DNA of 64,000 nt from the NCBI RefSeq assembly GCF_900141735.1, contig NZ_FQYO01000001.1, positions 682,001 through 746,000 on the forward strand, written 5' to 3'. The notes beneath the pieces are model-generated. The model did not search any database and was not told the DNA's origin. It worked only from the letters and a program-made list of their open reading frames with translations. Source of the stretch: Wenxinia saemankumensis (GTDB taxonomy: Bacteria > Pseudomonadota > Alphaproteobacteria > Rhodobacterales > Rhodobacteraceae). Shown here piece by piece: positions 1 through 64,000 of the stretch; within the stretch, counting starts at the first letter, position 1, and each line of letters opens with the position of its first letter. Made by a program: the position numbers and the translations under genes.

Positions 1-987
1 GAGACGGCGAAGCGGCTGGGCATCCCGGTCGTCCCCGGCTCGGACGGGGGCGTGCCCGATCTCGTCTCGGCCCGGGCCGTCGCCCGCGACATCGGCTACC
101 CGGTCATCATCAAGGCGACGGCCGGCGGCGGCGGCCGCGGCATGAAGGTCGCCCATGACGACCGCGAGATGGAGCGCGCCTTCCAGACCGCGCGGTCCGA
201 GGCGAAGGCCGCCTTCGGCAACGACGAGGTCTATATCGAGAAGTATCTCGGGCAGCCCCGCCACATCGAGATCCAGGTCTTCGGCGACGGCAAGGGCGGC
301 GCGGTCCATCTCGGCGAGCGGGACTGCTCGCTGCAGCGGCGCCACCAGAAGGTTCTGGAAGAGGCCCCCGGTCCCGTCATCACCCCCGAACAGCGCGCGC
401 GGATCGGCAGGATCTGTGCCGATGCCGTGGCCGAGATCGGCTATGCCGGCGCCGGCACGGTGGAATTCCTGTTCGAGAACGGCGAATTCTATTTCATCGA
501 GATGAATACCCGCCTGCAGGTGGAGCATCCGGTCACGGAAGGGATCTTCGGCGTGGACCTCGTGCGCGAGCAGATCCGCGTCGCCTCCGGCCTGCCGATG
601 TCGTTCGGGCAGGACGATCTCGTCATCAACGGCCATTCCATCGAGGTGCGGATCAATGCCGAGACCGTGCCCGATTTCGCCCCGCGTCCCGGCAAGATCA
701 CCCAGTACCACGCGCCGGGCGGTCTGGGCGTCCGGATGGATTCGGCGCTCTACGACGGCTACCGCGTCCCGCCCTACTACGATTCGCTGATCGCCAAGCT
801 GATCGTGCATGGCCGCGACCGGCCCGAGGCGCTGTCGCGCCTCGCCCGCGCGCTGGGCGAGCTCATCATCGACGGGGTCGAGACGACGATCCCCCTCTTC
901 AACGACCTGCTGGCCGAGCCCGCGATCCAGTCGGGGGATTACGACATCCACTGGCTCGAGCGCTGGCTCAAGAGCCGTTACGCCTGA
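1..987 (+). CDS. accC: Acetyl-CoA carboxylase biotin carboxylase subunit (5' partial)
   Basis: Biotin carboxylase: ATP-dependent carboxylation of the biotin on AccB, the first half-reaction of malonyl-CoA synthesis in the cytosol. The reading frame is open from base 1, so the start lies outside the window. About 328 residues are visible against a usual length near 450, so roughly the first 120 residues are missing. Visible motifs are the ATP-grasp glycine-rich loop GGGGRGMKV, the [16 protein letters not shown] stretch that binds ATP and bicarbonate, and [14 protein letters not shown] with the metal-binding Glu/Asn and catalytic Arg. The C-terminal biotin carboxylase domain is intact to the stop. 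aat begins 13 bases downstream, a common arrangement in Rhodobacterales. accB is expected just left of the window. Confidence 0.96.
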
Positions 988-1000
988 GGCCCGCCCGGCC

Positions 1001-1648
1001 ATGGCCCTGACGGCCCGCACGCTGCTCTCGGCCTATGCGGCGGGCGTCTTCCCGATGTCGGAAAGCCGGACCGACCCGGACCTGTTCTGGGTCGATCCGA
1101 AGCGGCGGGGCATTATCCCGCTGGAGGGCTTCCGCATCTCGCGCTCGCTGGCGCGGGTGCTGCGGCGGGACCGGTTCCACATCACGATCGACACCGCCTT
1201 CGACGCGGTGGTCGACGGCTGCGCCGACCGGGACGAGACATGGATCAACCCGACGATCCGCCGGCTCTACGGCGAGCTCCACCGGCTGGGCCACGGCCAT
1301 TCGGTCGAGGTCTGGGACGGCCCCGCCCCCGGGGCCGCGCTGGTCGGCGGGGTCTACGGCGTGACGCTGGGCGCGGCCTTCTTCGGCGAGAGCATGTTCT
1401 CGCGGCAGCGGGACGCGTCGAAGGTGGCGCTGGCCTATCTCGTGGACCGGCTGCGCGCCGGCGGCTTCGCCCTGTTCGACGTGCAGTTCCTGACCGATCA
1501 TCTCGCCAGTCTCGGCGCGATCGAGGTGGACCGCAGCACCTACGGCACCCTGCTGGAGCTGGCGATCCGCGAGACTGCCTCGTGGGAGGCGCCGGGGCCA
1601 CCCGGCCCCGGTCAGGGGGTTGTGCAGCGCAGCGCCCAGACGTCGTAG
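1001..1648 (+). CDS. aat: Leucyl/phenylalanyl-tRNA--protein transferase
   Basis: Adds Leu or Phe from aminoacyl-tRNA to proteins with N-terminal Lys or Arg, creating N-degrons read by the ClpS/ClpAP N-end-rule system. The 215-residue product has the family pattern: an N-terminal GVFPM segment, [13 protein letters not shown], then [12 protein letters not shown] and [14 protein letters not shown] in the GNAT-like core. The ATG at 1001 was chosen over upstream in-frame codons because homologues start with this [11 protein letters not shown]-type segment. It follows accC closely and is probably co-transcribed. Its last 37 bases overlap the convergent DUF2155 gene. Confidence 0.93.
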
Positions 1649-1983
1649 CGCGGATGGTCCATCGCGTTCAGCGCGGGGGCCGAGGCGACCATCCAGCCCT
1701 GGAAGACCGGGTCCGGCACCGCCTGGTAGAAGATGGTGAGCCATTCCCAGGCGTCGCCCGCCGCGTTGCCCGCAGGATAGCGGCACTCGCCCAGCGCGAT
1801 CGACAGGTGCCCGACCGACGCCGCCTCGCCATTGGCGAGTTCGAGATCCGTGACCTGCCCGGTGATCTTGTCGAGCACGCGGATCGTGCCGCCCGTCCCC
1901 GTCTCGGCCTGCTGGGCGGCGGCGCCGCCGGCCGTGCCGAGGCACAGCGCCACGATCGCGAGGGCGCGCGGAAGGCGGATCAT
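1612..1983 (-). CDS. DUF2155 family exported protein
   Basis: A 123-residue protein with a Sec signal peptide (hydrophobic residues 5-20, likely cleavage after the AAA near residue 23) followed by a DUF2155 domain. The pattern is [12 protein letters not shown], then [11 protein letters not shown] and [24 protein letters not shown]. The paired cysteines could form a disulfide in the periplasm. The biochemical role of the family is unknown. The start codon overlaps the stop of the upstream NDUFA12 gene (ATGA), so the two are probably translated together. The 3' end overlaps aat tail to tail. Confidence 0.85.
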
Positions 1984-2363
1984 TCCGGGGACCAGGCTTC
2001 GTAATCCGAACGCGGCGCGGGTTCACCCCGCAGGATCGATCCGGCGGGGGCATAGGCCTGCGGCGTCCCGGTCAGGTTCGGCAGGTGCGGCTTCTCCCAG
2101 GACTGGCGCCTCAGCGGCGCCTGCGTCGGCGGCTGATCCCAGGTCCGGTGCAGCCAGCCGTGCCATTCGGGCGCGATGCGGCTGCCCTCGATCTCGCCGT
2201 TGTAGATCACCCAGCGCTTCGTGTCGTCCGAGTTGCGGTAGTAGACGTTGCCCTGCTCGTCCTCGCCCACCTTCTCCCCGTGCCGCCAGGTAAAGAACTG
2301 GGTGTTGAACGTCTGGCCGTTCCACCAGGTCAGGGCGCGCAGGATCTTGGTCTTGAGGCTCAT
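1980..2363 (-). CDS. NADH:ubiquinone oxidoreductase accessory subunit NDUFA12 (B17.2-like)
   Basis: Alphaproteobacterial homologue of the mitochondrial complex I accessory subunit NDUFA12/B17.2. The 127 residues contain the family pattern [30 protein letters not shown], given here as WWNGQTFN and GNVYYRN, then [23 protein letters not shown] and a proline-rich tail. The MSLKTKI start at 2363 was preferred to an in-frame ATG ten codons upstream because a GAGGAGA ribosome site lies 6 bases before it. The gene is unlinked to the nuo cluster at 37-41 kb, as is usual for this subunit in the group. It shares a four-base overlap with the DUF2155 gene. Confidence 0.9.
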
Positions 2364-2418
2364 CGCTGTCTCCTCGGAGGCTCGCCTCCTCATGCCAGAG
2401 GGGGGCGGTCCCGTCCAG

Positions 2419-2805
2419 TCACCCCCGGCGGAGCCGTGCCGTGGCCTCGATCTCGATCCGCATCTCGGGCTCCTGCAGGCCGGCGACGATCATCGTCGCG
2501 GCGGGACGGCTGGCGCCGAAGGCTGCGGCGGTCACGGGCCAGCAGGCGGGCCAGTCCGCCGCGTCGGGCAGGATGTAGCGGATGCGGACGATGTCCGAGA
2601 GGTCGCCCCCCGCCTCTTCCAGCGCGCGGCCGATCGTCGCCAGAGCGTTGCGGCACTGGTCGGCCACGTCCGACGGCATGGTCATCGTGGCATAATCGTA
2701 GCCCGTCGTCCCCGAGACGAAGGCCCAGCCATCCGCCACGACGGCGCGGGAATAGCCGATCCGCTCCTCGAAAGGGGATCCGGTGGTGATCAGGCGGCGA
2801 TCCAT
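2419..2805 (-). CDS. RidA/YjgF/YER057c family protein
   Basis: A 128-residue RidA-family protein. Members form trimers and hydrolyse reactive enamine/imine intermediates from PLP enzymes, though many subfamilies have other roles. Visible features are the N-terminal [14 protein letters not shown] segment, the central VSGTTGYD motif, the [20 protein letters not shown] helix and the C-terminal [11 protein letters not shown] strand. The arginine that binds the substrate carboxylate in canonical RidA (in an R-P-x-R type context) is not clearly present, so deaminase activity is uncertain. It is divergent from the cupin gene across 77 bases. Confidence 0.85.
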
Positions 2806-2882
2806 CCTGCCACGCTAGGCGCCGCCCCGGGTCGCCGCAAGATCGGCGGGCGCTAGCTGGCGCCGCACAAGGAGGAGCCGAC

Positions 2883-3299
2883 ATGGACCATCATCCCGCC
2901 ACGTCCCGCCCCGTCACGGACGGCGCGCCCGAAACCTTCACGGGCCGGGTCCGCATCGCCCCGGTGATCGAGGCGCCCGAGCCGTCGCAGCTGCGATCCT
3001 ACCTCGTGACCTTCGCGGCCGGGGCCCGCACCCACTGGCACACCCATCCGCTCGGCCAGGCGATCCACGTCCTCTCGGGCGAGGGCCGGGCCCAACGCGA
3101 CGGGGGCGAGATCCTCACCCTTCATCCCGGGGACACGGTCTGGTTCGCCCCCGACGAGCGACACTGGCACGGCGCCGGACCGGACGGCGAGATGACCCAT
3201 ATCGCGATGCAGGAGGCGCTGGACGGCAAGGCGGTGGACTGGTCCGACCCGGTCGAGGAGGCGCATTATGCCGGCACCGGGCGGGCGGTGCCCGGCTGA
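2883..3299 (+). CDS. Cupin domain-containing protein
   Basis: A 138-residue single-domain cupin. The first cupin motif is visible as HWHTHPLGQAIHVLSGEG and the second as PGDTVWFAPDERHWHGAG, giving a His/His/His(/Glu) metal site in a beta-barrel. Related proteins are often annotated as carboxymuconolactone-decarboxylase-linked or quercetinase-like cupins; the substrate cannot be read from the sequence. A perfect AAGGAGG ribosome site lies 7 bases before the ATG, suggesting strong translation. It is transcribed away from RidA and ends at a bidirectional terminator shared with clpX. Confidence 0.82.
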   Translation: MDHHPATSRPVTDGAPETFTGRVRIAPVIEAPEPSQLRSYLVTFAAGARTHWHTHPLGQAIHVLSGEGRAQRDGGEILTLHPGDTVWFAPDERHWHGAGPDGEMTHIAMQEALDGKAVDWSDPVEEAHYAGTGRAVPG

Positions 3300-3312
3300 G
3301 GGGCGCCGGAAC

Positions 3313-3346
3313 GGAAAAGGGGCCGGACGATGCCGGCCCCTTTTCC
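3313..3346. terminator. Bidirectional intrinsic terminator (cupin / clpX)
   Basis: A perfect 14-bp inverted repeat (3313-3326 with 3333-3346) with a 6-base loop. The stem is GC-rich at its centre and carries an A4 tract on one side and a T4 tract on the other, so it reads as a terminator in both directions. It sits between the convergent cupin and clpX genes, where such an element is expected. Confidence 0.85.
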
Positions 3347-3363
3347 CCGAATGCGTCGGTCCG

Positions 3364-4641
3364 TCAGCTCGCCGTCGCCTTGGCGCCGGACTTCTTGCCC
3401 GCCTGGTCGGCGTAGATCATCAGCGGCGCGGCGTCGGGGCTCACCGCTTCCTCGTTGACCACCACCTCGGACACGTCCGTCAGGGACGGCAGGTCGAACA
3501 TCGTGTCGAGCAGGATGTCCTCCATGATCGACCGCAGGCCGCGGGCGCCGGTCTTGCGCTCGATCGCGCGGCGGGCGATCGCCTTCAGCGCGTCGTCGGT
3601 GAAGGTCAGCTTCACGTCCTCGATGTCGAAGAGGCGGGCATATTGCTTGACCAGCGCGTTCTTCGGCTCGGTCAGGATGGTGACCAGCGCGCCCTCGTCC
3701 AGATCCTCGAGCGTGGCGATCACCGGCAGGCGGCCGACGAATTCGGGGATCAGGCCGAATTTCAGCAGATCCTCGGGCTCGAGATCGTGGAAGATCTCGC
3801 CGATGCCGCGGCTGTCGGGGTCGCGCACGTCGGCGCCGAAGCCCATCGCGCTGCCCTTGCCCCGCTGGGCGATGATCTTGTCGAGTCCCGCGAAGGCGCC
3901 GCCGCAGATGAACAGGATGTTCGTCGTGTCCACCTGCAGGAATTCCTGCTGCGGATGCTTGCGTCCGCCCTGGGGCGGCACGGAGGCGACGGTCCCTTCC
4001 ATGATCTTGAGCAGGGCCTGCTGCACCCCCTCGCCCGACACGTCGCGGGTGATCGAGGGGTTGTCGGACTTGCGGGTGATCTTGTCGACCTCGTCGATGT
4101 AGACGATGCCGCGCTGCGCCCGCTCCACGTTGTATTCGCTGGCCTGCAGCAGCTTGAGGATGATGTTCTCGACATCCTCGCCGACATAGCCCGCCTCGGT
4201 CAGCGTCGTCGCGTCCGCCATGGTGAACGGCACGTCGAGGATGCGGGCCAGCGTCTGGGCCAGCAGCGTCTTGCCGCAGCCGGTCGGGCCGATGAGCAGG
4301 ATGTTGGATTTCGCCAGCTCGATATCGGCGGATTTCTGGGCGTGGTTCAGACGCTTGTAATGGTTGTGGACCGCGACAGAGAGCACGCGCTTGGCGTGAA
4401 GCTGGCCGATCACGTAATCGTCCAGCACGTCGCAGATCTCGCGCGGGGTCGGCACGCCGTCCGAGGCCTTGAGCCCGGCGGACTTCGTCTCCTCGCGGAT
4501 GATGTCCATGCACAGCTCGACGCATTCGTCGCAGATGAACACGGTCGGTCCCGCGATCAGCTTGCGCACCTCGTGCTGCGACTTTCCGCAGAAGCTGCAG
4601 TAGAGCGTGTTCTTGCTGTCGCCGTTCGACGTAGTCGCCAT
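3364..4641 (-). CDS. clpX: ATP-dependent Clp protease ATP-binding subunit ClpX
   Basis: AAA+ unfoldase that feeds tagged proteins to ClpP. The 425-residue product starts at the ATG at 4641, preceded by GGAGGTGAG; an in-frame ATG 11 codons upstream lacks this. The N-terminal C4 zinc-binding domain uses Cys15, Cys18, Cys37 and Cys40. Walker A is GPTGCGKT at residues 118-125, Walker B is VYIDEVDKI near 180, and sensor and arginine-finger regions follow. The loop that docks on ClpP reads MGF (in SAMGFGAD) where many homologues have IGF. It lies downstream of clpP in the usual clpP-clpX order with a hairpin in the spacer. Confidence 0.97.
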
Positions 4642-4683
4642 CTCGCTCACCTCCGGCCCGGTGGCCGTTCGCATGTTGTTCGT

Positions 4684-4712
4684 GCTGCCCTATCGGCGGA
4701 CGATAGGGCAGC
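4684..4712. promoter_or_regulatory. Hairpin in the clpP-clpX spacer
   Basis: A perfect 12-bp inverted repeat (4684-4695 with 4701-4712) around a 5-base loop, located between the clpP stop and the clpX start. In the direction of clpPX transcription it is not followed by a T-run, so it is more likely an RNA processing or stability element, or an operator, than a full terminator. On the opposite strand a short T tract follows. Confidence 0.55.
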
Positions 4713-4768
4713 CGTTTTGCAGGCTCAACGCCAAAACGTCGCCGTGGTGTTCACGCCCCCTTGGGGTC

Positions 4769-5398
4769 TCAGCTCACAGCGTCCTGCTGGGCGTCGCGGC
4801 TTTCCACGATCTCGTCGATCAGGCCCCATTCCTTGGCGTCCTGCGGCGACATGAAGTTGTCGCGCTCCAGCGCGGCCTCGACCTTCTTCAGCGGCTGGCC
4901 GGTATGCTTGACGTAGATCTGGTTCAGCTGGTCCTTCAGCTTCTGCGTCTCCTGCGCGTGGATCATGATGTCCGTCGCCTGGCCCTGGTAGCCGCCGGAG
5001 GGCTGGTGAACCATGATCCGGCTGTTGGGCAGCGAGAAGCGCATCCCCTTCGCCCCCGCCGTCAGCAGCAGCGACCCCATCGAGGCCGCCTGCCCCACGA
5101 CGAGGGTCGAGACGGCGGGGCGGATGTACTGCATCGTGTCGTAGATCGACAGGCCCGCGGTCACGACGCCGCCGGGGCTGTTGATGTACATGGAGATCTC
5201 CTTCTTCGGATTCTCCGCCTCGAGGTGCAGCAGCTGCGCCACGACGAGCTGGCTCATCCCGTCATGGACGGGACCGTTGAGGAAGACGATCCGCTCCTTC
5301 AGCAGGCGCGAGAAGATGTCGTAGGCCCGTTCGCCGCGGGAGGTCTGCTCGACCACCATCGGAACGAGGTTCATGTAGGTTTCCACGGGGTCGCGCAT
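4769..5398 (-). CDS. clpP: ATP-dependent Clp endopeptidase proteolytic subunit ClpP
   Basis: Serine protease that forms the tetradecameric chamber of ClpXP/ClpAP. The 209-residue product carries the full triad: Ser106 in [10 protein letters not shown], His131 in MVHQPSGG and Asp180 in ERDNFMS. Positions match the E. coli triad after allowing for the N-terminal extension. The N-terminal axial-loop region and the oligomerisation handle (residues 140-165) are intact. clpX follows 127 bases downstream on the same strand. A weak heat-shock-type promoter can be drawn upstream. Confidence 0.97.
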
Positions 5399-5476
5399 GT
5401 CGGGGGGCCTTTCGGGACATTCGCCCGGGCGCGGGGGCCACGGGCGCTTTACGGGTAGGGAAAAAGTCCTGAGCGA

Positions 5477-5506
5477 ATCTTAGGTATCCCGCCGGGGGCT
5501 CGCAAG
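5477..5506 (-). promoter_or_regulatory. Possible heat-shock (sigma-32-like) promoter upstream of clpP
   Basis: On the minus strand CTTG (5506-5503) is followed after 18 bases by CCTAAGAT (5484-5477), loosely like the alphaproteobacterial heat-shock pattern CTTG-N17/18-CYTATNT. The position, about 80 bases before the clpP start, is suitable. The match is partial, so this is a weak call. Confidence 0.25.
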
Positions 5507-5552
5507 GGCACCTGCCGGCGCGCGGAGGGCCGCCGCGACGTCGGCCGGCGGC

Positions 5553-6449
5553 TCAACCCAGCGGGGCGTTCTCGCTGCCCGCCTCGGGATGGGTCAGGTG
5601 CGCCGGACGCGGATGGTCGCGGGCGAGACCGCGCCGCTCGAGCACGACGTTCACCGCGGCGCCGAGCAGGATGAGGTAGGCCGAGATGTAGAGCCACATC
5701 AGCATCGCCGCCGCCGCCCCGATCGAGCCGTAGACCTCGTTGTACCGGCCGAAATTCGACAGGTAGAGCGAGAAGCCGGTCGACGCGAGCAGCCACAGCA
5801 GGATGACCAGCAGGGCCCCCGGCGTGATCCAGCGCGGGCGCGCCTCGCGCCGGTTGGGGCCGAAACGGTAGAGGATGCCGAGACCCACGATCAGAACCGA
5901 GATCGCGATCAGCCAGCGCGACAGCTCGATCACCGCCGCCGCCTGCCAGGGCAGCGGCAGGAAGTCGATGACGACGGGCACGATCACGACGAGGGTCAGC
6001 GCGGTGAAGGCCACGCCGATCAGCGAGGCGGTCATGCCCAGCGCCACCAGAAGGCTGCGGACCCCGCCCCGCAGCGGGCGGTCGTAGATCGCGTTCAGCG
6101 CCCGCATCAGCGCCGCGATGGCGACCCGGGCCGAGAACATGGCGATCGACAGCGACAGCACCGCGCTGAAGGTCAGCGTCTCGGGCCGGGCCGAGAGCAG
6201 CGCCTCCATCTGCCGGAAGAGCACGTCGTAGACATCGCCCGGCACCAGCTCCTGCATCAGCTGCAACTGCGTCAGCACGACGCGCGGATCGGCGAAGAGG
6301 CCGAAGATCGAGATCAGCGCCGCGACCGCGGGGAACAGCGAGAACATCCCGAAGAAGGCGACGGCGGCCGCGATCAGGCCCAGATGGACCCGGTCGGCCA
6401 CCATCCAGACCTTCAGGAAGGTCCCGCCGAAATCCTTGATCCGTTCCAT
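5553..6449 (-). CDS. YihY/virulence factor BrkB family membrane protein
   Basis: A 298-residue inner-membrane protein of the YihY/BrkB family with about six hydrophobic segments. Family hallmarks are VHLGLIAAAVAFFGMFSLFP near residues 21-40, the amphipathic stretch around the LVPGDVYD segment, and NAIYDRPLRGGVRS near 130. The C-terminal half has YGSIGAAAAMLMWLYISAYLIL. Members were once called ribonuclease BN, but that activity belongs to another protein; the real function is unsettled. It lies 88 bases downstream of otsA on the same strand. Confidence 0.88.
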   Translation of the reverse strand: MERIKDFGGTFLKVWMVADRVHLGLIAAAVAFFGMFSLFPAVAALISIFGLFADPRVVLTQLQLMQELVPGDVYDVLFRQMEALLSARPETLTFSAVLSLSIAMFSARVAIAALMRALNAIYDRPLRGGVRSLLVALGMTASLIGVAFTALTLVVIVPVVIDFLPLPWQAAAVIELSRWLIAISVLIVGLGILYRFGPNRREARPRWITPGALLVILLWLLASTGFSLYLSNFGRYNEVYGSIGAAAAMLMWLYISAYLILLGAAVNVVLERRGLARDHPRPAHLTHPEAGSENAPLG

Positions 6450-6504
6450 GCCGTGGGGTCCATCCTGAGGGCGGCACGGCTGCGCCTGCCCGAGGAGGGG
6501 TAGT

Positions 6505-6533
6505 GCGCGGATCCCCGCTTGTCGAATCCGCGC
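6505..6533. terminator. Hairpin just downstream of otsA
   Basis: An 8-bp inverted repeat (6505-6512 with 6526-6533) with a 13-base loop immediately after the otsA stop on the minus strand. There is no T-run, so termination would be weak or factor-dependent. It may separate the otsBA message from the downstream YihY gene. Confidence 0.35.
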
Positions 6534-6537
6534 GGCG

Positions 6538-7899
6538 TCAAATCGTGCCGGCTGTGGCCAATGCGTCGAGATAGGTCGTCGTCCACCAGTCGATGTCGTG
6601 TTCGCGAATGGCGGCGATCAGCGACAGGTGGCGGGCGATGCGCTCGTGCTCGGGCATCGACAGCGCGGCACGGATCGCTCGGGAGGTGTCGCCGATATCG
6701 TAGGGGTTCACCATCAGCGCGGCGTCCAGCTGCTCGGCCGCGCCGGCGAAATGCGACAGGATCAGCACCCCCGGATCGGCGCCGTCCTGCGCGGCGACGT
6801 ATTCCTTTGCCACCAGGTTCATCCCGTCCGCCAGCGGCGTGACCAGCATCGCGTCCGCCCGCCTGTAGAGACCGGCGAGGATCTCGCGCGGGATGTTCTT
6901 CCGGATGTAGCGGATCGGCGTCCAGTCGAGCTCGGCATGTTCGCCGTTCACCCGGCCGGCCATCTCCTCCAGCTCCTCGCGGATATCGCGATAGGCCTCG
7001 ACGTCCTCGCGGCTGGGCGGCGCGATCTGCAGCAGCGTCGCGCGCGGCTCATCCGGCTGGCCGGTGCGGAGGAACTCGCCGAAGGCGGCGAACCGGTTCG
7101 GGATGCCCTTGGAATAGTCCAGCCGGTCGACGCCGAGGACCAGCTTCTCGCCGGGGTCGAGCCGCAGGGTTCGGTCGGCATCCCCGGCCGCGTCGGCGGC
7201 CTCGGCGAAGTCGTCGACATCGATCCCGATCGGAAAGCTGGCGAGGCGGAACTGCCGGTCGCGGAACTTCATCCGTCCCTTCAGCAGCATCTCGGCCCCG
7301 TTCTCGCGCAGGACGTTGATCGCCGCCGAGACGTCGCGCACCGTCTGCAGCCCCACGAGGTCGTAGGCCGCGACCCATTCGGGCAGGTACTTGTTCTCGG
7401 GCAGGGCCGGCACGTCCGAGACGTTGGGGAACGGGATGTGCAGGAAGAAGCCGACCCGGTTCTCGACCCCCTCGAGCCGAAGCGCCCGCGCGAGCGGAAG
7501 GAAGTGGTAGTCGTGGACCCAGATCATGTCGTCCGGCCCGGCCTCGGCGGCGATCAGCCGGGCGACCTTGCGGTTCACCTCCCAGTAGGTCCGCGCCGCG
7601 TCCTGGTCGAGCGTCATGAGGTCCGCCCGGTGATGGAAGAGCGGCCAGAGCGTCGAATTGGCGTAATCGAGGTAGAAGCCCTTGTGTTCCGCCGGGGTGA
7701 GGTCGAAGGACCGCCGCCGGTAGGGCTCGTCCGCGATCGGGGTCAGCCCCTCGGCCGGGCTGTCGGTGACCTTGCCGGAATTGCCGATCCAGATCCCGCC
7801 GCGGGCCTTGAGCGCGTCGTGCAGCGCCACGACCAGCCCGCCGGACGGCGCGCTGTCGGTGGGGATCCGGTTCGAGACGACGATGAGACGGCCGGCCAC
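6538..7899 (-). CDS. otsA: Alpha,alpha-trehalose-phosphate synthase (UDP-forming)
   Basis: GT20 glycosyltransferase making trehalose-6-phosphate from UDP-glucose and glucose-6-phosphate. The 453-residue product shows the N-terminal VVSNRIP and SGGLV substrate loops, the VHDYHFLPLA segment, GVDRLDYSKGIP and the C-terminal nucleotide-sugar site TPLADGMNLVAKEYVA. The start is GTG at 7899, with a GAGGAG ribosome site embedded in the last codons of otsB. The two genes are only four bases apart in the order otsB-otsA. Trehalose is a compatible solute, so osmotic or desiccation stress is the likely context. Confidence 0.96.
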   Translation of the reverse strand: MAGRLIVVSNRIPTDSAPSGGLVVALHDALKARGGIWIGNSGKVTDSPAEGLTPIADEPYRRRSFDLTPAEHKGFYLDYANSTLWPLFHHRADLMTLDQDAARTYWEVNRKVARLIAAEAGPDDMIWVHDYHFLPLARALRLEGVENRVGFFLHIPFPNVSDVPALPENKYLPEWVAAYDLVGLQTVRDVSAAINVLRENGAEMLLKGRMKFRDRQFRLASFPIGIDVDDFAEAADAAGDADRTLRLDPGEKLVLGVDRLDYSKGIPNRFAAFGEFLRTGQPDEPRATLLQIAPPSREDVEAYRDIREELEEMAGRVNGEHAELDWTPIRYIRKNIPREILAGLYRRADAMLVTPLADGMNLVAKEYVAAQDGADPGVLILSHFAGAAEQLDAALMVNPYDIGDTSRAIRAALSMPEHERIARHLSLIAAIREHDIDWWTTTYLDALATAGTI

Positions 7900-7903
7900 G
7901 GGT

Positions 7904-8680
7904 TCACTCCTCTGTGATCGTTATCCACGCGGACAAAACGCGTCGGACGGCGGACGGGTCCGCCAGGCGGTAGGGCGCGGTGGTCTCGCCCTCGCCCACC
8001 TTGACCGCGATGCCGCCCTGCCCCGCCACCCAGGCGAGCGCCGGCTCGTCCGTGGCGTCATCGCCGAGGAAGACCGGCGTGCGGCCGGCCCAGCCCTCGC
8101 GGTCCATCCGGGCGGCGATGGCGGGGGCCTTGCCGATCCCGTCGGGGCGCAGCTCGGCCGCCATCTTGGCGGCATGGAACTCGAACTCGGGATAGGCTGC
8201 CGCCTGCTCCTCGATGAAGGCGGTCGCCTCCGCCGCGCGCTCCGGGGCGCGACGGTAGTGCAGGACGACGCCGGTCGGCTTGCGCTCGACGATGAGCCCC
8301 GCCTTGCCGGCTGCGAAGGCCTCCGTCGCCTCGATCACGCGGCCGAGCGCGTCGCCGGTCGCGGCCGGGTGCCGCTCGAGCCTGTCGCCCTCGCGCTGCT
8401 CGGCCCCGTGGCCGCCGATCAGAAGCCCCCCGAAATCCGGCAGGAAGCCGGCGAGGTGCGGCACCGCGCGCCCGCTGACCAGCGCCGCATGTCGCTCCGT
8501 GCGGTCCAGAAGCGCGGTCAGAAGCCCCGGCAGGTCGGCGCCGACGACGATCCCGTCCGGCGTCTCGGCCAGGTCGACGAGCGTGCCGTCGAAATCGAGG
8601 AAGACCGCCGCCTCTCCGGGGTCGAGCGCGCCCAGCGCCAGGTTGAGATCTCTCTCGTCGCCCTCGATGAGGTTGCTCAT
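7904..8680 (-). CDS. otsB: Trehalose-6-phosphate phosphatase
   Basis: HAD-superfamily phosphatase that completes trehalose synthesis. The 258-residue product has the nucleophile motif FLDFDGTLVDLAE near residue 28, the cap domain in the middle, and the metal-binding FLGDDATDEPAL motif near residue 200. It is the first gene of the otsBA operon on the minus strand and is translationally linked to otsA. The ROK regulator lies 111 bases upstream in the same orientation, so read-through from it is possible. Confidence 0.94.
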   Translation of the reverse strand: MSNLIEGDERDLNLALGALDPGEAAVFLDFDGTLVDLAETPDGIVVGADLPGLLTALLDRTERHAALVSGRAVPHLAGFLPDFGGLLIGGHGAEQREGDRLERHPAATGDALGRVIEATEAFAAGKAGLIVERKPTGVVLHYRRAPERAAEATAFIEEQAAAYPEFEFHAAKMAAELRPDGIGKAPAIAARMDREGWAGRTPVFLGDDATDEPALAWVAGQGGIAVKVGEGETTAPYRLADPSAVRRVLSAWITITEE

Positions 8681-8791
8681 GCCGGTCCCCGCGCCCGCAG
8701 CCGGTCGCTCCGGCCTATCGCGCGGTCATCTAGGCCGCCGCCCGGGACGGGAAAGTCGCGGGGCGGCTTCCCTTGCGGCGCGGCCGGCGAT

Positions 8792-9997
8792 CTAGTTCGC
8801 GATCTGCAGACCCCGCCCAGCCAGAAGAAGCTGCGCCTGCACCGGCTTGATGGCCCCGCCCATGGCCCGCGCCTCGGGCCCGCAGCTGCCCGGCAGGATC
8901 CGGGGCCGGACGAGGCCCTGCAGGTCGAGCCGGGGCAACTCCTCCTCGATCGTGGCGACCAGCCGGTGCAGCACGTCGCGCGGCATCGCGCCGTCGATCA
9001 CCACCGCCTCGACATCGGTGACGGCGGTCACGGTCCGCGCCGCGTCCGCCAGCGCCCGGCCGGCATTGGCGACCCAGATCGAGACCTGCTCCTCGAACTC
9101 GCTCCAGTCGTCGAGCCTCTGCCAGATGCCCGTCCCCTCCTGCCCCGCCGCCTCGATGCTCGCCTCGAGCAGGTAGAGCGACGCGGTGTCGATCAGCGTG
9201 CGCGGGTTGCCCCCCGGCCCCCGGGACGGAAGCGAGCCGAATGCCGCGGCATTGCCCCGCGCCCCGTCGAAGACGGTACCGCCGAGGACCAGCCCGCCGC
9301 CGATGAAGGCCCCGATGAAGAACGAGGCCCAGTTGTCCGCGACCCGGCCGTGGCCCCAGACCTGCTCGGCCCGGCAGGCGGCGGTGGCGTCGTTCTCGAG
9401 AAAGACCGGCAGATCCGTGTAGCGGCCGAGCTCGGCCGGGAAGTTCGTCTCCTTCCAGGCGTTCAGCGCGTCGGCGGGCGCGCCGACCGAATCGTGCCAG
9501 TTCCAGAGCTCGAAGGGCTTGGCGATGCCGATGCCCGAGATCCGGTCGCGCTGCGCCTCGGACAGGCCGCCGGCCAGATCCTCGATCGATTCGCGCACGA
9601 AGGGCAGGACGATCTCGGGGGTCGGCCAGCGATAGGTCGTGCGGCGGCGGTCCCGGATCTCGCCGGTGAAGTCGATCAGCACGACCTGCGCCGAGCGGCG
9701 GCCGATATTGACCCCGATCGACAGCGCCCCGCCGGGGGCCAGCGCCATCGGCACGCGCGGCTTGCCGACCGTGCCGCGGATCGGCTCGCCCCGGACGATC
9801 AGCCCGTCCTGTTCCAGCCGCCGCAGGATCACCGACACCGTCTGCGGCGAGAGGCCCGCCTGCCGCGCGATGTCCGCCCCCGGCAACGCGCCGGCCTTCT
9901 GGATCATCGTCAGGATCAGGCGCTCGTTGTAGTCCCGCAGGCCCTGCTGGTTCACGCCGGGCGTATGGGCACGAAGCTGTTCGATGGGCACCGTCAT
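8792..9997 (-). CDS. ROK family transcriptional regulator (FrcR-like)
   Basis: A 401-residue repressor/activator with an N-terminal winged helix-turn-helix (about residues 20-75, including GADIARQAGLSPQTVSVILRRLEQDG, given here as ARQAGLSPQTVSVIL) and a C-terminal ROK sugar-binding domain with ENDATAA and FIGGGLVLGG. The zinc-binding CxCGxxGCxE motif of ROK kinases is absent, consistent with a regulator. It is divergent from the frc transporter operon, which it probably controls in response to sugar. The called ATG has its GGGAGG site only one base away; a GTG two codons in (9991) has proper spacing and may be the true start. Confidence 0.88.
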   Translation of the reverse strand: MTVPIEQLRAHTPGVNQQGLRDYNERLILTMIQKAGALPGADIARQAGLSPQTVSVILRRLEQDGLIVRGEPIRGTVGKPRVPMALAPGGALSIGVNIGRRSAQVVLIDFTGEIRDRRRTTYRWPTPEIVLPFVRESIEDLAGGLSEAQRDRISGIGIAKPFELWNWHDSVGAPADALNAWKETNFPAELGRYTDLPVFLENDATAACRAEQVWGHGRVADNWASFFIGAFIGGGLVLGGTVFDGARGNAAAFGSLPSRGPGGNPRTLIDTASLYLLEASIEAAGQEGTGIWQRLDDWSEFEEQVSIWVANAGRALADAARTVTAVTDVEAVVIDGAMPRDVLHRLVATIEEELPRLDLQGLVRPRILPGSCGPEARAMGGAIKPVQAQLLLAGRGLQIAN

Positions 9998-10161
9998 TCC
10001 TCCCTTATAGGTTGAACCGCCGGCGCTGGAAAGGAATTAATCACTAACACTTACTTATTGACCGACGGGTCGGAACCTGCTTCTCTTCAACGAGGGTCGG
10101 GTCAATCCCGATCCCGAGATCCGGCGGGAGGACGCCGGGTCCCTGTAACCGGGAGGACAAG
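9998..10161. promoter_or_regulatory. Divergent control region between the ROK regulator and frcB
   Basis: A 164-base intergenic region with an AT-rich core (about 10034-10058) that stands out from the GC-rich surroundings. A TTGACC hexamer at 10058-10063 could be a -35 box for frcB, with a poor -10 match 17 bases on. This is the expected site for ROK-regulator binding, but no clear palindromic operator can be defined by eye. Confidence 0.5.
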
Positions 10162-11193
10162 ATGAAGACCTATATCGCCTGTTCGGCACTCGCCATGGTC
10201 GCGCTGGCCGGCCCCGCCTTCGCCGAGGCCCACATGGCCCCCGAGGGAACGAGCGCCTGCCTCATCACCAAGACCGACACCAACCCGTTCTTCGTCAAGA
10301 TGCGCGAGGGCGCGCAGGCGGCGGCGGACGAGCTGGGGATCGAGCTCAACGCCTATGCGGGCACCGTGGACGGCGACAACGAGAGCCAGGTCGACGCGAT
10401 CGAGACCTGCATCGCGAACGGCGTGGACGGCATCCTGCTCACCGCGTCCGACACCTCGGCCATCGTCTCGTCGGTGCAGCAGGCGCGCGACGCGGGCATC
10501 CTGGTTATCGCGCTCGACACCCCGCTCGAGCCGGCGGACAGCGCCGACGCGACCTTCGCCACCGACAATTTCCTGGCGGGCGAGCTGATCGGCCAGTGGG
10601 CCGCGGCACAACTGGGGGATGAAGCGGCCGATGCGCGCATCGCGATGCTCGACCTCAGCGTCAGCCAGCCCTCGGTCGACGTGCTGCGCAACCAGGGCTT
10701 CCTCCAGGGCTTCGGCATCGAGCTCGGCGATCCCAACGTGATCGGCGACGAGGAGGACCCGCGCATCGTCGGCAACGACGTGACCGCCGGCAACGAGGAA
10801 GGCGGACGCACGGCGATGGAGAACCTGCTCGCCGTCGATCCCTCGATCAACGTCGTCTACACGATCAACGAGCCCGCCGCCGCCGGCGCCTACGAGGCGC
10901 TCCGCTCCGTCGGGATGGAGAGCGACGTGCTCATCGTCTCGGTCGATGGCGGCTGCCCCGGCGTGCAGAACGTGGCCGACGGCGTGATCGGCGCGACCTC
11001 GCAGCAATACCCGCTCGACATGGCACGGCTGGGGATCGAGGCGATCGCCGCCTACGCCGCCGACGGCACCCTGCCTCAGCCGACCGAGGGCAAGGACTTC
11101 ACCGATACCGGCGTGCGCCTGGTGACCGACCAGCCGGCCGAGGGCGTCGACAGCATCGACAGCGCCGAGGGCACGGATCTCTGCTGGGGCTGA
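10162..11193 (+). CDS. frcB: Sugar ABC transporter substrate-binding protein (FrcB-like)
   Basis: Periplasmic-binding-protein family (ribose/fructose type) receptor that delivers sugar to FrcC/FrcA. The 343-residue precursor has a Sec signal peptide with probable cleavage after AFA at about residue 21. The ligand-binding fold shows [32 protein letters not shown] and [12 protein letters not shown] good ribosome site (GGAGG, 5-base spacing) precedes the ATG. Fructose as substrate is inferred from the frcBCAK gene order known in rhizobia, including the kinase-like fourth gene; other sugars are possible. A strong hairpin follows the gene. Confidence 0.9.
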
Positions 11194-11257
11194 TGCCCGC
11201 GCAGGATCATCGACACGCTTGATCCGGGGCCCCGCGTGGGCGCAGGATCGACCCATG

Positions 11258-11292
11258 GGGGCGGGCCCGGAGGGAGGAGCCGGGCCCGCCCC
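11258..11292. promoter_or_regulatory. Hairpin between frcB and frcC
   Basis: A perfect 13-bp GC-only stem (11258-11270 with 11280-11292) with a 9-base loop, followed by a pyrimidine stretch but no clear T-run. Such a structure after a binding-protein gene commonly stabilises the upstream message or partly blocks read-through, giving more binding protein than permease. Confidence 0.6.
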
Positions 11293-11321
11293 TTCTCACT
11301 CGCGGCGGGAAGGGAGACCCC

Positions 11322-12388
11322 ATGTCGAGCGACAGCGACCATTACGAGACGTCCGTGCGCGAGCGCCGCGAGGAGGCGGTCGCCGCCTTCGACGAGCGCG
11401 ACAAGGGCCTGATGGGCCGGTTCCACCACGCGCTGCACGTCACCCCGGCGCTCGTGCCGCTGATCGTGCTGATCGCCTCGATCGCGGTCTTCGGCCTGCT
11501 GATCGGGGACCGGTTCTTCTCTCCCTTCTCGCTGACGCTGATCCTGCAGCAGGTGCAGATCGTCGGCATCGTGGCGGCGGCGCAGAGCCTCATCATCCTG
11601 ACGGCGGGCATCGACCTCTCCGTCGGCGCGATCACCGTCTTCTCGTCGGTCATCATGGGCCAGTTCGCCTTCCGCTACGGGATCCCGCCGGTCTTCGCCG
11701 TCTTCGCGGGGCTGATCTTCGGCCTCCTCTGCGGACTGCTGAACGGCTTCCTCGTCAGCCGGATGAAGCTGCCGCCCTTCATCGTCACGCTGGGGACGTG
11801 GCAGATCATCCTCGCCTCCAACTACCTCTATTCCGCGAACGAGACGATCCGCGCACAGGAGATCGAGGCGCAGGCCCCGTTGCTGCAGTTCATGGGCACC
11901 AAGTTCACCCTGGGCGGCGCGGTCTTCACCTACGGCGTGATCTTCATGCTGCTGCTGGTCCTGGTGCTGGCCTGGGTGCTGAAGCACACCGCCTGGGGGC
12001 GCCACGTCTATGCCGTGGGCGACGATCCCGAGGCGGCGCAGCTGTCCGGCGTCAACGTGCGCGGCACGCTGCTCAGCGTCTACGGCCTGGCCGGGCTGAT
12101 CTGCGGCTTTGCCGGCTGGGCGCTGATCGGGCGGATCGGCTCGGTCTCTCCCACCTCGGCCTACGAGGCCAATATCGAGAGCATCACCGCCGTCGTGATC
12201 GGGGGCATCTCGCTCTTCGGCGGGCGCGGGTCGATCCTGGGGGCGCTGTTCGGGGCGCTGATCGTGGGGGTGTTCTCGCTCGGCCTGCGGCTGCTCGGCG
12301 CGGACGCGCAATGGACCTACTTCTTCATCGGCCTTCTCATCATCGCCGCCGTGGCGGTGGACCAGTGGATCAGAAAGGTGACCGCCTG

Positions 12389-12389
<1 letters not shown>
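11322..12389 (+). CDS. frcC: Sugar ABC transporter permease (FrcC-like)
   Basis: Integral membrane permease of the ribose/xylose/fructose class. The 355-residue product has 8-10 hydrophobic segments, the family motif LTAGIDLSVGAI near residue 100 and the coupling-helix region GGRGSILGALFGALIVG near 305. The N-terminal 40 residues are charged and cytoplasmic. The stop codon overlaps the frcA start (ATGA), indicating translational coupling. Confidence 0.92.
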
Positions 12390-13165
<776 letters not shown>

Positions 13166-13185
13166 TCTCGCCGGACGCTGCGCGC

Positions 13186-13812
13186 ATGAAGAACATCACC
13201 GCCCAGGTCACCCTCCTCTCCGACCGGCTGCACGAGCTGCGCCGCTGGCAGGACCGGCTGGTGGTCGGAATCGCCGGGGCGCCCGGGTCGGGCAAGTCGA
13301 CCCTGGCGGGCGAGCTGGCCAAGCGGATGAACGTGCAGAAGGTGCCCACGGTCGTCGTGCCGATGGACGGCTTCCACCTCGACAACGCGGTGCTGGAGGC
13401 GCGCGGACTGCTGCCCAGAAAGGGCGCGCCGGAAAGCTTCGACGCGAACGGCTTCCTGTCGCTCATGCGCCGGATCCGCGCGGGCGAAGAGGTGTTCGCC
13501 CCCGTCTTCGACCGCACGCGCGACATCGCCATCGCCGGCGCGCAGGAGGTTGCGCCCTGGCACCGGGTGGTGATCGTCGAGGGCAACTACCTGCTGCTGG
13601 ACGAGGCGCCGTGGTCGGCGCTGGCGGATCTGTGGGACGTGTCGGTCTATCTCGACGTCGAGCTGCCCGAGCTGCGGGCCCGCCTGATCCAGCGCTGGCT
13701 GTCGCACAACCTGTCCCGGGCGGCCGCGACGCGCCGGGCCGAGGCGAACGATCTGGTGAACGCGACGCGGGTGATCGAACGGCGGCTCGAGGCGGACCAC
13801 GTCCTGACCTGA
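13186..13812 (+). CDS. frcK: P-loop nucleoside/sugar kinase-like protein (FrcK-like)
   Basis: A 208-residue P-loop protein related to uridine/pantothenate kinases, with Walker A GAPGSGKST near residue 32, PMDGFHLDN near residue 60 (typical of the PRK/PanK fold) and VEGNYLLLDE near residue 129. Being last in the frcBCA operon, it corresponds to FrcK in rhizobial frcBCAK loci, where a role in sugar phosphorylation or transport has been proposed but not settled. It is 20 bases downstream of frcA and 78 bases upstream of glgB, which could be co-expressed. Confidence 0.82.
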   Translation: MKNITAQVTLLSDRLHELRRWQDRLVVGIAGAPGSGKSTLAGELAKRMNVQKVPTVVVPMDGFHLDNAVLEARGLLPRKGAPESFDANGFLSLMRRIRAGEEVFAPVFDRTRDIAIAGAQEVAPWHRVVIVEGNYLLLDEAPWSALADLWDVSVYLDVELPELRARLIQRWLSHNLSRAAATRRAEANDLVNATRVIERRLEADHVLT

Positions 13813-13890
13813 GGGCCGCACCCCGCCGATGATCGCCGCCGTTGATCGCTGCGGAGGGCGGCCTATCCTGAGGAAACGGGGAGGAAAATC

Positions 13891-16083
13891 ATGGCCGACC
13901 ATCTCGACGCCGACACCCTCGCCCGCCTCAACGAGGCGCGCCACGACGATCCGTTCTCGGTCCTCGGCCCGCACCGGGTCGGCCGGTCGCGCTGGGTCAC
14001 CGCGATCGATCCCGGCGCGGACCGGCTGGAGGCCGTGATCGCCGGCAAGGCCCACCCGCTGGACCGCGCGGACGGGGCGGTCTTCACAGGCAAGGTCCCG
14101 GGGACGAAGCCCTACATCCTGCGCGGCCACGGCGCGGACGGCGCGACATGGGAATACGAGGACGCCTATCGCTTCGGCCCCGTCCTCGGCGAGCTCGACG
14201 AGTATCTGCTGGGCGAGGGACGGCATCACCGCCTCTGGGATGCGCTCGGCGCGCACCCGGCCGAGGTCGAGGGCGTGCGCGGCGCCCGCTTCGCCGTCTG
14301 GGCGCCGAATGCACGCCGGGTCTCGGTCGTCGGAGACTTCAATTCCTGGGACGGCCGCCGTCACGCGATGCGCCGCCGCGGCGGGACCGGCGTGTGGGAG
14401 ATCTTCGTCCCCGGCGCCCATGACGGACAATCCTACAAGTACGAGATCGTCGGCGCCCACGGCCAGTTGCTGCCGGGCAAGGCCGACCCGGTCGGCTTCG
14501 GCGCGCAGCACCCGCCCGAGACGGCGAGCGTGATCCGCGACATCGCCGGCTACGGCTGGAGCGACGGCGCGTGGATGGCGGGGCGCGCGGCGCGCGGGCG
14601 GCGCGACGCCCCCGTGTCCATCTACGAGGTGCATCTGGGCAGCTGGCGCCGCCGCTGGGACGAGGGCGGACGCCCCCTCTCCTACCGCGAGGCGGCCCGC
14701 GACCTCGTCGGCTACGTGCGCGACATGGGCTTCACCCATATCGAGTTCATGCCGCTCTCCGAATACCCGTTCGACGGCTCATGGGGCTACCAGCCGGTCG
14801 GCCTCTTCGCCCCCTCGATCCGCTTCGGCCCCCCGCACGAGTTCCGCGACCTGGTCGCCGCGGCGCACGAGGCGGGGCTCGGCGTGCTGCTGGACTGGGT
14901 GCCGGGACATTTCCCGGCCGACGCCCACGGGCTGGCCCAGTTCGACGGCACCGCGCTCTACGAACATGCCGACCCGCGCGAGGGGTTCCACCAGGACTGG
15001 AACACGCTGATCTACAATTACGGCCGGGCCGAGGTGCAGAACTTCCTCGCCGCGAACGCGCTCTACTGGCTGGACGAGTACCATGTCGACGGGCTGCGCG
15101 TGGATGCGGTCGCCTCGATGCTCTACCGCGACTATTCCCGCCGCGAGGGGGAGTGGGTGCCGAACCGGCATGGCGGGCGCGAGAATCTCGAGGCGATCGA
15201 GATGCTCCGGCGGATGAACACGCTGGCCTACGGGGACCATCCGGGCGTGATGACCGTCGCGGAGGAGAGCACGTCCTACCCGCAGGTCTCGGCCCCCGTG
15301 GATGCCGGCGGGCTCGGCTTCGGCTACAAGTGGAACATGGGCTGGATGAACGACACCCTGTCGTACATGCAGCGCGATCCGCTCTACCGGTCCCACCACC
15401 ATCACCAGATGACCTTCGGCCTGCACTACGCCTTCAGCGAGAACTTCATCCTGCCGATCAGCCACGACGAGGTCGTGCACGGCAAGGGATCGATGCTGCA
15501 GAAGATGCCGGGGACCGAATGGGAGAAGTTCGCGAACCTGCGCGCCTATTACGGATTCATGTGGGGGCATCCGGGCAAGAAGCTGCTCTTCATGGGCTGC
15601 GAATTCGCCCAGGGCCACGAATGGTCCCACGAGGGCGAGCTCGACTGGCACGCGGCCGGGCAGCCGATGCACGCGGGCGTTCAGACCCTGGTGCGCGAGC
15701 TCAACCGCCTCTACCGCGAGACACCGGCCCTGCATGTCAGGGATTGCGACCACGACGGCTTCCAGTGGATCGACGCCAGCGATGCCGATGCGTCGGTCTA
15801 TGCCTGGCTGCGCAAGGGCGGGCCAGGGGACGCGCCGGTCCTCGTCGTCTGCAACATGACGCCGGTCGAACGCACCGGCCATCGGATCGGCGTGCCGCGG
15901 GCGGGCCACTGGACCGAGATCCTGAACACCGATGCCGGCCTCTTCGGCGGCGGCAACAGGGGCAACATGGGCGGGGCCAGCACGCAGGAGGAGGGCGCGC
16001 ACGGTCACATGCAGTCCCTGTCGCTGACCCTGCCGCCGCTATCGACGCTGATGTTCCGGCTGGATGGCCGGACCGGCGGATGA
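13891..16083 (+). CDS. glgB: 1,4-alpha-glucan branching enzyme
   Basis: GH13 branching enzyme that introduces alpha-1,6 branches in glycogen. The 730-residue product has two N-terminal beta-sandwich (CBM48-like) regions (about residues 1-210), then the TIM barrel. The active site is visible as [15 protein letters not shown] (nucleophile Asp), VAEEST (acid/base Glu) and [13 protein letters not shown] strong GGGGAGG site precedes the ATG. It heads the glgBCAX-pgm block; glgC begins 17 bases after its stop. Confidence 0.96.
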
Positions 16084-16100
16084 CACCGAGGGAGGACGTG

Positions 16101-17357
16101 ATGGACAACCGCAGACTGGGCCAGCGCTCGATGGCGTTCGTGCTGGCGGGGGGCCGCGGCTCCCGGCTGAAGGAGCTGACGGACCGGCGGGTGAAGCCGG
16201 CCGTCTATTTCGGCGGCAAGGCCCGGATCATCGACTTCGCCCTGTCGAACGCGATGAATTCCGGCATCCGCAAGATGGCCGTCGCCACCCAGTACAAGGC
16301 GCACAGCCTGATTCGTCACTGCCAGCGCGGCTGGAGCTTCTTCCGGGCCGAGCGCAACGAGTTCCTCGACATCCTGCCCGCATCGCAGCGGATGGACGAC
16401 GTCAACTGGTATCGCGGCACCGCCGATGCCGTGACCCAGAACATCGACATCGTGGACAGCTACGGCGTCGACTACATCGTGATCCTCGCGGGCGACCACA
16501 TCTACAAGATGGATTACGAGATCATGCTCCAGGAGCATGTGGAAAGCGGCGCCGACGTGACCATCGGCTGTCTCACCGTGCCCCGGATGGAGGCGACCGC
16601 CTTCGGCGTGATGCATGTCGACGCGCAGGACCGGATCACCGACTTCCTCGAAAAGCCGGCCGACCCGCCCGGCACGCCCGAGGATCCCGAGGTCGCCCTC
16701 GCCTCGATGGGGATCTACGTCTTCTCATGGCCCTACTTGCGCGAATTGCTGACGAACGACGCCGCGGATAACAGCTCCAGCCACGATTTCGGCAACGACC
16801 TGATCCCGGACATCGTCAAGAACGGCAAGGCGATGGCCCACCGCTTCGACCGGTCCTGCGTCCGGGCCGGGGGCGCGCCGGCCTACTGGAAGGACGTGGG
16901 CACGGTCGACGCCTTCTGGCGGGCCAATATCGACCTCACCGACTTCACCCCCGAGCTCGACCTCTGGGACAAGGACTGGCCGATCTGGACCTATTCGGAA
17001 AGCGTCCCGCCGGCGAAGTTCATCCACGACGAGAAGGACCGTCGCGGCATCGCGATCAGCTCGATGGTGTCGGGCGGCTGCATCATCTCGGGGACCGAGG
17101 TGCGCAACTCGCTGCTCTTCACCAACGTCCACACCAACAGCTACGCCGTGCTCGAGAACGCGGTCGTCCTGCCGCGGGTGAACGTGGGACGGCGGGCGCG
17201 GCTGCGGAACGTGGTGATCGACAGCGGCGTGCACATCCCCGAGCGGCTCGTCGTGGGCGAGGACGCGACCGAGGATGCCAGGTTCTTCCGCGTCTCCGAC
17301 AAGGGCGTGACCCTCATCACCCAGCCGATGATCGACGCCTGGAAGGCCGCGCATTGA
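16101..17357 (+). CDS. glgC: Glucose-1-phosphate adenylyltransferase (ADP-glucose pyrophosphorylase)
   Basis: Makes ADP-glucose, the committed and usually allosterically controlled step of bacterial glycogen synthesis. The 418-residue product has the nucleotidyltransferase motif [14 protein letters not shown], followed by [31 protein letters not shown] and FLEKP (sugar-phosphate lysine). The C-terminal left-handed beta-helix region includes [16 protein letters not shown]. The ATG at 16101 was preferred to one overlapping the glgB stop because GGGAGG lies just upstream. The stop overlaps the TTG start of glgA. Confidence 0.96.
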
Positions 17358-18781
17358 CGCGCGTCCTCTCCGTCGCCTCGGAATGCGCGCCGCTGGTCAA
17401 GACCGGCGGGCTCGCCGACGTGGTGGGCGCCCTGCCCGCCGCGCTGGCGCCCGAGGGGGTCGAGATGCGCGTCCTGCTGCCCGGCTACCCGGCGGTCATG
17501 GCGGCGATGGAGGACGGGATCGTCCTGACCTTCGATCCGCTGATGGGCGGGGTCGGACGGCTGCTGCGCGGCCGCGTGGCGGGGGTCGAGCTCTACGTGC
17601 TCGACGCGCCGCATCTCTACGACCGCGGGGGGTCCGTCTACCTCTCGCCCGAGGGGCGGGACTGGGCGGACAATCCCGAACGCTTCGCCGCGCTCTGCTA
17701 CGCCGCCGCGGCGATCGCGGATGGCGAGGCGGGCGACTGGCGGCCGGACATCGTCCATGCGCATGACTGGCAGGGCGGCCTCGTGCCCGAATTCCTCGAC
17801 CAGCGCGGCCTGCGGGGACGCGTCGGGACCGTGCTCACGATCCACAACATCGCGTTCCACGGATACGCGCCGCCCGAGAGGGCCGGGGCGATGTGGCTGC
17901 GGCCGGAGGGCTTCACCCCGGAGGGCTACGAGTTCTGGGGACAGATCTCGGCCCTGAAGGCCGGGCTCGCCATGTCGGACCGGCTGACGACCGTCTCGCC
18001 CACCTACGCGGCGGAACTGATGACCGGGGCGTTCGGCATGGGGTTCGAGGGCCTCCTGCGGGCGCGGCGCGGCGACCTGACGGGCATCCTGAACGGCATC
18101 GACGAGGCGGTCTGGAACCCGGCCACCGACCCCGCCATCGCCGCCTACGACACGCCGAAGGGCAAGGCGAAGGCGAAGGCGGCGCTGCGCGTCGAGATGG
18201 ACCTGCCGCAGGCGGAGGGACCGCTCTGCGTCGTCGTCAGCCGCCTGACCGAGCAGAAGGGCCTCGACCTGCTGCTGGAGGCGCTGCCGGTCCTGACGCG
18301 GCGCGGCGGGCAGCTCGCGCTGCTCGGCTCGGGCGATCCGGGGCTCGAATCGGCGTTCCGGGACCGGGCGGCGTCGGAGGCGAATGTCGCCGTCCGGATC
18401 GGCTACGACGAGGCGCTGTCGCACCGGCTGATCGCCGGGGGCGACGCGATCCTCGTCCCCTCCCGGTTCGAGCCCTGCGGCCTGACGCAGCTCTACGGCC
18501 TGCGCTACGGGACCGTGCCTGTCGTGGCGCTGACCGGCGGGCTGGCGGACACGATCGTCAACGCCTCTCCCGCCGGGCTGGCGGCCAGGGCGGCGACGGG
18601 CCTGCAATTTCATCCTGTTGCCCGCGAACCGCTCGAAGCGGCCCTCGATCGGCTTTGTGACCTCTTTGCGGACCGCCAGATGTTTACCCTTCTGCAAAAG
18701 AACGCGATGAAACATCCCGTCGGCTGGCAGCAGTCGGCCCGGGCCTACGCGGCCCTCTACCGGGACCTCCTTTCGCACTGA
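17354..18781 (+). CDS. glgA: Glycogen synthase (ADP-glucose type)
   Basis: GT5 glycosyltransferase that elongates alpha-1,4-glucan from ADP-glucose. The 475-residue product has the N-terminal [22 protein letters not shown] motif, shown here as [10 protein letters not shown], then [16 protein letters not shown] and the ADP-binding [18 protein letters not shown]. The start is TTG in a TTGA overlap with the glgC stop, which keeps the usual homologue N-terminus. The last 60 residues are less GC-rich in the DNA than the rest but remain alignable to the family. Confidence 0.95.
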
Positions 18782-18790
18782 TCCGGGGAC

Positions 18791-20872
18791 ATGGCGGGAA
18801 ACATCGCGATCCGGGCCGGCCGCCCGAACCCCCTCGGCGCGACCTTCGACGGCGAGGGCACCAACTTCGCCGTCTTCTCGCAGCATGCGACGCGCATGTC
18901 GCTGTGCCTGTTCGACAGGGCGGGCAACGAATACCTGCTGATCGACCTGCCCGAGCGCAACGGCCATATCTGGCACGGCTACCTGCCCGGCATCGGGCCG
19001 GGCCAGCGCTACGGCTACCGGGCCCACGGCCCCTACCGCCCGGACGAGGGGCATCGCTTCAACCATCACAAGCTGCTGCTCGACCCCTATGCCAAGCAGC
19101 TGACCGGCCATCCCTACTGGCATGACGCGCTGATGGGCTACGAGGCGGGCAGCCGGCATGCCGACCTCACCTTCGATACCCGCGACAGCGCCCGCTACAT
19201 GCCCAAATGCATCGTGGTGGATCCCGCCTTCTCGTGGGGGGCCGATAGCCGGCCCTCGCGCAAATGGTCGGACACGGTGATCTACGAGGCGCATGTCCGG
19301 GGCCTGACGATGCAGCGCGGCGACGTGACCGCGCCCGGCACCTTCCTCGCCATGGCGTCGGACCCGGTGCTCGACCACCTGACGAAGCTCGGCGTCACCG
19401 CGATCGAGCTGCTGCCCGTGCAGGCCTTCCTCAACGACCGCTGGCTGATCGAGAAGGGGCTGACGAACTACTGGGGCTACATGACCCACGGGTTCTTCGC
19501 CCCCGACCCGCGCTACCTGCATCACGGCCAGATCGCCGAGATGCAGCAGATGGTAGCCCGGTTCCACGCGGCGGGGATCGAGGTGATCCTCGACGTGGTC
19601 TACAACCACACCTCCGAGGGCAGCCAGCTGGGGCCGACCCTGTCCTTCCGCGGTCTCGACAATGCCAGCTATTACCGCCTGGCCGAAAGCCCGCGCTACT
19701 ACATCAACGATACCGGCACAGGGAACACGCTCAACATGGATCACCCGATGGTCGTCCGCATGGTGCTCGACAGCCTGCGCTACTGGGCCGAGACGTTCCG
19801 CGTCGACGGCTTCCGCTTCGACCTCGCCACCACGCTGGCGCGGCGGGCGAGCGGGTTCGACCGGGACGGGCCGTTCCTGCAATCGATCCGGCAGGATCCC
19901 GTCCTCAGCCAGCTGAAGCTCATCGCCGAGCCCTGGGACGTGGGCCCCGGCGGCTATCAGCTCGGCGCCTTCCCCTATCCGTTCCGCGAATGGAACGACA
20001 AGTTCCGCGACCAGGTGCGCCGCTACTGGCGGGGCGATGACGGGCTGATGCGCAAGCTGTCCTCGCGCATCGTCGGCTCGGCCCCGCAATTCGACCACGA
20101 CGACCGGCCCGCGACCTCGTCGGTGAACTTCCTCACCGCGCATGACGGCTTCACCCTGACCGACCTCGTCTCCTACGCGGAAAAGCACAACGAGGCGAAC
20201 GGAGAGGAGAACCGCGACGGCCATTCGGACAACCATTCCGACAATCTGGGGGTAGAGGGGCCGACGACCGACCGCGCGGTGATCGAGGCGCGCGCCCGGC
20301 GGCGGCGGAACCTGATGGCGACGCTCCTGCTCAGCCAGGGCACGCCGATGATCCTCGCCGGGGACGAGATCGGCAATTCGCAGGGAGGCAACAACAACGC
20401 CTTCGGCCAGGACAACGCGGTCGGCTGGGTCGACTGGGACCATGCCGACCGCGACTTCCTGCTCTTCTGCCGCCGGATGATCTCCTTCCGCCGGGCCCAT
20501 CCGATCCTGCGGCAGTACCGCTTCCTGCACTCCACCGCGCGGCGGATCGACGGGCGGGCCGACCTCTTCTGGTGGAACTACGACGGCACCCCGATGGCCG
20601 AGGCGGACTGGAACGATCCCGCCCACCGTTACCTCTGCGCCGAGATGCGCATCGCCTCGGGCACGCCGGAATACGCCAACAGCGAATTCACCGTCTTCCT
20701 CGTCCTCAATGCCGGGCCCGGCCTGACCGTCACCCTGCCCGCCCCCGCGCGCGGCCGCCGGTGGGTCCGCACGCTCGACGCGGGCAGCGGATCGTTCGAG
20801 CCGAAGCGCGTCTCGCAGCGGCTGCGCGTCGCTGCGGACACGGTTGTCGTCCTCGTGCAGGAGACCACATGA
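18791..20872 (+). CDS. glgX: Glycogen debranching enzyme GlgX
   Basis: GH13 isoamylase-type debranching enzyme acting on short alpha-1,6 branches left after glycogen phosphorylase. The 693-residue product has an N-terminal CBM48 region (residues 8-110), then EAHVRGLTM, DVVYNHTSEGSQ, the nucleophile motif DGFRFDLATTLARR and the acid/base Glu in LIAEPWDVGPGGYQLG. NFLTAHDGFTLTDLVSY is another conserved stretch. The start at 18791 has only a weak ribosome site, so coupling to glgA translation is likely. pgm follows 60 bases on. Confidence 0.95.
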   Translation: MAGNIAIRAGRPNPLGATFDGEGTNFAVFSQHATRMSLCLFDRAGNEYLLIDLPERNGHIWHGYLPGIGPGQRYGYRAHGPYRPDEGHRFNHHKLLLDPYAKQLTGHPYWHDALMGYEAGSRHADLTFDTRDSARYMPKCIVVDPAFSWGADSRPSRKWSDTVIYEAHVRGLTMQRGDVTAPGTFLAMASDPVLDHLTKLGVTAIELLPVQAFLNDRWLIEKGLTNYWGYMTHGFFAPDPRYLHHGQIAEMQQMVARFHAAGIEVILDVVYNHTSEGSQLGPTLSFRGLDNASYYRLAESPRYYINDTGTGNTLNMDHPMVVRMVLDSLRYWAETFRVDGFRFDLATTLARRASGFDRDGPFLQSIRQDPVLSQLKLIAEPWDVGPGGYQLGAFPYPFREWNDKFRDQVRRYWRGDDGLMRKLSSRIVGSAPQFDHDDRPATSSVNFLTAHDGFTLTDLVSYAEKHNEANGEENRDGHSDNHSDNLGVEGPTTDRAVIEARARRRRNLMATLLLSQGTPMILAGDEIGNSQGGNNNAFGQDNAVGWVDWDHADRDFLLFCRRMISFRRAHPILRQYRFLHSTARRIDGRADLFWWNYDGTPMAEADWNDPAHRYLCAEMRIASGTPEYANSEFTVFLVLNAGPGLTVTLPAPARGRRWVRTLDAGSGSFEPKRVSQRLRVAADTVVVLVQETT

Positions 20873-22564
<1,692 letters not shown>

Positions 22565-22663
22565 CGCGGAAAGGGGGGGCGGCGCCCCGGGCCGCCAAGC
22601 CCCCGCCGCCCTGCACGCAGCCCGCCGGGCCGCCCGCGACCGCGTCCGATCCGCGCCGCCGGC

Positions 22664-22718
22664 CCCGTCATCGGCGCGCGGATGCCGCTCGGCCCGGGCC
22701 GTTGCCCGTCATCGGCGC
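22664..22718. repeat. Pair of 14-bp direct repeats upstream of the ArsR-family gene
   Basis: The 14-mer CCCGTCATCGGCGC occurs at 22664-22677 and again at 22705-22718, 41 bases start to start (about four helical turns). They end 57 bases before the start codon of the SqrR-like gene, so they could be regulator-binding sites for autoregulation. This is suggestive only. Confidence 0.4.
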
Positions 22719-22775
22719 AGGGACTAGGATGGGGGTTCGGCCCACCGGGCGGCAGCCCCCGACAGGACAGGTCCC

Positions 22776-23099
22776 TTGACCGATACTCCCGATTTCTCGG
22801 ATCCCGGAACGCTCGACAGGATGGGTGCGCAGGCGCTGGAGGCGGTGGCGATGCTCAAGGCGCTCGCCCATGAGGGGCGGCTGACGATCCTGTGCCAGCT
22901 CGCCGGCGGCGAGAAGTCGGTCTCCGAGCTCGAGGAAGTGCTGGGCGCGCGGCAATCGGCGGTGTCGCAGCAGCTCGCCCGTCTGCGGCAGGACGGCTTC
23001 GTCACCCCCCGGCGCGAGGGCAAGTCCATCCGCTACGCCCTCGCCGACCCGCGCGCCAAGCGCATCGTCGAGACCCTCTACGACATCTACTGCCGCTAG
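22776..23099 (+). CDS. ArsR-family regulator, SqrR/BigR-like persulfide sensor
   Basis: A 107-residue winged-helix repressor. The recognition region is RQSAVSQQLARLRQDG (residues 66-81) followed by a RREGKSIRYAL wing. It has exactly two cysteines, Cys40 in the LTILCQL helix and Cys106 at the C-terminus (DIYCR). This layout matches the SqrR/BigR persulfide-sensing subgroup (Cys41 and Cys107 in Rhodobacter capsulatus SqrR) and not metal-sensing ArsR/SmtB. The start is TTG at 22776; an internal ATG at 22821 would remove a non-conserved N-terminus. It is convergent with the molybdopterin-binding gene. No sulfide oxidation gene lies nearby, so its target may be itself or elsewhere. Confidence 0.75.
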   Translation: MTDTPDFSDPGTLDRMGAQALEAVAMLKALAHEGRLTILCQLAGGEKSVSELEEVLGARQSAVSQQLARLRQDGFVTPRREGKSIRYALADPRAKRIVETLYDIYCR

Positions 23100-23155
23100 G
23101 CGGGACCGCCGGACCGCCCCGGCGGGGCCCGGCATCGCGTCGCGCGGGGCGGACC

Positions 23156-24130
23156 CTAGCCCTCGCGCGGTCGGCCCCGGTCAGGCGTCTCCTTCAGGAG
23201 GCCCCCGACGCCCATCCCCGCGATGTCGGCGCCGTCCACCGGGACCCCGCAGGCCACGCGCTCCAGCACCCAGTCCGCGCCGTTGCGCGCGGGTGACCGC
23301 GCGCAGCCCGGCAGCCCGATCACCGGCCGGTCTCCGAGCGCGCCGAGGAAGAGCAGGTTGCCCGGGTCCACCGGCATCCCGAAATGATCGACCCTTCCCC
23401 CCGCGGCGACGAGGGCGGCGGGGGCCACGTCGTCGATGTCGGACGTGGCCGACCCGGTGAGGATCAGGACGAGGTCGGCCTCCACCTCCGCCGCCAGCGC
23501 CCGGGCCAGCGCCCCCGTCTCGTGCGGGACCGACCGCTCGGGCAGCGACTCGAGCCCCAGCGCGGCGAGCCGGGCATGCACCGCCTTCGACTTGCCGGCC
23601 CTGTCCCCCGTCACCGTCTGGATCAGCCGGGCCCGGCGCCGCGCGACGCGATGGAAGGCGAAGGCGCCCCGCCCCGCCGCCGCCGCGCGGTCCAGCGCCT
23701 CCTCCGGCACGGCGTAGGAGATGATCTTGATCGTCGCCAGCATCGTGCCGGCATCGGCGCGGTACCATTCGGGCACCGTGGCGAGGGTGATCATCGGGTG
23801 GACCCGGTTCAGCGCGTCGACCGCCGCGCGGTCGATCCGCAGCACGCCCTTGCCGCGCGCGTAGAGGTTGGCGCGCCCCGTCGCCGCCCGCGAGGCGCGC
23901 AGCCCCGGGGCCAGCAGCGCGGCGGCGAGCCGGTCCGCGGCCGGGTCCTCGCCGATCTCGCCGGGATCGGGACGGGCGACGGTGACGCTGTCATGCCCGG
24001 CCCCGGCCAGCGCGGCCACGTCCTCCGCGCTCAGGACGCGGCCCTTCCTGAGCCGCGCGCCGGGCAGCTGCGTCGAGTGGGCGAGGATCGCGCCCGCCGC
24101 CTCGTCCACGGGGACCGGCCCGAATCTCAT
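23156..24130 (-). CDS. Molybdopterin-binding (MoCF_biosynth domain) protein
   Basis: A 324-residue protein with a MoaB/Mog/MoeA-type molybdopterin-binding domain in its second half. The family loop appears as LTGSATSDIDDV, followed by GRVDHFGMPVDPGNLLFLG and GLPGCARSPARNGADWVLER. The N-terminal part (FGPVPVDEAAGAILAHS) resembles the MoeA/MobA-linked accessory proteins associated with molybdenum hydroxylases. The ATG at 24130 was chosen because upstream codons overlap the preceding gene. It lies 10 bases after xdhC and is probably in one operon with it, acting in insertion or modification of molybdenum cofactor in an XDH/CODH-type enzyme encoded elsewhere. Confidence 0.82.
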   Translation of the reverse strand: MRFGPVPVDEAAGAILAHSTQLPGARLRKGRVLSAEDVAALAGAGHDSVTVARPDPGEIGEDPAADRLAAALLAPGLRASRAATGRANLYARGKGVLRIDRAAVDALNRVHPMITLATVPEWYRADAGTMLATIKIISYAVPEEALDRAAAAGRGAFAFHRVARRRARLIQTVTGDRAGKSKAVHARLAALGLESLPERSVPHETGALARALAAEVEADLVLILTGSATSDIDDVAPAALVAAGGRVDHFGMPVDPGNLLFLGALGDRPVIGLPGCARSPARNGADWVLERVACGVPVDGADIAGMGVGGLLKETPDRGRPREG

Positions 24131-24140
24131 CGCGCGCGCC

Positions 24141-25103
<963 letters not shown>

Positions 25104-25213
25104 GGGCGGATCCTCCTCGCGCGGAGGATGCGCCCCGCGCGGTCAGAGCGCAACCGGGCCCGGAGGGGCGGCGGGATGCGATCCGGGTTTGACCGGCGGC
25201 GCGACTCACCCTA

Positions 25214-25239
25214 GAACGGAGAGAGAACATAAAGCGAAC
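25214..25239 (+). promoter_or_regulatory. LexA-binding region: three GAAC half-sites at 7-bp spacing
   Basis: GAAC occurs at 25214-25217, 25225-25228 and 25236-25239, each pair separated by exactly 7 bases. The alphaproteobacterial LexA consensus is the direct repeat GAAC-N7-GAAC (GTTC-N7-GTTC on the other strand), so this region contains two overlapping LexA boxes sharing the middle half-site. It lies 20 bases before the imuA start, which fits SOS repression of the imuA-imuB-dnaE2 genes. Confidence 0.85.
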
Positions 25240-25259
25240 ATCCAGACCCAGAGGATCCC

Positions 25260-25970
25260 TTGTCGTGCACCCCGCCCGATCCCGCCTCGCCCCTTGCCGA
25301 CCTGCCCGCGCCGCGGCAGCCCAGCCGCCTGCGCCAGAAGGGCGACAGGCCCATGGGCACCCTGTCAGAGGTCTTTTCCGACAGCGCCGCGGACGGGGCG
25401 GCGACGGGATTCGTCCTGGCGCAGCTGCCCCTGGACGGGCCGGTGCTCTGGGTGCAGGACCGGCTCTCCCGGCGCGAGGCAGGAATGCCCTGCATGGCCG
25501 GCCTGCCGGAGGGGTTCGACCCGATCTACGTCACCGTCCCGCGCCCCGTCGACGTGCTCTGGGCGCTGGAACAGGGGCTGGGGGCCGCGGGGCTCGTCGG
25601 GGCGATCGGCGAGGTCTGGGGGGATCCGCCGCAGCTCGACTTCACCGCCAGCAAGCGTCTGGCGCTGCGCGCCGAGGCGCAGGGCGTGCCCTGCTGGCTG
25701 ATGCGCCGCGCCGCGACGCCGGCGCTCTCGGCCGCGCGCGAGCGATGGCGCGTCGGCTCGCTGCCCTCGCTGCCCGATCCGGACGATTCCCGCGCGCCGG
25801 GACAGCCGCTCTGGCGGGCGGAGCTGTTCCGTTCGCGCTTCCGCGCCCCCGCCTCCTGGGTGGCACGTCATGAGGAAGAGCGCGGACTGGTGCTGGAACA
25901 CGGGATCGAGGCTGGCCGCGAGGCCGCCCCGGGCGGGGGCCCGGAGGCGGACATCGCGGCGGGGCCCTGA
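25260..25970 (+). CDS. imuA: SOS mutagenesis accessory protein ImuA
   Basis: A 236-residue RecA/SulA-like protein needed with ImuB and DnaE2 for error-prone translesion synthesis. Family features are the GFVLAQLPLDGPVLWVQD strand-loop region, the VTVPRPVDVLWALEQGL helix, DFTASKRLALRAEAQGVPCWLM and the C-terminal WRAELFRSRF segment. No functional Walker A GxxxxGK is seen in this degenerate ATPase fold. The start is called at TTG 25260, with GAGG five bases before it; an ATG at 25353 is an alternative that would drop a non-conserved N-terminus. It follows the LexA sites directly and opens the mutasome cluster. Confidence 0.88.
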   Translation: MSCTPPDPASPLADLPAPRQPSRLRQKGDRPMGTLSEVFSDSAADGAATGFVLAQLPLDGPVLWVQDRLSRREAGMPCMAGLPEGFDPIYVTVPRPVDVLWALEQGLGAAGLVGAIGEVWGDPPQLDFTASKRLALRAEAQGVPCWLMRRAATPALSAARERWRVGSLPSLPDPDDSRAPGQPLWRAELFRSRFRAPASWVARHEEERGLVLEHGIEAGREAAPGGGPEADIAAGP

Positions 25971-26321
25971 CGGCACGAGCATGCCGGGGCATGCGCCGGT
26001 CCGCGGCCTCGCGCTCCCGTCAGATAGCCGCCGCGGCATGTGCGATCCCCGCAAGAAAGGGGCGCGCGTCCCGTCCCGCGCGGAGACGGAGGGCCCGGGG
26101 TCAGGCCCGGGGTCAGGCCCGGGGTCAGGCCCGGGGCCAGGCCCGGGGCCAGGAAGGAATCTCGCGATCATGACCCCCAGGATCATGCGGCCCGGCACCA
26201 CGGCAGCCGGGATCGCGGGCGACGGAGTGACGCCGGCAGGCAGGAGGACACGATTCATGGACCCGCATCGATGCCCCCCCGGGGGGCCCACCTCCCCCGG
26301 AATGGCCGGAGGCCCCCTGCG
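25971..26321. other. Gap between imuA and imuB
   Basis: These 351 bases hold no convincing gene. They contain a 12-bp tandem repeat block (26094-26153). The imuB frame is open back to 26040 but the translation is low-complexity and Arg/Pro-rich, unlike any ImuB N-terminus. No terminator is obvious, so imuA and imuB may still be one transcript. Confidence 0.6.
26094..26153. repeat. Five tandem copies of a 12-bp unit
   Basis: Five consecutive 12-mers: the first three read CCCGGGGTCAGG and the last two CCCGGGGCCAGG. The array is uninterrupted and a multiple of three, so it would not shift a frame passing through it. Its position in the imuA-imuB spacer suggests slippage-prone sequence rather than a protein-coding repeat. 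Confidence 0.85.
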
Positions 26322-28388
26322 ATGACGGACGAGGACAAGCTGCCGGTCCTCTCCGCCCCCGCCCGCCACCGGCCCCGTTCCACCATCGCAGCGCCCCCGC
26401 GCCCCGAGCGTCGCTCCGCCGCAGGGGTCGTGCCGCTGACCCTGCCCGCCGCGCCGCCCCGACGCGACGCGGATGCGGACCTGCTCGCCCAGGCCTTCGC
26501 CGCCCTTCGCGCGGCGGAACGGGCGGAACGGGACGATCCCGGGCCGCCCGGCGCCGGTTCGGGCTCCGGCTCGGGCCCTGGCCGCGCCGACGAGGACGCC
26601 TTCTCTCCCGTGGGGACCCCGCCCCGCACCCCCGGGCCGGCGACCGCCATGCGCCGCCCGGCCGGGCGCGCGCCGGCTTTCGCACCCGGCGGGAGTTCCG
26701 CCGGCGGCCAGGCGGCGGAGCCGGCCGAGCCACGGGCCGCGGCGCGGCGGATCCTGTCGATCCACCTGCCCCGCTTCTCGATGACGCGCTACCTGCGCCA
26801 CCGTGCGCGCACGGGCGAGGCGGTGGCGCCGGACCTGCCGATGGCCCTCGCGGTGGAGGGCGCGCACGGGCCGGTGATCCACGCCACGACCCGCGCGGCC
26901 GAGGCGGCCGGCGCCGCCGCGGGCGGGCGCGTGGTCGATGCGCGCGCGCTGATCCCGGACCTGCAGATCGCCTTCGCCGACACCGCCGGCGACGCGGCCG
27001 CGCTGGCGCGGCTGGTCCTGTGGATGCGCCGCTTCTGCCCTTGGAGCGCGAGCGACGGGCTGACCGCGCGCGGCGGCGCGGGACTGGTGCTCGACACGAC
27101 CGGTTCGGACCATCTCTGGGGGGGCGAGCCGGCGATGCTGGCCGAGATCGAGGGCGCGCTCGGCACGCTGGGACTGGAGGCGGAGCTGGCCATCGCCCCC
27201 ACCCGCGGCGCGGCCTGGGCCCTCGCGCGGTTCGGCGATCTGCGCGGGATCGCCCGGCCCGGGGACCTGCCCGCCCGGCTGGCCCCGCTGCCGGTGCGCG
27301 CCCTGCGGATCGACGGGGATACGGTGCAGGTCCTGCAGCGGCTGGGGCTCAAGACGATCGGCGACCTCGCTGCGGTGCCGCGGCTGTCGCTCGCCCGCCG
27401 GTTCTCGCGCGCCGAGGCGCCGCGCAACCCGCTGCTGCGCCTCGACCAGGCGACCGGCCGCCTGGCCGAGCCGCTCGATGCCCCGGACGAGCCGCCCCGC
27501 TTCGCCGTGCAGGCGCGGCTGGCCGAACCGGTGCAGGATCCCACCGCGCATCTCCCCGCCCTGGCGGAGGAACTCGCCGCCGCGCTCGCGGCGGAAGGGT
27601 TCGGCCTGCGCCGCGCCGTGCTGACGGTCTACCGGACGGACGGAGAGGTGAGCGCGCTCGGCGTCGCCACCAGCGCGGCCACGCGCGACCCCGCCCATAT
27701 CGTGCGGCTGTTCGACGGCCGGCTCGAGCGGATCGATCCCGGCTTCGGCTTCGACCTGCTCACGCTCCATGCCGAGGTGGCGGAGCGGCTGGACGCCCGC
27801 GCCCCCCGCCTCGACGGCGCGGCCGGGAGCGGCGAGGCGCTGGCTCGCCTCGTCGACCGCCTGGCCGGGCGGTTCGGCCCGGGCAACGTGCTGCGCCCCG
27901 CCCCGCGCGAGCGGCACGTGCCCGAGCGGGCGGAGGGATGGGCCAGCGCGATGGGGCGCGCGCCCCGCCCCGCCCCGCCCCGGGCGCGCCGCCCGGCCCC
28001 CCAGACCCCCGCGGCACCGCGCCCGCCGACCCCGCCGGGCGGGCGTCCGGCCCTTGCCCTCGTCGCTGCCCGTCCCTCCCGTCCGGCGCGCCTCCCGCGC
28101 CCGTGGCGCCTGATCGAGCCGCCCGAGGAGGTACGCGTCCTCTACGCCGTGCCCGAGGGGCCGCCCGCCCAGTTCGTCTGGCGCCGCGTGCCGCACCGGA
28201 TCCTGCGATTCGACGGGCCGGAACGGATCGCCCCCGAATGGTGGGCGGACCGCCCGACGACGCGGCTGCGCGACTACTACCGGATCGAGGACCAGTCCGG
28301 CCGGCGCTACTGGATCTATCGCCACGGGCTGGAAGGCGATGGCCGCGGCCGCACGCCGGACTGGTTCCTGCACGGAGTGTTCGCGTGA
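26322..28388 (+). CDS. imuB: Y-family-like translesion protein ImuB with long N-terminal extension
   Basis: ImuB is a catalytically inactive Y-family polymerase homologue that bridges ImuA, DnaE2 and the beta clamp. From residue about 142 the family starts with RRILSIHLPRFSMTRYLRH, where the catalytic Asp of active Y-polymerases is missing. LDTTGSDHLWGGE replaces the second acidic site. The C-terminal tail TTRLRDYYRIEDQSGRRYW is the conserved ImuB end. The called 688-residue product therefore has about 140 extra residues at the front, rich in Pro, Ala, Gly and Ser with a (GS)n run. The ATG at 26322 has no clear ribosome site; an ATG at 26649 would remove most of the extension. Confidence 0.88.
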   Translation: MTDEDKLPVLSAPARHRPRSTIAAPPRPERRSAAGVVPLTLPAAPPRRDADADLLAQAFAALRAAERAERDDPGPPGAGSGSGSGPGRADEDAFSPVGTPPRTPGPATAMRRPAGRAPAFAPGGSSAGGQAAEPAEPRAAARRILSIHLPRFSMTRYLRHRARTGEAVAPDLPMALAVEGAHGPVIHATTRAAEAAGAAAGGRVVDARALIPDLQIAFADTAGDAAALARLVLWMRRFCPWSASDGLTARGGAGLVLDTTGSDHLWGGEPAMLAEIEGALGTLGLEAELAIAPTRGAAWALARFGDLRGIARPGDLPARLAPLPVRALRIDGDTVQVLQRLGLKTIGDLAAVPRLSLARRFSRAEAPRNPLLRLDQATGRLAEPLDAPDEPPRFAVQARLAEPVQDPTAHLPALAEELAAALAAEGFGLRRAVLTVYRTDGEVSALGVATSAATRDPAHIVRLFDGRLERIDPGFGFDLLTLHAEVAERLDARAPRLDGAAGSGEALARLVDRLAGRFGPGNVLRPAPRERHVPERAEGWASAMGRAPRPAPPRARRPAPQTPAAPRPPTPPGGRPALALVAARPSRPARLPRPWRLIEPPEEVRVLYAVPEGPPAQFVWRRVPHRILRFDGPERIAPEWWADRPTTRLRDYYRIEDQSGRRYWIYRHGLEGDGRGRTPDWFLHGVFA

Positions 28389-28420
28389 GGTCCGGCGGCA
28401 CACCGGGCGGTGAGGTCGGA

Positions 28421-28492
28421 GGGGGGGCTGTCTGCCCCCCTCTTGGCTACGCCAATTCACCCCCCGAGAGGTATTTGGCGCAAGATAAGAGC
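28421..28492 (+). repeat. Left arm of a ~70-bp imperfect inverted repeat
   Basis: Runs from a G-rich hairpin (GGGGGGC-TGTCT-GCCCCCC) through a variable middle to CCCCCGAGAGGTATTTGGCG and an AAGATAAGAGC end. The last 32 bases match the reverse complement of the right arm with two mismatches. This composition (C-run, GAGAGGTATTTG, purine-rich end) resembles the short intergenic repeats scattered in Rhodobacterales genomes. Confidence 0.8.
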
Positions 28493-28672
28493 AGAAGAGG
28501 TGGGGCGGGAACAGCTGCCGGCGGGGACCCTTCCGGCCTCCGGCCCTTGGTCGCGGGTCTTTCCCCTGCCCGACCGTGCCTCATCCCGGGAAGCCAGCTC
28601 GGGAATTCCGGTCCTCGTCCGAACAGGTGACGGGGCATGTCCGGCAGAGCGTACGGACCGGCCCGGGCCGGA

Positions 28673-28692
28673 CGGATGCGGTATCGCATCCG
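28673..28692. other. Small hairpin between the inverted-repeat arms
   Basis: An 8-bp perfect stem (28673-28680 with 28685-28692) closed by GTAT. No T-run follows. Function unknown; it may be a protein-binding site or part of a leader. Confidence 0.3.
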
Positions 28693-28858
28693 CCCGAGTC
28701 CCGCGGAGCAGGGGGTATGGCGGAAGGTCCGGTGTCCAGGACCCATTCCTTCCGCCCGGTCGCGCCTGACGGCGCGGCCCTTACCTTGCACGGTCATCGG
28801 CTCTCCAGCCTGTACCGTATCCCCTGTCTACCCGGTGGAGGTTAAGAAAGGGTTTCGC

Positions 28859-28924
28859 GCTCTTATCTTGCCTCAAATACCTCTCGGGGGGGGCGCGAAG
28901 CGCGGGGGGGCAGACAGCCCCCCC
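28859..28924 (-). repeat. Right arm of the ~70-bp imperfect inverted repeat
   Basis: Mirror copy of the left arm. It begins with GCTCTTATCTTG, continues through CAAATACCTCTCGGGGG, has a shorter variable middle (CGCGAAGCGCG, itself palindromic) and ends in a G7-CAGACAG-C7 hairpin. It ends 39 bases before the dnaE2 start. Confidence 0.8.
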
Positions 28925-28963
28925 TCCCCGGCCGCCCCCTGCGGCGCGGCGGGGCGGTGAGCC

Positions 28964-31900
28964 ATGCCCGAGAACGATCACCAGCATCCCAAGCGCACCC
29001 TGGGCGATGACCAGGGCTTCGCGCCCAATCCGCGCGCGCCCTTCGTCGAACTCGGGCTGACCTCATGCTTCTCCTTCCTGCGGGGGGCCTCCGACGCGGT
29101 GGACCTGGCGCTGACGGCCCATGCGCTGGGCTACGAATCCATCGGCATCGCCGATCTCAACACCCTCGCCGGGGTGGTCCGGATCCATACCGAGGCGAAG
29201 AAGGCGGCGCTGCGGCCGGTGATCGGGACGCGGATCGTGCTGACGAGCGGCGAGGGGTTCCTCGTCTACCCGACGAACCGCGAGGCCTATGGAAGGGTCT
29301 CGCGCCTGATCTCCAAGGGGCGGCGCGAGGACGAGGAGGGCAACTGGCAGGCCAAGGGGATCTGCGCGCTCACGCTGGACGATCTCGCGGCCCATGCCGG
29401 GGGATCCGAGCTGATCCTGCTGCCGCCCGACGATCTGCGCGGCTTCTCCCGCGCGCTCGCCCGGCTGAAGGACGCCCTGCCGGACATGGGCTGGATCGCC
29501 GCCGCGCGGCGCTACCGCGCCGGGGACCGGGCGCGGATCAACCGGCTCGACCGGCTGGCGCGCGAGGCGGGGATGTCCATCCTCGCCACGAACGACGTGC
29601 TCTACCACGCCCCGGACCGGCGCCCGCTCCAGGACGTGATGACCTGCATCCGCGAGAGGACCACGCTCGCCGAGGCCGGACGGCTGCTGGAGCCCAATGC
29701 CGAACGGCATCTGAAATCGCCCGAGGAGATGCAGCGCCTCTTCGCCGAATGGCCGCACGCGATCCGCGCCGCGCGGCAGGTGGCCGATGCCTGCCGCTTC
29801 GACCTCGAGGAGCTGCAATACGAGTATCCGCGCGAGGTGATCCCGCAGCATGCCACCCCGCAGGCGCATCTCGAGGCGCTGACCTGGCGCGGCGCCGCCG
29901 CGCGCTACCCGGGCGGCGTTCCGATGGGCACGAAGGCCACGCTGAAGAAGGAGCTGGCGATGATCGAGAAGCTCGACATCGCGCGCTACTTCCTGACCAT
30001 CCACGACATCGTCCGCTTCGCCCGGGAGGAGGCCTCGCCCCCCATCCTCTGCCAGGGGCGCGGCTCGGCCGCGAATTCGGCCGTCTGCTACGTGCTCGGC
30101 ATCACCTCCGTCGATCCCGCGCAGCACAGCCTGCTCTTCGAGCGGTTCATCAGCGAGGAGCGCAAGGAGCCGCCCGACATCGACGTCGATTTCGAGCACG
30201 AGCGCCGCGAGGAGGTGATCCAGCACATCTACGCCAAATACGGCCGGGACCGGGCCGGGCTCTGCGCGACGGTGATCCATTACCGCCCCCGCAGCGCCAT
30301 CCGCGAGGTGGGCAAGGTGATGGGCCTGTCCGAGGACGTGACGGGCGCCATCGCGGGCACGGTCTGGGGGTCCTTCGGCAACGATGTGGGCGAGGATCAC
30401 GTCAGGGAGGTGGGACTCGACCTGACCGATCCCGTCATCCGCATGACCATCCGGCTCGCCCGGCAGCTGATCGGGATGCCCCGGCATCTGAGCCAGCATG
30501 TCGGCGGGTTCATCCTGACCGAGCGGCCGCTGACCGAGACCGTGCCGATCGGCAACGGCGCGATGCCCGACCGCAGCTTCATCGAGTGGGACAAGGACGA
30601 CATCGACGCGCTGGGGATCCTCAAGGTCGACATCCTCGCGCTCGGCATGCTGACCTGCATCGCCAAGTGCTTCTCCCTGATCTCGGCGCATTACGGGCGG
30701 GACCTGAGCCTCGCGAGCATCCCGCAGGAGGATCCGCGCGTCTACGAGATGCTCTGCCGGGGCGACAGCGTCGGCGTCTTCCAGGTGGAGAGCCGGGCGC
30801 AGATGAACATGCTGCCGCGTCTGCGCCCCCGCGAGTTCTACGACCTGGTGATCGAGGTCGCGATCGTGCGGCCGGGACCGATCCAGGGCGACATGGTCCA
30901 TCCCTACCTGCGGCGGCGGAACGGGGAGGAGGCGGTCGAATATCCCTCGCCCGGCGCGCCGCACAATCCGTCGGAGTTGAAGGAGATCCTGGGCCGGACG
31001 CTGGGCGTGCCGATCTTCCAGGAGCAGGCGATGAAGATCGCCATCGAGGCGGCCGAGTTCTCGCCCAAGGAGGCGAACGAGCTGCGCAAGGCGATGGCGA
31101 CCTTCCGGTCGCGCGGCATGATCGAGGGGCTGCAGGAGAAGATGGTGAGCCGCATGGTCCGGCGCGGCTACGAGGAGGACTTCGCGCGGCGCTGCTTCGA
31201 CCAGATCAAGGGCTTCGGCGAATACGGCTTTCCCGAGAGCCACGCGGCGAGCTTCGCGCTGCTGGTCTACGTCTCGTCCTGGCTGAAATGCCATTACCCG
31301 GCGGTGTTCTGCGCCGCGCTGCTGAACAGCCAGCCGATGGGCTTCTACGCGCCCGCGCAGATCGTGCGCGACGCGCGCGAGCACGGGGTGGAGGTGCGCC
31401 CGCCGGACGTGAACTATTCCGACTGGGACTGCACGCTGGAGCCCGGCGCGATGGGCTATGCCGGCTGGTCGGAGGGGGCGCGCCAGACCGCGACGATGAT
31501 CGCGGGCCCGGCCGAGATGGGGCCGCGCCCGATGCCGGGCGCGGGCGCCTTCGCCGTGCGGCTGGGGCTGCGGCAGATCGGCGGCATGCGCGAGGATGCG
31601 GCCCGCGCGCTCGCCGACCGGCGCGACGGGCCCTATGCCGATCTCAAGGAATTGCAGGAGAAGGGCGGGCTGTCCGCCGCCCATGTCCGCCGGCTGGCCG
31701 AGGCGGATGCGATGCGCTCGATGTTCCTCGACCGGCGGCAGGCCCTGTGGGAGGCGAAGGGCCTGCACGACGCGCCGGACCTGCCGCTCTTCCGGGGCAC
31801 CCGCGACGAGGGGGCGGAGCGGCAGGTGCCGCTCCCCGCCATGCCGGTGGCCGAGCAGGTGGTGGCCGATTACCAGACGCTGCGCCTGTCCCTGAAGAAG

Positions 31901-32503
31901 CACCCGATGGCATTCCTGCGCAAATCGCTGCGGCAGCAGGGCTATATCGACAGCGCCGCCCTGCGGACCAGTCGCAACAGGCAGAAGGTGAAGCTCGCCG
32001 GCCTCGTCCTGATCCGCCAGCGGCCGGGCAGCGCCAAGGGCGTGTGCTTCATCACCGTCGAGGACGAGTTCGGGGTGGCGAACCTCGTCGTCTGGCCCAA
32101 GGTGATGGAGGCGTTCCGGCGCACCGTGATGCAGTCGCGCCTCCTGGTGATCCACGGCTACGTCCAGCGCGACGTGGAGATCATCCACATCGTCGCGGAC
32201 CGGCTGGAGGACCGGACCGACGCGCTCTACCGCCTCGCGCCCGAGACGCTGCCTGCGCAGCTGTCGCGCGCCGATCACGTCAAGTCGCCCCTGCCCGCGA
32301 AATGGAGCCCCGAGGCGCAGGGTCAGGGAAGCGGGGTGCAGGGATCGGGGGCCCAGGGATCGGGCGGGATGCCCGACAGCCTGCAACCGGCGGACGAGAT
32401 CAAGAAGGGCGGGCGGGGCGATCCGCGCTTCAACACCGAGGCGCCGCGGCCGGGCCATCCGAGGAACCTGCGGATCCTGCCCAAGAGCCGCGACTTCCAC
32501 TGA
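28964..32503 (+). CDS. dnaE2: Error-prone DNA polymerase III alpha-like DnaE2
   Basis: The catalytic polymerase of the ImuA-ImuB-DnaE2 mutasome. The 1179-residue product has an N-terminal PHP domain (LTSCFSFLRGASDAVDLA, IGIADLNTLAGVV), the C-family polymerase core with the acidic motif PPDIDVDFEHERREEVI near residue 405, the HVGGFILTE and SVGVFQVESRAQMNMLPRL stretches, the helix-hairpin-helix region and an OB-fold near residue 1005. The length is somewhat above the usual 1030-1090 because of an unstructured C-terminal tail with a QGSG triple. The start at 28964 has only a weak ribosome site. Confidence 0.95.
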   Translation: MPENDHQHPKRTLGDDQGFAPNPRAPFVELGLTSCFSFLRGASDAVDLALTAHALGYESIGIADLNTLAGVVRIHTEAKKAALRPVIGTRIVLTSGEGFLVYPTNREAYGRVSRLISKGRREDEEGNWQAKGICALTLDDLAAHAGGSELILLPPDDLRGFSRALARLKDALPDMGWIAAARRYRAGDRARINRLDRLAREAGMSILATNDVLYHAPDRRPLQDVMTCIRERTTLAEAGRLLEPNAERHLKSPEEMQRLFAEWPHAIRAARQVADACRFDLEELQYEYPREVIPQHATPQAHLEALTWRGAAARYPGGVPMGTKATLKKELAMIEKLDIARYFLTIHDIVRFAREEASPPILCQGRGSAANSAVCYVLGITSVDPAQHSLLFERFISEERKEPPDIDVDFEHERREEVIQHIYAKYGRDRAGLCATVIHYRPRSAIREVGKVMGLSEDVTGAIAGTVWGSFGNDVGEDHVREVGLDLTDPVIRMTIRLARQLIGMPRHLSQHVGGFILTERPLTETVPIGNGAMPDRSFIEWDKDDIDALGILKVDILALGMLTCIAKCFSLISAHYGRDLSLASIPQEDPRVYEMLCRGDSVGVFQVESRAQMNMLPRLRPREFYDLVIEVAIVRPGPIQGDMVHPYLRRRNGEEAVEYPSPGAPHNPSELKEILGRTLGVPIFQEQAMKIAIEAAEFSPKEANELRKAMATFRSRGMIEGLQEKMVSRMVRRGYEEDFARRCFDQIKGFGEYGFPESHAASFALLVYVSSWLKCHYPAVFCAALLNSQPMGFYAPAQIVRDAREHGVEVRPPDVNYSDWDCTLEPGAMGYAGWSEGARQTATMIAGPAEMGPRPMPGAGAFAVRLGLRQIGGMREDAARALADRRDGPYADLKELQEKGGLSAAHVRRLAEADAMRSMFLDRRQALWEAKGLHDAPDLPLFRGTRDEGAERQVPLPAMPVAEQVVADYQTLRLSLKKHPMAFLRKSLRQQGYIDSAALRTSRNRQKVKLAGLVLIRQRPGSAKGVCFITVEDEFGVANLVVWPKVMEAFRRTVMQSRLLVIHGYVQRDVEIIHIVADRLEDRTDALYRLAPETLPAQLSRADHVKSPLPAKWSPEAQGQGSGVQGSGAQGSGGMPDSLQPADEIKKGGRGDPRFNTEAPRPGHPRNLRILPKSRDFH

Positions 32504-32513
32504 CCCCCTGCCC

Positions 32514-32585
32514 CCCGCATCGACGGCGCGCGACCGCCCGCCCCGGGGGGCGATCCGGCGGCGGGGCAGCGGCGGTCGATGCGGG
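32514..32585. terminator. Long inverted repeat after dnaE2
   Basis: An 11-bp perfect inverted repeat (32514-32524 with 32575-32585) encloses 50 bases that can themselves fold (C4G6 core). It starts ten bases after the dnaE2 stop. No T-run follows, so it is more likely a factor-dependent terminator or an mRNA 3'-end protector. Confidence 0.45.
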
Positions 32586-32777
32586 ACAGTCCGAACGACC
32601 TCCCGGCGACGGACGAGCGGCGAGATCGCCGCCCCGGGGGTAGGCCGGCGCTCTCGCGGCGGGCGTCGTCTTCGAATCCCGCGGGACCGACCCATCCGGC
32701 CACCTTGCCGCCCCTGCGTCTCCGCTCAAAAAGCAGGCACATGCCGCCGGAACATCACCGGTCCCCCGGCCGCCGAG

Positions 32778-32805
32778 TTGCCCTTGCCGTTCGGCCCCTT
32801 ATGAT
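32778..32805 (+). promoter_or_regulatory. Promoter-like sequence for the Anbu cluster
   Basis: TTGCCC (32778-32783) and TATGAT (32800-32805) with a 16-base spacer form a fair sigma-70-type promoter. The predicted start of transcription would be at about 32812, almost on the ATG at 32814. As no ribosome site precedes that ATG, the message could be leaderless. Confidence 0.4.
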
Positions 32806-32813
32806 CCTCTGTC

Positions 32814-34286
<1,473 letters not shown>

Positions 34287-34290
34287 GGCG

Positions 34291-35229
34291 ATGCTGGGAA
34301 AGACGGCCGGCGGGCTCTACTGGATGTTCCGCTATCTGGAGCGGGCCGAGAACACGGCGCGGCTGGTCGATGCCGGCCAGCGGCTCGCGCTCACGCGGTC
34401 GGGCGCGGACGGGGAGTGGGATTCGGTCCTGCAGACCGCCGCCGCCTATGGCAGCTACAGCGCCAAGTACGACGAGGTCGGTCGCGACGACGCGATCGAC
34501 TGGCTGCTGCGCGACAGGGAGAACCCCTCCTCCGTCATCAGCACGATGGAGGCGGCCCGCCTCAATGCCAAGCTGGTGCGCACCGCCCTCACCCGCGAGG
34601 TGTGGGAGAGCGTCAACGAGGCCTGGCTGCACCTGCAGGACCTCCTTGCCCGCAGGGTCAGCGAGCGCGACCTGCCGGAGGTGCTGTCGCGCATCCGCCA
34701 GCGCACGGCGCTTGTCCGCGGAGCGCTGCACGGCACCATGCTGCGCAACGACATCTACGATTTCGCGCGTGTCGGCACCTTCTGCGAGCGCGCGGACAGC
34801 ACAGCCCGGATTCTCGACGTGAAGTACTACGTGCTGCTGCCCTCGGCGAGCGCGGTGGGTTCCAGCCTCGACAACATGCAATGGGATTCGATCCTCGCCT
34901 CGAACAGCGCCGAGGGCGGCTTCCGCATGGTCTTCGGACAGGAGCCGCGCCCGCGAGAGATCGCCCAGTTCCTCATCCTAGATCGCCGGATGCCGCGCTC
35001 CCTCGCCTTCTGCATCGGCAAGATCCGCGACAATCTGGGCTACCTCGCGCAGGACTACGACATGCGCCTGCCCTGCCACGACATGGCCGAAGGGCTGGCC
35101 CTGCAATACCTGTCGCGCGAGGTCGACGAGATCTTCGACCGCGGCCTGCACGAGTTCCTGCAGACCTTCCTCGTCGATCTGGGCGCGCTCGGCCGCCAGG
35201 TCGAGATCGACTTCCGGTTCACGGAGTGA
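34291..35229 (+). CDS. Alpha-E domain-containing protein (DUF403)
   Basis: A 312-residue all-helical alpha-E protein. It starts with the family motif LYWMFRYLERAENTARLVD and later has NDIYDFARVGTFCERADSTARILDVKYYVLL, cited here as FARVGTFCERADST. Such proteins always travel with the permuted ATP-grasp gene and probably form a complex with it. A GGAGG site lies in the end of the upstream gene. The transglutaminase gene starts six bases after its stop. Confidence 0.9.
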   Translation: MLGKTAGGLYWMFRYLERAENTARLVDAGQRLALTRSGADGEWDSVLQTAAAYGSYSAKYDEVGRDDAIDWLLRDRENPSSVISTMEAARLNAKLVRTALTREVWESVNEAWLHLQDLLARRVSERDLPEVLSRIRQRTALVRGALHGTMLRNDIYDFARVGTFCERADSTARILDVKYYVLLPSASAVGSSLDNMQWDSILASNSAEGGFRMVFGQEPRPREIAQFLILDRRMPRSLAFCIGKIRDNLGYLAQDYDMRLPCHDMAEGLALQYLSREVDEIFDRGLHEFLQTFLVDLGALGRQVEIDFRFTE

Positions 35230-35234
35230 CCCCG

Positions 35235-36041
35235 ATGCGCCTCTCCGTCCGCCACACGACGACCTATTCCTACGACGGCCCCGTTCCCTACGGCCTGCAG
35301 CAGGTGCGCCTGACGCCGAAATCGGGATCGGGCCAGACGATCGTGGACTGGCGCACCCGGATCGAGGGCGGCCAGCTGGAGCTGAGCTTCACCGACCAGA
35401 ACCGCAACACCGTCCAGCTCGTCAGTTTCGCGCCCGGGGCGACGCGGCTCTCCGTCACGTCCGAGGGCATCGTGGACGTGCAGGACATGCACGGCGTCAT
35501 CGGCACGCATGGCGGCTTCACCCCGCTCTGGATGTTCGAGCGGCCGACCGAGATGACGCGGGCCGGGGTCGGATGCCGGTCGATCGTGGCCGCGGCGAGG
35601 ATCGACGGCGAACCGCTGGAGCGGCTGCACCGCCTGTCGCACGAGATCCGCGCCCGCGTCGCGTGGGAGACCGGGCGTACCGAATCCGGCTGGACCGCCG
35701 AAGAGGCGATCACCGCCGGCAAGGGCGTCTGCCAGGACCACGCCCATATCTTCATCGCCTGCGCCCGGTCCAAGGGGTTCCCCGCCCGCTACGTCTCGGG
35801 CTACCTGCTGATGGAGGACCGGACGGTGCAGGACGCCACCCATGCCTGGGCCGAGGCGCATGTACCGGGGCTGGGCTGGGTCGGCTTCGACATCTCGAAC
35901 GGGATCTCGCCCGATACCCGCTATGTCCGCGTCGCGACGGGCCGGGACTATGGCGAGGCTGCACCGATCCACGGCACGCGCTACGGCCAGGCGCAGGAGG
36001 ATCTCGACGTCACCGTCGAAGTCGCTCAGATCCAGCAGTAA
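35235..36041 (+). CDS. Transglutaminase-like cysteine peptidase family protein
   Basis: A 268-residue protein with an N-terminal beta domain (SVRHTTTYSYDGPV, typical of this clade) and a transglutaminase core. The catalytic triad is visible as Cys in GKGVCQDHAH, His in ATHAWAEAH and Asp in GFDISNG. In this operon class the enzyme may cut or remodel the amide bonds formed by the ATP-grasp partner. It carries no signal peptide, so a cytosolic role is expected. It is coupled to the alpha-E gene (GGAG site across the stop). Confidence 0.92.
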   Translation: MRLSVRHTTTYSYDGPVPYGLQQVRLTPKSGSGQTIVDWRTRIEGGQLELSFTDQNRNTVQLVSFAPGATRLSVTSEGIVDVQDMHGVIGTHGGFTPLWMFERPTEMTRAGVGCRSIVAAARIDGEPLERLHRLSHEIRARVAWETGRTESGWTAEEAITAGKGVCQDHAHIFIACARSKGFPARYVSGYLLMEDRTVQDATHAWAEAHVPGLGWVGFDISNGISPDTRYVRVATGRDYGEAAPIHGTRYGQAQEDLDVTVEVAQIQQ

Positions 36042-36077
36042 CGCTTTCTCCATGCGATTCTGCGAATACTCCGCCCC

Positions 36078-36815
36078 ATGACCTACGGCGTCGCCCTGCG
36101 GCTCGATCACGGCCTCGTCTTCATGTCCGATACCCGCACCAATGCGGGCGTCGACAACATATCCACCTACCGCAAGACCTTCACCTGGTGCGATCCGGGC
36201 AAGAGCGTCGTCACCCTGCTCTGCGCCGGCAACCTCGCCACCACGCAGGCGGTCGTCAGCCTCATCGACGAGCGGATGAAGGCGCCCTCCGACCGCTCGC
36301 CCTCGATCCTGGGCCTGCCGTCGATGTTCCAGGTCGCCCGCACGGTCGGCAACACGCTGAAGGAAGTGATCTCGGAACATGCCGAGGCGGGGCCGGTCGG
36401 CGCCTCGCCCTTCGGGGCGACGCTGATCGTCGGCGGGCAGGTCAAGGGCAGCAAGCCGCGCCTCTTCCTGATCTATCCCGAAGGCAACTTCATCGAGGCC
36501 GGCTCGGATACGCCCTTCTTCCAGATCGGAGAGACGAAGTACGGCCGGCCGATCCTCGTCCGCGCCTATGACCGGCAGATGTCGCTCGCCGCGGCCGCCA
36601 AGCTGCTGATCGTCAGCTTCGATTCGACGATCAAGGCGAACCTCTCGGTGGGCCCGCCGCTCGATCTGACCTACTACCCGGCCGACAGCCTTCAGCCTGT
36701 GCGTCAGTCGCGGATCCGGATCGAGGACGAGTATTATCGCACCGTGTCCGAGGGCTGGGGCGACGCGCTGCGCAGCGCACTCGACTCGCTGCCGGACTAT
36801 CCGACCGAGATCTGA
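36078..36815 (+). CDS. Anbu proteasome-type peptidase
   Basis: A 245-residue Ntn-hydrolase of the Anbu (ancestral beta-subunit) family, related to HslV and the proteasome beta subunit. After Met removal Thr2 is the N-terminal nucleophile (MTYGVALR). Asp18 in FMSDTRTNAG and Lys33 in TYRKTF occupy the proteasome D17/K33 positions. LLCAGNLATTQAVV and GASPFGATLIVGG are family stretches. It is the last of the four-gene cluster, 36 bases after the transglutaminase. No ribosome site is evident. Anbu assembles as an open helical ring in the species studied; its physiological substrate is not known. Confidence 0.92.
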   Translation: MTYGVALRLDHGLVFMSDTRTNAGVDNISTYRKTFTWCDPGKSVVTLLCAGNLATTQAVVSLIDERMKAPSDRSPSILGLPSMFQVARTVGNTLKEVISEHAEAGPVGASPFGATLIVGGQVKGSKPRLFLIYPEGNFIEAGSDTPFFQIGETKYGRPILVRAYDRQMSLAAAAKLLIVSFDSTIKANLSVGPPLDLTYYPADSLQPVRQSRIRIEDEYYRTVSEGWGDALRSALDSLPDYPTEI

Positions 36816-36819
36816 ACGC

Positions 36820-37296
36820 TCAGATCGCGCAGCGGCGCAGGGTGACCGCGTCGTTCTGCTCGATGTAGAGAAGGTCCCAGATTTCGTCCGAGATGGGCGC
36901 CATGACATGACTGCCCAGCATCGGCGCGATCACCGGCACGTCCACCGGCGCGAACCCGGCCAGCCGTGCCAGCCGTTCTCCGACCACGGTCTCGAACCGG
37001 GCGGTGTCCTCTCCGGAATCGTAGTCGAAGGGGTCGGCGCAATCCCAGGCCTGCGCCCCCTCGATCAGCGCCGCGTCCCGGTCGATGACATTCTCGTAGA
37101 GCAGGCTCCGGGCCAGCCTGGCCCCGTCGGGCGTGAGGTCCGGGAACAGCTCCTCGTCGGACAGCGTGGCGAGGAAATCGGCCTCGGTGGCGCCGGGTCC
37201 GATCAGCGTCGGTTCGACGTCATCGACGGCACCGGGCCCGCCCGCCTCCGCACAGGCGACGAGCAGCACCGCCCCCCCGACCGACCAGAACCGCAT
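36820..37296 (-). CDS. Putative lipoprotein of unknown function
   Basis: A 158-residue protein with a lipoprotein signal: hydrophobic residues 3-14 and lipobox LVAC with Cys15. The mature part is acidic (ATEADFLATLSDEELFPDLT), with two further cysteines (DCADPFDYD and the C-terminal LRRCAI) that may pair. I do not recognise a family. It lies 53 bases downstream of nuoD on the same strand, where nuoE would be expected, and is tail to tail with Anbu (four bases apart). Confidence 0.72.
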   Translation of the reverse strand: MRFWSVGGAVLLVACAEAGGPGAVDDVEPTLIGPGATEADFLATLSDEELFPDLTPDGARLARSLLYENVIDRDAALIEGAQAWDCADPFDYDSGEDTARFETVVGERLARLAGFAPVDVPVIAPMLGSHVMAPISDEIWDLLYIEQNDAVTLRRCAI

Positions 37297-37349
37297 GCGC
37301 ACCCCTCCCCTTGCCGCAGGGGAAGGATGCCGCGATCCGGGGCCCGCGT

Positions 37350-38579
37350 CTAGCGGTCCACCTCGCCGAAGACGATGTCGAGCGTGCCGATGATGGCCGC
37401 CACGTCGGCCAGCAGGTGACCGGACGCGATGTGGTCCATCGCCTGCATGTGCAGGAAGCCCGGCGCCCGAAGCTTGGCCCGGTAGGGTTTGTTGGTGCCG
37501 TCGGCCACCAGATAGACCCCGAACTCGCCCTTCGGCGCCTCGACCGCCGCGTAGACCTCGCCCGCGGGAACGTGGAAGCCCTCGGTGTAGAGCTTGAAGT
37601 GGTGGATGAGCGCCTCCATCGAGGTCTTCATCTCGGTCCGGCGCGGCGGCGTCATCTTGCCCCGCGCCAGCACGTCGCCCTTCTCGTGGCGCAGCTTCTC
37701 GCAGGCCTGGCGGATGATGTGCACGGACTGGCGCATCTCCTCCATCCGGACGAGGTAGCGGTCGTAGCAATCGCCGTTCTGGCCGGTCGGGATCTGGAAC
37801 TCGAACTCGTCGTAGCACTCGTAGGGCTGCGCCCGCCGCAGGTCCCAGGCGAGGCCCGAGCCCCGGACCATCACGCCCGAGAAGCCCCAGTCGAGAATGT
37901 CCTGCTCGGTGACGATGCCGATATCGACGTTCCGCTGCTTGAAGATGCGGTTGTCGGTGATCAGCCCGTCGAGGTCGTCCATGAATTCGGGGAACTTCTG
38001 CGCCCAGGCGTCGATATCCTCGACCAGCTGGTCGGGGATGTCCTGATGCACGCCGCCGGGCCGGAAATAGGCGGCATGGAGCCGCGCGCCGCAGGCCCGC
38101 TCGTAGAAGATCATCAGATCCTCGCGCTGCTCGAAACCCCAGAGCGGGGGCGTCAGCGCGCCCACGTCCATCGCCTGCGTGGTCACGTTCAGCAGGTGGT
38201 TCAGGATCCGGCCAATCTCGCAGAAGAGGACCCGGATGATCTGCGCCCGGCGCGGCACCTCGGTCCCCGTCAGCCGCTCGATCGCGAGGCACCAGGCATG
38301 CTCCTGGTTCATCGGGCTCACGTAGTCGAGCCGGTCGAAATAGGGCAGGTTCTGCAGGTAGGTCCGGCTCTCCATCAGCTTCTCGGTGCCGCGGTGGAGC
38401 AGGCCGATATGCGGATCGCACCGCTCGACCACCTCGCCGTCGAGTTCCAGCACGAGACGCAGCACGCCGTGCGCCGCCGGGTGCTGGGGCCCGAAATTGA
38501 TGTTGAAGTTGCGGATCGACTGCTCCTCGGTCTGCGCGTCCGAGAAACCGCGGGCATTGGGGGTGGAGCCGTCCATCAT
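37350..38579 (-). CDS. nuoD: NADH-quinone oxidoreductase subunit D (49-kDa)
   Basis: The 409-residue quinone-site subunit of complex I in the peripheral arm. Motifs are [24 protein letters not shown] near residue 30 (cited as [13 protein letters not shown]), [30 protein letters not shown] and the C-terminal [19 protein letters not shown]. The start has two tandem ATGs at 38579 and 38576; the first overlaps the stop of the upstream sulfotransferase gene. Normally nuoE follows nuoD; here a lipoprotein gene follows and the cluster ends. Confidence 0.96.
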
Positions 38580-39466
38580 GACAAAGCCTCTCGCATGTTG
38601 TCCGCCCAGGGGGGCGGCAGGTCGCCGAAGCGCGCGCGCGCCCAGGCGTATTGATCCTTGAGCATCTTCAGCGCCGGGACCCGCAGGTCGCCCCGCATCC
38701 GGATCTTCGGCCCCTCGTGCACGCGGGCGGTGCCGTCCGCATCCGAGGGCGCGAGGCCGAGCCAGCGGCAGAAGGCGGCCCAGCCGGACGGGGTCGTCAG
38801 CCGCTCCATCACCTCGACGCGGAACCGGTCCGGGGGCAGCGTCCCCTCGAGCCGGGCGATCGCGGCGGCGTAATCCCCGCGATGGAGGACATGCGTCTCC
38901 TGCCCGCGGTTCAGGATGCGCCAGAGGGTGGCGTTCGCCTTCTTCGGCACGTCCTCTCCCGGCTGGCGCTGCCGCTCGGCCTGCATCCGGACATGGGACC
39001 AGAGCCGGGCCAGCGGATCGCGCACCAGGTAGACGAAGACCGCTCCGGGCAGCACGGCGAGGCGCGCCAGCGCGCCGTCATCCGCGAGCGCGTAGTTCGG
39101 CGTCATGTCGGCCGTCAGCCGGCCCTGCCCGATCTCGTCCATCAGCGCCAGGTAGCCCGCATCGCCGTCCCGCGCGCCCGCCATGACGGACAGCGTGCCG
39201 CGCATGTCGGCGATCCGCCGGGCCATGTTCCGCGCCTGCCAGCCGCGGCCGGCGGCCCCGGCCTCGTCCCGCGCCGCCTCGAACGCGGATAGTCGGGCGC
39301 GGTAGGCGGCGAGCTGCTTCTCGCGCGGGCCGGCGTCGAACGTGTCGAAGTAATGCAGTTCCTTCACCGCGGGCAGCGACGTGTCCGGGTGATCGGCGAG
39401 GCTGCGATACAGCCACGACGTTCCCGCCTTCGTCGCGCCGAGGCAGATGAGGAGCGGCTGGCCCAT
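38576..39466 (-). CDS. Sulfotransferase family protein inserted in the nuo operon
   Basis: A 296-residue PAPS-dependent sulfotransferase-like protein. The 5'-phosphosulfate-binding loop is [14 protein letters not shown] at residues 10-23, and the 3'-phosphate site is [15 protein letters not shown] near residue 144. KELHYFD and a C-terminal [26 protein letters not shown] region fit the deacetylase/sulfotransferase-like bacterial group. The acceptor is unknown; surface polysaccharide or lipid is likely in general for the family. It starts one base after the nuoC stop and overlaps the nuoD start by four bases, so it is fully built into the nuo transcript. Confidence 0.88.
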
Positions 39467-39467
39467 C

Positions 39468-40085
39468 TCAGCTCTTGTGGCCGTCGGGGGCGACCTTGTC
39501 GTCGCCGGGCAGGATGTATTCCGCCCCTTCCCAGGGCGACATGAAATCGAACTGCCGATATTCCTGCACCAGCTTCACCGGTTCGTAGACGACGCGCTTC
39601 TCGACCTCGTCGTAGCGCACCTCGGTGTAGCCCGTGGTCGGGAAGTCCTTGCGCAGCGGATAGCCGCGGAAGCCGTAATCGGTGAGGATCCGCCGCAGGT
39701 CCGGATGGCCCGAGAACAGGATCCCGAACATGTCGAAGATCTCGCGCTCGAACCAGTTGGCGCAGGGATGCACGTCGATGATCGAGGGGACCATGTCCTC
39801 CTCGCGGATATGCACCTTCAGCCGGATCCGGTGATTCCGGTACATCGAGAGGAAGTGGTAGACGACCTCGAAACGCTTCGCCCGGCCGGGATAATCCACC
39901 GCCGTGATGTCGACGAGGCTGTTGAACCGGCAGGTCGAATCCGACTTCAGGAACTCGATGAAGGGCTTGAGCGAGCCCAGCGCGACGGTGACCGTCAGCT
40001 CGCCCTGCGCGATCTCCCAGCCGGCGACGCAGTCGGGGCGCTTGCCTTCGATATACGTGCCGATTTCCTGCATCTGTTCGGACAT
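39468..40085 (-). CDS. nuoC: NADH-quinone oxidoreductase subunit C (30-kDa)
   Basis: The 205-residue complex I subunit C. Conserved stretches are [29 protein letters not shown] (cited as [10 protein letters not shown]), [29 protein letters not shown] (cited as [13 protein letters not shown]) and [15 protein letters not shown]. It is separate from nuoD, the alphaproteobacterial and mitochondrial arrangement, unlike the fused nuoCD of enterics. A GGGGAGAC site precedes the ATG. The sulfotransferase gene follows with a one-base gap. Confidence 0.96.
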
Positions 40086-40250
40086 GCCGTGTCTCCCCGG
40101 GGTCTGTCGCCTCTTCCGACGGGCTGCCTGTGGGCCCAGCCCGCCCCGGCGCCGCTGGCGCCCCGGTCGGGCGGCGGCGCAGCCCCGCTGCGACGCCGGC
40201 GTCTATCTGGCGGGGCGGCCATCCGGACCGGACGGCGCGACCCCGGGCCG

Positions 40251-40784
40251 TTACCGGACGATGGTTCCGGTCCGGCGGATCTTCCGCTGCAGCTGGAGGA
40301 TCCCGTAGAGCAGCGCCTCGGCCGTGGGCGGGCAGCCGGGGACGTAGACGTCCACCGGGACCACGCGGTCGCAGCCCCGCACCACCGAATAGCTGTAATG
40401 GTAGTAGCCGCCCCCGTTCGCGCAGGATCCCATCGAGATCACGTAGCGCGGCTCGGGCATCTGGTCGTAGACCTTGCGCAGGGCCGGGGCCATCTTGTTG
40501 GTCAGCGTGCCGGCCACGATCATCAGGTCCGATTGCCGGGGCGAGGCGCGCGGGGCGGTGCCGAACCGCTCGAGGTCGTAGCGCGGCATCGAGGAATGCA
40601 TCATCTCGACCGCGCAGCAGGCGAGGCCGAAGGTCATCCAGTGCAAGCTGCCGGTGCGGGCCCAGTTCACGATGTCCGCGGTCGAGGTGACGAGGAAGCC
40701 CTTGTCCTGCAGCTCGCGGTTCAGCGCCTGGGTCGCGACCTCGCGGTCGGCTCCGGCATGGTTCGGATTGGTGGCGACGCCCAT
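40251..40784 (-). CDS. nuoB: NADH-quinone oxidoreductase subunit B (PSST, N2 cluster)
   Basis: The 177-residue subunit holding the terminal 4Fe-4S cluster N2. Cluster ligands are the tandem cysteines in LACCAVEMM, the Cys in [15 protein letters not shown], and the Cys in [16 protein letters not shown]. NuoC follows after 165 bases that show no extra gene. nuoA is 279 bases upstream, an unusually long gap for this operon. Confidence 0.97.
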
Positions 40785-41063
40785 CGGGGGGACCTCTCGC
40801 GATCGGGGGCGGCGGGGGGCCGCTCAATTCTGGGTTTCGATCTATGCGGATCGGGGCATGGGGTCAACGCGCGCGGGCGCGGCGCGGCGTCACGCTTTCC
40901 AGAGGCGGGCCGGGGAATCCGGCCCCCCGGCAACAAGGCCCCCGCCCGGTCGCGGCGGCAGGTAGCGTCCCGCATCGGCCCCGGCGGATCGGCAAGGTCC
41001 GGGCTCCAGAGGCCCGGCGATGCGGGGCCGGCCGGCCAGAAGCGGATTGCCCCGACCGGTCGG

Positions 41064-41456
41064 TCACTCCCAGTCGAGCGCGCCCTTCTTCCACTCGTAG
41101 GCGAAGCCGATCGTCAGCACGCCGAGGAAGACCATCATCGACCAGAAGCCGACCATGCTGACATGCTGGAACGCGACCGCCCAGGGAAACAGGAACGCCA
41201 CCTCGAGATCGAAGATGATGAACAGGATCGAGACGAGGTAGAACCGCACGTCGAACTTCATCCGCGCGTCGTCGAAGGCGTTGAACCCGCATTCGTAGGC
41301 GGACACCTTCTCGGGATCGGGGCGGCGGACCGCCAGCACGACGGCCGCGAGTATCAGGATCACCCCGATGGCGAGGGCGAGGCCGAGGAAGATCAGGATC
41401 GGCAGGTATTCCCGCAGCATCCCGGTCTCGGCGGCGACGACGACGACGTCTCCCAT
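41064..41456 (-). CDS. nuoA: NADH-quinone oxidoreductase subunit A
   Basis: A 130-residue three-helix membrane subunit of complex I. The conserved loop [22 protein letters not shown] (cited as [16 protein letters not shown]) follows the first helix, then [15 protein letters not shown] and a C-terminal helix ending in EWKKGALDW. The ATG at 41456 is supported by AGGAG upstream; an internal ATG at 41420 gives a length closer to many homologues. It is the first gene of the nuoABC-x-D unit. The 157 bases to the PNPOx gene's opposite-strand start contain the probable promoter. Confidence 0.95.
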
Positions 41457-41598
41457 GAAGCGCTCTCTCCTGGTGGGCGGGTCCGCCGCAGCCTTAGCCC
41501 GTCCGGCGCGGAGGGTCAACGAAGCGGCGGCCCCCCGGAACCCGCGCCCGCGCCCCCTCGTTTCCCGGCCGATCCCGAGCAGAGGCAGGAGGCCCCCG

Positions 41599-42069
41599 AT
41601 GGATACCGTCACCCCCGACCAGTTCTACAAGCATCTCGACGACGTGATGGCCGGCATGCTCGGCGCCGGCAACGCGGCGGCCGTGCCGATGTCGCATTAC
41701 GTCGAGCGCGACACGAACACGCTGTTCTTCATCACGGCCAGGCAGACCGACCTCGCCCAGGCGAGCCGCAGCCCGGCCGAAGCGGTCTACATGCTCGCCG
41801 ATCCCAAGGCGAACCTCTGGGCGCGGATCCACGGAACCCTGACGGCGGTGACCGATCCGGCCCATCTCGACGAGTTCTGGGGCCGCGTCCCGGCCGCCTG
41901 GTTCGAGGGCGGCAAGGACGATCCCGACGTGCAGCTGCTGCGGCTCGACCTGCGCGAGGCCGAGGTCTGGGCGACTGATGGCGGCGCGAAGTTCCTGTTC
42001 GAGATCGCCCGCGCGAACGTCACCGGGGCCAAGCCCGATGTGGGCGATCACGGCCATATCCGCTTCTAG
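41599..42069 (+). CDS. Pyridoxamine 5'-phosphate oxidase-family (general stress protein 26-like) protein
   Basis: A 156-residue split-barrel flavin-binding-fold protein like Bacillus general stress protein 26. Typical stretches are [21 protein letters not shown] (cited as [12 protein letters not shown]), [12 protein letters not shown] and the C-terminal [20 protein letters not shown]. The ligand (FMN, FAD or F420-like) cannot be decided. A CAGGAGG site precedes the ATG. The gene is divergent from nuoA and upstream of glmU with a structured spacer between. Confidence 0.82.
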
Positions 42070-42109
42070 CGCCCGGCCGGTAACCCTTCGTCACCCCGCG
42101 TGATCGTCC

Positions 42110-42166
42110 CCCCCTTGCCCCGGGCCCGCCCGGCGGGCGAAAAGGCCGCAAAACGGGGCAAGGGGG
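42110..42166 (+). promoter_or_regulatory. Long hairpin in the glmU leader
   Basis: A 12-bp perfect inverted repeat (42110-42121 with 42155-42166) encloses a second hairpin (GCCCGC-CCG-GCGGGC, around 42125-42139) and an A-rich bulge. The structure ends 12 bases before the glmU ATG, which has no good ribosome site of its own. It could terminate the upstream gene or control glmUS translation. Confidence 0.5.
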
Positions 42167-42178
42167 CAGCGGGCGACG

Positions 42179-43531
42179 ATGGACGAGGTGAACGTGATCG
42201 TCCTGGCGGCGGGCCAGGGCACGCGGATGAAATCGGACCGGCCGAAGGTCCTGCACGAGATCGGGAATGCCCCGCTCGTCGTCCATGCCATCGCCTCGGC
42301 CGAGCCGCTCTCTCCCGCGCGCCTCGTCGTCGTCACCGGCCACGGCGCCGCCGAGGTGGGCCGCGCGGTGGCCGCGCATGCCCCCGACGCGATCCTGGTC
42401 GAGCAGCGCGAGCGCAAGGGCACCGGCCATGCCGTGATGCAGACCCGCGCCGCGCTCGAGGGGGCGCGGGGCGATGCGATCGTCCTCTACGGCGACACCC
42501 CCTTCATCCGCACCGACACGCTGCGCGAGATGCGCGCCGCGCGCGAGCGGCACGCGGTCGTGGTCCTGGGGTTCGAGGCGGCGGAGCCGGGTCGCTACGG
42601 CCGGCTCGTCACCACGGGCGAGACGCTGGACCGGATCGTCGAGTTCAAGGACGCGACGGATGAGGAGCGGGCGATAACCCTCTGCAATTCCGGCGTGATC
42701 TGCGCGGATGCCGGACTTCTGTTCGACTTGCTGGACGACGTGACGGACGACAACGCGGCGGGGGAGCTGTACCTGACCGACATCGTCGGCCTCGCCCGCG
42801 CGGCCGGCCGGTCCTGCGGATACGTCACCTGCGACGAGGCCGAGACGCTGGGCATCAATTCCCGCCCCGAACTGGCCGCCGCCGAGGACGCCTTCCAGGC
42901 CCGCGCGCGACAGGCGGCGATGGAGGCGGGCGCGACCCTGATCGCGCCCGGGACCGTCTTCCTCTCGCGCGATACCGCGCTCGGCCGGGATTGCGTGGTC
43001 GAGCCGAACGTCGTCTTCGGCCCCGGCGTCACGGTCGCCCCGGGCGCCCGCATCCGCGCCTTCTCGCATCTCGAGGGCGCCTCGGTCGGCCCCGGCGCCA
43101 CGATCGGCCCCTTCGCCCGCCTGCGCCCCGGCGCCCGGCTGGAGGAGAACGTGCATGTCGGCAACTTCGTCGAGATCAAGAAGGCCGAGATCGGCGCGGG
43201 CGCCAAGGTGAACCACCTCACCTATATCGGCGACGCCGCGATCGGCGCACGGACGAATGTCGGGGCGGGCACGATCACCTGCAATTACGACGGCGTCTTC
43301 AAGCACCGGACCGAGATCGGGGCCGATGTCTTCGTCGGGTCGAACACGATGCTCGTCGCGCCCGTCCGGATCGGCGACGGGGCGATGACGGCGACCGGAA
43401 CGGTCGTGACGCAGGACGTGCCGGAGGGCGCGATGGCGGTCGGCCGGGCCCGGGCCGAGATCAAACCGGGCTTCGCCCGACGGTTCTTCGACAAGTTGCG
43501 CGCGGCCAGGGCCGCCGGCGGCAAGGGGTAG
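42179..43531 (+). CDS. glmU: Bifunctional UDP-GlcNAc pyrophosphorylase / GlcN-1-P N-acetyltransferase
   Basis: Makes UDP-GlcNAc for peptidoglycan and LPS. The 450-residue product has the N-terminal uridylyltransferase domain (VIVLAAGQGTRMKSDRPKVLHE, cited as LAAGQGTRMKSDRPK; LYGDTPFIR) and a C-terminal left-handed beta-helix acetyltransferase domain with NFVEIKKAEIGAGAKVNHLTYIGD (cited as KKAEIGAGAKVNHL) and GAGTITCNYDG. glmS follows after four bases, a functional pair in hexosamine synthesis. Confidence 0.97.
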   Translation: MDEVNVIVLAAGQGTRMKSDRPKVLHEIGNAPLVVHAIASAEPLSPARLVVVTGHGAAEVGRAVAAHAPDAILVEQRERKGTGHAVMQTRAALEGARGDAIVLYGDTPFIRTDTLREMRAARERHAVVVLGFEAAEPGRYGRLVTTGETLDRIVEFKDATDEERAITLCNSGVICADAGLLFDLLDDVTDDNAAGELYLTDIVGLARAAGRSCGYVTCDEAETLGINSRPELAAAEDAFQARARQAAMEAGATLIAPGTVFLSRDTALGRDCVVEPNVVFGPGVTVAPGARIRAFSHLEGASVGPGATIGPFARLRPGARLEENVHVGNFVEIKKAEIGAGAKVNHLTYIGDAAIGARTNVGAGTITCNYDGVFKHRTEIGADVFVGSNTMLVAPVRIGDGAMTATGTVVTQDVPEGAMAVGRARAEIKPGFARRFFDKLRAARAAGGKG

Positions 43532-43535
43532 TCCA

Positions 43536-45353
<1,818 letters not shown>

Positions 45354-45375
45354 CGCCCGGCCGCGTGGCCGGGCG
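45354..45375. terminator. Hairpin terminator after glmS
   Basis: A 9-bp perfect GC stem (45354-45362 with 45367-45375) closed by a GCGT tetraloop, starting on the base after the glmS stop. There is no strong T-run, but the position between convergent glmS and a lipoprotein gene supports a terminator. Confidence 0.6.
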
Positions 45376-45396
45376 CCCTGGTCCTGGCTCGCGCGA

Positions 45397-45906
45397 TCAG
45401 AGCGAGTAGACCGTCAGTTCCTCGATGGCCGTCAGCGGCAGGTTGAGGAGCTGCATCGCCGGCAGGCTGATCTCGCTGCCCGAGCCGGGCTGCCCGCCGG
45501 AGGGGCGCAGCTCGATGTTGATCCCCTCGCCGTTCGACCGTTCCACCCGGCCGGCGGTCACGCTCGTCACGAAGGGCGTCTCGATCCAGATCCCCGGCGA
45601 GGCCGGGTTGCCCAGCGTGGCCAGCGTCGTGCCCAGCTGCGTCTCGCCGCCCGCCGTCGCGGCCGTGGCCTCGGCCCGGTCCTCCTCGGTCGTGGTGTCG
45701 AACTGGTCGGCGGTGGTCGCGCCGGCGGGCGGTGGCGGCGGCGGGGTCAGGTCCAGCGTCTCGACCGGCGGCGGCGCGCCGATCGCCGCCTGCTGGGCGG
45801 CGGCGGTCGCATCCGGCCCGGAGGACGGAGCCGAGGCAGGCTGGAGCGTGGCGCAGGCGGACAGAAGGGCGAAGGCGGGCGCGAGGGCGACGGAATACCG
45901 GGTCAT
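45397..45906 (-). CDS. Putative lipoprotein with proline-rich linker
   Basis: A 169-residue predicted lipoprotein: hydrophobic residues 6-16 and lipobox LSAC with Cys18. Residues 20-75 are Ala/Pro-rich with a P7-type run ([10 protein letters not shown]), a likely flexible tether to the outer membrane. The C-terminal half ([18 protein letters not shown], then [22 protein letters not shown]) looks like a small beta domain. I do not recognise a named family; similar proteins are common in Rhodobacteraceae. It is convergent with glmS and divergent from moaA. Confidence 0.72.
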
Positions 45907-46003
45907 GCGGCGACCCTACGGCCGGGCCCGCCCCCGCGCAACGCCTCTTGCCGTCCCCGCCCCCGCCTTGCGCGGCCCCCTGCCGGGCCCTAGGTTCGCG
46001 TCG

Positions 46004-47005
46004 ATGGAACCCCTCGTCGATCCTTTCGCCCGCGCCATCCGCTACCTGCGCGTCTCGGTCACGGACCGCTGCGACTTCCGCTGCGTCTACTGCATGTCCG
46101 AGAACATGACCTTCCTGCCGAAGAAGGACCTCCTGACGCTCGAGGAGCTGGACCGCCTTTCCTCCGCCTTCGTCCGGCTGGGAGTCGAGAAGCTGCGCAT
46201 CACCGGGGGCGAGCCGCTCGTCCGGCGGAACATCCTGACGTATTTCAACGCGATGGGCCGGCATCTGGACAGCGGCGCGCTGAAGGAGCTGACGCTGACC
46301 ACCAATGGCAGCCAGCTCGCGCGCTTCGCGGCCGACCTCTACGCCGCCGGGGTGCGGCGGGTGAATGTCAGCCTCGACACGCTGGACGAGGACAAGTTCG
46401 CCCGCGTCACCCGCTGGGGGCGACTGCCGCAGGTGCTGAAGGGGATCGACGCCGCGCAGGCCGCCGGCCTGCGGGTCAAGATCAACACCGTCGCGCTCAA
46501 GGGATTCAACGAGGACGAGCTCTTCGCCCTCGTCGAATGGTGCGCGGGACGCGACATGGACCTGACCTTCATCGAGGTCATGCCGATGGGCGATATCGGC
46601 AACGAGGACCGGATCGGCCAGTACTGGTCGCTCAAGGACCTGCGCGCGCAGCTGGCGGCGCATTACGTCCTGACCGACACGCCCGAGAGTTCGGGCGGCC
46701 CCGCCCGCTACGTCCGGGTGGAGGAGACGGGCGCGAGGATCGGCTTCATCACGCCGCTGACCCACAATTTCTGCGAAAGCTGCAACCGCGTGCGCGTCAC
46801 CTGCACCGGCGAGATCTATACCTGCCTCGGGCAGGAGGGACATTCGGACCTGCGCGGACCGCTGCGGTCGAGCGAGGACGACGCGGTGCTGGAGGACGCG
46901 ATCCGCGCCGCCATCGCGCTGAAGCCGAAGGGCCACGATTTCGACTATTCCCGGCAGGACGTCTCGGGCCGCGTCTCGCGCCACATGAGCCATACCGGCG
47001 GCTGA
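46004..47005 (+). CDS. moaA: GTP 3',8-cyclase MoaA
   Basis: Radical-SAM enzyme that starts molybdenum cofactor synthesis from GTP. The 333-residue product has the N-terminal cluster motif CDFRCVYC (residues 25-32, CxxxCxxC), the SAM-binding [11 protein letters not shown] and the second 4Fe-4S site with [20 protein letters not shown] (Cys-x2-Cys-x13-Cys pattern). The C-terminal GG tail (HTGG) needed for activity is present. Relevant to the Moco accessory genes at 23-25 kb. It is followed 23 bases on by waaA. Confidence 0.96.
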
Positions 47006-47028
47006 CGGCCCCGGCCTGCCGCCCCGCA

Positions 47029-48288
47029 ATGCCCCTGCCCCTCGCCCTCTATTCCGCCGCCAGCCGGCTCGCCGGCCCGATGCTCGGGCGGCGCGCGGCG
47101 GGGCGGCTGGCGGCGGCGGGCGTTCCGTCCGGCCGCCTCGCCGAGCGCCGGGGCCGGGCGGGCCTGAAGCGACCGGACGGCCCCGTGATCTGGCTGCACG
47201 GCGCCAGCGTCGGCGAGGGCGTGGCCCTCCTGCCGCTGGTCGCGCGGCTGCAGGGGCGGGTGACCTGCCTCGTCACGACCGGCACCGCCGCCTCGGCCGA
47301 GGTGCTGGCCCGGCGGCTGCCGGAGGGGGCGATCCACCAGTTCGCCCCCATCGACACGCCCTCCGCGACCCGGCGCTTCCTCGACCATTGGCGGCCCGCC
47401 GCCCTGGTCCTGTCCGAAAGCGAGATCTGGCCCAGCTGGCTCGCCGCGGTGCGAGGCCGCGGCATCCCCGCCGCCCTCGTCGGCGCGCGTCTGTCGGACG
47501 GCAGCCTGCGGGGCTGGTCGCGCTTTCCCCTCAGCGCGGCATGGCTTTTCGGCGGTCTGGCGCTCGTCCAGCCGCAGAGCGCGGCGATCGGGGGGCAGCT
47601 CGCGATGATCGGTGTCCGGCCCGAGGCGCTGCGCCCGCCGGCCGACCTCAAGGCCGCCGCGCCGCCCCTGCCAGGGGGCGACGCGCCCGCCCTCGCTCCC
47701 CGCCTCGCCGGACGCCCAGTCTGGGCGATGCTCTCCACCCATGCCGGCGAGGAGGCACTGGCCCTCGCCGCCCATGAAGAGGTGCTGCGGGAGCATCCCG
47801 GCGCCCTCCTCCTTCTGGCGCCGCGCCATCCGGATCGCTTCGACACCGTGGCGGACGAGATCGGCGGGGCCCTCCCCCTCGCCCGCCGGTCGCGTGGCGA
47901 GGTGCCGGGGCCGGATGTCCCGGTCTGGCTCTGCGACACGCTGGGAGAGATCGGGACCTGGCTGCACCTCGCGCAGGTCGTAGCTCTGGCCGGATCGTGG
48001 CGCGGCGCGGGCGGCCACAACCCGTGGGAGCCGGCGCGGCTGGGCCGCGGTGTGCTGCACGGACCCGACATCGCCAATGCCGCGTCCGCCCATGCCGCCC
48101 TCGCCGAGGCGGGGGGCGCGCGCGAGGTGCCGGCGGACGGGATCGGGGCGGCGGTCTCGGCCCTGCTGGGCGACGCGCCGGCCCGCGCCGCCTTCGACGC
48201 CGCGGCCCTGACGGTGGCCGAGCGGCAGGGCGCGGACGTGGACTCTCTCGCGGAAGAGATCCTGTCGCTGGCGGAGCGCGCCGGATGA
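47029..48288 (+). CDS. waaA: 3-deoxy-D-manno-octulosonic acid (Kdo) transferase
   Basis: GT30 enzyme that adds Kdo to lipid IV-A in LPS core synthesis at the inner face of the cytoplasmic membrane. The 419-residue product has an N-terminal membrane-associating segment, the WLHGASVGEGVALLPLV motif near residue 55, LVLSESEIWPSW near 125, and the C-terminal CMP-Kdo site with GSWRGAGGHNPWEPARLG. The start ATG at 47029 has no clear ribosome site. It overlaps the next glycosyltransferase by an ATGA. Confidence 0.93.
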   Translation: MPLPLALYSAASRLAGPMLGRRAAGRLAAAGVPSGRLAERRGRAGLKRPDGPVIWLHGASVGEGVALLPLVARLQGRVTCLVTTGTAASAEVLARRLPEGAIHQFAPIDTPSATRRFLDHWRPAALVLSESEIWPSWLAAVRGRGIPAALVGARLSDGSLRGWSRFPLSAAWLFGGLALVQPQSAAIGGQLAMIGVRPEALRPPADLKAAAPPLPGGDAPALAPRLAGRPVWAMLSTHAGEEALALAAHEEVLREHPGALLLLAPRHPDRFDTVADEIGGALPLARRSRGEVPGPDVPVWLCDTLGEIGTWLHLAQVVALAGSWRGAGGHNPWEPARLGRGVLHGPDIANAASAHAALAEAGGAREVPADGIGAAVSALLGDAPARAAFDAAALTVAERQGADVDSLAEEILSLAERAG

Positions 48289-49319
48289 GGCCCGATCCCG
48301 ACGTCATCGCCCCCAGCTTCAAGCGGCGGATCTCGGGCGTCACCTCGACGTTGGTGCGCCTCGTGCCGACGCAGGCGCGGGACATCGCCATCGCCGCCTG
48401 CGGCCCGGCCCTTCCGCCGGAGGTGCCGCGGATCCCGCTGCACCGCCTGCCCTTCCTGCCGCGCCGGCCCCGGGTCTGGCACGCGCGCCGCAATGTCGAG
48501 ATGCTGGGCGGCCTCGTGCTGCGGGCGCTGGGGCAGGATCTGCGGCTGCTCTTCACCTCGGCCTCGCAGCGGCGCCACACGGCCTATACGCGCTGGCTCA
48601 TCGGCCGCATGGACCGGATCGTCGCGACCTCGGATCGCAGCGCGGCCTTCCTGACCCGGCCCGCCACGGTGATCCGGCACGGGATCGACACGGACGCGTT
48701 CCGCCCGCCCCCGGATCGGGCGGCGCTGCGCCGCGAACTCGGCCTGCCGGAGGGGCTGCTGGTCGGCTGCTACGGCCGGATCCGCCCCTCCAAGGGGACT
48801 GACCTGTTCCTGGACGCGATGCTGGACCTGCTGCCGGACCGGCCGGGGGCCCATGCCGTCGTGATGGGTGGCACGGCTCCGAAATTCGCCCGCTTCGCCG
48901 CGGATCTGCGGGCCCGCGCCGCCGCCTCGCCCGTCGCGGACCGGATCCATTTCCGCCCCGAGGCGCGACCGTGGGAGATGGCCGGCTGGTTCGGCGCGCT
49001 CGACCTCTACGTCGCGCCGCAGCGACACGAGGGGTTCGGCCTCACCCCGCTCGAGGCGATGGCCTGCGGCGCGGCGGTCGTGGCCACCGATGCGGGCGCC
49101 TTCGACGAGCTGGTCGTGCCCGAGCGGACGGGCCTCATCGTGCCGCGCGGCGACGCACCCGCGCTGAAGGCCGCCCTCTCCCGCGCCCTGGACGACGCGC
49201 CCGCGCGCGTCGCCTGGGGCGCGGCGGGCCCGGCCCATGTGGCGGAGAGCTTCCGGCTGGAGGACGAGGCCGCCGCCCTCAATGCGATCTACCGCGAGAT
49301 GCTGGCGGCTGCGCGCTAG
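48285..49319 (+). CDS. GT4 family glycosyltransferase (LPS core, LpcC/LpsB-like)
   Basis: A 344-residue retaining glycosyltransferase with GT-B fold. The C-terminal donor domain shows GCYGRIRPSKGTDLFLDAM, APQRHEGFGLTPLEAMACGAAVVATDAGAFDELV (cited as HEGFGLTPLEAMACG). It is coupled by ATGA to waaA, the gene order seen for the alphaproteobacterial LPS core mannosyltransferase LpcC/LpsB, so transfer of the first core sugar to Kdo is the likely role; the sugar itself is an inference. It is convergent with rnd, four bases apart. Confidence 0.85.
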   Translation: MRPDPDVIAPSFKRRISGVTSTLVRLVPTQARDIAIAACGPALPPEVPRIPLHRLPFLPRRPRVWHARRNVEMLGGLVLRALGQDLRLLFTSASQRRHTAYTRWLIGRMDRIVATSDRSAAFLTRPATVIRHGIDTDAFRPPPDRAALRRELGLPEGLLVGCYGRIRPSKGTDLFLDAMLDLLPDRPGAHAVVMGGTAPKFARFAADLRARAAASPVADRIHFRPEARPWEMAGWFGALDLYVAPQRHEGFGLTPLEAMACGAAVVATDAGAFDELVVPERTGLIVPRGDAPALKAALSRALDDAPARVAWGAAGPAHVAESFRLEDEAAALNAIYREMLAAAR

Positions 49320-49323
49320 CGGG

Positions 49324-50490
49324 TCACCCCAGCTTTACCGTCACGACGTTCGGCCCCTTCGCCGCCAGCGCCACCCGCCCCTCGCAGAGCGCCAGCGCCA
49401 TGTCGCCGAACACCTCGCGCCGCCAGCCCTGCAGGGCCGGAAGGTCGCGATCCCCGCCCGCCAGCGCGTCGAGATCGGCGGCCGAGGCGATCAGCCGGGG
49501 CGCCACGTTCTCGGCCTCGGCCCGCGCCTTGAGCAGGACGCGCAGCAGGTCGGCGAGCGCGGGGTTCACCTGCAGCTGCGCGCGCCGGTCGTCTGCCCGC
49601 GGCTGCTGCGCGGAGGGCGTCTCCACCCCGGCCCTGACGGCCGCGAGGATGCCGTCCGCGATCTCGCCCTTGCGGGCCTCGCGCAGCAGCAGGCGCGAGC
49701 GGCCGAGATCCTTCTCCGAGGCGGGCTTTGTCGAGGCGAGCTCGACCAGCGCGTCGTCCTTGAAGACGCGGCTGCGCGGCACGTCCCGCGCCTGCGCGTA
49801 GGATTCGCGGAATCGCGCCAGCTCGCGCACGATGGCGAGGAACTTGCCGGAGGCGGTCCGCGTCTTGACCCGCCGCCACGCCTCGTCCGGGTCGGTGACA
49901 TAGGTGGCGGGATCGTTCAGCACCGCCATCTCCTCGGCCACCCAGCGGGCGCGGCCGGTCCGCTTCAGGTCGGCGGCGAGGCTCTCGTAGATCTCGCGCA
50001 GATGGGTCACGTCGGCGATGGCGTAGCGCAGCTGCGCGTCAGACAGCGGCCGCCGCGACCAGTCCGTGAAGCGCGAGGACTTGTCGATCTCGGCCTTGGC
50101 GATCTTGCGGACCAGCGTCTCGTAGCCGACCTGTTCGCCGAAGCCGCAGACCATCGCCGCGACCTGCGTGTCGAAGAGCGGCGCGGGGATGATCCCCTTG
50201 TCGACGTAGAAGATTTCCAGATCCTGCCGCGCGGCGTGGAACACCTTCACCACGCCCGGGTCCTCGAACAGCGCGTAGAGCGGGCCGAGGTCCAGCCCCT
50301 CGCCCTCGATCGGATCGACGATGGCCGCATCCTCCTCTTCCGCCTCGCCGGGATAGGCCAGCTGGATCAGGCAGAGTTTGGGATAATAGGTCCGCTCGCG
50401 CAGGAACTCGGTATCGACGGTGACATAGGGGTGACGCGCGGCCCGCTCGCAGAAGGCGGCGAGGGCGTCGGTCGTCTTGATGATCTGCAT
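49324..50490 (-). CDS. rnd: Ribonuclease D
   Basis: A DEDDy 3'-5' exoribonuclease acting in tRNA and small RNA maturation. The 388-residue product shows VTVDTEFLRERTYYPKLCLIQLA (Exo I, Asp and Glu; cited as VTVDTEFLRERTYY), HAARQDLEIFY (Exo II) and LRYAIADVTHLREIYESL (Exo III, Tyr and Asp), followed by HRDC domains near residues 210-290 and 310-380. The ATG at 50490 was chosen because upstream in-frame codons would translate a palindromic element. No ribosome site is obvious. Confidence 0.95.
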   Translation of the reverse strand: MQIIKTTDALAAFCERAARHPYVTVDTEFLRERTYYPKLCLIQLAYPGEAEEEDAAIVDPIEGEGLDLGPLYALFEDPGVVKVFHAARQDLEIFYVDKGIIPAPLFDTQVAAMVCGFGEQVGYETLVRKIAKAEIDKSSRFTDWSRRPLSDAQLRYAIADVTHLREIYESLAADLKRTGRARWVAEEMAVLNDPATYVTDPDEAWRRVKTRTASGKFLAIVRELARFRESYAQARDVPRSRVFKDDALVELASTKPASEKDLGRSRLLLREARKGEIADGILAAVRAGVETPSAQQPRADDRRAQLQVNPALADLLRVLLKARAEAENVAPRLIASAADLDALAGGDRDLPALQGWRREVFGDMALALCEGRVALAAKGPNVVTVKLG

Positions 50491-50522
50491 CGGGGACGGG
50501 CGGCTTTCGTCTGTGAAACGGA

Positions 50523-50540
50523 CCTTCCCCGTGGGGAAGG
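50523..50540. repeat. Palindromic repeat, copy 1 (CCTTCCCC-GT-GGGGAAGG)
   Basis: An 18-bp palindrome with two central bases (8-bp arms 50523-50530 and 50533-50540). It lies between rnd and purN on the minus strand, upstream of rnd. It is the first of two nearly identical copies 32 bases apart. Confidence 0.85.
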
Positions 50541-50554
50541 CGGATGGCACGAAC

Positions 50555-50572
50555 CCTTCCCCGCGGGGAAGG
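50555..50572. repeat. Palindromic repeat, copy 2 (CCTTCCCC-GC-GGGGAAGG)
   Basis: Second copy, same arms (50555-50562 and 50565-50572), central dinucleotide GC. The centre-to-centre spacing of 32 bp is close to three helical turns, which suits either a pair of protein-binding sites or a REP-like repeat unit. It ends 41 bases before the purN stop. Confidence 0.85.
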
Positions 50573-50612
50573 CCGCGAAACCTAACCCGCGTCGGCGATC
50601 AGGTCCACAGGG

Positions 50613-51209
50613 TCAGGCCGGGGCGCGCAGGTCCAGCGGGGCGGTCTCGCCCGCCAGCACCCGGCGCAGCACGGCCGGATAGAGGCGGTGCTCCAGCTCC
50701 AGCACCCGCGCGGCCAGACTGTCCGGCGTGTCGCCGGGGCGCACCTTCAGCCGCGCCTGCCCCCGGATCGGCCCGGCATCGAGCTCGGGGGTCACCTCGT
50801 GGACGGTGCAGCCATGCTCGGCCTCGCCCGCCTCCAGCGCGCGGGCATGGGTGTCGAGGCCGGGGAACTTGGGCAGGAGCGAGGGGTGGATGTTCAGCAT
50901 CCGCCCCTCCCACCGCCGGACGAAACCGGACGTGAGGATCCGCATGAAGCCGGCGAGGCAGATCACGTCGGGCCGTGCGGCGGTCAGGACGCGGTCCAGC
51001 TCGGCCTCGAAGCTCTCGCGCCCCGGATGGGCCCGGTGATCCACGGCGAACGTGGCGACGCCCAGCGCGCGGGCGCGGGCCAGCCCCGCCGCCTCCGGCC
51101 GGTTCGACAGGACGAGGACGGGCCGGCCGGGATGGTCCCGCCCCATGTCCTCGACGAGGCGGACCATGTTGGAGCCGCCGCCCGAGATCAGGATCGCGAC
51201 CCGCTTCAA
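50613..51209 (-). CDS. purN: Phosphoribosylglycinamide formyltransferase
   Basis: Transfers a formyl group from 10-formyl-THF to GAR in de novo purine synthesis. The 198-residue product begins [15 protein letters not shown] from a TTG codon at 51209 that overlaps the purM stop (TTGA). Catalytic Asn and His lie in [18 protein letters not shown] and Asp in [10 protein letters not shown]. Upstream in-frame codons overlap purM and are not supported. purM-purN pairing is standard. Confidence 0.95.
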
Positions 51210-52261
51210 GTCAGGCGGCCGGTATAGCGCATGCCCGCGCCCCCCGCGACGCGGCCGATCCGGTGCACCGCATGGCCCGCCGCCTCGAACCGCGCGCGCG
51301 CCGTGTCCGCCCGGCCCTCCGGCACGACGGCGACCATGCCGATCCCGCAATTGAAGGTCTTGAGCATCTCGGCCTCGTCGATCCCGCCCTCAGCGGCCAG
51401 CCAGCCGAAGACCGGGGGCAGCGCCCAGGCGCCGAGGTCGATCTCGGCCCCCAGCCCCTCGGGCAGGACGCGGGGCAGGTTCTCGGTCAGGCCGCCGCCG
51501 GTGATATGGGCGAGCGCGTGGATCAGGCCCCCCTCCTTGACCGCCGCGATGGCCCCCCGGACGTAGAGCGCGGTCGGCGCCAGCAGCGCCTCGCCCAGGC
51601 TGCCCTCCGCGAAGGGGGCGGGCGCGTCCCAGCCGAGGCCCGTCCGCTCCACGATGCGGCGGACCAGCGAATAGCCGTTGGAATGGACCCCCGTGGAGGC
51701 GAGGCCGAGCAGCACGTCCCCCTCCCCCACGTCCGCCGGCAGGGCCGCGCCCCGCTCCATCGCGCCGACGGCGAAGCCGGCGAGGTCGAAATCCCCGCCG
51801 TGATACATGCCCGGCATCTCGGCCGTCTCGCCGCCGATCAGCGCGCAGCCCGACAGGCGGCAGCCCTCGGCGATGCCCTCGATGACGGAGGCGGCCTGGT
51901 CGAGGTCGAGCTTTCCGGTGGCGAAGTAGTCGAGGAAGAAGAGCGGCTCGGCCCCCTGGCAGACGAGGTCGTTGACGCACATCGCGACGAGGTCGATCCC
52001 GACGCCGCCGACATGGCCGGTCTCGATCGCGATCCGCAGCTTGGTGCCGACGCCGTCGGTCGCGGCCACGAGGACGGGGTCGTCGTAGCCCGCCGCCTTG
52101 AGGTCGAAGAGCGCGCCGAAGCCCCCCAGCCCCGCCATCGTGCCGGGCCGGTCGGTGCGCTTCGCCGCCGGCTTGATCCGCTCCACCAGCGCGTTGCCGG
52201 CGTCGATGTCGACCCCGGCCTCGGCATAGCTCAGCCCGTTCCTGCCCCGAATCTCGGTCAT
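51206..52261 (-). CDS. purM: Phosphoribosylformylglycinamidine cyclo-ligase
   Basis: AIR synthetase of purine synthesis. The 351-residue product has [42 protein letters not shown] (cited as [17 protein letters not shown]), [32 protein letters not shown] and [17 protein letters not shown]. The ATG at 52261 fits the homologue start; an extended upstream frame to 52399 is spurious. It is translationally coupled to purN and separated from the upstream hisD-like gene by 320 bases. Confidence 0.96.
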
Positions 52262-52581
52262 CGTCCCGTCCCCGTCCGGCCTTGCATAGGATGGCCCCGC
52301 GCCTAGCGCAGGGGCGGGCCGGGGGCCAGCGGAACTTGCGCCGGGGAAGCTTCGCGCGGGAGCAGCCGGGCGGCCCCGGGATCCGTTCGGTCCCGTCACG
52401 GCGACCGGGGGGCCGTGCCCCCGCGCGGCGCGCCGCCCCGGCAGGGCCCCTGCGCGCCGTGCCCCCCCCCGGCAGGGACGAGGTCGGGGGCCCGGAAGGG
52501 TCCGGTCGACCCGCCGGTCCGCGAAGCGCCCGTCCGCCGGCGGCCGTCGCGCCCCTGCCCGCCCGTGTCAGCCCGCCTGCC
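52262..52581. other. 320-base gap between the hisD-like gene and purM
   Basis: No gene is supported. The stretch is extremely GC-rich, with runs of G and C and a short stem (gggggc-CGT-gccccc at 52408-52422). The purM promoter should lie in the part nearest 52262-52330, but no clear hexamers stand out. Nothing else recognised. Confidence 0.55.
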
Positions 52582-53871
52582 TCAGCCCGCCTGCATCCGG
52601 TCCAGTCGCAGCTGCGCGGCGCGGCGATGGCCGTCCAGCCCCTCGCTCGCGCTCTGTCGCACGGCGGGCGGGGCGACGGCGCGCACGCCCTCGGGCGTGA
52701 GCCATTGATGCGTCGCGACCTTGACATAGGCCCCGACCCAGAGCCCGCCGGTATAGCGCCCGGCCGCCATGGTCGGCAGCGTGTGGTTGGTGCCGACGCA
52801 CTTGTCGGAATAGACCACGCTCGCCAGTTCGCCGATGAAGAGCGAGCCGTAGTGCCGCAGCTTGCCGGCGAGGGCCTGCGGGTCCTCGGCATGGACCTGC
52901 AGATGTTCCGCCGCGATCATGTCGGAATAGGCGATCATCGCCGCCTCGTCCTCGCAGACCGCGATCTCGCCGTAATCGCGCCAGGCCTGGGCGGCGGTCT
53001 CGGCGGTGGCCAGCTCGGTCAGCTGGCGCGTCACCTCGGCCTCCACCGCCTCGGCCAGCGGGGCGTGCGTGGTGATGAGGCCCACGCGGGTGCGCACGTC
53101 GTGCTCGGCCTGGGCGAGCAGGTCGGTCGCGATCATCTCGGCGTCGCCGGTATGGTCCGCCAGGACGTAGATCTCGGACGGGCCCGCCAGCTGGTCGATG
53201 CCGACGGGGCCGAAGACCTGCCGCTTGGCCTCGTTGACGAAGGCGTTGCCCGGACCGACGATCTTGTCGACGCGGGGCACGGTGTCGGTGCCGTAGGCCA
53301 TGGCCGCGATGGCCTGCGCGCCGCCGATACGGAAGATGCGGTCGGCCCCGGCGAGATGGCAGCCCGCCACCATCGCGGGATGGGCGTTGGGCGGCAGGCA
53401 GGCGATGACCTCGCCCACCCCGGCGACCTTGGCCGGCACGATGGTCATGATCGGGGCCGAAAGCAGCGGGTAGCGCCCGCCGGGCACGTAGCAGCCCACC
53501 CGCTCGAGCGGGATGACCCGGTGGCCGAGATGGATGCCGGGCAGAGGCTCGATGTCGAGCGGCAGCATCGTGCCGAGCTGCGCCTCGGCGAAGCGCCGGA
53601 CATTGGCGATCGCGAATTCGGTGTCCGCCCGGGTCTGCGGATCCAGACCGGCCAGCGCCGCGTCCCGTTCGTCCTGCGTCACCTCGAAGGCCGTCCGGTC
53701 GCTGCCGTCGAACTTCGCGGCGAATTCCGCGACCGCGGCGTCGCCCCGGTCCCGCACGGCAGCGAGGATGTCCGCGACCAGCGGCCCGATATCGCCGGTA
53801 TCGCGGGCGGCGTCGCGGCCGGGGGCGCGGACCCGGGTCACTCCGGCGGGAAGGTGGGAGGTGGCAGGCAT
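52582..53871 (-). CDS. Histidinol dehydrogenase-family protein, sulfopropanediol dehydrogenase (HpsN)-like
   Basis: A 429-residue zinc- and NAD-dependent dehydrogenase of the HisD superfamily. Zinc-site and catalytic stretches are [20 protein letters not shown], and [21 protein letters not shown]. The last motif and [18 protein letters not shown] differ from biosynthetic HisD (which has VPGGTA and SGPNHVLPT-type sequences) and resemble HpsN, the dihydroxypropanesulfonate 3-dehydrogenase of marine bacteria. No other his gene is near. Exact substrate is uncertain; oxidation of a diol or polyol is likely. The ATG at 53871 has GGAG five bases upstream and is preferred to an ATG at 53892. Confidence 0.82.
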
Positions 53872-53890
53872 GGGGACTCCGTCGATTTGC

Positions 53891-53898
53891 ATACGTAT
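53891..53898. promoter_or_regulatory. AT-rich palindrome upstream of the hisD-like gene
   Basis: ATACGTAT (53891-53898) is an 8-bp perfect palindrome in an AT-rich pocket 20 bases before the start codon. It could be a -10 region or an operator for a GntR/LacI-type regulator. Weak call. Confidence 0.25.
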
Positions 53899-53928
53899 TC
53901 ATTAGGGGGCGTGCCGAGCTGCCGCAAC

Positions 53929-53971
53929 AAAAAAACCACGACGGGCCCGGGGGCCGCCCGCCCCCGGCCCC
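53929..53971 (-). terminator. Terminator-like hairpin in the leader of the hisD-like gene
   Basis: On the minus strand a GC stem (8 bp, extendable to 11 with one mismatch; arms about 53943-53954 and 53960-53971) is followed after seven bases by seven Ts (53935-53929). It lies 58 bases upstream of the hisD-like start codon in the same direction, with no minus-strand gene before it. It may be an attenuator or the end of a small minus-strand RNA. Confidence 0.5.
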
Positions 53972-54118
53972 GGTGGCCCTGCCCTGCGGATCGGCAAAGG
54001 CCGCCACACGGGGATGCGACCTCGGCGCGCTTGCAATCCCGCGGGCCCTGCCCGCATCAAGAGGCGACCGGCGGGCGCCGTCCCCGGCCGGCAGATTGTC
54101 CATGGGAAAGGATCCCCC

Positions 54119-55174
54119 ATGCCCGACCGCGAGCCCCCCTATGACCAGGCCGCCCGCGCCTTCGGCGAGGAGCCGGGCACCGATGGCGACGAGGCCTCGG
54201 CCCGGTTCGGGCGGGGCACCGGCATCCTGTTCGAGCAGGCGATGGCGCAGACCCGGATGGCGGTCTGCCTCAGCGATCCCAACGCGCCGGACATGCCCAT
54301 CGTCTTCGCCAACCGCGCCTTCCGCGAGCTGACGGGCTATTCCGACGACGAGATCATCGGCCGGAACTGCCGCTTCCTCCAGGGAGAGGACACCGATCCG
54401 GCCTCGGTCGAGCGGATCCGCCGTGCGCTCAAGGCCGAGAACACAGCGGTCGTGGAGCTGCTGAACTACCGCAAGGACGGCACGCCGTTCTGGAACGCGC
54501 TGCATCTGGGGCCGATCTACGACCCGGAGGGAAAGCTGCTCTACATCTTCGGCTCGCAATGGGACGTGACCGAGGTCCATTCCGCGCGGACCGAACAGCG
54601 CCACGCCGACCTCATGGCCAGCGAGCTGAGCCACCGGATCAAGAACATCTTCGCGGTCATGGCGGGGATCGTGAACATGGTCGGGCGCAAGTTCGACGCC
54701 CGCGACGTGACCGACCGGATCGCGACGGCGATCCACGCGCTCGGCCGGGCGCACGAGCCCACCTTCGGCGAGACGGCGACGACCGGCGACATCGACATCG
54801 CCCCCTCGATCCGTGCGGTCCTCGCGCCGCACGGCGATGGCCGCGTCGGCGCGACGGGGCCGGAGGTGCGCACCTCGCCCGCGATCGTCTCGACCCTCGG
54901 CCTCGTCCTCAACGAGCTGGCGGCCAACGCGGTCAAGCACGGCGCGCTCAAGGTCCTGGACGGCCGGGTCGACGTGACCTGGGGCGAGCAGGACGGATAT
55001 CTCGTCGTCGACTGGCGCGAGACGGGCGGCCCGGCGGTGCAGGCGGCGCCGGGGGGGAACGGCACCCAGATCATCGACCGTCTTCTGGCCGGGATGGGCA
55101 GCCGGATCGACCGCGACTGGGACCCCGAAGGGCTGCACGCGCGTATCCTGTTGCAACTTCCGCGGCAGGCCTGA
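54119..55174 (+). CDS. LOV-domain HWE-family sensor histidine kinase
   Basis: A 351-residue soluble blue-light receptor kinase. The PAS/LOV domain spans about residues 38-155. Its flavin-adduct motif is GRNCRFLQGEDTD with photoactive Cys84, and the later LNYRKDGTPFWNALHLGPIYD and GSQWDVTE stretches are also typical of LOV. The kinase part has ELSHRIKNIFAVM with phospho-acceptor His172, the N-box LNELAANAVKHG (Asn265, Asn270) and a WRE triplet near residue 300, the HWE signature. A single-domain response regulator gene follows 34 bases later. Light-dependent stress or pigment control is the family theme; the output is not shown here. Confidence 0.9.
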   Translation: MPDREPPYDQAARAFGEEPGTDGDEASARFGRGTGILFEQAMAQTRMAVCLSDPNAPDMPIVFANRAFRELTGYSDDEIIGRNCRFLQGEDTDPASVERIRRALKAENTAVVELLNYRKDGTPFWNALHLGPIYDPEGKLLYIFGSQWDVTEVHSARTEQRHADLMASELSHRIKNIFAVMAGIVNMVGRKFDARDVTDRIATAIHALGRAHEPTFGETATTGDIDIAPSIRAVLAPHGDGRVGATGPEVRTSPAIVSTLGLVLNELAANAVKHGALKVLDGRVDVTWGEQDGYLVVDWRETGGPAVQAAPGGNGTQIIDRLLAGMGSRIDRDWDPEGLHARILLQLPRQA

Positions 55175-55208
55175 CATCGAACCCTCTCCCACCCCGGATC
55201 CGGTCCGC

Positions 55209-55550
55209 GTGCTCGTTCTCGAGGACGAGGCGATCATCCTCCTGGACCTCGAGCTCTGCCTCGAGGATGCGGGCGCCCGCCCCCTGCCCGCCTCGGACCT
55301 CGCCGGGGCGATGGGACTGGTCGAGGACGACCCGCCGGACGTGGCGATCCTCGACGTCAGCCTGGCACCCGGCGTGACCAGCCGCCCGGTGGCCGAGCGG
55401 CTGATCGCGCTCGGGGTGCCGTTCCTGCTGCATACCGGGGACAACCGGGTCGACCGCGACTGGATGGAGGCGCTGGGCGTTCCGGTCCTGCGCAAGCCGG
55501 TCCCGTCGGACGAGGTGGTGCGCCGGGCGCTGGCGCTCCTGCGGGCGTGA
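55209..55550 (+). CDS. Single-domain response regulator
   Basis: A 113-residue receiver domain with no output domain. The acidic pocket is LEDE (residues 4-7), the phosphorylation site is Asp49 in AILDVSLAPG, then Thr in LLHTGDN and the conserved Lys in LRKPVPSDEV. The start is GTG at 55209, with no better codon upstream. It is directly downstream of the LOV kinase and very likely its partner, acting by protein-protein contact or as a phosphate sink. Confidence 0.85.
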   Translation: MLVLEDEAIILLDLELCLEDAGARPLPASDLAGAMGLVEDDPPDVAILDVSLAPGVTSRPVAERLIALGVPFLLHTGDNRVDRDWMEALGVPVLRKPVPSDEVVRRALALLRA

Positions 55551-55598
55551 CGGACGCTTGCCCCCCGTCCGGCAGGGCTATGTAAGGCGCTGACCCAG

Positions 55599-56315
55599 AT
55601 GGACGATCGCCGCCCGATGCCCCGACCCGCCTCTTCCGCCGCCACGGCGACCGCCTGGACGATCGCCGGCGCGCTGCTGGTGGCGGGCGCGGTGCGGGGC
55701 GACGCGCTGCTCGCCGTCGCCGCCGGCGGGGCGATGGTGCTGGCGGGGCTGCCGCGGTTCTACACCGCGCTGTCGGGAATCGTGCTGCCGCGCGCGCTGG
55801 CGCCGGGCATCCTGATCTTCTGCCTCGCCGCCTTCGGGCTTGGCGAGGTCGGCGGCTTCTACACCCGCTTCGCCTGGTGGGACATCGCGCTGCACCTCGT
55901 CGCCTCGTCCGTCCTTGCGCTGGCGGGCTGGGCGATGGTCCTTCTGCTGACGGAAGGGGGACGGCCCCGCACCGGGCTGTGGATCGGCAGCATCCTCGCC
56001 GTGTCCTTCGCGGCGCTGGTCGGCGGCGCGTGGGAGCTGATGGAATTCTCGATCGACGCGCTCTTCGGCACCAATGCCCAGCGCTCGGGCCTGCCCGACA
56101 CGATGGGGGACGTCGCGGTGAACATCGTCGGGGCGACCTACGGCGCGATCGCCGCGCAGGCCGCGCTCAAGCGGGGCGCACGGCCGCCGCTCTCGGGCCT
56201 GCTGGTCGAGTTCTGCGCCGCGAACCCGGTGATCTACGGGCAATGGACGGACCGGCACATGGGCGGGCTCGAGACCGCCCCGGATACCGGCGCCGCCCGG
56301 GCGGACCGCGCATGA
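55599..56315 (+). CDS. DUF2238-like integral membrane protein
   Basis: A 238-residue membrane protein with about six hydrophobic segments. WWDIALHLVASSVLALAGW and GGAWELMEFSIDALFGTNAQ, then DTMGDVAVNIVGATYGA, match the DUF2238/YjdF-type family (conserved WD.xxH, E.xE and DT..D residues). Function unknown. It begins 48 bases after the response regulator and overlaps the start of idi by four bases (ATGA), so both may respond to the light-sensing pair. Confidence 0.78.
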   Translation: MDDRRPMPRPASSAATATAWTIAGALLVAGAVRGDALLAVAAGGAMVLAGLPRFYTALSGIVLPRALAPGILIFCLAAFGLGEVGGFYTRFAWWDIALHLVASSVLALAGWAMVLLLTEGGRPRTGLWIGSILAVSFAALVGGAWELMEFSIDALFGTNAQRSGLPDTMGDVAVNIVGATYGAIAAQAALKRGARPPLSGLLVEFCAANPVIYGQWTDRHMGGLETAPDTGAARADRA

Positions 56316-56827
56316 GGGATCTCGTCCCCGCCTGGAAGGACGGCCGCCTTCAGCCGATCGACAAGATGCAGGTCCACCGCGAGGGGCTGCGACACAAGGC
56401 GATCTCGGTCTTCGTGACCGAGGGGGATGCGACGCTGATCCAGCGCCGGGCCGACACCAAGTACCACACGCCGGGGCATTGGGCGAATGCCTGCTGCACG
56501 CACCCGTTCTGGGGCGAGAGCGCCGAGGATTGCGCCCATCGCCGCCTGCGCGAGGAACTGGGGATCGCGGTGCCGGTGCTGCAGCATCGGGGGCAGGTCA
56601 CCTACCGCGCCGATGTCGGCGGCGGGCTGACGGAGCATGAGGTGGTCGAGATCTTCACCGCCCCCCTGCCCGCCCGGATCGAGGCGCGCCCCGACCCGGC
56701 CGAGGTCGGCGCGACGCGCTGGGTCTCCTGGGGCGATCTGGACCGCGAGATCGCCGAAACGCCGGAGCGCTTCGTGCCCTGGCTGCGGATCTACCTCGCC
56801 CGGCACCGCGACCTGATCGCCGTCTGA
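56312..56827 (+). CDS. idi: Isopentenyl-diphosphate delta-isomerase (type I)
   Basis: Nudix-fold enzyme interconverting IPP and DMAPP for isoprenoids such as ubiquinone and carotenoids. The 171-residue product has HREGLRHKAISVFV near residue 23, the active-site Cys region HWANACCTHPFWGE near residue 57, RRLREELGI (Nudix-type) and GLTEHEVVEIF with the metal-binding and catalytic Glu. The start overlaps the stop of the DUF2238-like gene. In photosynthetic relatives idi sits among pigment genes; here it sits next to a light sensor. Confidence 0.94.
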   Translation: MRDLVPAWKDGRLQPIDKMQVHREGLRHKAISVFVTEGDATLIQRRADTKYHTPGHWANACCTHPFWGESAEDCAHRRLREELGIAVPVLQHRGQVTYRADVGGGLTEHEVVEIFTAPLPARIEARPDPAEVGATRWVSWGDLDREIAETPERFVPWLRIYLARHRDLIAV

Positions 56828-56987
56828 GGCGGCCACCGGGCCGGCGTCCCTCGCCCCGAATGGGGCGGGGAACGACCCGGCACGGGGACGTCCCGGGGAC
56901 ATCGCGCGCCGCATCTGGCAGAAAAATGCCCCGCGCCTCGCAAGTCGTCGCCCGCGGAATGCGCAACCGGCGACTTTTCCGGCTTAC

Positions 56988-57008
56988 ATCAAATTCCGAG
57001 TGGTTGAT
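56988..57008. promoter_or_regulatory. ATCAA-N11-TTGAT inverted repeat upstream of the TRAP genes
   Basis: A 5-bp inverted repeat with 11 bases between, matching the T-N11-A layout of LysR-type regulator sites. It overlaps a TATGAT -10-like hexamer (57008-57013) and lies 106 bases before the TAXI start. No regulator gene is adjacent. Confidence 0.35.
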
Positions 57009-57113
57009 ATGATCGGCCGCACAACGGCGCGCCGGAGGAGCCACGCGCCGTGATGGAGCGGGCGGGCCGGACCTCGGGATCCGGCACGCCCGTACCGACA
57101 TCGGAGGACAACA

Positions 57114-58106
57114 ATGACCAAGACCCTTCTGGCCGCACTGGCCACGACGACCGCGCTCGCGGCGACCCCGTCCCTCGCCCAGGACCAGGACCGCACCGGC
57201 TGGCCGGAGAGCTTCACGGTCGGCACCGCCAGCCAGGGCGGCACCTTCTTCGTCTACGGCTCGGGCTGGGCGAACCTCGTCGCCGAGGAACTGGGCATCT
57301 CGGGCGGCGCCGAAGTGACCGGCGGCCCGATGCAGAACATGGCGCTGGTGCATACCGGCGACGCCGCCTTCGGCATGACCACGATGGGCCCGGCCGCGGA
57401 ATCACTGGCGGGCAACAACCCGATCGCCCCGGGCCTCGCGATGGACAATGCCTGCGCCATCTTCCCGATGTACCAGACGCCGTTCAGCGTGACGGCCCTG
57501 TCATCCTCGGGCATCACCTCGATCGCCGACATCCCGGCCGGCTCGCGGATCGGCTTCGGTCCCGCCGGGTCCACCTCGGACACGTATTTCCCGGCGATGA
57601 TGGACGAGCTCGGCGTCGAGTACGAGCGGCGCAACGGCGGCTGGGACGATCTCGGCGGCCAGCTGCAGGACGGCCTGCTCGACGTGGTGGCCTTCGCGGT
57701 CGGCATTCCGGTCCCGGCGGTCAGCCAGCTCGAGGTGCAGACGGACGTGAACATCATCGAGTTCACCGAGGAGGAGCAGGCGCAGATCATCGACGCCTTC
57801 CCGGTCTCCGCCTTCGAGATCCCGGCCGAGACCTACACCACGCTCGAGGCGCCGGCCCGGTCGGTCGCGATGTGGAACTTCGCCATCGCCGACTGCTCGC
57901 TGCCCGACAGCTTCATCAACGCCGTGGTCGACGTGGTGATGTCCGACAACGAGCGGATGGTGGGCATCCACCAGGCCGCCACCGAGACGGTGGTGGAGAA
58001 CTGGGACAAGAACACCGTCCTGCCCTGGCATCCGGGCGCGGCCGCCTGGTTCGAGGAGAATGCCGGCGCCGACATCGCCGACGACATGATCTACAGCGCG
58101 AACTGA
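57114..58106 (+). CDS. TAXI-family TRAP transporter solute-binding subunit
   Basis: A 330-residue periplasmic receptor. The signal peptide (residues 1-22, TPSLA before QDQ) is followed by the TAXI motif FTVGTASQGGTFFVYGSGWANLV (cited as VGTASQGGTFFVYGSG). Later FGPAGSTSDTYFPAMM and VAFAVGIPVPAV line the ligand pocket; PAETYTTLEAPA is also typical. It pairs with the fused TRAP permease 144 bases downstream. TAXI ligands are mostly unknown, often C4 or C5 acids such as glutamate or 2-oxoglutarate. A GGAGG site precedes the ATG. Confidence 0.92.
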   Translation: MTKTLLAALATTTALAATPSLAQDQDRTGWPESFTVGTASQGGTFFVYGSGWANLVAEELGISGGAEVTGGPMQNMALVHTGDAAFGMTTMGPAAESLAGNNPIAPGLAMDNACAIFPMYQTPFSVTALSSSGITSIADIPAGSRIGFGPAGSTSDTYFPAMMDELGVEYERRNGGWDDLGGQLQDGLLDVVAFAVGIPVPAVSQLEVQTDVNIIEFTEEEQAQIIDAFPVSAFEIPAETYTTLEAPARSVAMWNFAIADCSLPDSFINAVVDVVMSDNERMVGIHQAATETVVENWDKNTVLPWHPGAAAWFEENAGADIADDMIYSAN

Positions 58107-58250
58107 TCCCGCGCCGCGATCCCCCCGCGCCCCCCTCCGGGGCGCGGGACCGGGCCACGGACCCACAACCGTTCGACCCGCTGACCGGCGGCCCCAGACG
58201 GCCGTCCGGTCCCCACCCCACCCCCCGCATGCTGACAGAGGGCCGCGCCG

Positions 58251-60521
58251 ATGAGCCATGCCGACACCCGTGACGATCCCGCCGCCGCCGCGGCCGCCCC
58301 GCAGGACGTGACCATCGCCGACGGCGTCGACGACGAGGCGATCGAGAGCAACCGCCGGATCTTCGGCGGCTGGCGGTTCTGGTTCATCAGCGGCTTCGCG
58401 GCGATCTACGCGGCGTTCCACATGGCGGCCCTCAACGGTCTGTCGATCGAGCGCTGGACGGGGATCGAGCTGCCGCTCCTGCCGAGCTTCCCGATGGAGA
58501 CCTGGAACTTCCGCATCGTGCACATCGCGGGCGCGCTGCTGCTGGGCTTCCTGCTCTTCGCATCCGCGCCCTTCGCGGAAGGCGAGGCGCGGGACCGGCC
58601 CGTGCGCCGGCCGCTCGGCCTCGTCGCCACCGCGCTGATGCTGCCGGCGCTGTTCTCGCTCGGCGTCACGATCTGGTTCGCGATCCAGATCTCGAACGGG
58701 CTGATGTGGAACGGCATCGACGAGACGCTGCGCTTCCGCGAGATCTGGCTCTTCGGCGTGCCGCTGATGGTGGCGACGGTGGGGGGCATCCTGCTGTCCT
58801 GGGCGCACAGCGCCCCGCGCGCATCGTTCGCGCCGACGGACATCCTGCTCGGCCTCTGCGGGGTCGCCGTCGCCTCCTACCTGATCGTGATCTACGGCAC
58901 GCTCATGCGCAATTCGACCGGCACCCCCTTCGCGCCGATCGGCATCTCCATCGCCGCGGTGGCGGGTACGCTCCTGATCATGGAGCTGACGCGCCGTGTC
59001 GCGGGCCTCGCGCTCGTCATCATCTCGGTGGTGTTCCTCGCCTACGTCTTCACCGGGCAGTACCTGCCGGGCTTCCTGCAATCGCCCGCGATCAGCTGGG
59101 AGCGATTCTTCAGCCAGGTCTACACGGATGCGGGCATCCTGGGGCCGACCACGGCGGTCTCCTCGACCTACATCATCCTCTTCATCATCTTCGCCGCGTT
59201 CCTGCAGGCGTCGAAGGTCGGGGACTACTTCGTCAATTTCGCCTTCGCCATGGCGGGCCGCTCGCGCGGGGGGCCGGCCAAGGTCGCGATCTTCGCCTCG
59301 GGCCTGATGGGCATGATCAACGGCACCTCGGCGGGCAACGTGGTGGCGACCGGCTCGCTCACCATCCCGCTGATGAAGAAGGTCGGCTATCACAAGAAGA
59401 CCGCGGGCGCGGTCGAGGCCGCCGCCTCCACCGGCGGGCAGATCATGCCGCCGATCATGGGCGCCGGCGCCTTCATCATGGCCGAGATCACGGGCATCCC
59501 CTACACGGACATCGCCATCGCGGCGATCATCCCGGCGGTGCTCTACTTCGTGTCGGTCTTCTTCATGGTCGATTTCGAGGCGGCCAAGCTGGGCATGCGC
59601 GGCATGCGCAGCGACGAGCTGCCGAAATTCGCGGCCATGGTGCGGCGGGTCTACCTGTTCCTGCCGATCGTGATCCTGATCGTCGCGCTGTTCATGGGAT
59701 ATTCGGTGATCCGGGCGGGAACGCTGGCGACCCTGTCGGCGGCGGTCGTGAGCTGGCTCACGCCCTACCGGATGGGGCCGCGCAGCGTGTCCAAGGCGTT
59801 CGAGCTGGCGGGGATCATGTCGATCCAGATCATCGCCGTCTGCGCCTGCGCCGGCATCATCGTCGGCGTCATCTCCCTGACCGGGGTCGGGGCGCGGTTC
59901 TCGAACCTCCTGCTGGGTCTCGCCGGGGTGTCGCAGCTTCTCGCGCTGTTCTTCGCCATGTGCATCGCGATCCTGCTGGGGATGGGGATGCCGACGACGG
60001 CCGCCTACGCGGTCGCGGCCTCGGTCGTGGCGCCGGGCCTCGTCGACCTGGGGATTCCGCAGCTGACGGCGCATTTCTTCGTCTTCTACTTCGCCGTGCT
60101 CTCGGCGATCACGCCGCCGGTCGCGCTCGCCTCCTACGCGGCGGCGGGGATCTCGGGCGCGAACCCGATGGAGACGTCGACGGCATCGTTCAAGATCGGG
60201 ATCGCCGCCTTCATCGTGCCGTTCATGTTCTTCTACAACTCGGCGATCCTGATGGACGGCACCTGGGTGGAGATCCTGCGGGCCGGGGTCACGGCGACGG
60301 TCGGGGTCTTCTTCCTCTCCGCCGGGGTGCAGGGGTGGTTCCTGGGCAGCCGGGCGGCCTGGTTCGTGCGGGCCGGCCTGCTGGCGGCCGCGCTCTTCAT
60401 GATCGAGGGCGGGCTGGTCACCGACCTGCTGGGCGTCGGGCTCGCCGTGGCGGTCTACCTCGTGCAGCGGGTGTTCCGCCCCGATCCGGGCGCGCCGCTG
60501 GTGGTGAAAGGCGCGGACTGA
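58251..60521 (+). CDS. TRAP transporter permease, fused 4TM-12TM
   Basis: A 756-residue fused permease that serves TAXI receptors, driving uptake by an ion gradient. The N-terminal quarter holds four to five helices of the small (DctQ-like) part, the rest the large (DctM-like) part. Family stretches are NGTSAGNVVATGSLTIPLMKKVGY (cited as GTSAGNVVATGS), EAAASTGGQIMPPIMGAGAFIMAE (cited as STGGQIMPPIMGAGAF) and LLGMGMPTTAAYAVAA near residue 578. It is followed by a good terminator. Confidence 0.94.
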   Translation: MSHADTRDDPAAAAAAPQDVTIADGVDDEAIESNRRIFGGWRFWFISGFAAIYAAFHMAALNGLSIERWTGIELPLLPSFPMETWNFRIVHIAGALLLGFLLFASAPFAEGEARDRPVRRPLGLVATALMLPALFSLGVTIWFAIQISNGLMWNGIDETLRFREIWLFGVPLMVATVGGILLSWAHSAPRASFAPTDILLGLCGVAVASYLIVIYGTLMRNSTGTPFAPIGISIAAVAGTLLIMELTRRVAGLALVIISVVFLAYVFTGQYLPGFLQSPAISWERFFSQVYTDAGILGPTTAVSSTYIILFIIFAAFLQASKVGDYFVNFAFAMAGRSRGGPAKVAIFASGLMGMINGTSAGNVVATGSLTIPLMKKVGYHKKTAGAVEAAASTGGQIMPPIMGAGAFIMAEITGIPYTDIAIAAIIPAVLYFVSVFFMVDFEAAKLGMRGMRSDELPKFAAMVRRVYLFLPIVILIVALFMGYSVIRAGTLATLSAAVVSWLTPYRMGPRSVSKAFELAGIMSIQIIAVCACAGIIVGVISLTGVGARFSNLLLGLAGVSQLLALFFAMCIAILLGMGMPTTAAYAVAASVVAPGLVDLGIPQLTAHFFVFYFAVLSAITPPVALASYAAAGISGANPMETSTASFKIGIAAFIVPFMFFYNSAILMDGTWVEILRAGVTATVGVFFLSAGVQGWFLGSRAAWFVRAGLLAAALFMIEGGLVTDLLGVGLAVAVYLVQRVFRPDPGAPLVVKGAD

Positions 60522-60554
60522 CGCCCTTCCCCCCCCTTCCCGCGCGAACGACCG

Positions 60555-60584
60555 GCGGCGGCCCCTCGCGGGGGCCGCCGCTTT
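60555..60584 (+). terminator. Intrinsic terminator after the TRAP operon
   Basis: An 11-bp perfect GC stem (60555-60565 with 60571-60581) with a 5-base loop, followed by TTT. It starts 33 bases after the permease stop and 16 bases before the end of the convergent small membrane gene, so it may serve both. Confidence 0.75.
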
Positions 60585-60600
60585 CCGTTGCGGGCTAGTG

Positions 60601-60918
60601 TCAGAGGCAGTGCGAGGTCGCGACGACCGGGATCAGGGTCCAGGCCGTGGCGACGAGCGCGACCGAGGCGAGGGTCAGGCTGATCGTGCGGATGGTGCCG
60701 GGCGGTCCGCCCCAGCGGGGACCGCGCAGGGCCAGCACCAGCCCCGCCTGCACGGCGAGCGCGGCCAGCGCCGCCGCGATCAGCAGCGCCCGGCCGGTCC
60801 CGTCGCCGAAGGCCCCCGCGAACCGGCTGGAGCAGAGCAGGCCGTGCAGCCCGTAGACCGCGCAGAACGCGGCGAGCCAGATCGTGATCGGCCAGGTGAG
60901 GCGGTGGATGTCGCTCAT
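60601..60918 (-). CDS. Small membrane protein linked to the heme-copper oxidase
   Basis: A 105-residue protein with three hydrophobic segments (about residues 10-27, 44-65 and 78-100). No named family is recognised. The start overlaps the stop of the oxidase subunit I+III gene (ATGA-type, 60915-60918), so it belongs to the oxidase operon. It may be a small structural or assembly subunit, in the position where subunit-IV-like proteins occur. Confidence 0.65.
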   Translation of the reverse strand: MSDIHRLTWPITIWLAAFCAVYGLHGLLCSSRFAGAFGDGTGRALLIAAALAALAVQAGLVLALRGPRWGGPPGTIRTISLTLASVALVATAWTLIPVVATSHCL

Positions 60919-63428
60919 CCCAGCACCCCCGGCGCGGCGGTCACGGCAAGGCCGATCAGCGTGACGAGGGCCGCGTAGCCGGCCCAGAGGTCGAGGATCC
61001 GCCCCTCGCCGCCGATCCGCGCCGAGACGATCCCCGCCCGCCGCCGCGCGAAGAGCGCCCCGGCCATCAGCGCCGCCACGCTCAGATGGAACAGCGCGTA
61101 GCCCGTCAGCACCCAGAGCGTCGCGTCGTAGGCATGCGCGGTCGGATCAGGCGCGTGCCGCAGCATCAGCAGACAGGCGAGGGCCAGCGCGACCAGCCCT
61201 GCCAGCGTGACGACGGCCCCCGCCCCGCCCCGCGTCAGCCGCCCGGCCCCGACCAGCGCCGCCCCACCCAGCGCGGCGAGGGCGACGCCCGCCCCCGGTT
61301 CGGCCCAGGCGGGCGGCGGCCAGTTCGGCGCGATGGTGAAGAGGAAGGCGTAACCGAAGAGCAGCGAGCCGAAGAGGGTGCCGTCCGCCAGCAGCAGGAA
61401 GAGCGAGCCCCACCAGCCCGGCGGATCCGGCACCTCGGACGCGGTCGGCAGGGAGAGGCCCTGCCCGGCGGGCAGCGCGCCCTCCTCCCGCCGGGCGCCC
61501 AGCGCGCGCACCCAGTTCAGCGCGAAGCCCGCCACGCCGAGCGCGGCCAGCGGCACCAGCCAGTAGGCCTTGACCAGCAGGCCGAGGAAGAACAGCCCCG
61601 TCACCGCCGCCATCGCCATCGGCATGGCGGTGTTGCCGGGATAGACGACGATGTAGGCCGGCCGTCCCGTCGAGATGTCGAGGCTCAGCGTCTCGCGCCG
61701 ACCGCGCACGGGATCGCCGAGATAGCCCTCGCCCCGCGCGATGCGGGCCGGCAGTTCGGGATCGTCGTAAAGCGGATCGCGCGAGGTCACGACCGGCAGC
61801 GACGCGAAGTTGTAGGCCGCCGCCGGGGTCGGCATCGCCCATTCCAGCGTCCCCGCCCCCCAGGGGTTGCGCGAGCCGCGGACCGAGACGACCGCGTTCA
61901 CGACGATGTCGACGAGGACCAGCGCGAAGCCGATCGCCATGACGAAGCTGCTGACCGAGGCGAGGATGTTGATCGCCTCCCATCCCTGGCCGCTCTCGTA
62001 GGTGTCGATGCGCCGCCGCATCCCCAGCAGGCCCGCCCAGTGCAGCAGGAGGAACGTTCCGTGAAAGCCCGCGAAGACCAGCCAGAAGGCGGTCGGCCCG
62101 ATCTTGAAGTAGCTCTTGCGCCCGATGAAATGCGGCATCCAGTAGTAGAGCGCGCCGAGCATCGGGAAGACGAAGCCGCCGATCAGCACGTAATGCAGAT
62201 GCGCCACGATGAAGTAGGTGTCGTGGACCTGCCAGTCGAAGGGCACGACGGCGACCATCACCCCGGTCAGCCCGCCGATGACGAAGGTCGCGAAGAAGCC
62301 GAGGATCCAGAGCATCGGCAGGTGCAGTTCGGGCCTGCCGCGCCACATCGTCCCGATCCAGGCGAAGATCTGCACCGCCGTCGGCACGGCCACCAGCGTC
62401 GAGGCGGCCGAGAAGAAGGCCAGCCCCATATGCGGGATGCCGGTGGTGAACATGTGGTGCACCCAGAGCCCGAAGCTCAGCACGCCGAGCGACACCGCCG
62501 CCGCCACGATCCAGCCGTAGCCCATGAGCCGCGTGCGGGCCATGACGGGGATGATGGTCGAGATGGCGCCGGCGGCGGGCAGGAAGATGATGTAGACCTC
62601 CGGATGGCCGAACAGCCAGAACAGGTGCTGCCAGAGCAGCGCATCCCCGCCATCCGCCACCTGGAAGAAGGGCAGGCCGAAGGCGCGCTCGAGCTCCAGC
62701 AGGATCGAGCCGAGGATCAGCGGCGGAAAGCCCGTCAGGATCATCACCGCCGTCACCAGCGCGTACCAGGCGAAGATCGGCATCTGGCTGAGCCTCATGC
62801 CCGGCGCGCGGTAGCGCAGGATCGTCACCGTGATCTCGACCGCCGCCGCGATGGCGCTGATCTCGACGAAGGTGATGCCGATCAGCCAGAAATCCGAATT
62901 GATGCCGGGGCTGCCCAGCGTGGAGGACAGGGGCGGATACATGAACCAGCCGCTGTCCGGCGCGATCCCCGCCAGCATCGAGAAGATCAGCATCGAGCCG
63001 CCGAAGACGTAGCACCAGAAGCCGTAGGCGGTGAGGCGCGGAAAGGCGAGGTCGCGCGTGCCCAGCAGCTTGGGCAGCAGATAGACCGCGAACCCCTCGA
63101 AGAGCGGGATCGCGAAGAGGAACATCATCAATGTCCCGTGCATCGTGAAGAGCTGGTTGTAGACGTCCGGCCCCACGAAGGCCGAGCGGGGCGAGGCCAG
63201 CTGCGCGCGGATCAGCATGGCGAGGATGCCGCCCACGACGAAGAAGAACACCGCCACGGACAGGAACATCCGCCCCAGATCGGTGTGGTTGACGGTGGTG
63301 AACCAGCCCTTCCAGCCGGGATCCGAGGCCCAGATCCGGGTGAGCGCGCGGTGACGGCGCAGGGCGGTCATCGGCGCGGCGTCGGTCGAGGGGGCGGTCG
63401 AGGGGGCGCTTTCGCCGGGGACGGTCAT
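60915..63428 (-). CDS. Heme-copper oxidase subunit I + III fusion
   Basis: An 837-residue fused catalytic subunit. Subunit I (residues about 30-560) keeps all metal ligands: MHGTLMM (low-spin heme His), GHPEVYIIFLP (Cu-B His and cross-linked Tyr, plus the A1-type Glu), LWVHHMFTTG (Cu-B His pair) and VAHLHYVL (heme ligands). The K-channel lysine position is Gln353 in VPTAVQIFAW. Subunit III (about 620-837) has GWWGSLFLLLADGTLFGSLLFGYAF (cited as PPGWWGSLFLLLADG). It is coupled by ATGA to subunit II. Whether the donor is cytochrome c or quinol is open, given subunit II. Confidence 0.93.
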   Translation of the reverse strand: MTVPGESAPSTAPSTDAAPMTALRRHRALTRIWASDPGWKGWFTTVNHTDLGRMFLSVAVFFFVVGGILAMLIRAQLASPRSAFVGPDVYNQLFTMHGTLMMFLFAIPLFEGFAVYLLPKLLGTRDLAFPRLTAYGFWCYVFGGSMLIFSMLAGIAPDSGWFMYPPLSSTLGSPGINSDFWLIGITFVEISAIAAAVEITVTILRYRAPGMRLSQMPIFAWYALVTAVMILTGFPPLILGSILLELERAFGLPFFQVADGGDALLWQHLFWLFGHPEVYIIFLPAAGAISTIIPVMARTRLMGYGWIVAAAVSLGVLSFGLWVHHMFTTGIPHMGLAFFSAASTLVAVPTAVQIFAWIGTMWRGRPELHLPMLWILGFFATFVIGGLTGVMVAVVPFDWQVHDTYFIVAHLHYVLIGGFVFPMLGALYYWMPHFIGRKSYFKIGPTAFWLVFAGFHGTFLLLHWAGLLGMRRRIDTYESGQGWEAINILASVSSFVMAIGFALVLVDIVVNAVVSVRGSRNPWGAGTLEWAMPTPAAAYNFASLPVVTSRDPLYDDPELPARIARGEGYLGDPVRGRRETLSLDISTGRPAYIVVYPGNTAMPMAMAAVTGLFFLGLLVKAYWLVPLAALGVAGFALNWVRALGARREEGALPAGQGLSLPTASEVPDPPGWWGSLFLLLADGTLFGSLLFGYAFLFTIAPNWPPPAWAEPGAGVALAALGGAALVGAGRLTRGGAGAVVTLAGLVALALACLLMLRHAPDPTAHAYDATLWVLTGYALFHLSVAALMAGALFARRRAGIVSARIGGEGRILDLWAGYAALVTLIGLAVTAAPGVLG

Positions 63429-64000
63429 GGCAGGTCCCCTGCGAGGAAGGCGGCCCAGTCCTCGGGCGCGTGGGCGATCACGGTGAAGCGGTGCCCGGCA
63501 TAGCCGGGGCCGTTGTATTCCGAGCCGAGGCCCGCGAATTCCCCCGGCCCGTCCGTCTCGATCCGCAGCACGTTGACGTGGCCGGGCACGGCGTCGAGCT
63601 TGCCCGCGAGCCGGGGCACCCAGAAGCTGTGGACGACGTCGGTCGTCGTGATCTCGACATCGACGGGGGTGGCGGCGGGGATGTGCAGGACGTTCTCGGT
63701 CGCGCGCCCCTCGGCGTCCGGGTAGCCGAAGCGCCAGATCCACTGGCTCGCCTCGGCGCGGACCGTCACAACGTCCGGCCCGGGACGGGGAAGCAGCCGC
63801 TCGCCCAGGACCAGCGCGTAGGCCAGCAGCGCGGCGAGCACGGTCAACGGGAAGGCGAGGCCGAGCCCGATCACGAAGCGGCGCTCGTCGCCCGTCCCCG
63901 CCGGGCGGCGCCAGGCCAGCGCGATCAGCGCCATCACGAATCCGAAGATCAGGGTGGCGCCGACCAGCAGCACCCACCACAATCGCGAGATCGCCGCGGC
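63425..64000 (-). CDS. Heme-copper oxidase subunit II lacking most Cu-A ligands (5' partial)
   Basis: Two membrane helices and a cupredoxin domain; the frame stays open to the window edge, so the N-terminus is missing. From the TTG at 63982, ASQWIWRFGYPD (residues 78-89) and VVHSFWVPRLAGKLDAVPGH match subunit II, with His118 at the first Cu-A ligand. The second ligand loop reads GLGSEYNGPGYAGH: both cysteines, the second histidine and the methionine are replaced (Gly153, Asn157, Tyr161, His164). This resembles CyoA of quinol oxidases (Ser/Asn/Gly-rich loop). The gene is the upstream partner of the subunit I+III fusion. Confidence 0.88.
   Translation of the reverse strand, partial: AAAISRLWWVLLVGATLIFGFVMALIALAWRRPAGTGDERRFVIGLGLAFPLTVLAALLAYALVLGERLLPRPGPDVVTVRAEASQWIWRFGYPDAEGRATENVLHIPAATPVDVEITTTDVVHSFWVPRLAGKLDAVPGHVNVLRIETDGPGEFAGLGSEYNGPGYAGHRFTVIAHAPEDWAAFLAGDLP

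Follow-up and report, generated by a model that had tools for sequence, protein, structure and literature searches.

The window analysed here, 64,000 nucleotides of the Wenxinia saemankumensis genome, ends in a cluster of heme-copper oxidase genes on the minus strand (Table 1). The start of the fused COX1-COX3 gene and the stop of the subunit II gene overlap (ATGA). The fusion scored above the cut-off of TIGR02891 (695.1 bits against 670.75). Subunit II fell short of that of TIGR02866 CoxB (133.1 bits against 147.7), as did the genome's own Cu-A-bearing caa3 subunit II (140.4 bits). For the small protein that closes the cluster (60601-60918), no family scored above its own cut-off; both of its cysteines are also kept in 9/9 Cu-A-bearing relatives compared. 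Past the window end the cluster continues in locus L010 with a DUF2231 membrane protein, encoded on the opposite strand, and with CopD/HemJ-like and Caa3_CtaG proteins. The DUF2231 protein (L010 6101-6616, with its relatives) was modelled with four helices; His 35, 38 and 108 are invariant and His 155 nearly so, and it may have a heme or copper role. As a known heme protein it was dropped, the best match in a PDB fold search (E 0.12) not being significant.

Table 1. Features of the oxidase cluster at the end of the window
Feature	Position	Strand	Basis or remark
Subunit II (COX2) without Cu-A	63425..64000	-	Pfam COX2 2.1e-13; two transmembrane helices and a cupredoxin domain
First Cu-A His of subunit II, kept	63629..63631	-	His in 114/114 Cu-A-less loci among the matches listed
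Former Cu-A loop of subunit II, GSEYNGPGYAGH	63491..63526	-	Cys1 to Gly, Cys2 to Asn, His2 to Tyr, Met to His; Glu kept
Glu between the former Cu-A cysteines, kept	63520-63518	-	Loop alignment
Fused subunits I and III (COX1-COX3), 837 codons	60915..63428	-	Pfam COX1 4.4e-145
K-channel position of subunit I, Gln	62370..62372	-	Subunit I alignment
Arg 470 of P0002 (subunit I, GMRRR)	62016..62018	-	Pro in most Cu-A-bearing relatives
Small membrane protein, 105 aa, last gene of the cluster	60601..60918	-	Conserved Cys 29 and Cys 104

A preliminary description of this DNA had started the subunit II reading frame at a TTG (63982), but the true protein is longer by ~30 residues: the coding for a conserved lipoprotein signal (LAGC, LSxVxPAGPAA) runs on past the window end, and the 5' end lies ~80-110 bases beyond it. 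Between the divergent DUF2231 start and this signal (L010 6040-6110), neither genome of the genus has an in-frame ATG, GTG or TTG; judging from the sequence, a start at CTG is possible.

Translation of the minus strand from 63526 to 63491 gives GSEYNGPGYAGH, in which both cysteines, the second histidine and the methionine of Cu-A are absent. The preliminary description had claimed that the centre was lost here, with only its first histidine and the Glu between the cysteines remaining. Alignment with Cu-A-bearing relatives (reference loop C-SEF-C-GTG-H-TV-M in L018) bore out both points, with all four ligands replaced. The subunit II of a congeneric genome (G050) is 76% identical and has the loop LSAEYNGPGYVQH, with the same four ligands replaced; the loop of Wenxinia marina (L115) is identical to that of G050, and its COX2 genes are found at corresponding places, so that G050 is almost certainly this species. 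A sequencing or assembly error, which the preliminary description had itself named as a way for the claim to fail, has a negligible probability: nothing was found in its favour, the loss is the same in the congener, and both cysteines are absent in 114 of the 118 loci among the matches listed in the scan described below. The loop of the genome's own CyoA (RNSQYNGPGFATQ) resembles that of the Cu-A-less subunit II, and we read this likeness as convergence. Gene conversion from CyoA was considered as the source of the loop and dropped, since neither the rest of the domain nor COX1 resembles CyoAB and loops of this kind arose in other lineages too. Against the CyoA and QoxA models subunit II scored 66.9 and 68.7, below the cut-offs of 266.2 and 240.95. 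The genome (3.57 Mb) has five COX1-family genes, which we read as an aa3, a caa3 with fused cytochrome c, the Cu-A-less enzyme, a bo3-like CyoAB and a cbb3, the last (L005) by size and gene order only.

For a scan of public genome contigs we used a pattern in which FW-P-L-GK-D-PG is fixed and the second cysteine position is barred to Cys; it gave at least 118 loci. Four of the 118 matches listed are not Cu-A-less: L069, L071 and L080 have a register-shifting insertion with Cu-A intact, and L140 has lost one cysteine. The last (L140 4128-4500, CAEFRGTQHAHM) carries a single Cys-to-Arg change in subunit II and is possibly a pseudogene, an error or an early stage of loss. In the 114 Cu-A-less loci among the matches listed, the first Cu-A histidine (H151) and the Glu (E188) are each present in 114. 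At the other four ligand positions of the same 114, Cys1 is replaced by Ser 82, Gly 19, Thr 7, Asn 4 and Asp 2; Cys2 by Ser 75, Asn 38 and Ala 1; His2 by Tyr 112 and Phe 1, with one His retained; and Met by His 72, Phe 26, Asp 5, Leu 3, Arg 2 and Asn 1, with five Met retained. The pattern bars all T-initial codons at Cys2 and so biases that column; it leaves the first His, Cys1 and Glu unconstrained. By title, 111 of these 114 listed loci belong to Alphaproteobacteria (including Rhodobacterales 76 and Hyphomicrobiales 26), the remainder being two Halomonadaceae and one Bosea title that the tool left unplaced. A CxxCH motif follows the cupredoxin domain in 2/114, both Halomonadaceae.

An earlier family-level pattern, which required Tyr-Asn and the final Gly-His, matched 1/149 genomes, the window only, and is too narrow to give a frequency. 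Searching the class with subunit II found 21/385 genomes at 1e-30; one is the query's own, and the other 20 have the four Cu-A loop ligands. The phylum search found 31/398 genomes and 33 places. Three places had no locus and are excluded from the reading of Cu-A; among the 29 with a locus besides the genome's own, Cu-A is present in 27 and absent from L165 and L166. Scoring of all COX2 rows gave 53 with Cu-A, 133 without both cysteines and 1 partial, counts that include repeat copies from the window's own genome, CyoA rows, and L071 and L080, which are mis-scored through their insertion.

The genes around the Cu-A-less oxidase are well conserved. Where at least 2.3 kb upstream was available (75 of the 114 loci among the matches listed), CopD and DUF2231 were found in 75/75 and CtaG in 65/75; where 3 kb downstream was available (69 of the 114), COX1 and COX3 were found in 69/69 and the small protein in 58/69. 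Gene order is identical in seven annotated plasmid records with a Cu-A-less member; in an eighth, from Microvirga lotononidis, the region carries no annotation. Ten Cu-A-bearing relatives read at length have COX1 and COX3 in 10/10, CopD in 9, CtaG in 8, a like small protein in 9 and DUF2231 in 6; the last count comes from a simple gene caller, and blast found DUF2231 in all 24 rows of L018-L026 and L167-L182 (without L175). Because Cu-A-bearing relatives share these neighbours, the cluster predates the loss of Cu-A and no addition to it is seen, and we rejected the cluster as a replacement for the centre.

The preliminary description expected annotation as cytochrome c oxidase by similarity. 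In the seven annotated records, subunit I is called cytochrome c oxidase subunit I in six (cbb3-type subunit I in the other), and subunit II 'cytochrome B' in six and 'hypothetical protein' in one. The electron donor is thus mis-assigned or unstated in the records opened. As a label of the Cu-A-less state, 'cytochrome B' was rejected: the Cu-A-bearing L249 bears the same name.

We placed the enzyme in a COX1 tree of 85 rows, with the main clade thinned at 86% identity and L071 relabelled. All 33 rows of the main Cu-A-less clade fall together (support 100/100), nested among Cu-A-bearing rows. The enzyme sits among Cu-A-bearing oxidases with the same gene cluster and apart from CyoB, which is represented by two rows from the window's own genus where long branches meet; QoxB is absent from the tree. 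Phylogeny had been proposed as a check on a quinol-oxidase identity, and the grouping with CyoB that would go with it did not appear. The tree needs six state changes, at CyoB, the main clade, L154 (Bradyrhizobiaceae), L109 (Devosia), and L107 and L153 (Halomonadaceae). Joining L154 to the main clade was not rejected (p-AU 0.118), so L154 may not be an independent loss; joining L154 and L109 was rejected (p-AU 0.017). The Halomonadaceae rows are placed elsewhere, behind starred branches. Because of these two reservations, over L154 and the starred branches, we claim at least three losses of Cu-A, with a fourth probable. In each case Cu-A-bearing rows surround the Cu-A-less ones, which suggests the direction from Cu-A-bearing to Cu-A-less, though the tree does not prove it. 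That the oxidase is Cu-A-less by secondary loss we hold to be almost certain.

Devosia equisanguinis L109 (4484-5152) has Asn for both cysteines and retains the second His and Met. Halomonas dongshanensis L107 (3179-3961) and Vreelandella olivaria L153 (811-1572) have a subunit II without Cu-A (SAEFSGVGYAHM) and keep a fused CxxCH domain; Cu-A-bearing kin are very near them in COX1. In Paracoccus alcaliphilus L248 (6004-6681) subunit II again lacks Cu-A (loop TSAEFSGIGYAGM), and its COX1 groups with the Cu-A-bearing L168 and L169 (SH-aLRT 99 in a quick tree of 62 rows), which makes a further independent loss likely. The other three of the four further plasmid records (L247, L249, L250) have Cu-A. 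Roseomonas marmotae L223 (7983-8657) keeps both cysteines and both histidines but has His where Met would stand, and in a quick tree its COX1 lies beside the main Cu-A-less clade (SH-aLRT 81); it possibly represents a first step of loss in which Met goes first.

The preliminary description had noted that cupredoxin domains can persist without Cu-A, and the structural comparison agrees. The subunit II model has a normal subunit II fold (pLDDT 86.9), and the structures in the PDB that match it best come from subunit II of cytochrome c oxidases as well as of quinol oxidases: Thermus caa3 (2yev_B) is best by sequence and by fold, followed by those of bo3 and aa3. Between the window and G050, pN/pS is 0.37 for COX2 (0.34 for the cupredoxin part), 0.12 for COX1 and 0.49 for the COX3 part. 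At a COX1 identity of 70-75%, cupredoxin identity is 70% for Cu-A-less pairs (801) and 53% for Cu-A-bearing pairs (61). This comparison omits the four loop-ligand columns; about eleven residues of the Cu-A-less set are fixed by the scan pattern and the pairs are non-independent, so all that we take from it is that no decay of the empty domain is seen. Judged by these rates, the copper-free domain is under purifying selection, and decay of subunit II is not supported.

These data also bear on whether the complex still reduces O2 in respiration or has become a decaying, regulatory or NO-reducing form. The faster change of COX2 than of COX1 between congeners would fit such a fate, as would the second copy in the genome with Cu-A and cytochrome c. 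Against this, the cluster is conserved, the copper-free domain is no less conserved than that of Cu-A-bearing relatives (subject to the selection bias of the scan), and all the catalytic residues tested are invariant: in the main Cu-A-less clade the ligands of heme a, heme a3 and CuB and the active-site Tyr288 are present in 102/102 rows, or in 99/99 where fewer rows reach. The replacements of the active-site Tyr or of the CuB histidine set expected of an NO reductase are not found, HPEVY and HH being intact. We consider a non-respiratory fate improbable and, from these residues, that the complex is very probably still an oxygen reductase.

In the main clade the D-pathway Asp132 and Glu286 are each present in 102/102 rows and Asn139 is replaced by Thr, Ser or Gly. 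The K-channel position, which we take to be Lys362 in the numbering of R. sphaeroides aa3, is Gln in 94 and Met in 7 of 101 rows. Since the same position is Gln in 23/23 and 18/18 rows of Cu-A-bearing groups, the absence of the lysine is a trait of the wider clade. Loss of the K-channel elsewhere in family A has already been published, as far as the portion of PMC8239418 consulted goes.

We also looked for changes specific to the clade, defined as one residue in 90% of the clade and at most 15% of the sisters; fourteen subunit I positions pass. P0002 470, which presumably adjoins the pair of arginines at the heme propionates, had too little coverage for this test: it is Arg in 95/95 main-clade rows, and Pro 8, Val 1 and Ala 1 in ten sister rows. 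Twenty Cu-A-bearing relatives that were read (L215 was not readable) have Pro 19, Ala 1 and no Arg; L223 has Pro, and three further Cu-A-bearing plasmid records have Pro, Thr and Pro. Arg is also found in the Cu-A-less L154, but L107, L109, L153 and L248, likewise without Cu-A, have Pro, and R470 was dropped as a general mark of Cu-A loss. A Leu-to-Trp change in COX1 (W463), found in L107, L153 and L154, was similarly dropped, since 6/11 Cu-A-bearing relatives share it, including all 3 of family code f201 (L224, L225, L231).

Cu-A is the textbook point of electron entry in cytochrome c oxidase, and the usual account of the origin of quinol oxidases is its loss in CyoA and QoxA. The preliminary description favoured a quinol donor accordingly, citing residues in subunit I as partial matches to a quinol site. 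The loss of Cu-A and the retained subunit II fold stand, but these hints in subunit I are not supported. The RAQ Arg and Gln (P0002 73 and 75) and the YNQ Gln (91) are invariant in the main clade (102/102), and equally fixed in the Cu-A-bearing sisters (23/23) and the caa3 group (19/19), and therefore do not speak for quinol. The observation that the CyoB His98 equivalent is missing from the window's protein also holds for most rows of the clade. At the quinol-site residues of CyoB, which we take to be Arg71, Asp75, His98 and Gln101, the Cu-A-less clade has mostly Val/Ile, then Leu, then His in 13/102 rows (mostly Ile/Val in the rest) and finally Gln in 102/102. The two CyoB rows of the window's own genus have R, E, H, and Q or E at the four positions. 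The absence of Arg71 and Asp75 and the rarity of His98 argue against a quinol site of the known type, and in this the Cu-A-less rows are no different from their sisters.

The enzyme can be set against three known systems. With CyoABCD bo3 and QoxABCD aa3-600 it shares membership of family A, a subunit II cupredoxin without Cu-A and like loop replacements; it differs in keeping the first Cu-A His and the Glu, in its COX1-COX3 fusion, in having neither the K-channel Lys nor the quinol residues Arg71 and Asp75 and, for CyoB, in its separate position in the COX1 tree. The Cu-A-bearing COX1-3 fusion oxidases of Proteobacteria (the 24 rows named above, with CtaG, CopD-like and DUF2231 neighbours) share the cluster, the K-channel Gln and the fusion, whereas they have intact Cu-A ligands and, in the rows read, no Arg at P0002 470. 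The caa3-type enzymes (the genome's own copy, L003/L007, and Thermus caa3, 2yev) have the same fusion, but they have Cu-A, and the own copy carries a cytochrome c at its C-terminus; within its 16-kb stretch the own copy showed no DUF2231 or CopD match.

Our best explanation is a functional family A heme-copper oxygen reductase that has lost Cu-A secondarily and is fed by ubiquinol, a combined reading to which the sequences give about an even chance. Electrons would pass straight to low-spin heme a on the outer side of the membrane; ubiquinol would supply them, at a place other than the known site of cytochrome bo3 and aa3-600. The cupredoxin domain would stay as a structural cap holding a Glu-His-Asp metal/water site, and protons would be taken up via the D pathway, since the K-pathway Lys is absent. 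Ubiquinol is the donor that we rank likeliest, and taken alone it is roughly as probable as all other outcomes together. To our knowledge, the Cu-A-less family A oxidases with an established donor (CyoA, QoxA) are all quinol oxidases, which favours quinol here, as do the similar loop replacements (Ser or Asn for Cys2, Tyr or Phe for His2) and the lack of CxxCH after the domain in 112/114 loci among the matches listed. Weighing against it, no electron-delivering gene is seen to have been added to the cluster, and the neighbouring genes are the same in Cu-A-bearing relatives. Nor does losing Cu-A have to imply quinol, given that the two Halomonadaceae enzymes without Cu-A keep a fused heme-c domain.

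A further argument for quinol comes from R. sphaeroides, whose QoxBA is called a quinol oxidase in the part of PMC3152904 consulted and probably belongs to the Cu-A-less family. The same part reports, citing Mouncey 2000, that deletion of either Qox or Qxt leaves aerobic growth unaffected, and that a bc1 mutant grows aerobically at half speed (its doubling time is doubled). Because loss of bc1 does no more than this in the account given there, some quinol oxidase, Qox or Qxt, works in R. sphaeroides. The name 'quinol oxidase' for QoxBA may itself rest on sequence. Its assignment to the family is by elimination in Cereibacter johrii and C. changlensis. C. johrii has five COX1-family genes, which we read from size, order and partner as aa3, caa3, the Cu-A-less family, cbb3 and NorB-like. 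Its PF00116 matches are the aa3, the caa3, the Cu-A-less family and one with a nitrous oxide reductase-like loop, and the only Cu-A-less subunit II found is of the same family as that of the window. Bradyrhizobium coxWXYZ, a bb3-type ubiquinol oxidase (PMC4036050, PMC4274787), was set aside as a member by description, being called a Cyo homologue in PMC4274787.

Electrons could alternatively bypass Cu-A, with a membrane-bound or tethered c-type cytochrome docking on the cupredoxin domain and passing them straight to heme a; transfer from heme c to heme b operates in cbb3 oxidases and cNOR. The two Halomonadaceae enzymes, with a fused CxxCH domain and no Cu-A, are what such a bypass would look like, and the missing CyoB-type quinol site and the dehydrogenase with a c-type cytochrome that adjoins Cu-A-less and Cu-A-bearing clusters alike also suit it. 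However, the 112/114 listed loci without a following CxxCH do not, no c-type cytochrome is named among the six genes of the cluster in the seven Cu-A-less records that carry annotation, and the Halomonadaceae copies, so close to Cu-A-bearing kin, might be inactive. We regard the bypass as possible and rather unlikely.

Another metal could serve as the entry point, held in a mononuclear site by the invariant first His, the invariant Glu and a His that replaces Met. Both residues are present throughout the 114 listed loci, 72 of which have His at the Met position, and R. marmotae L223 already has this His with both cysteines still in place. At the Met position, however, 26 of the 114 have Phe and another 16 have Asp, Met, Leu, Arg or Asn, which leaves no constant ligand set. 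The Glu, moreover, has another explanation: we take it to be a ligand of the Mg/Mn site, whose partners in subunit I, His 401 and Asp 402, are invariant (99/99) and may account for its retention in the Cu-A-less loop. A substitute metal centre is therefore a poor prospect.

Beyond the ubiquinol reading of the window's enzyme, we entertain a broader and more tentative proposal, to which we lean less than to ubiquinol: that several of the losses are unlike those of CyoA and QoxA, and that the copper-free cupredoxin, with its first His and Glu kept (in the main clade together with the Arg at the heme propionates), may form a new entry port that takes electrons directly from a c-type cytochrome, or else from quinol at a site yet to be described. 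The Halomonadaceae form would in that case be a natural 'caa3 minus Cu-A', with electrons running from its tethered heme c to heme a. The family is a large alphaproteobacterial clade with its own loss of Cu-A and a conserved empty domain, in which the K-channel Lys is missing and only one of the four known quinol residues is left. Together with its close Cu-A-bearing sisters it offers a natural experiment on the role of Cu-A, on other routes to heme a and on how often donors are switched. A literature search with subscription journals mostly outside its coverage found no description of this clade, and in the part of PMC6431628 consulted bo3 alone is named as having lost Cu-A.

Some neighbouring genes hint at an electron source. 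A GMC oxidoreductase, a gluconate-dehydrogenase subunit 3 family protein and a c-type cytochrome adjoin the cluster in two Cu-A-less Sulfitobacter records, and the same genes adjoin it, in line, in the Cu-A-bearing Shinella sp. HZN7. The loci with such gluconate-dehydrogenase-like genes and a c-type cytochrome beside the cluster are L250 (577-9469), L164 and L221; a six-frame count of c-type cytochromes in the flanks was too noisy to use. As the same genes adjoin both forms, the same source may serve Cu-A-less and Cu-A-bearing enzymes, which fits either donor. In the window itself, the genes that follow downstream of the oxidase cluster (57114-60521) look by eye like a TAXI-type TRAP solute receptor and its permease, and annotated TAXI/TRAP genes likewise adjoin the oxidase cluster of Falsirhodobacter algicola (L249).
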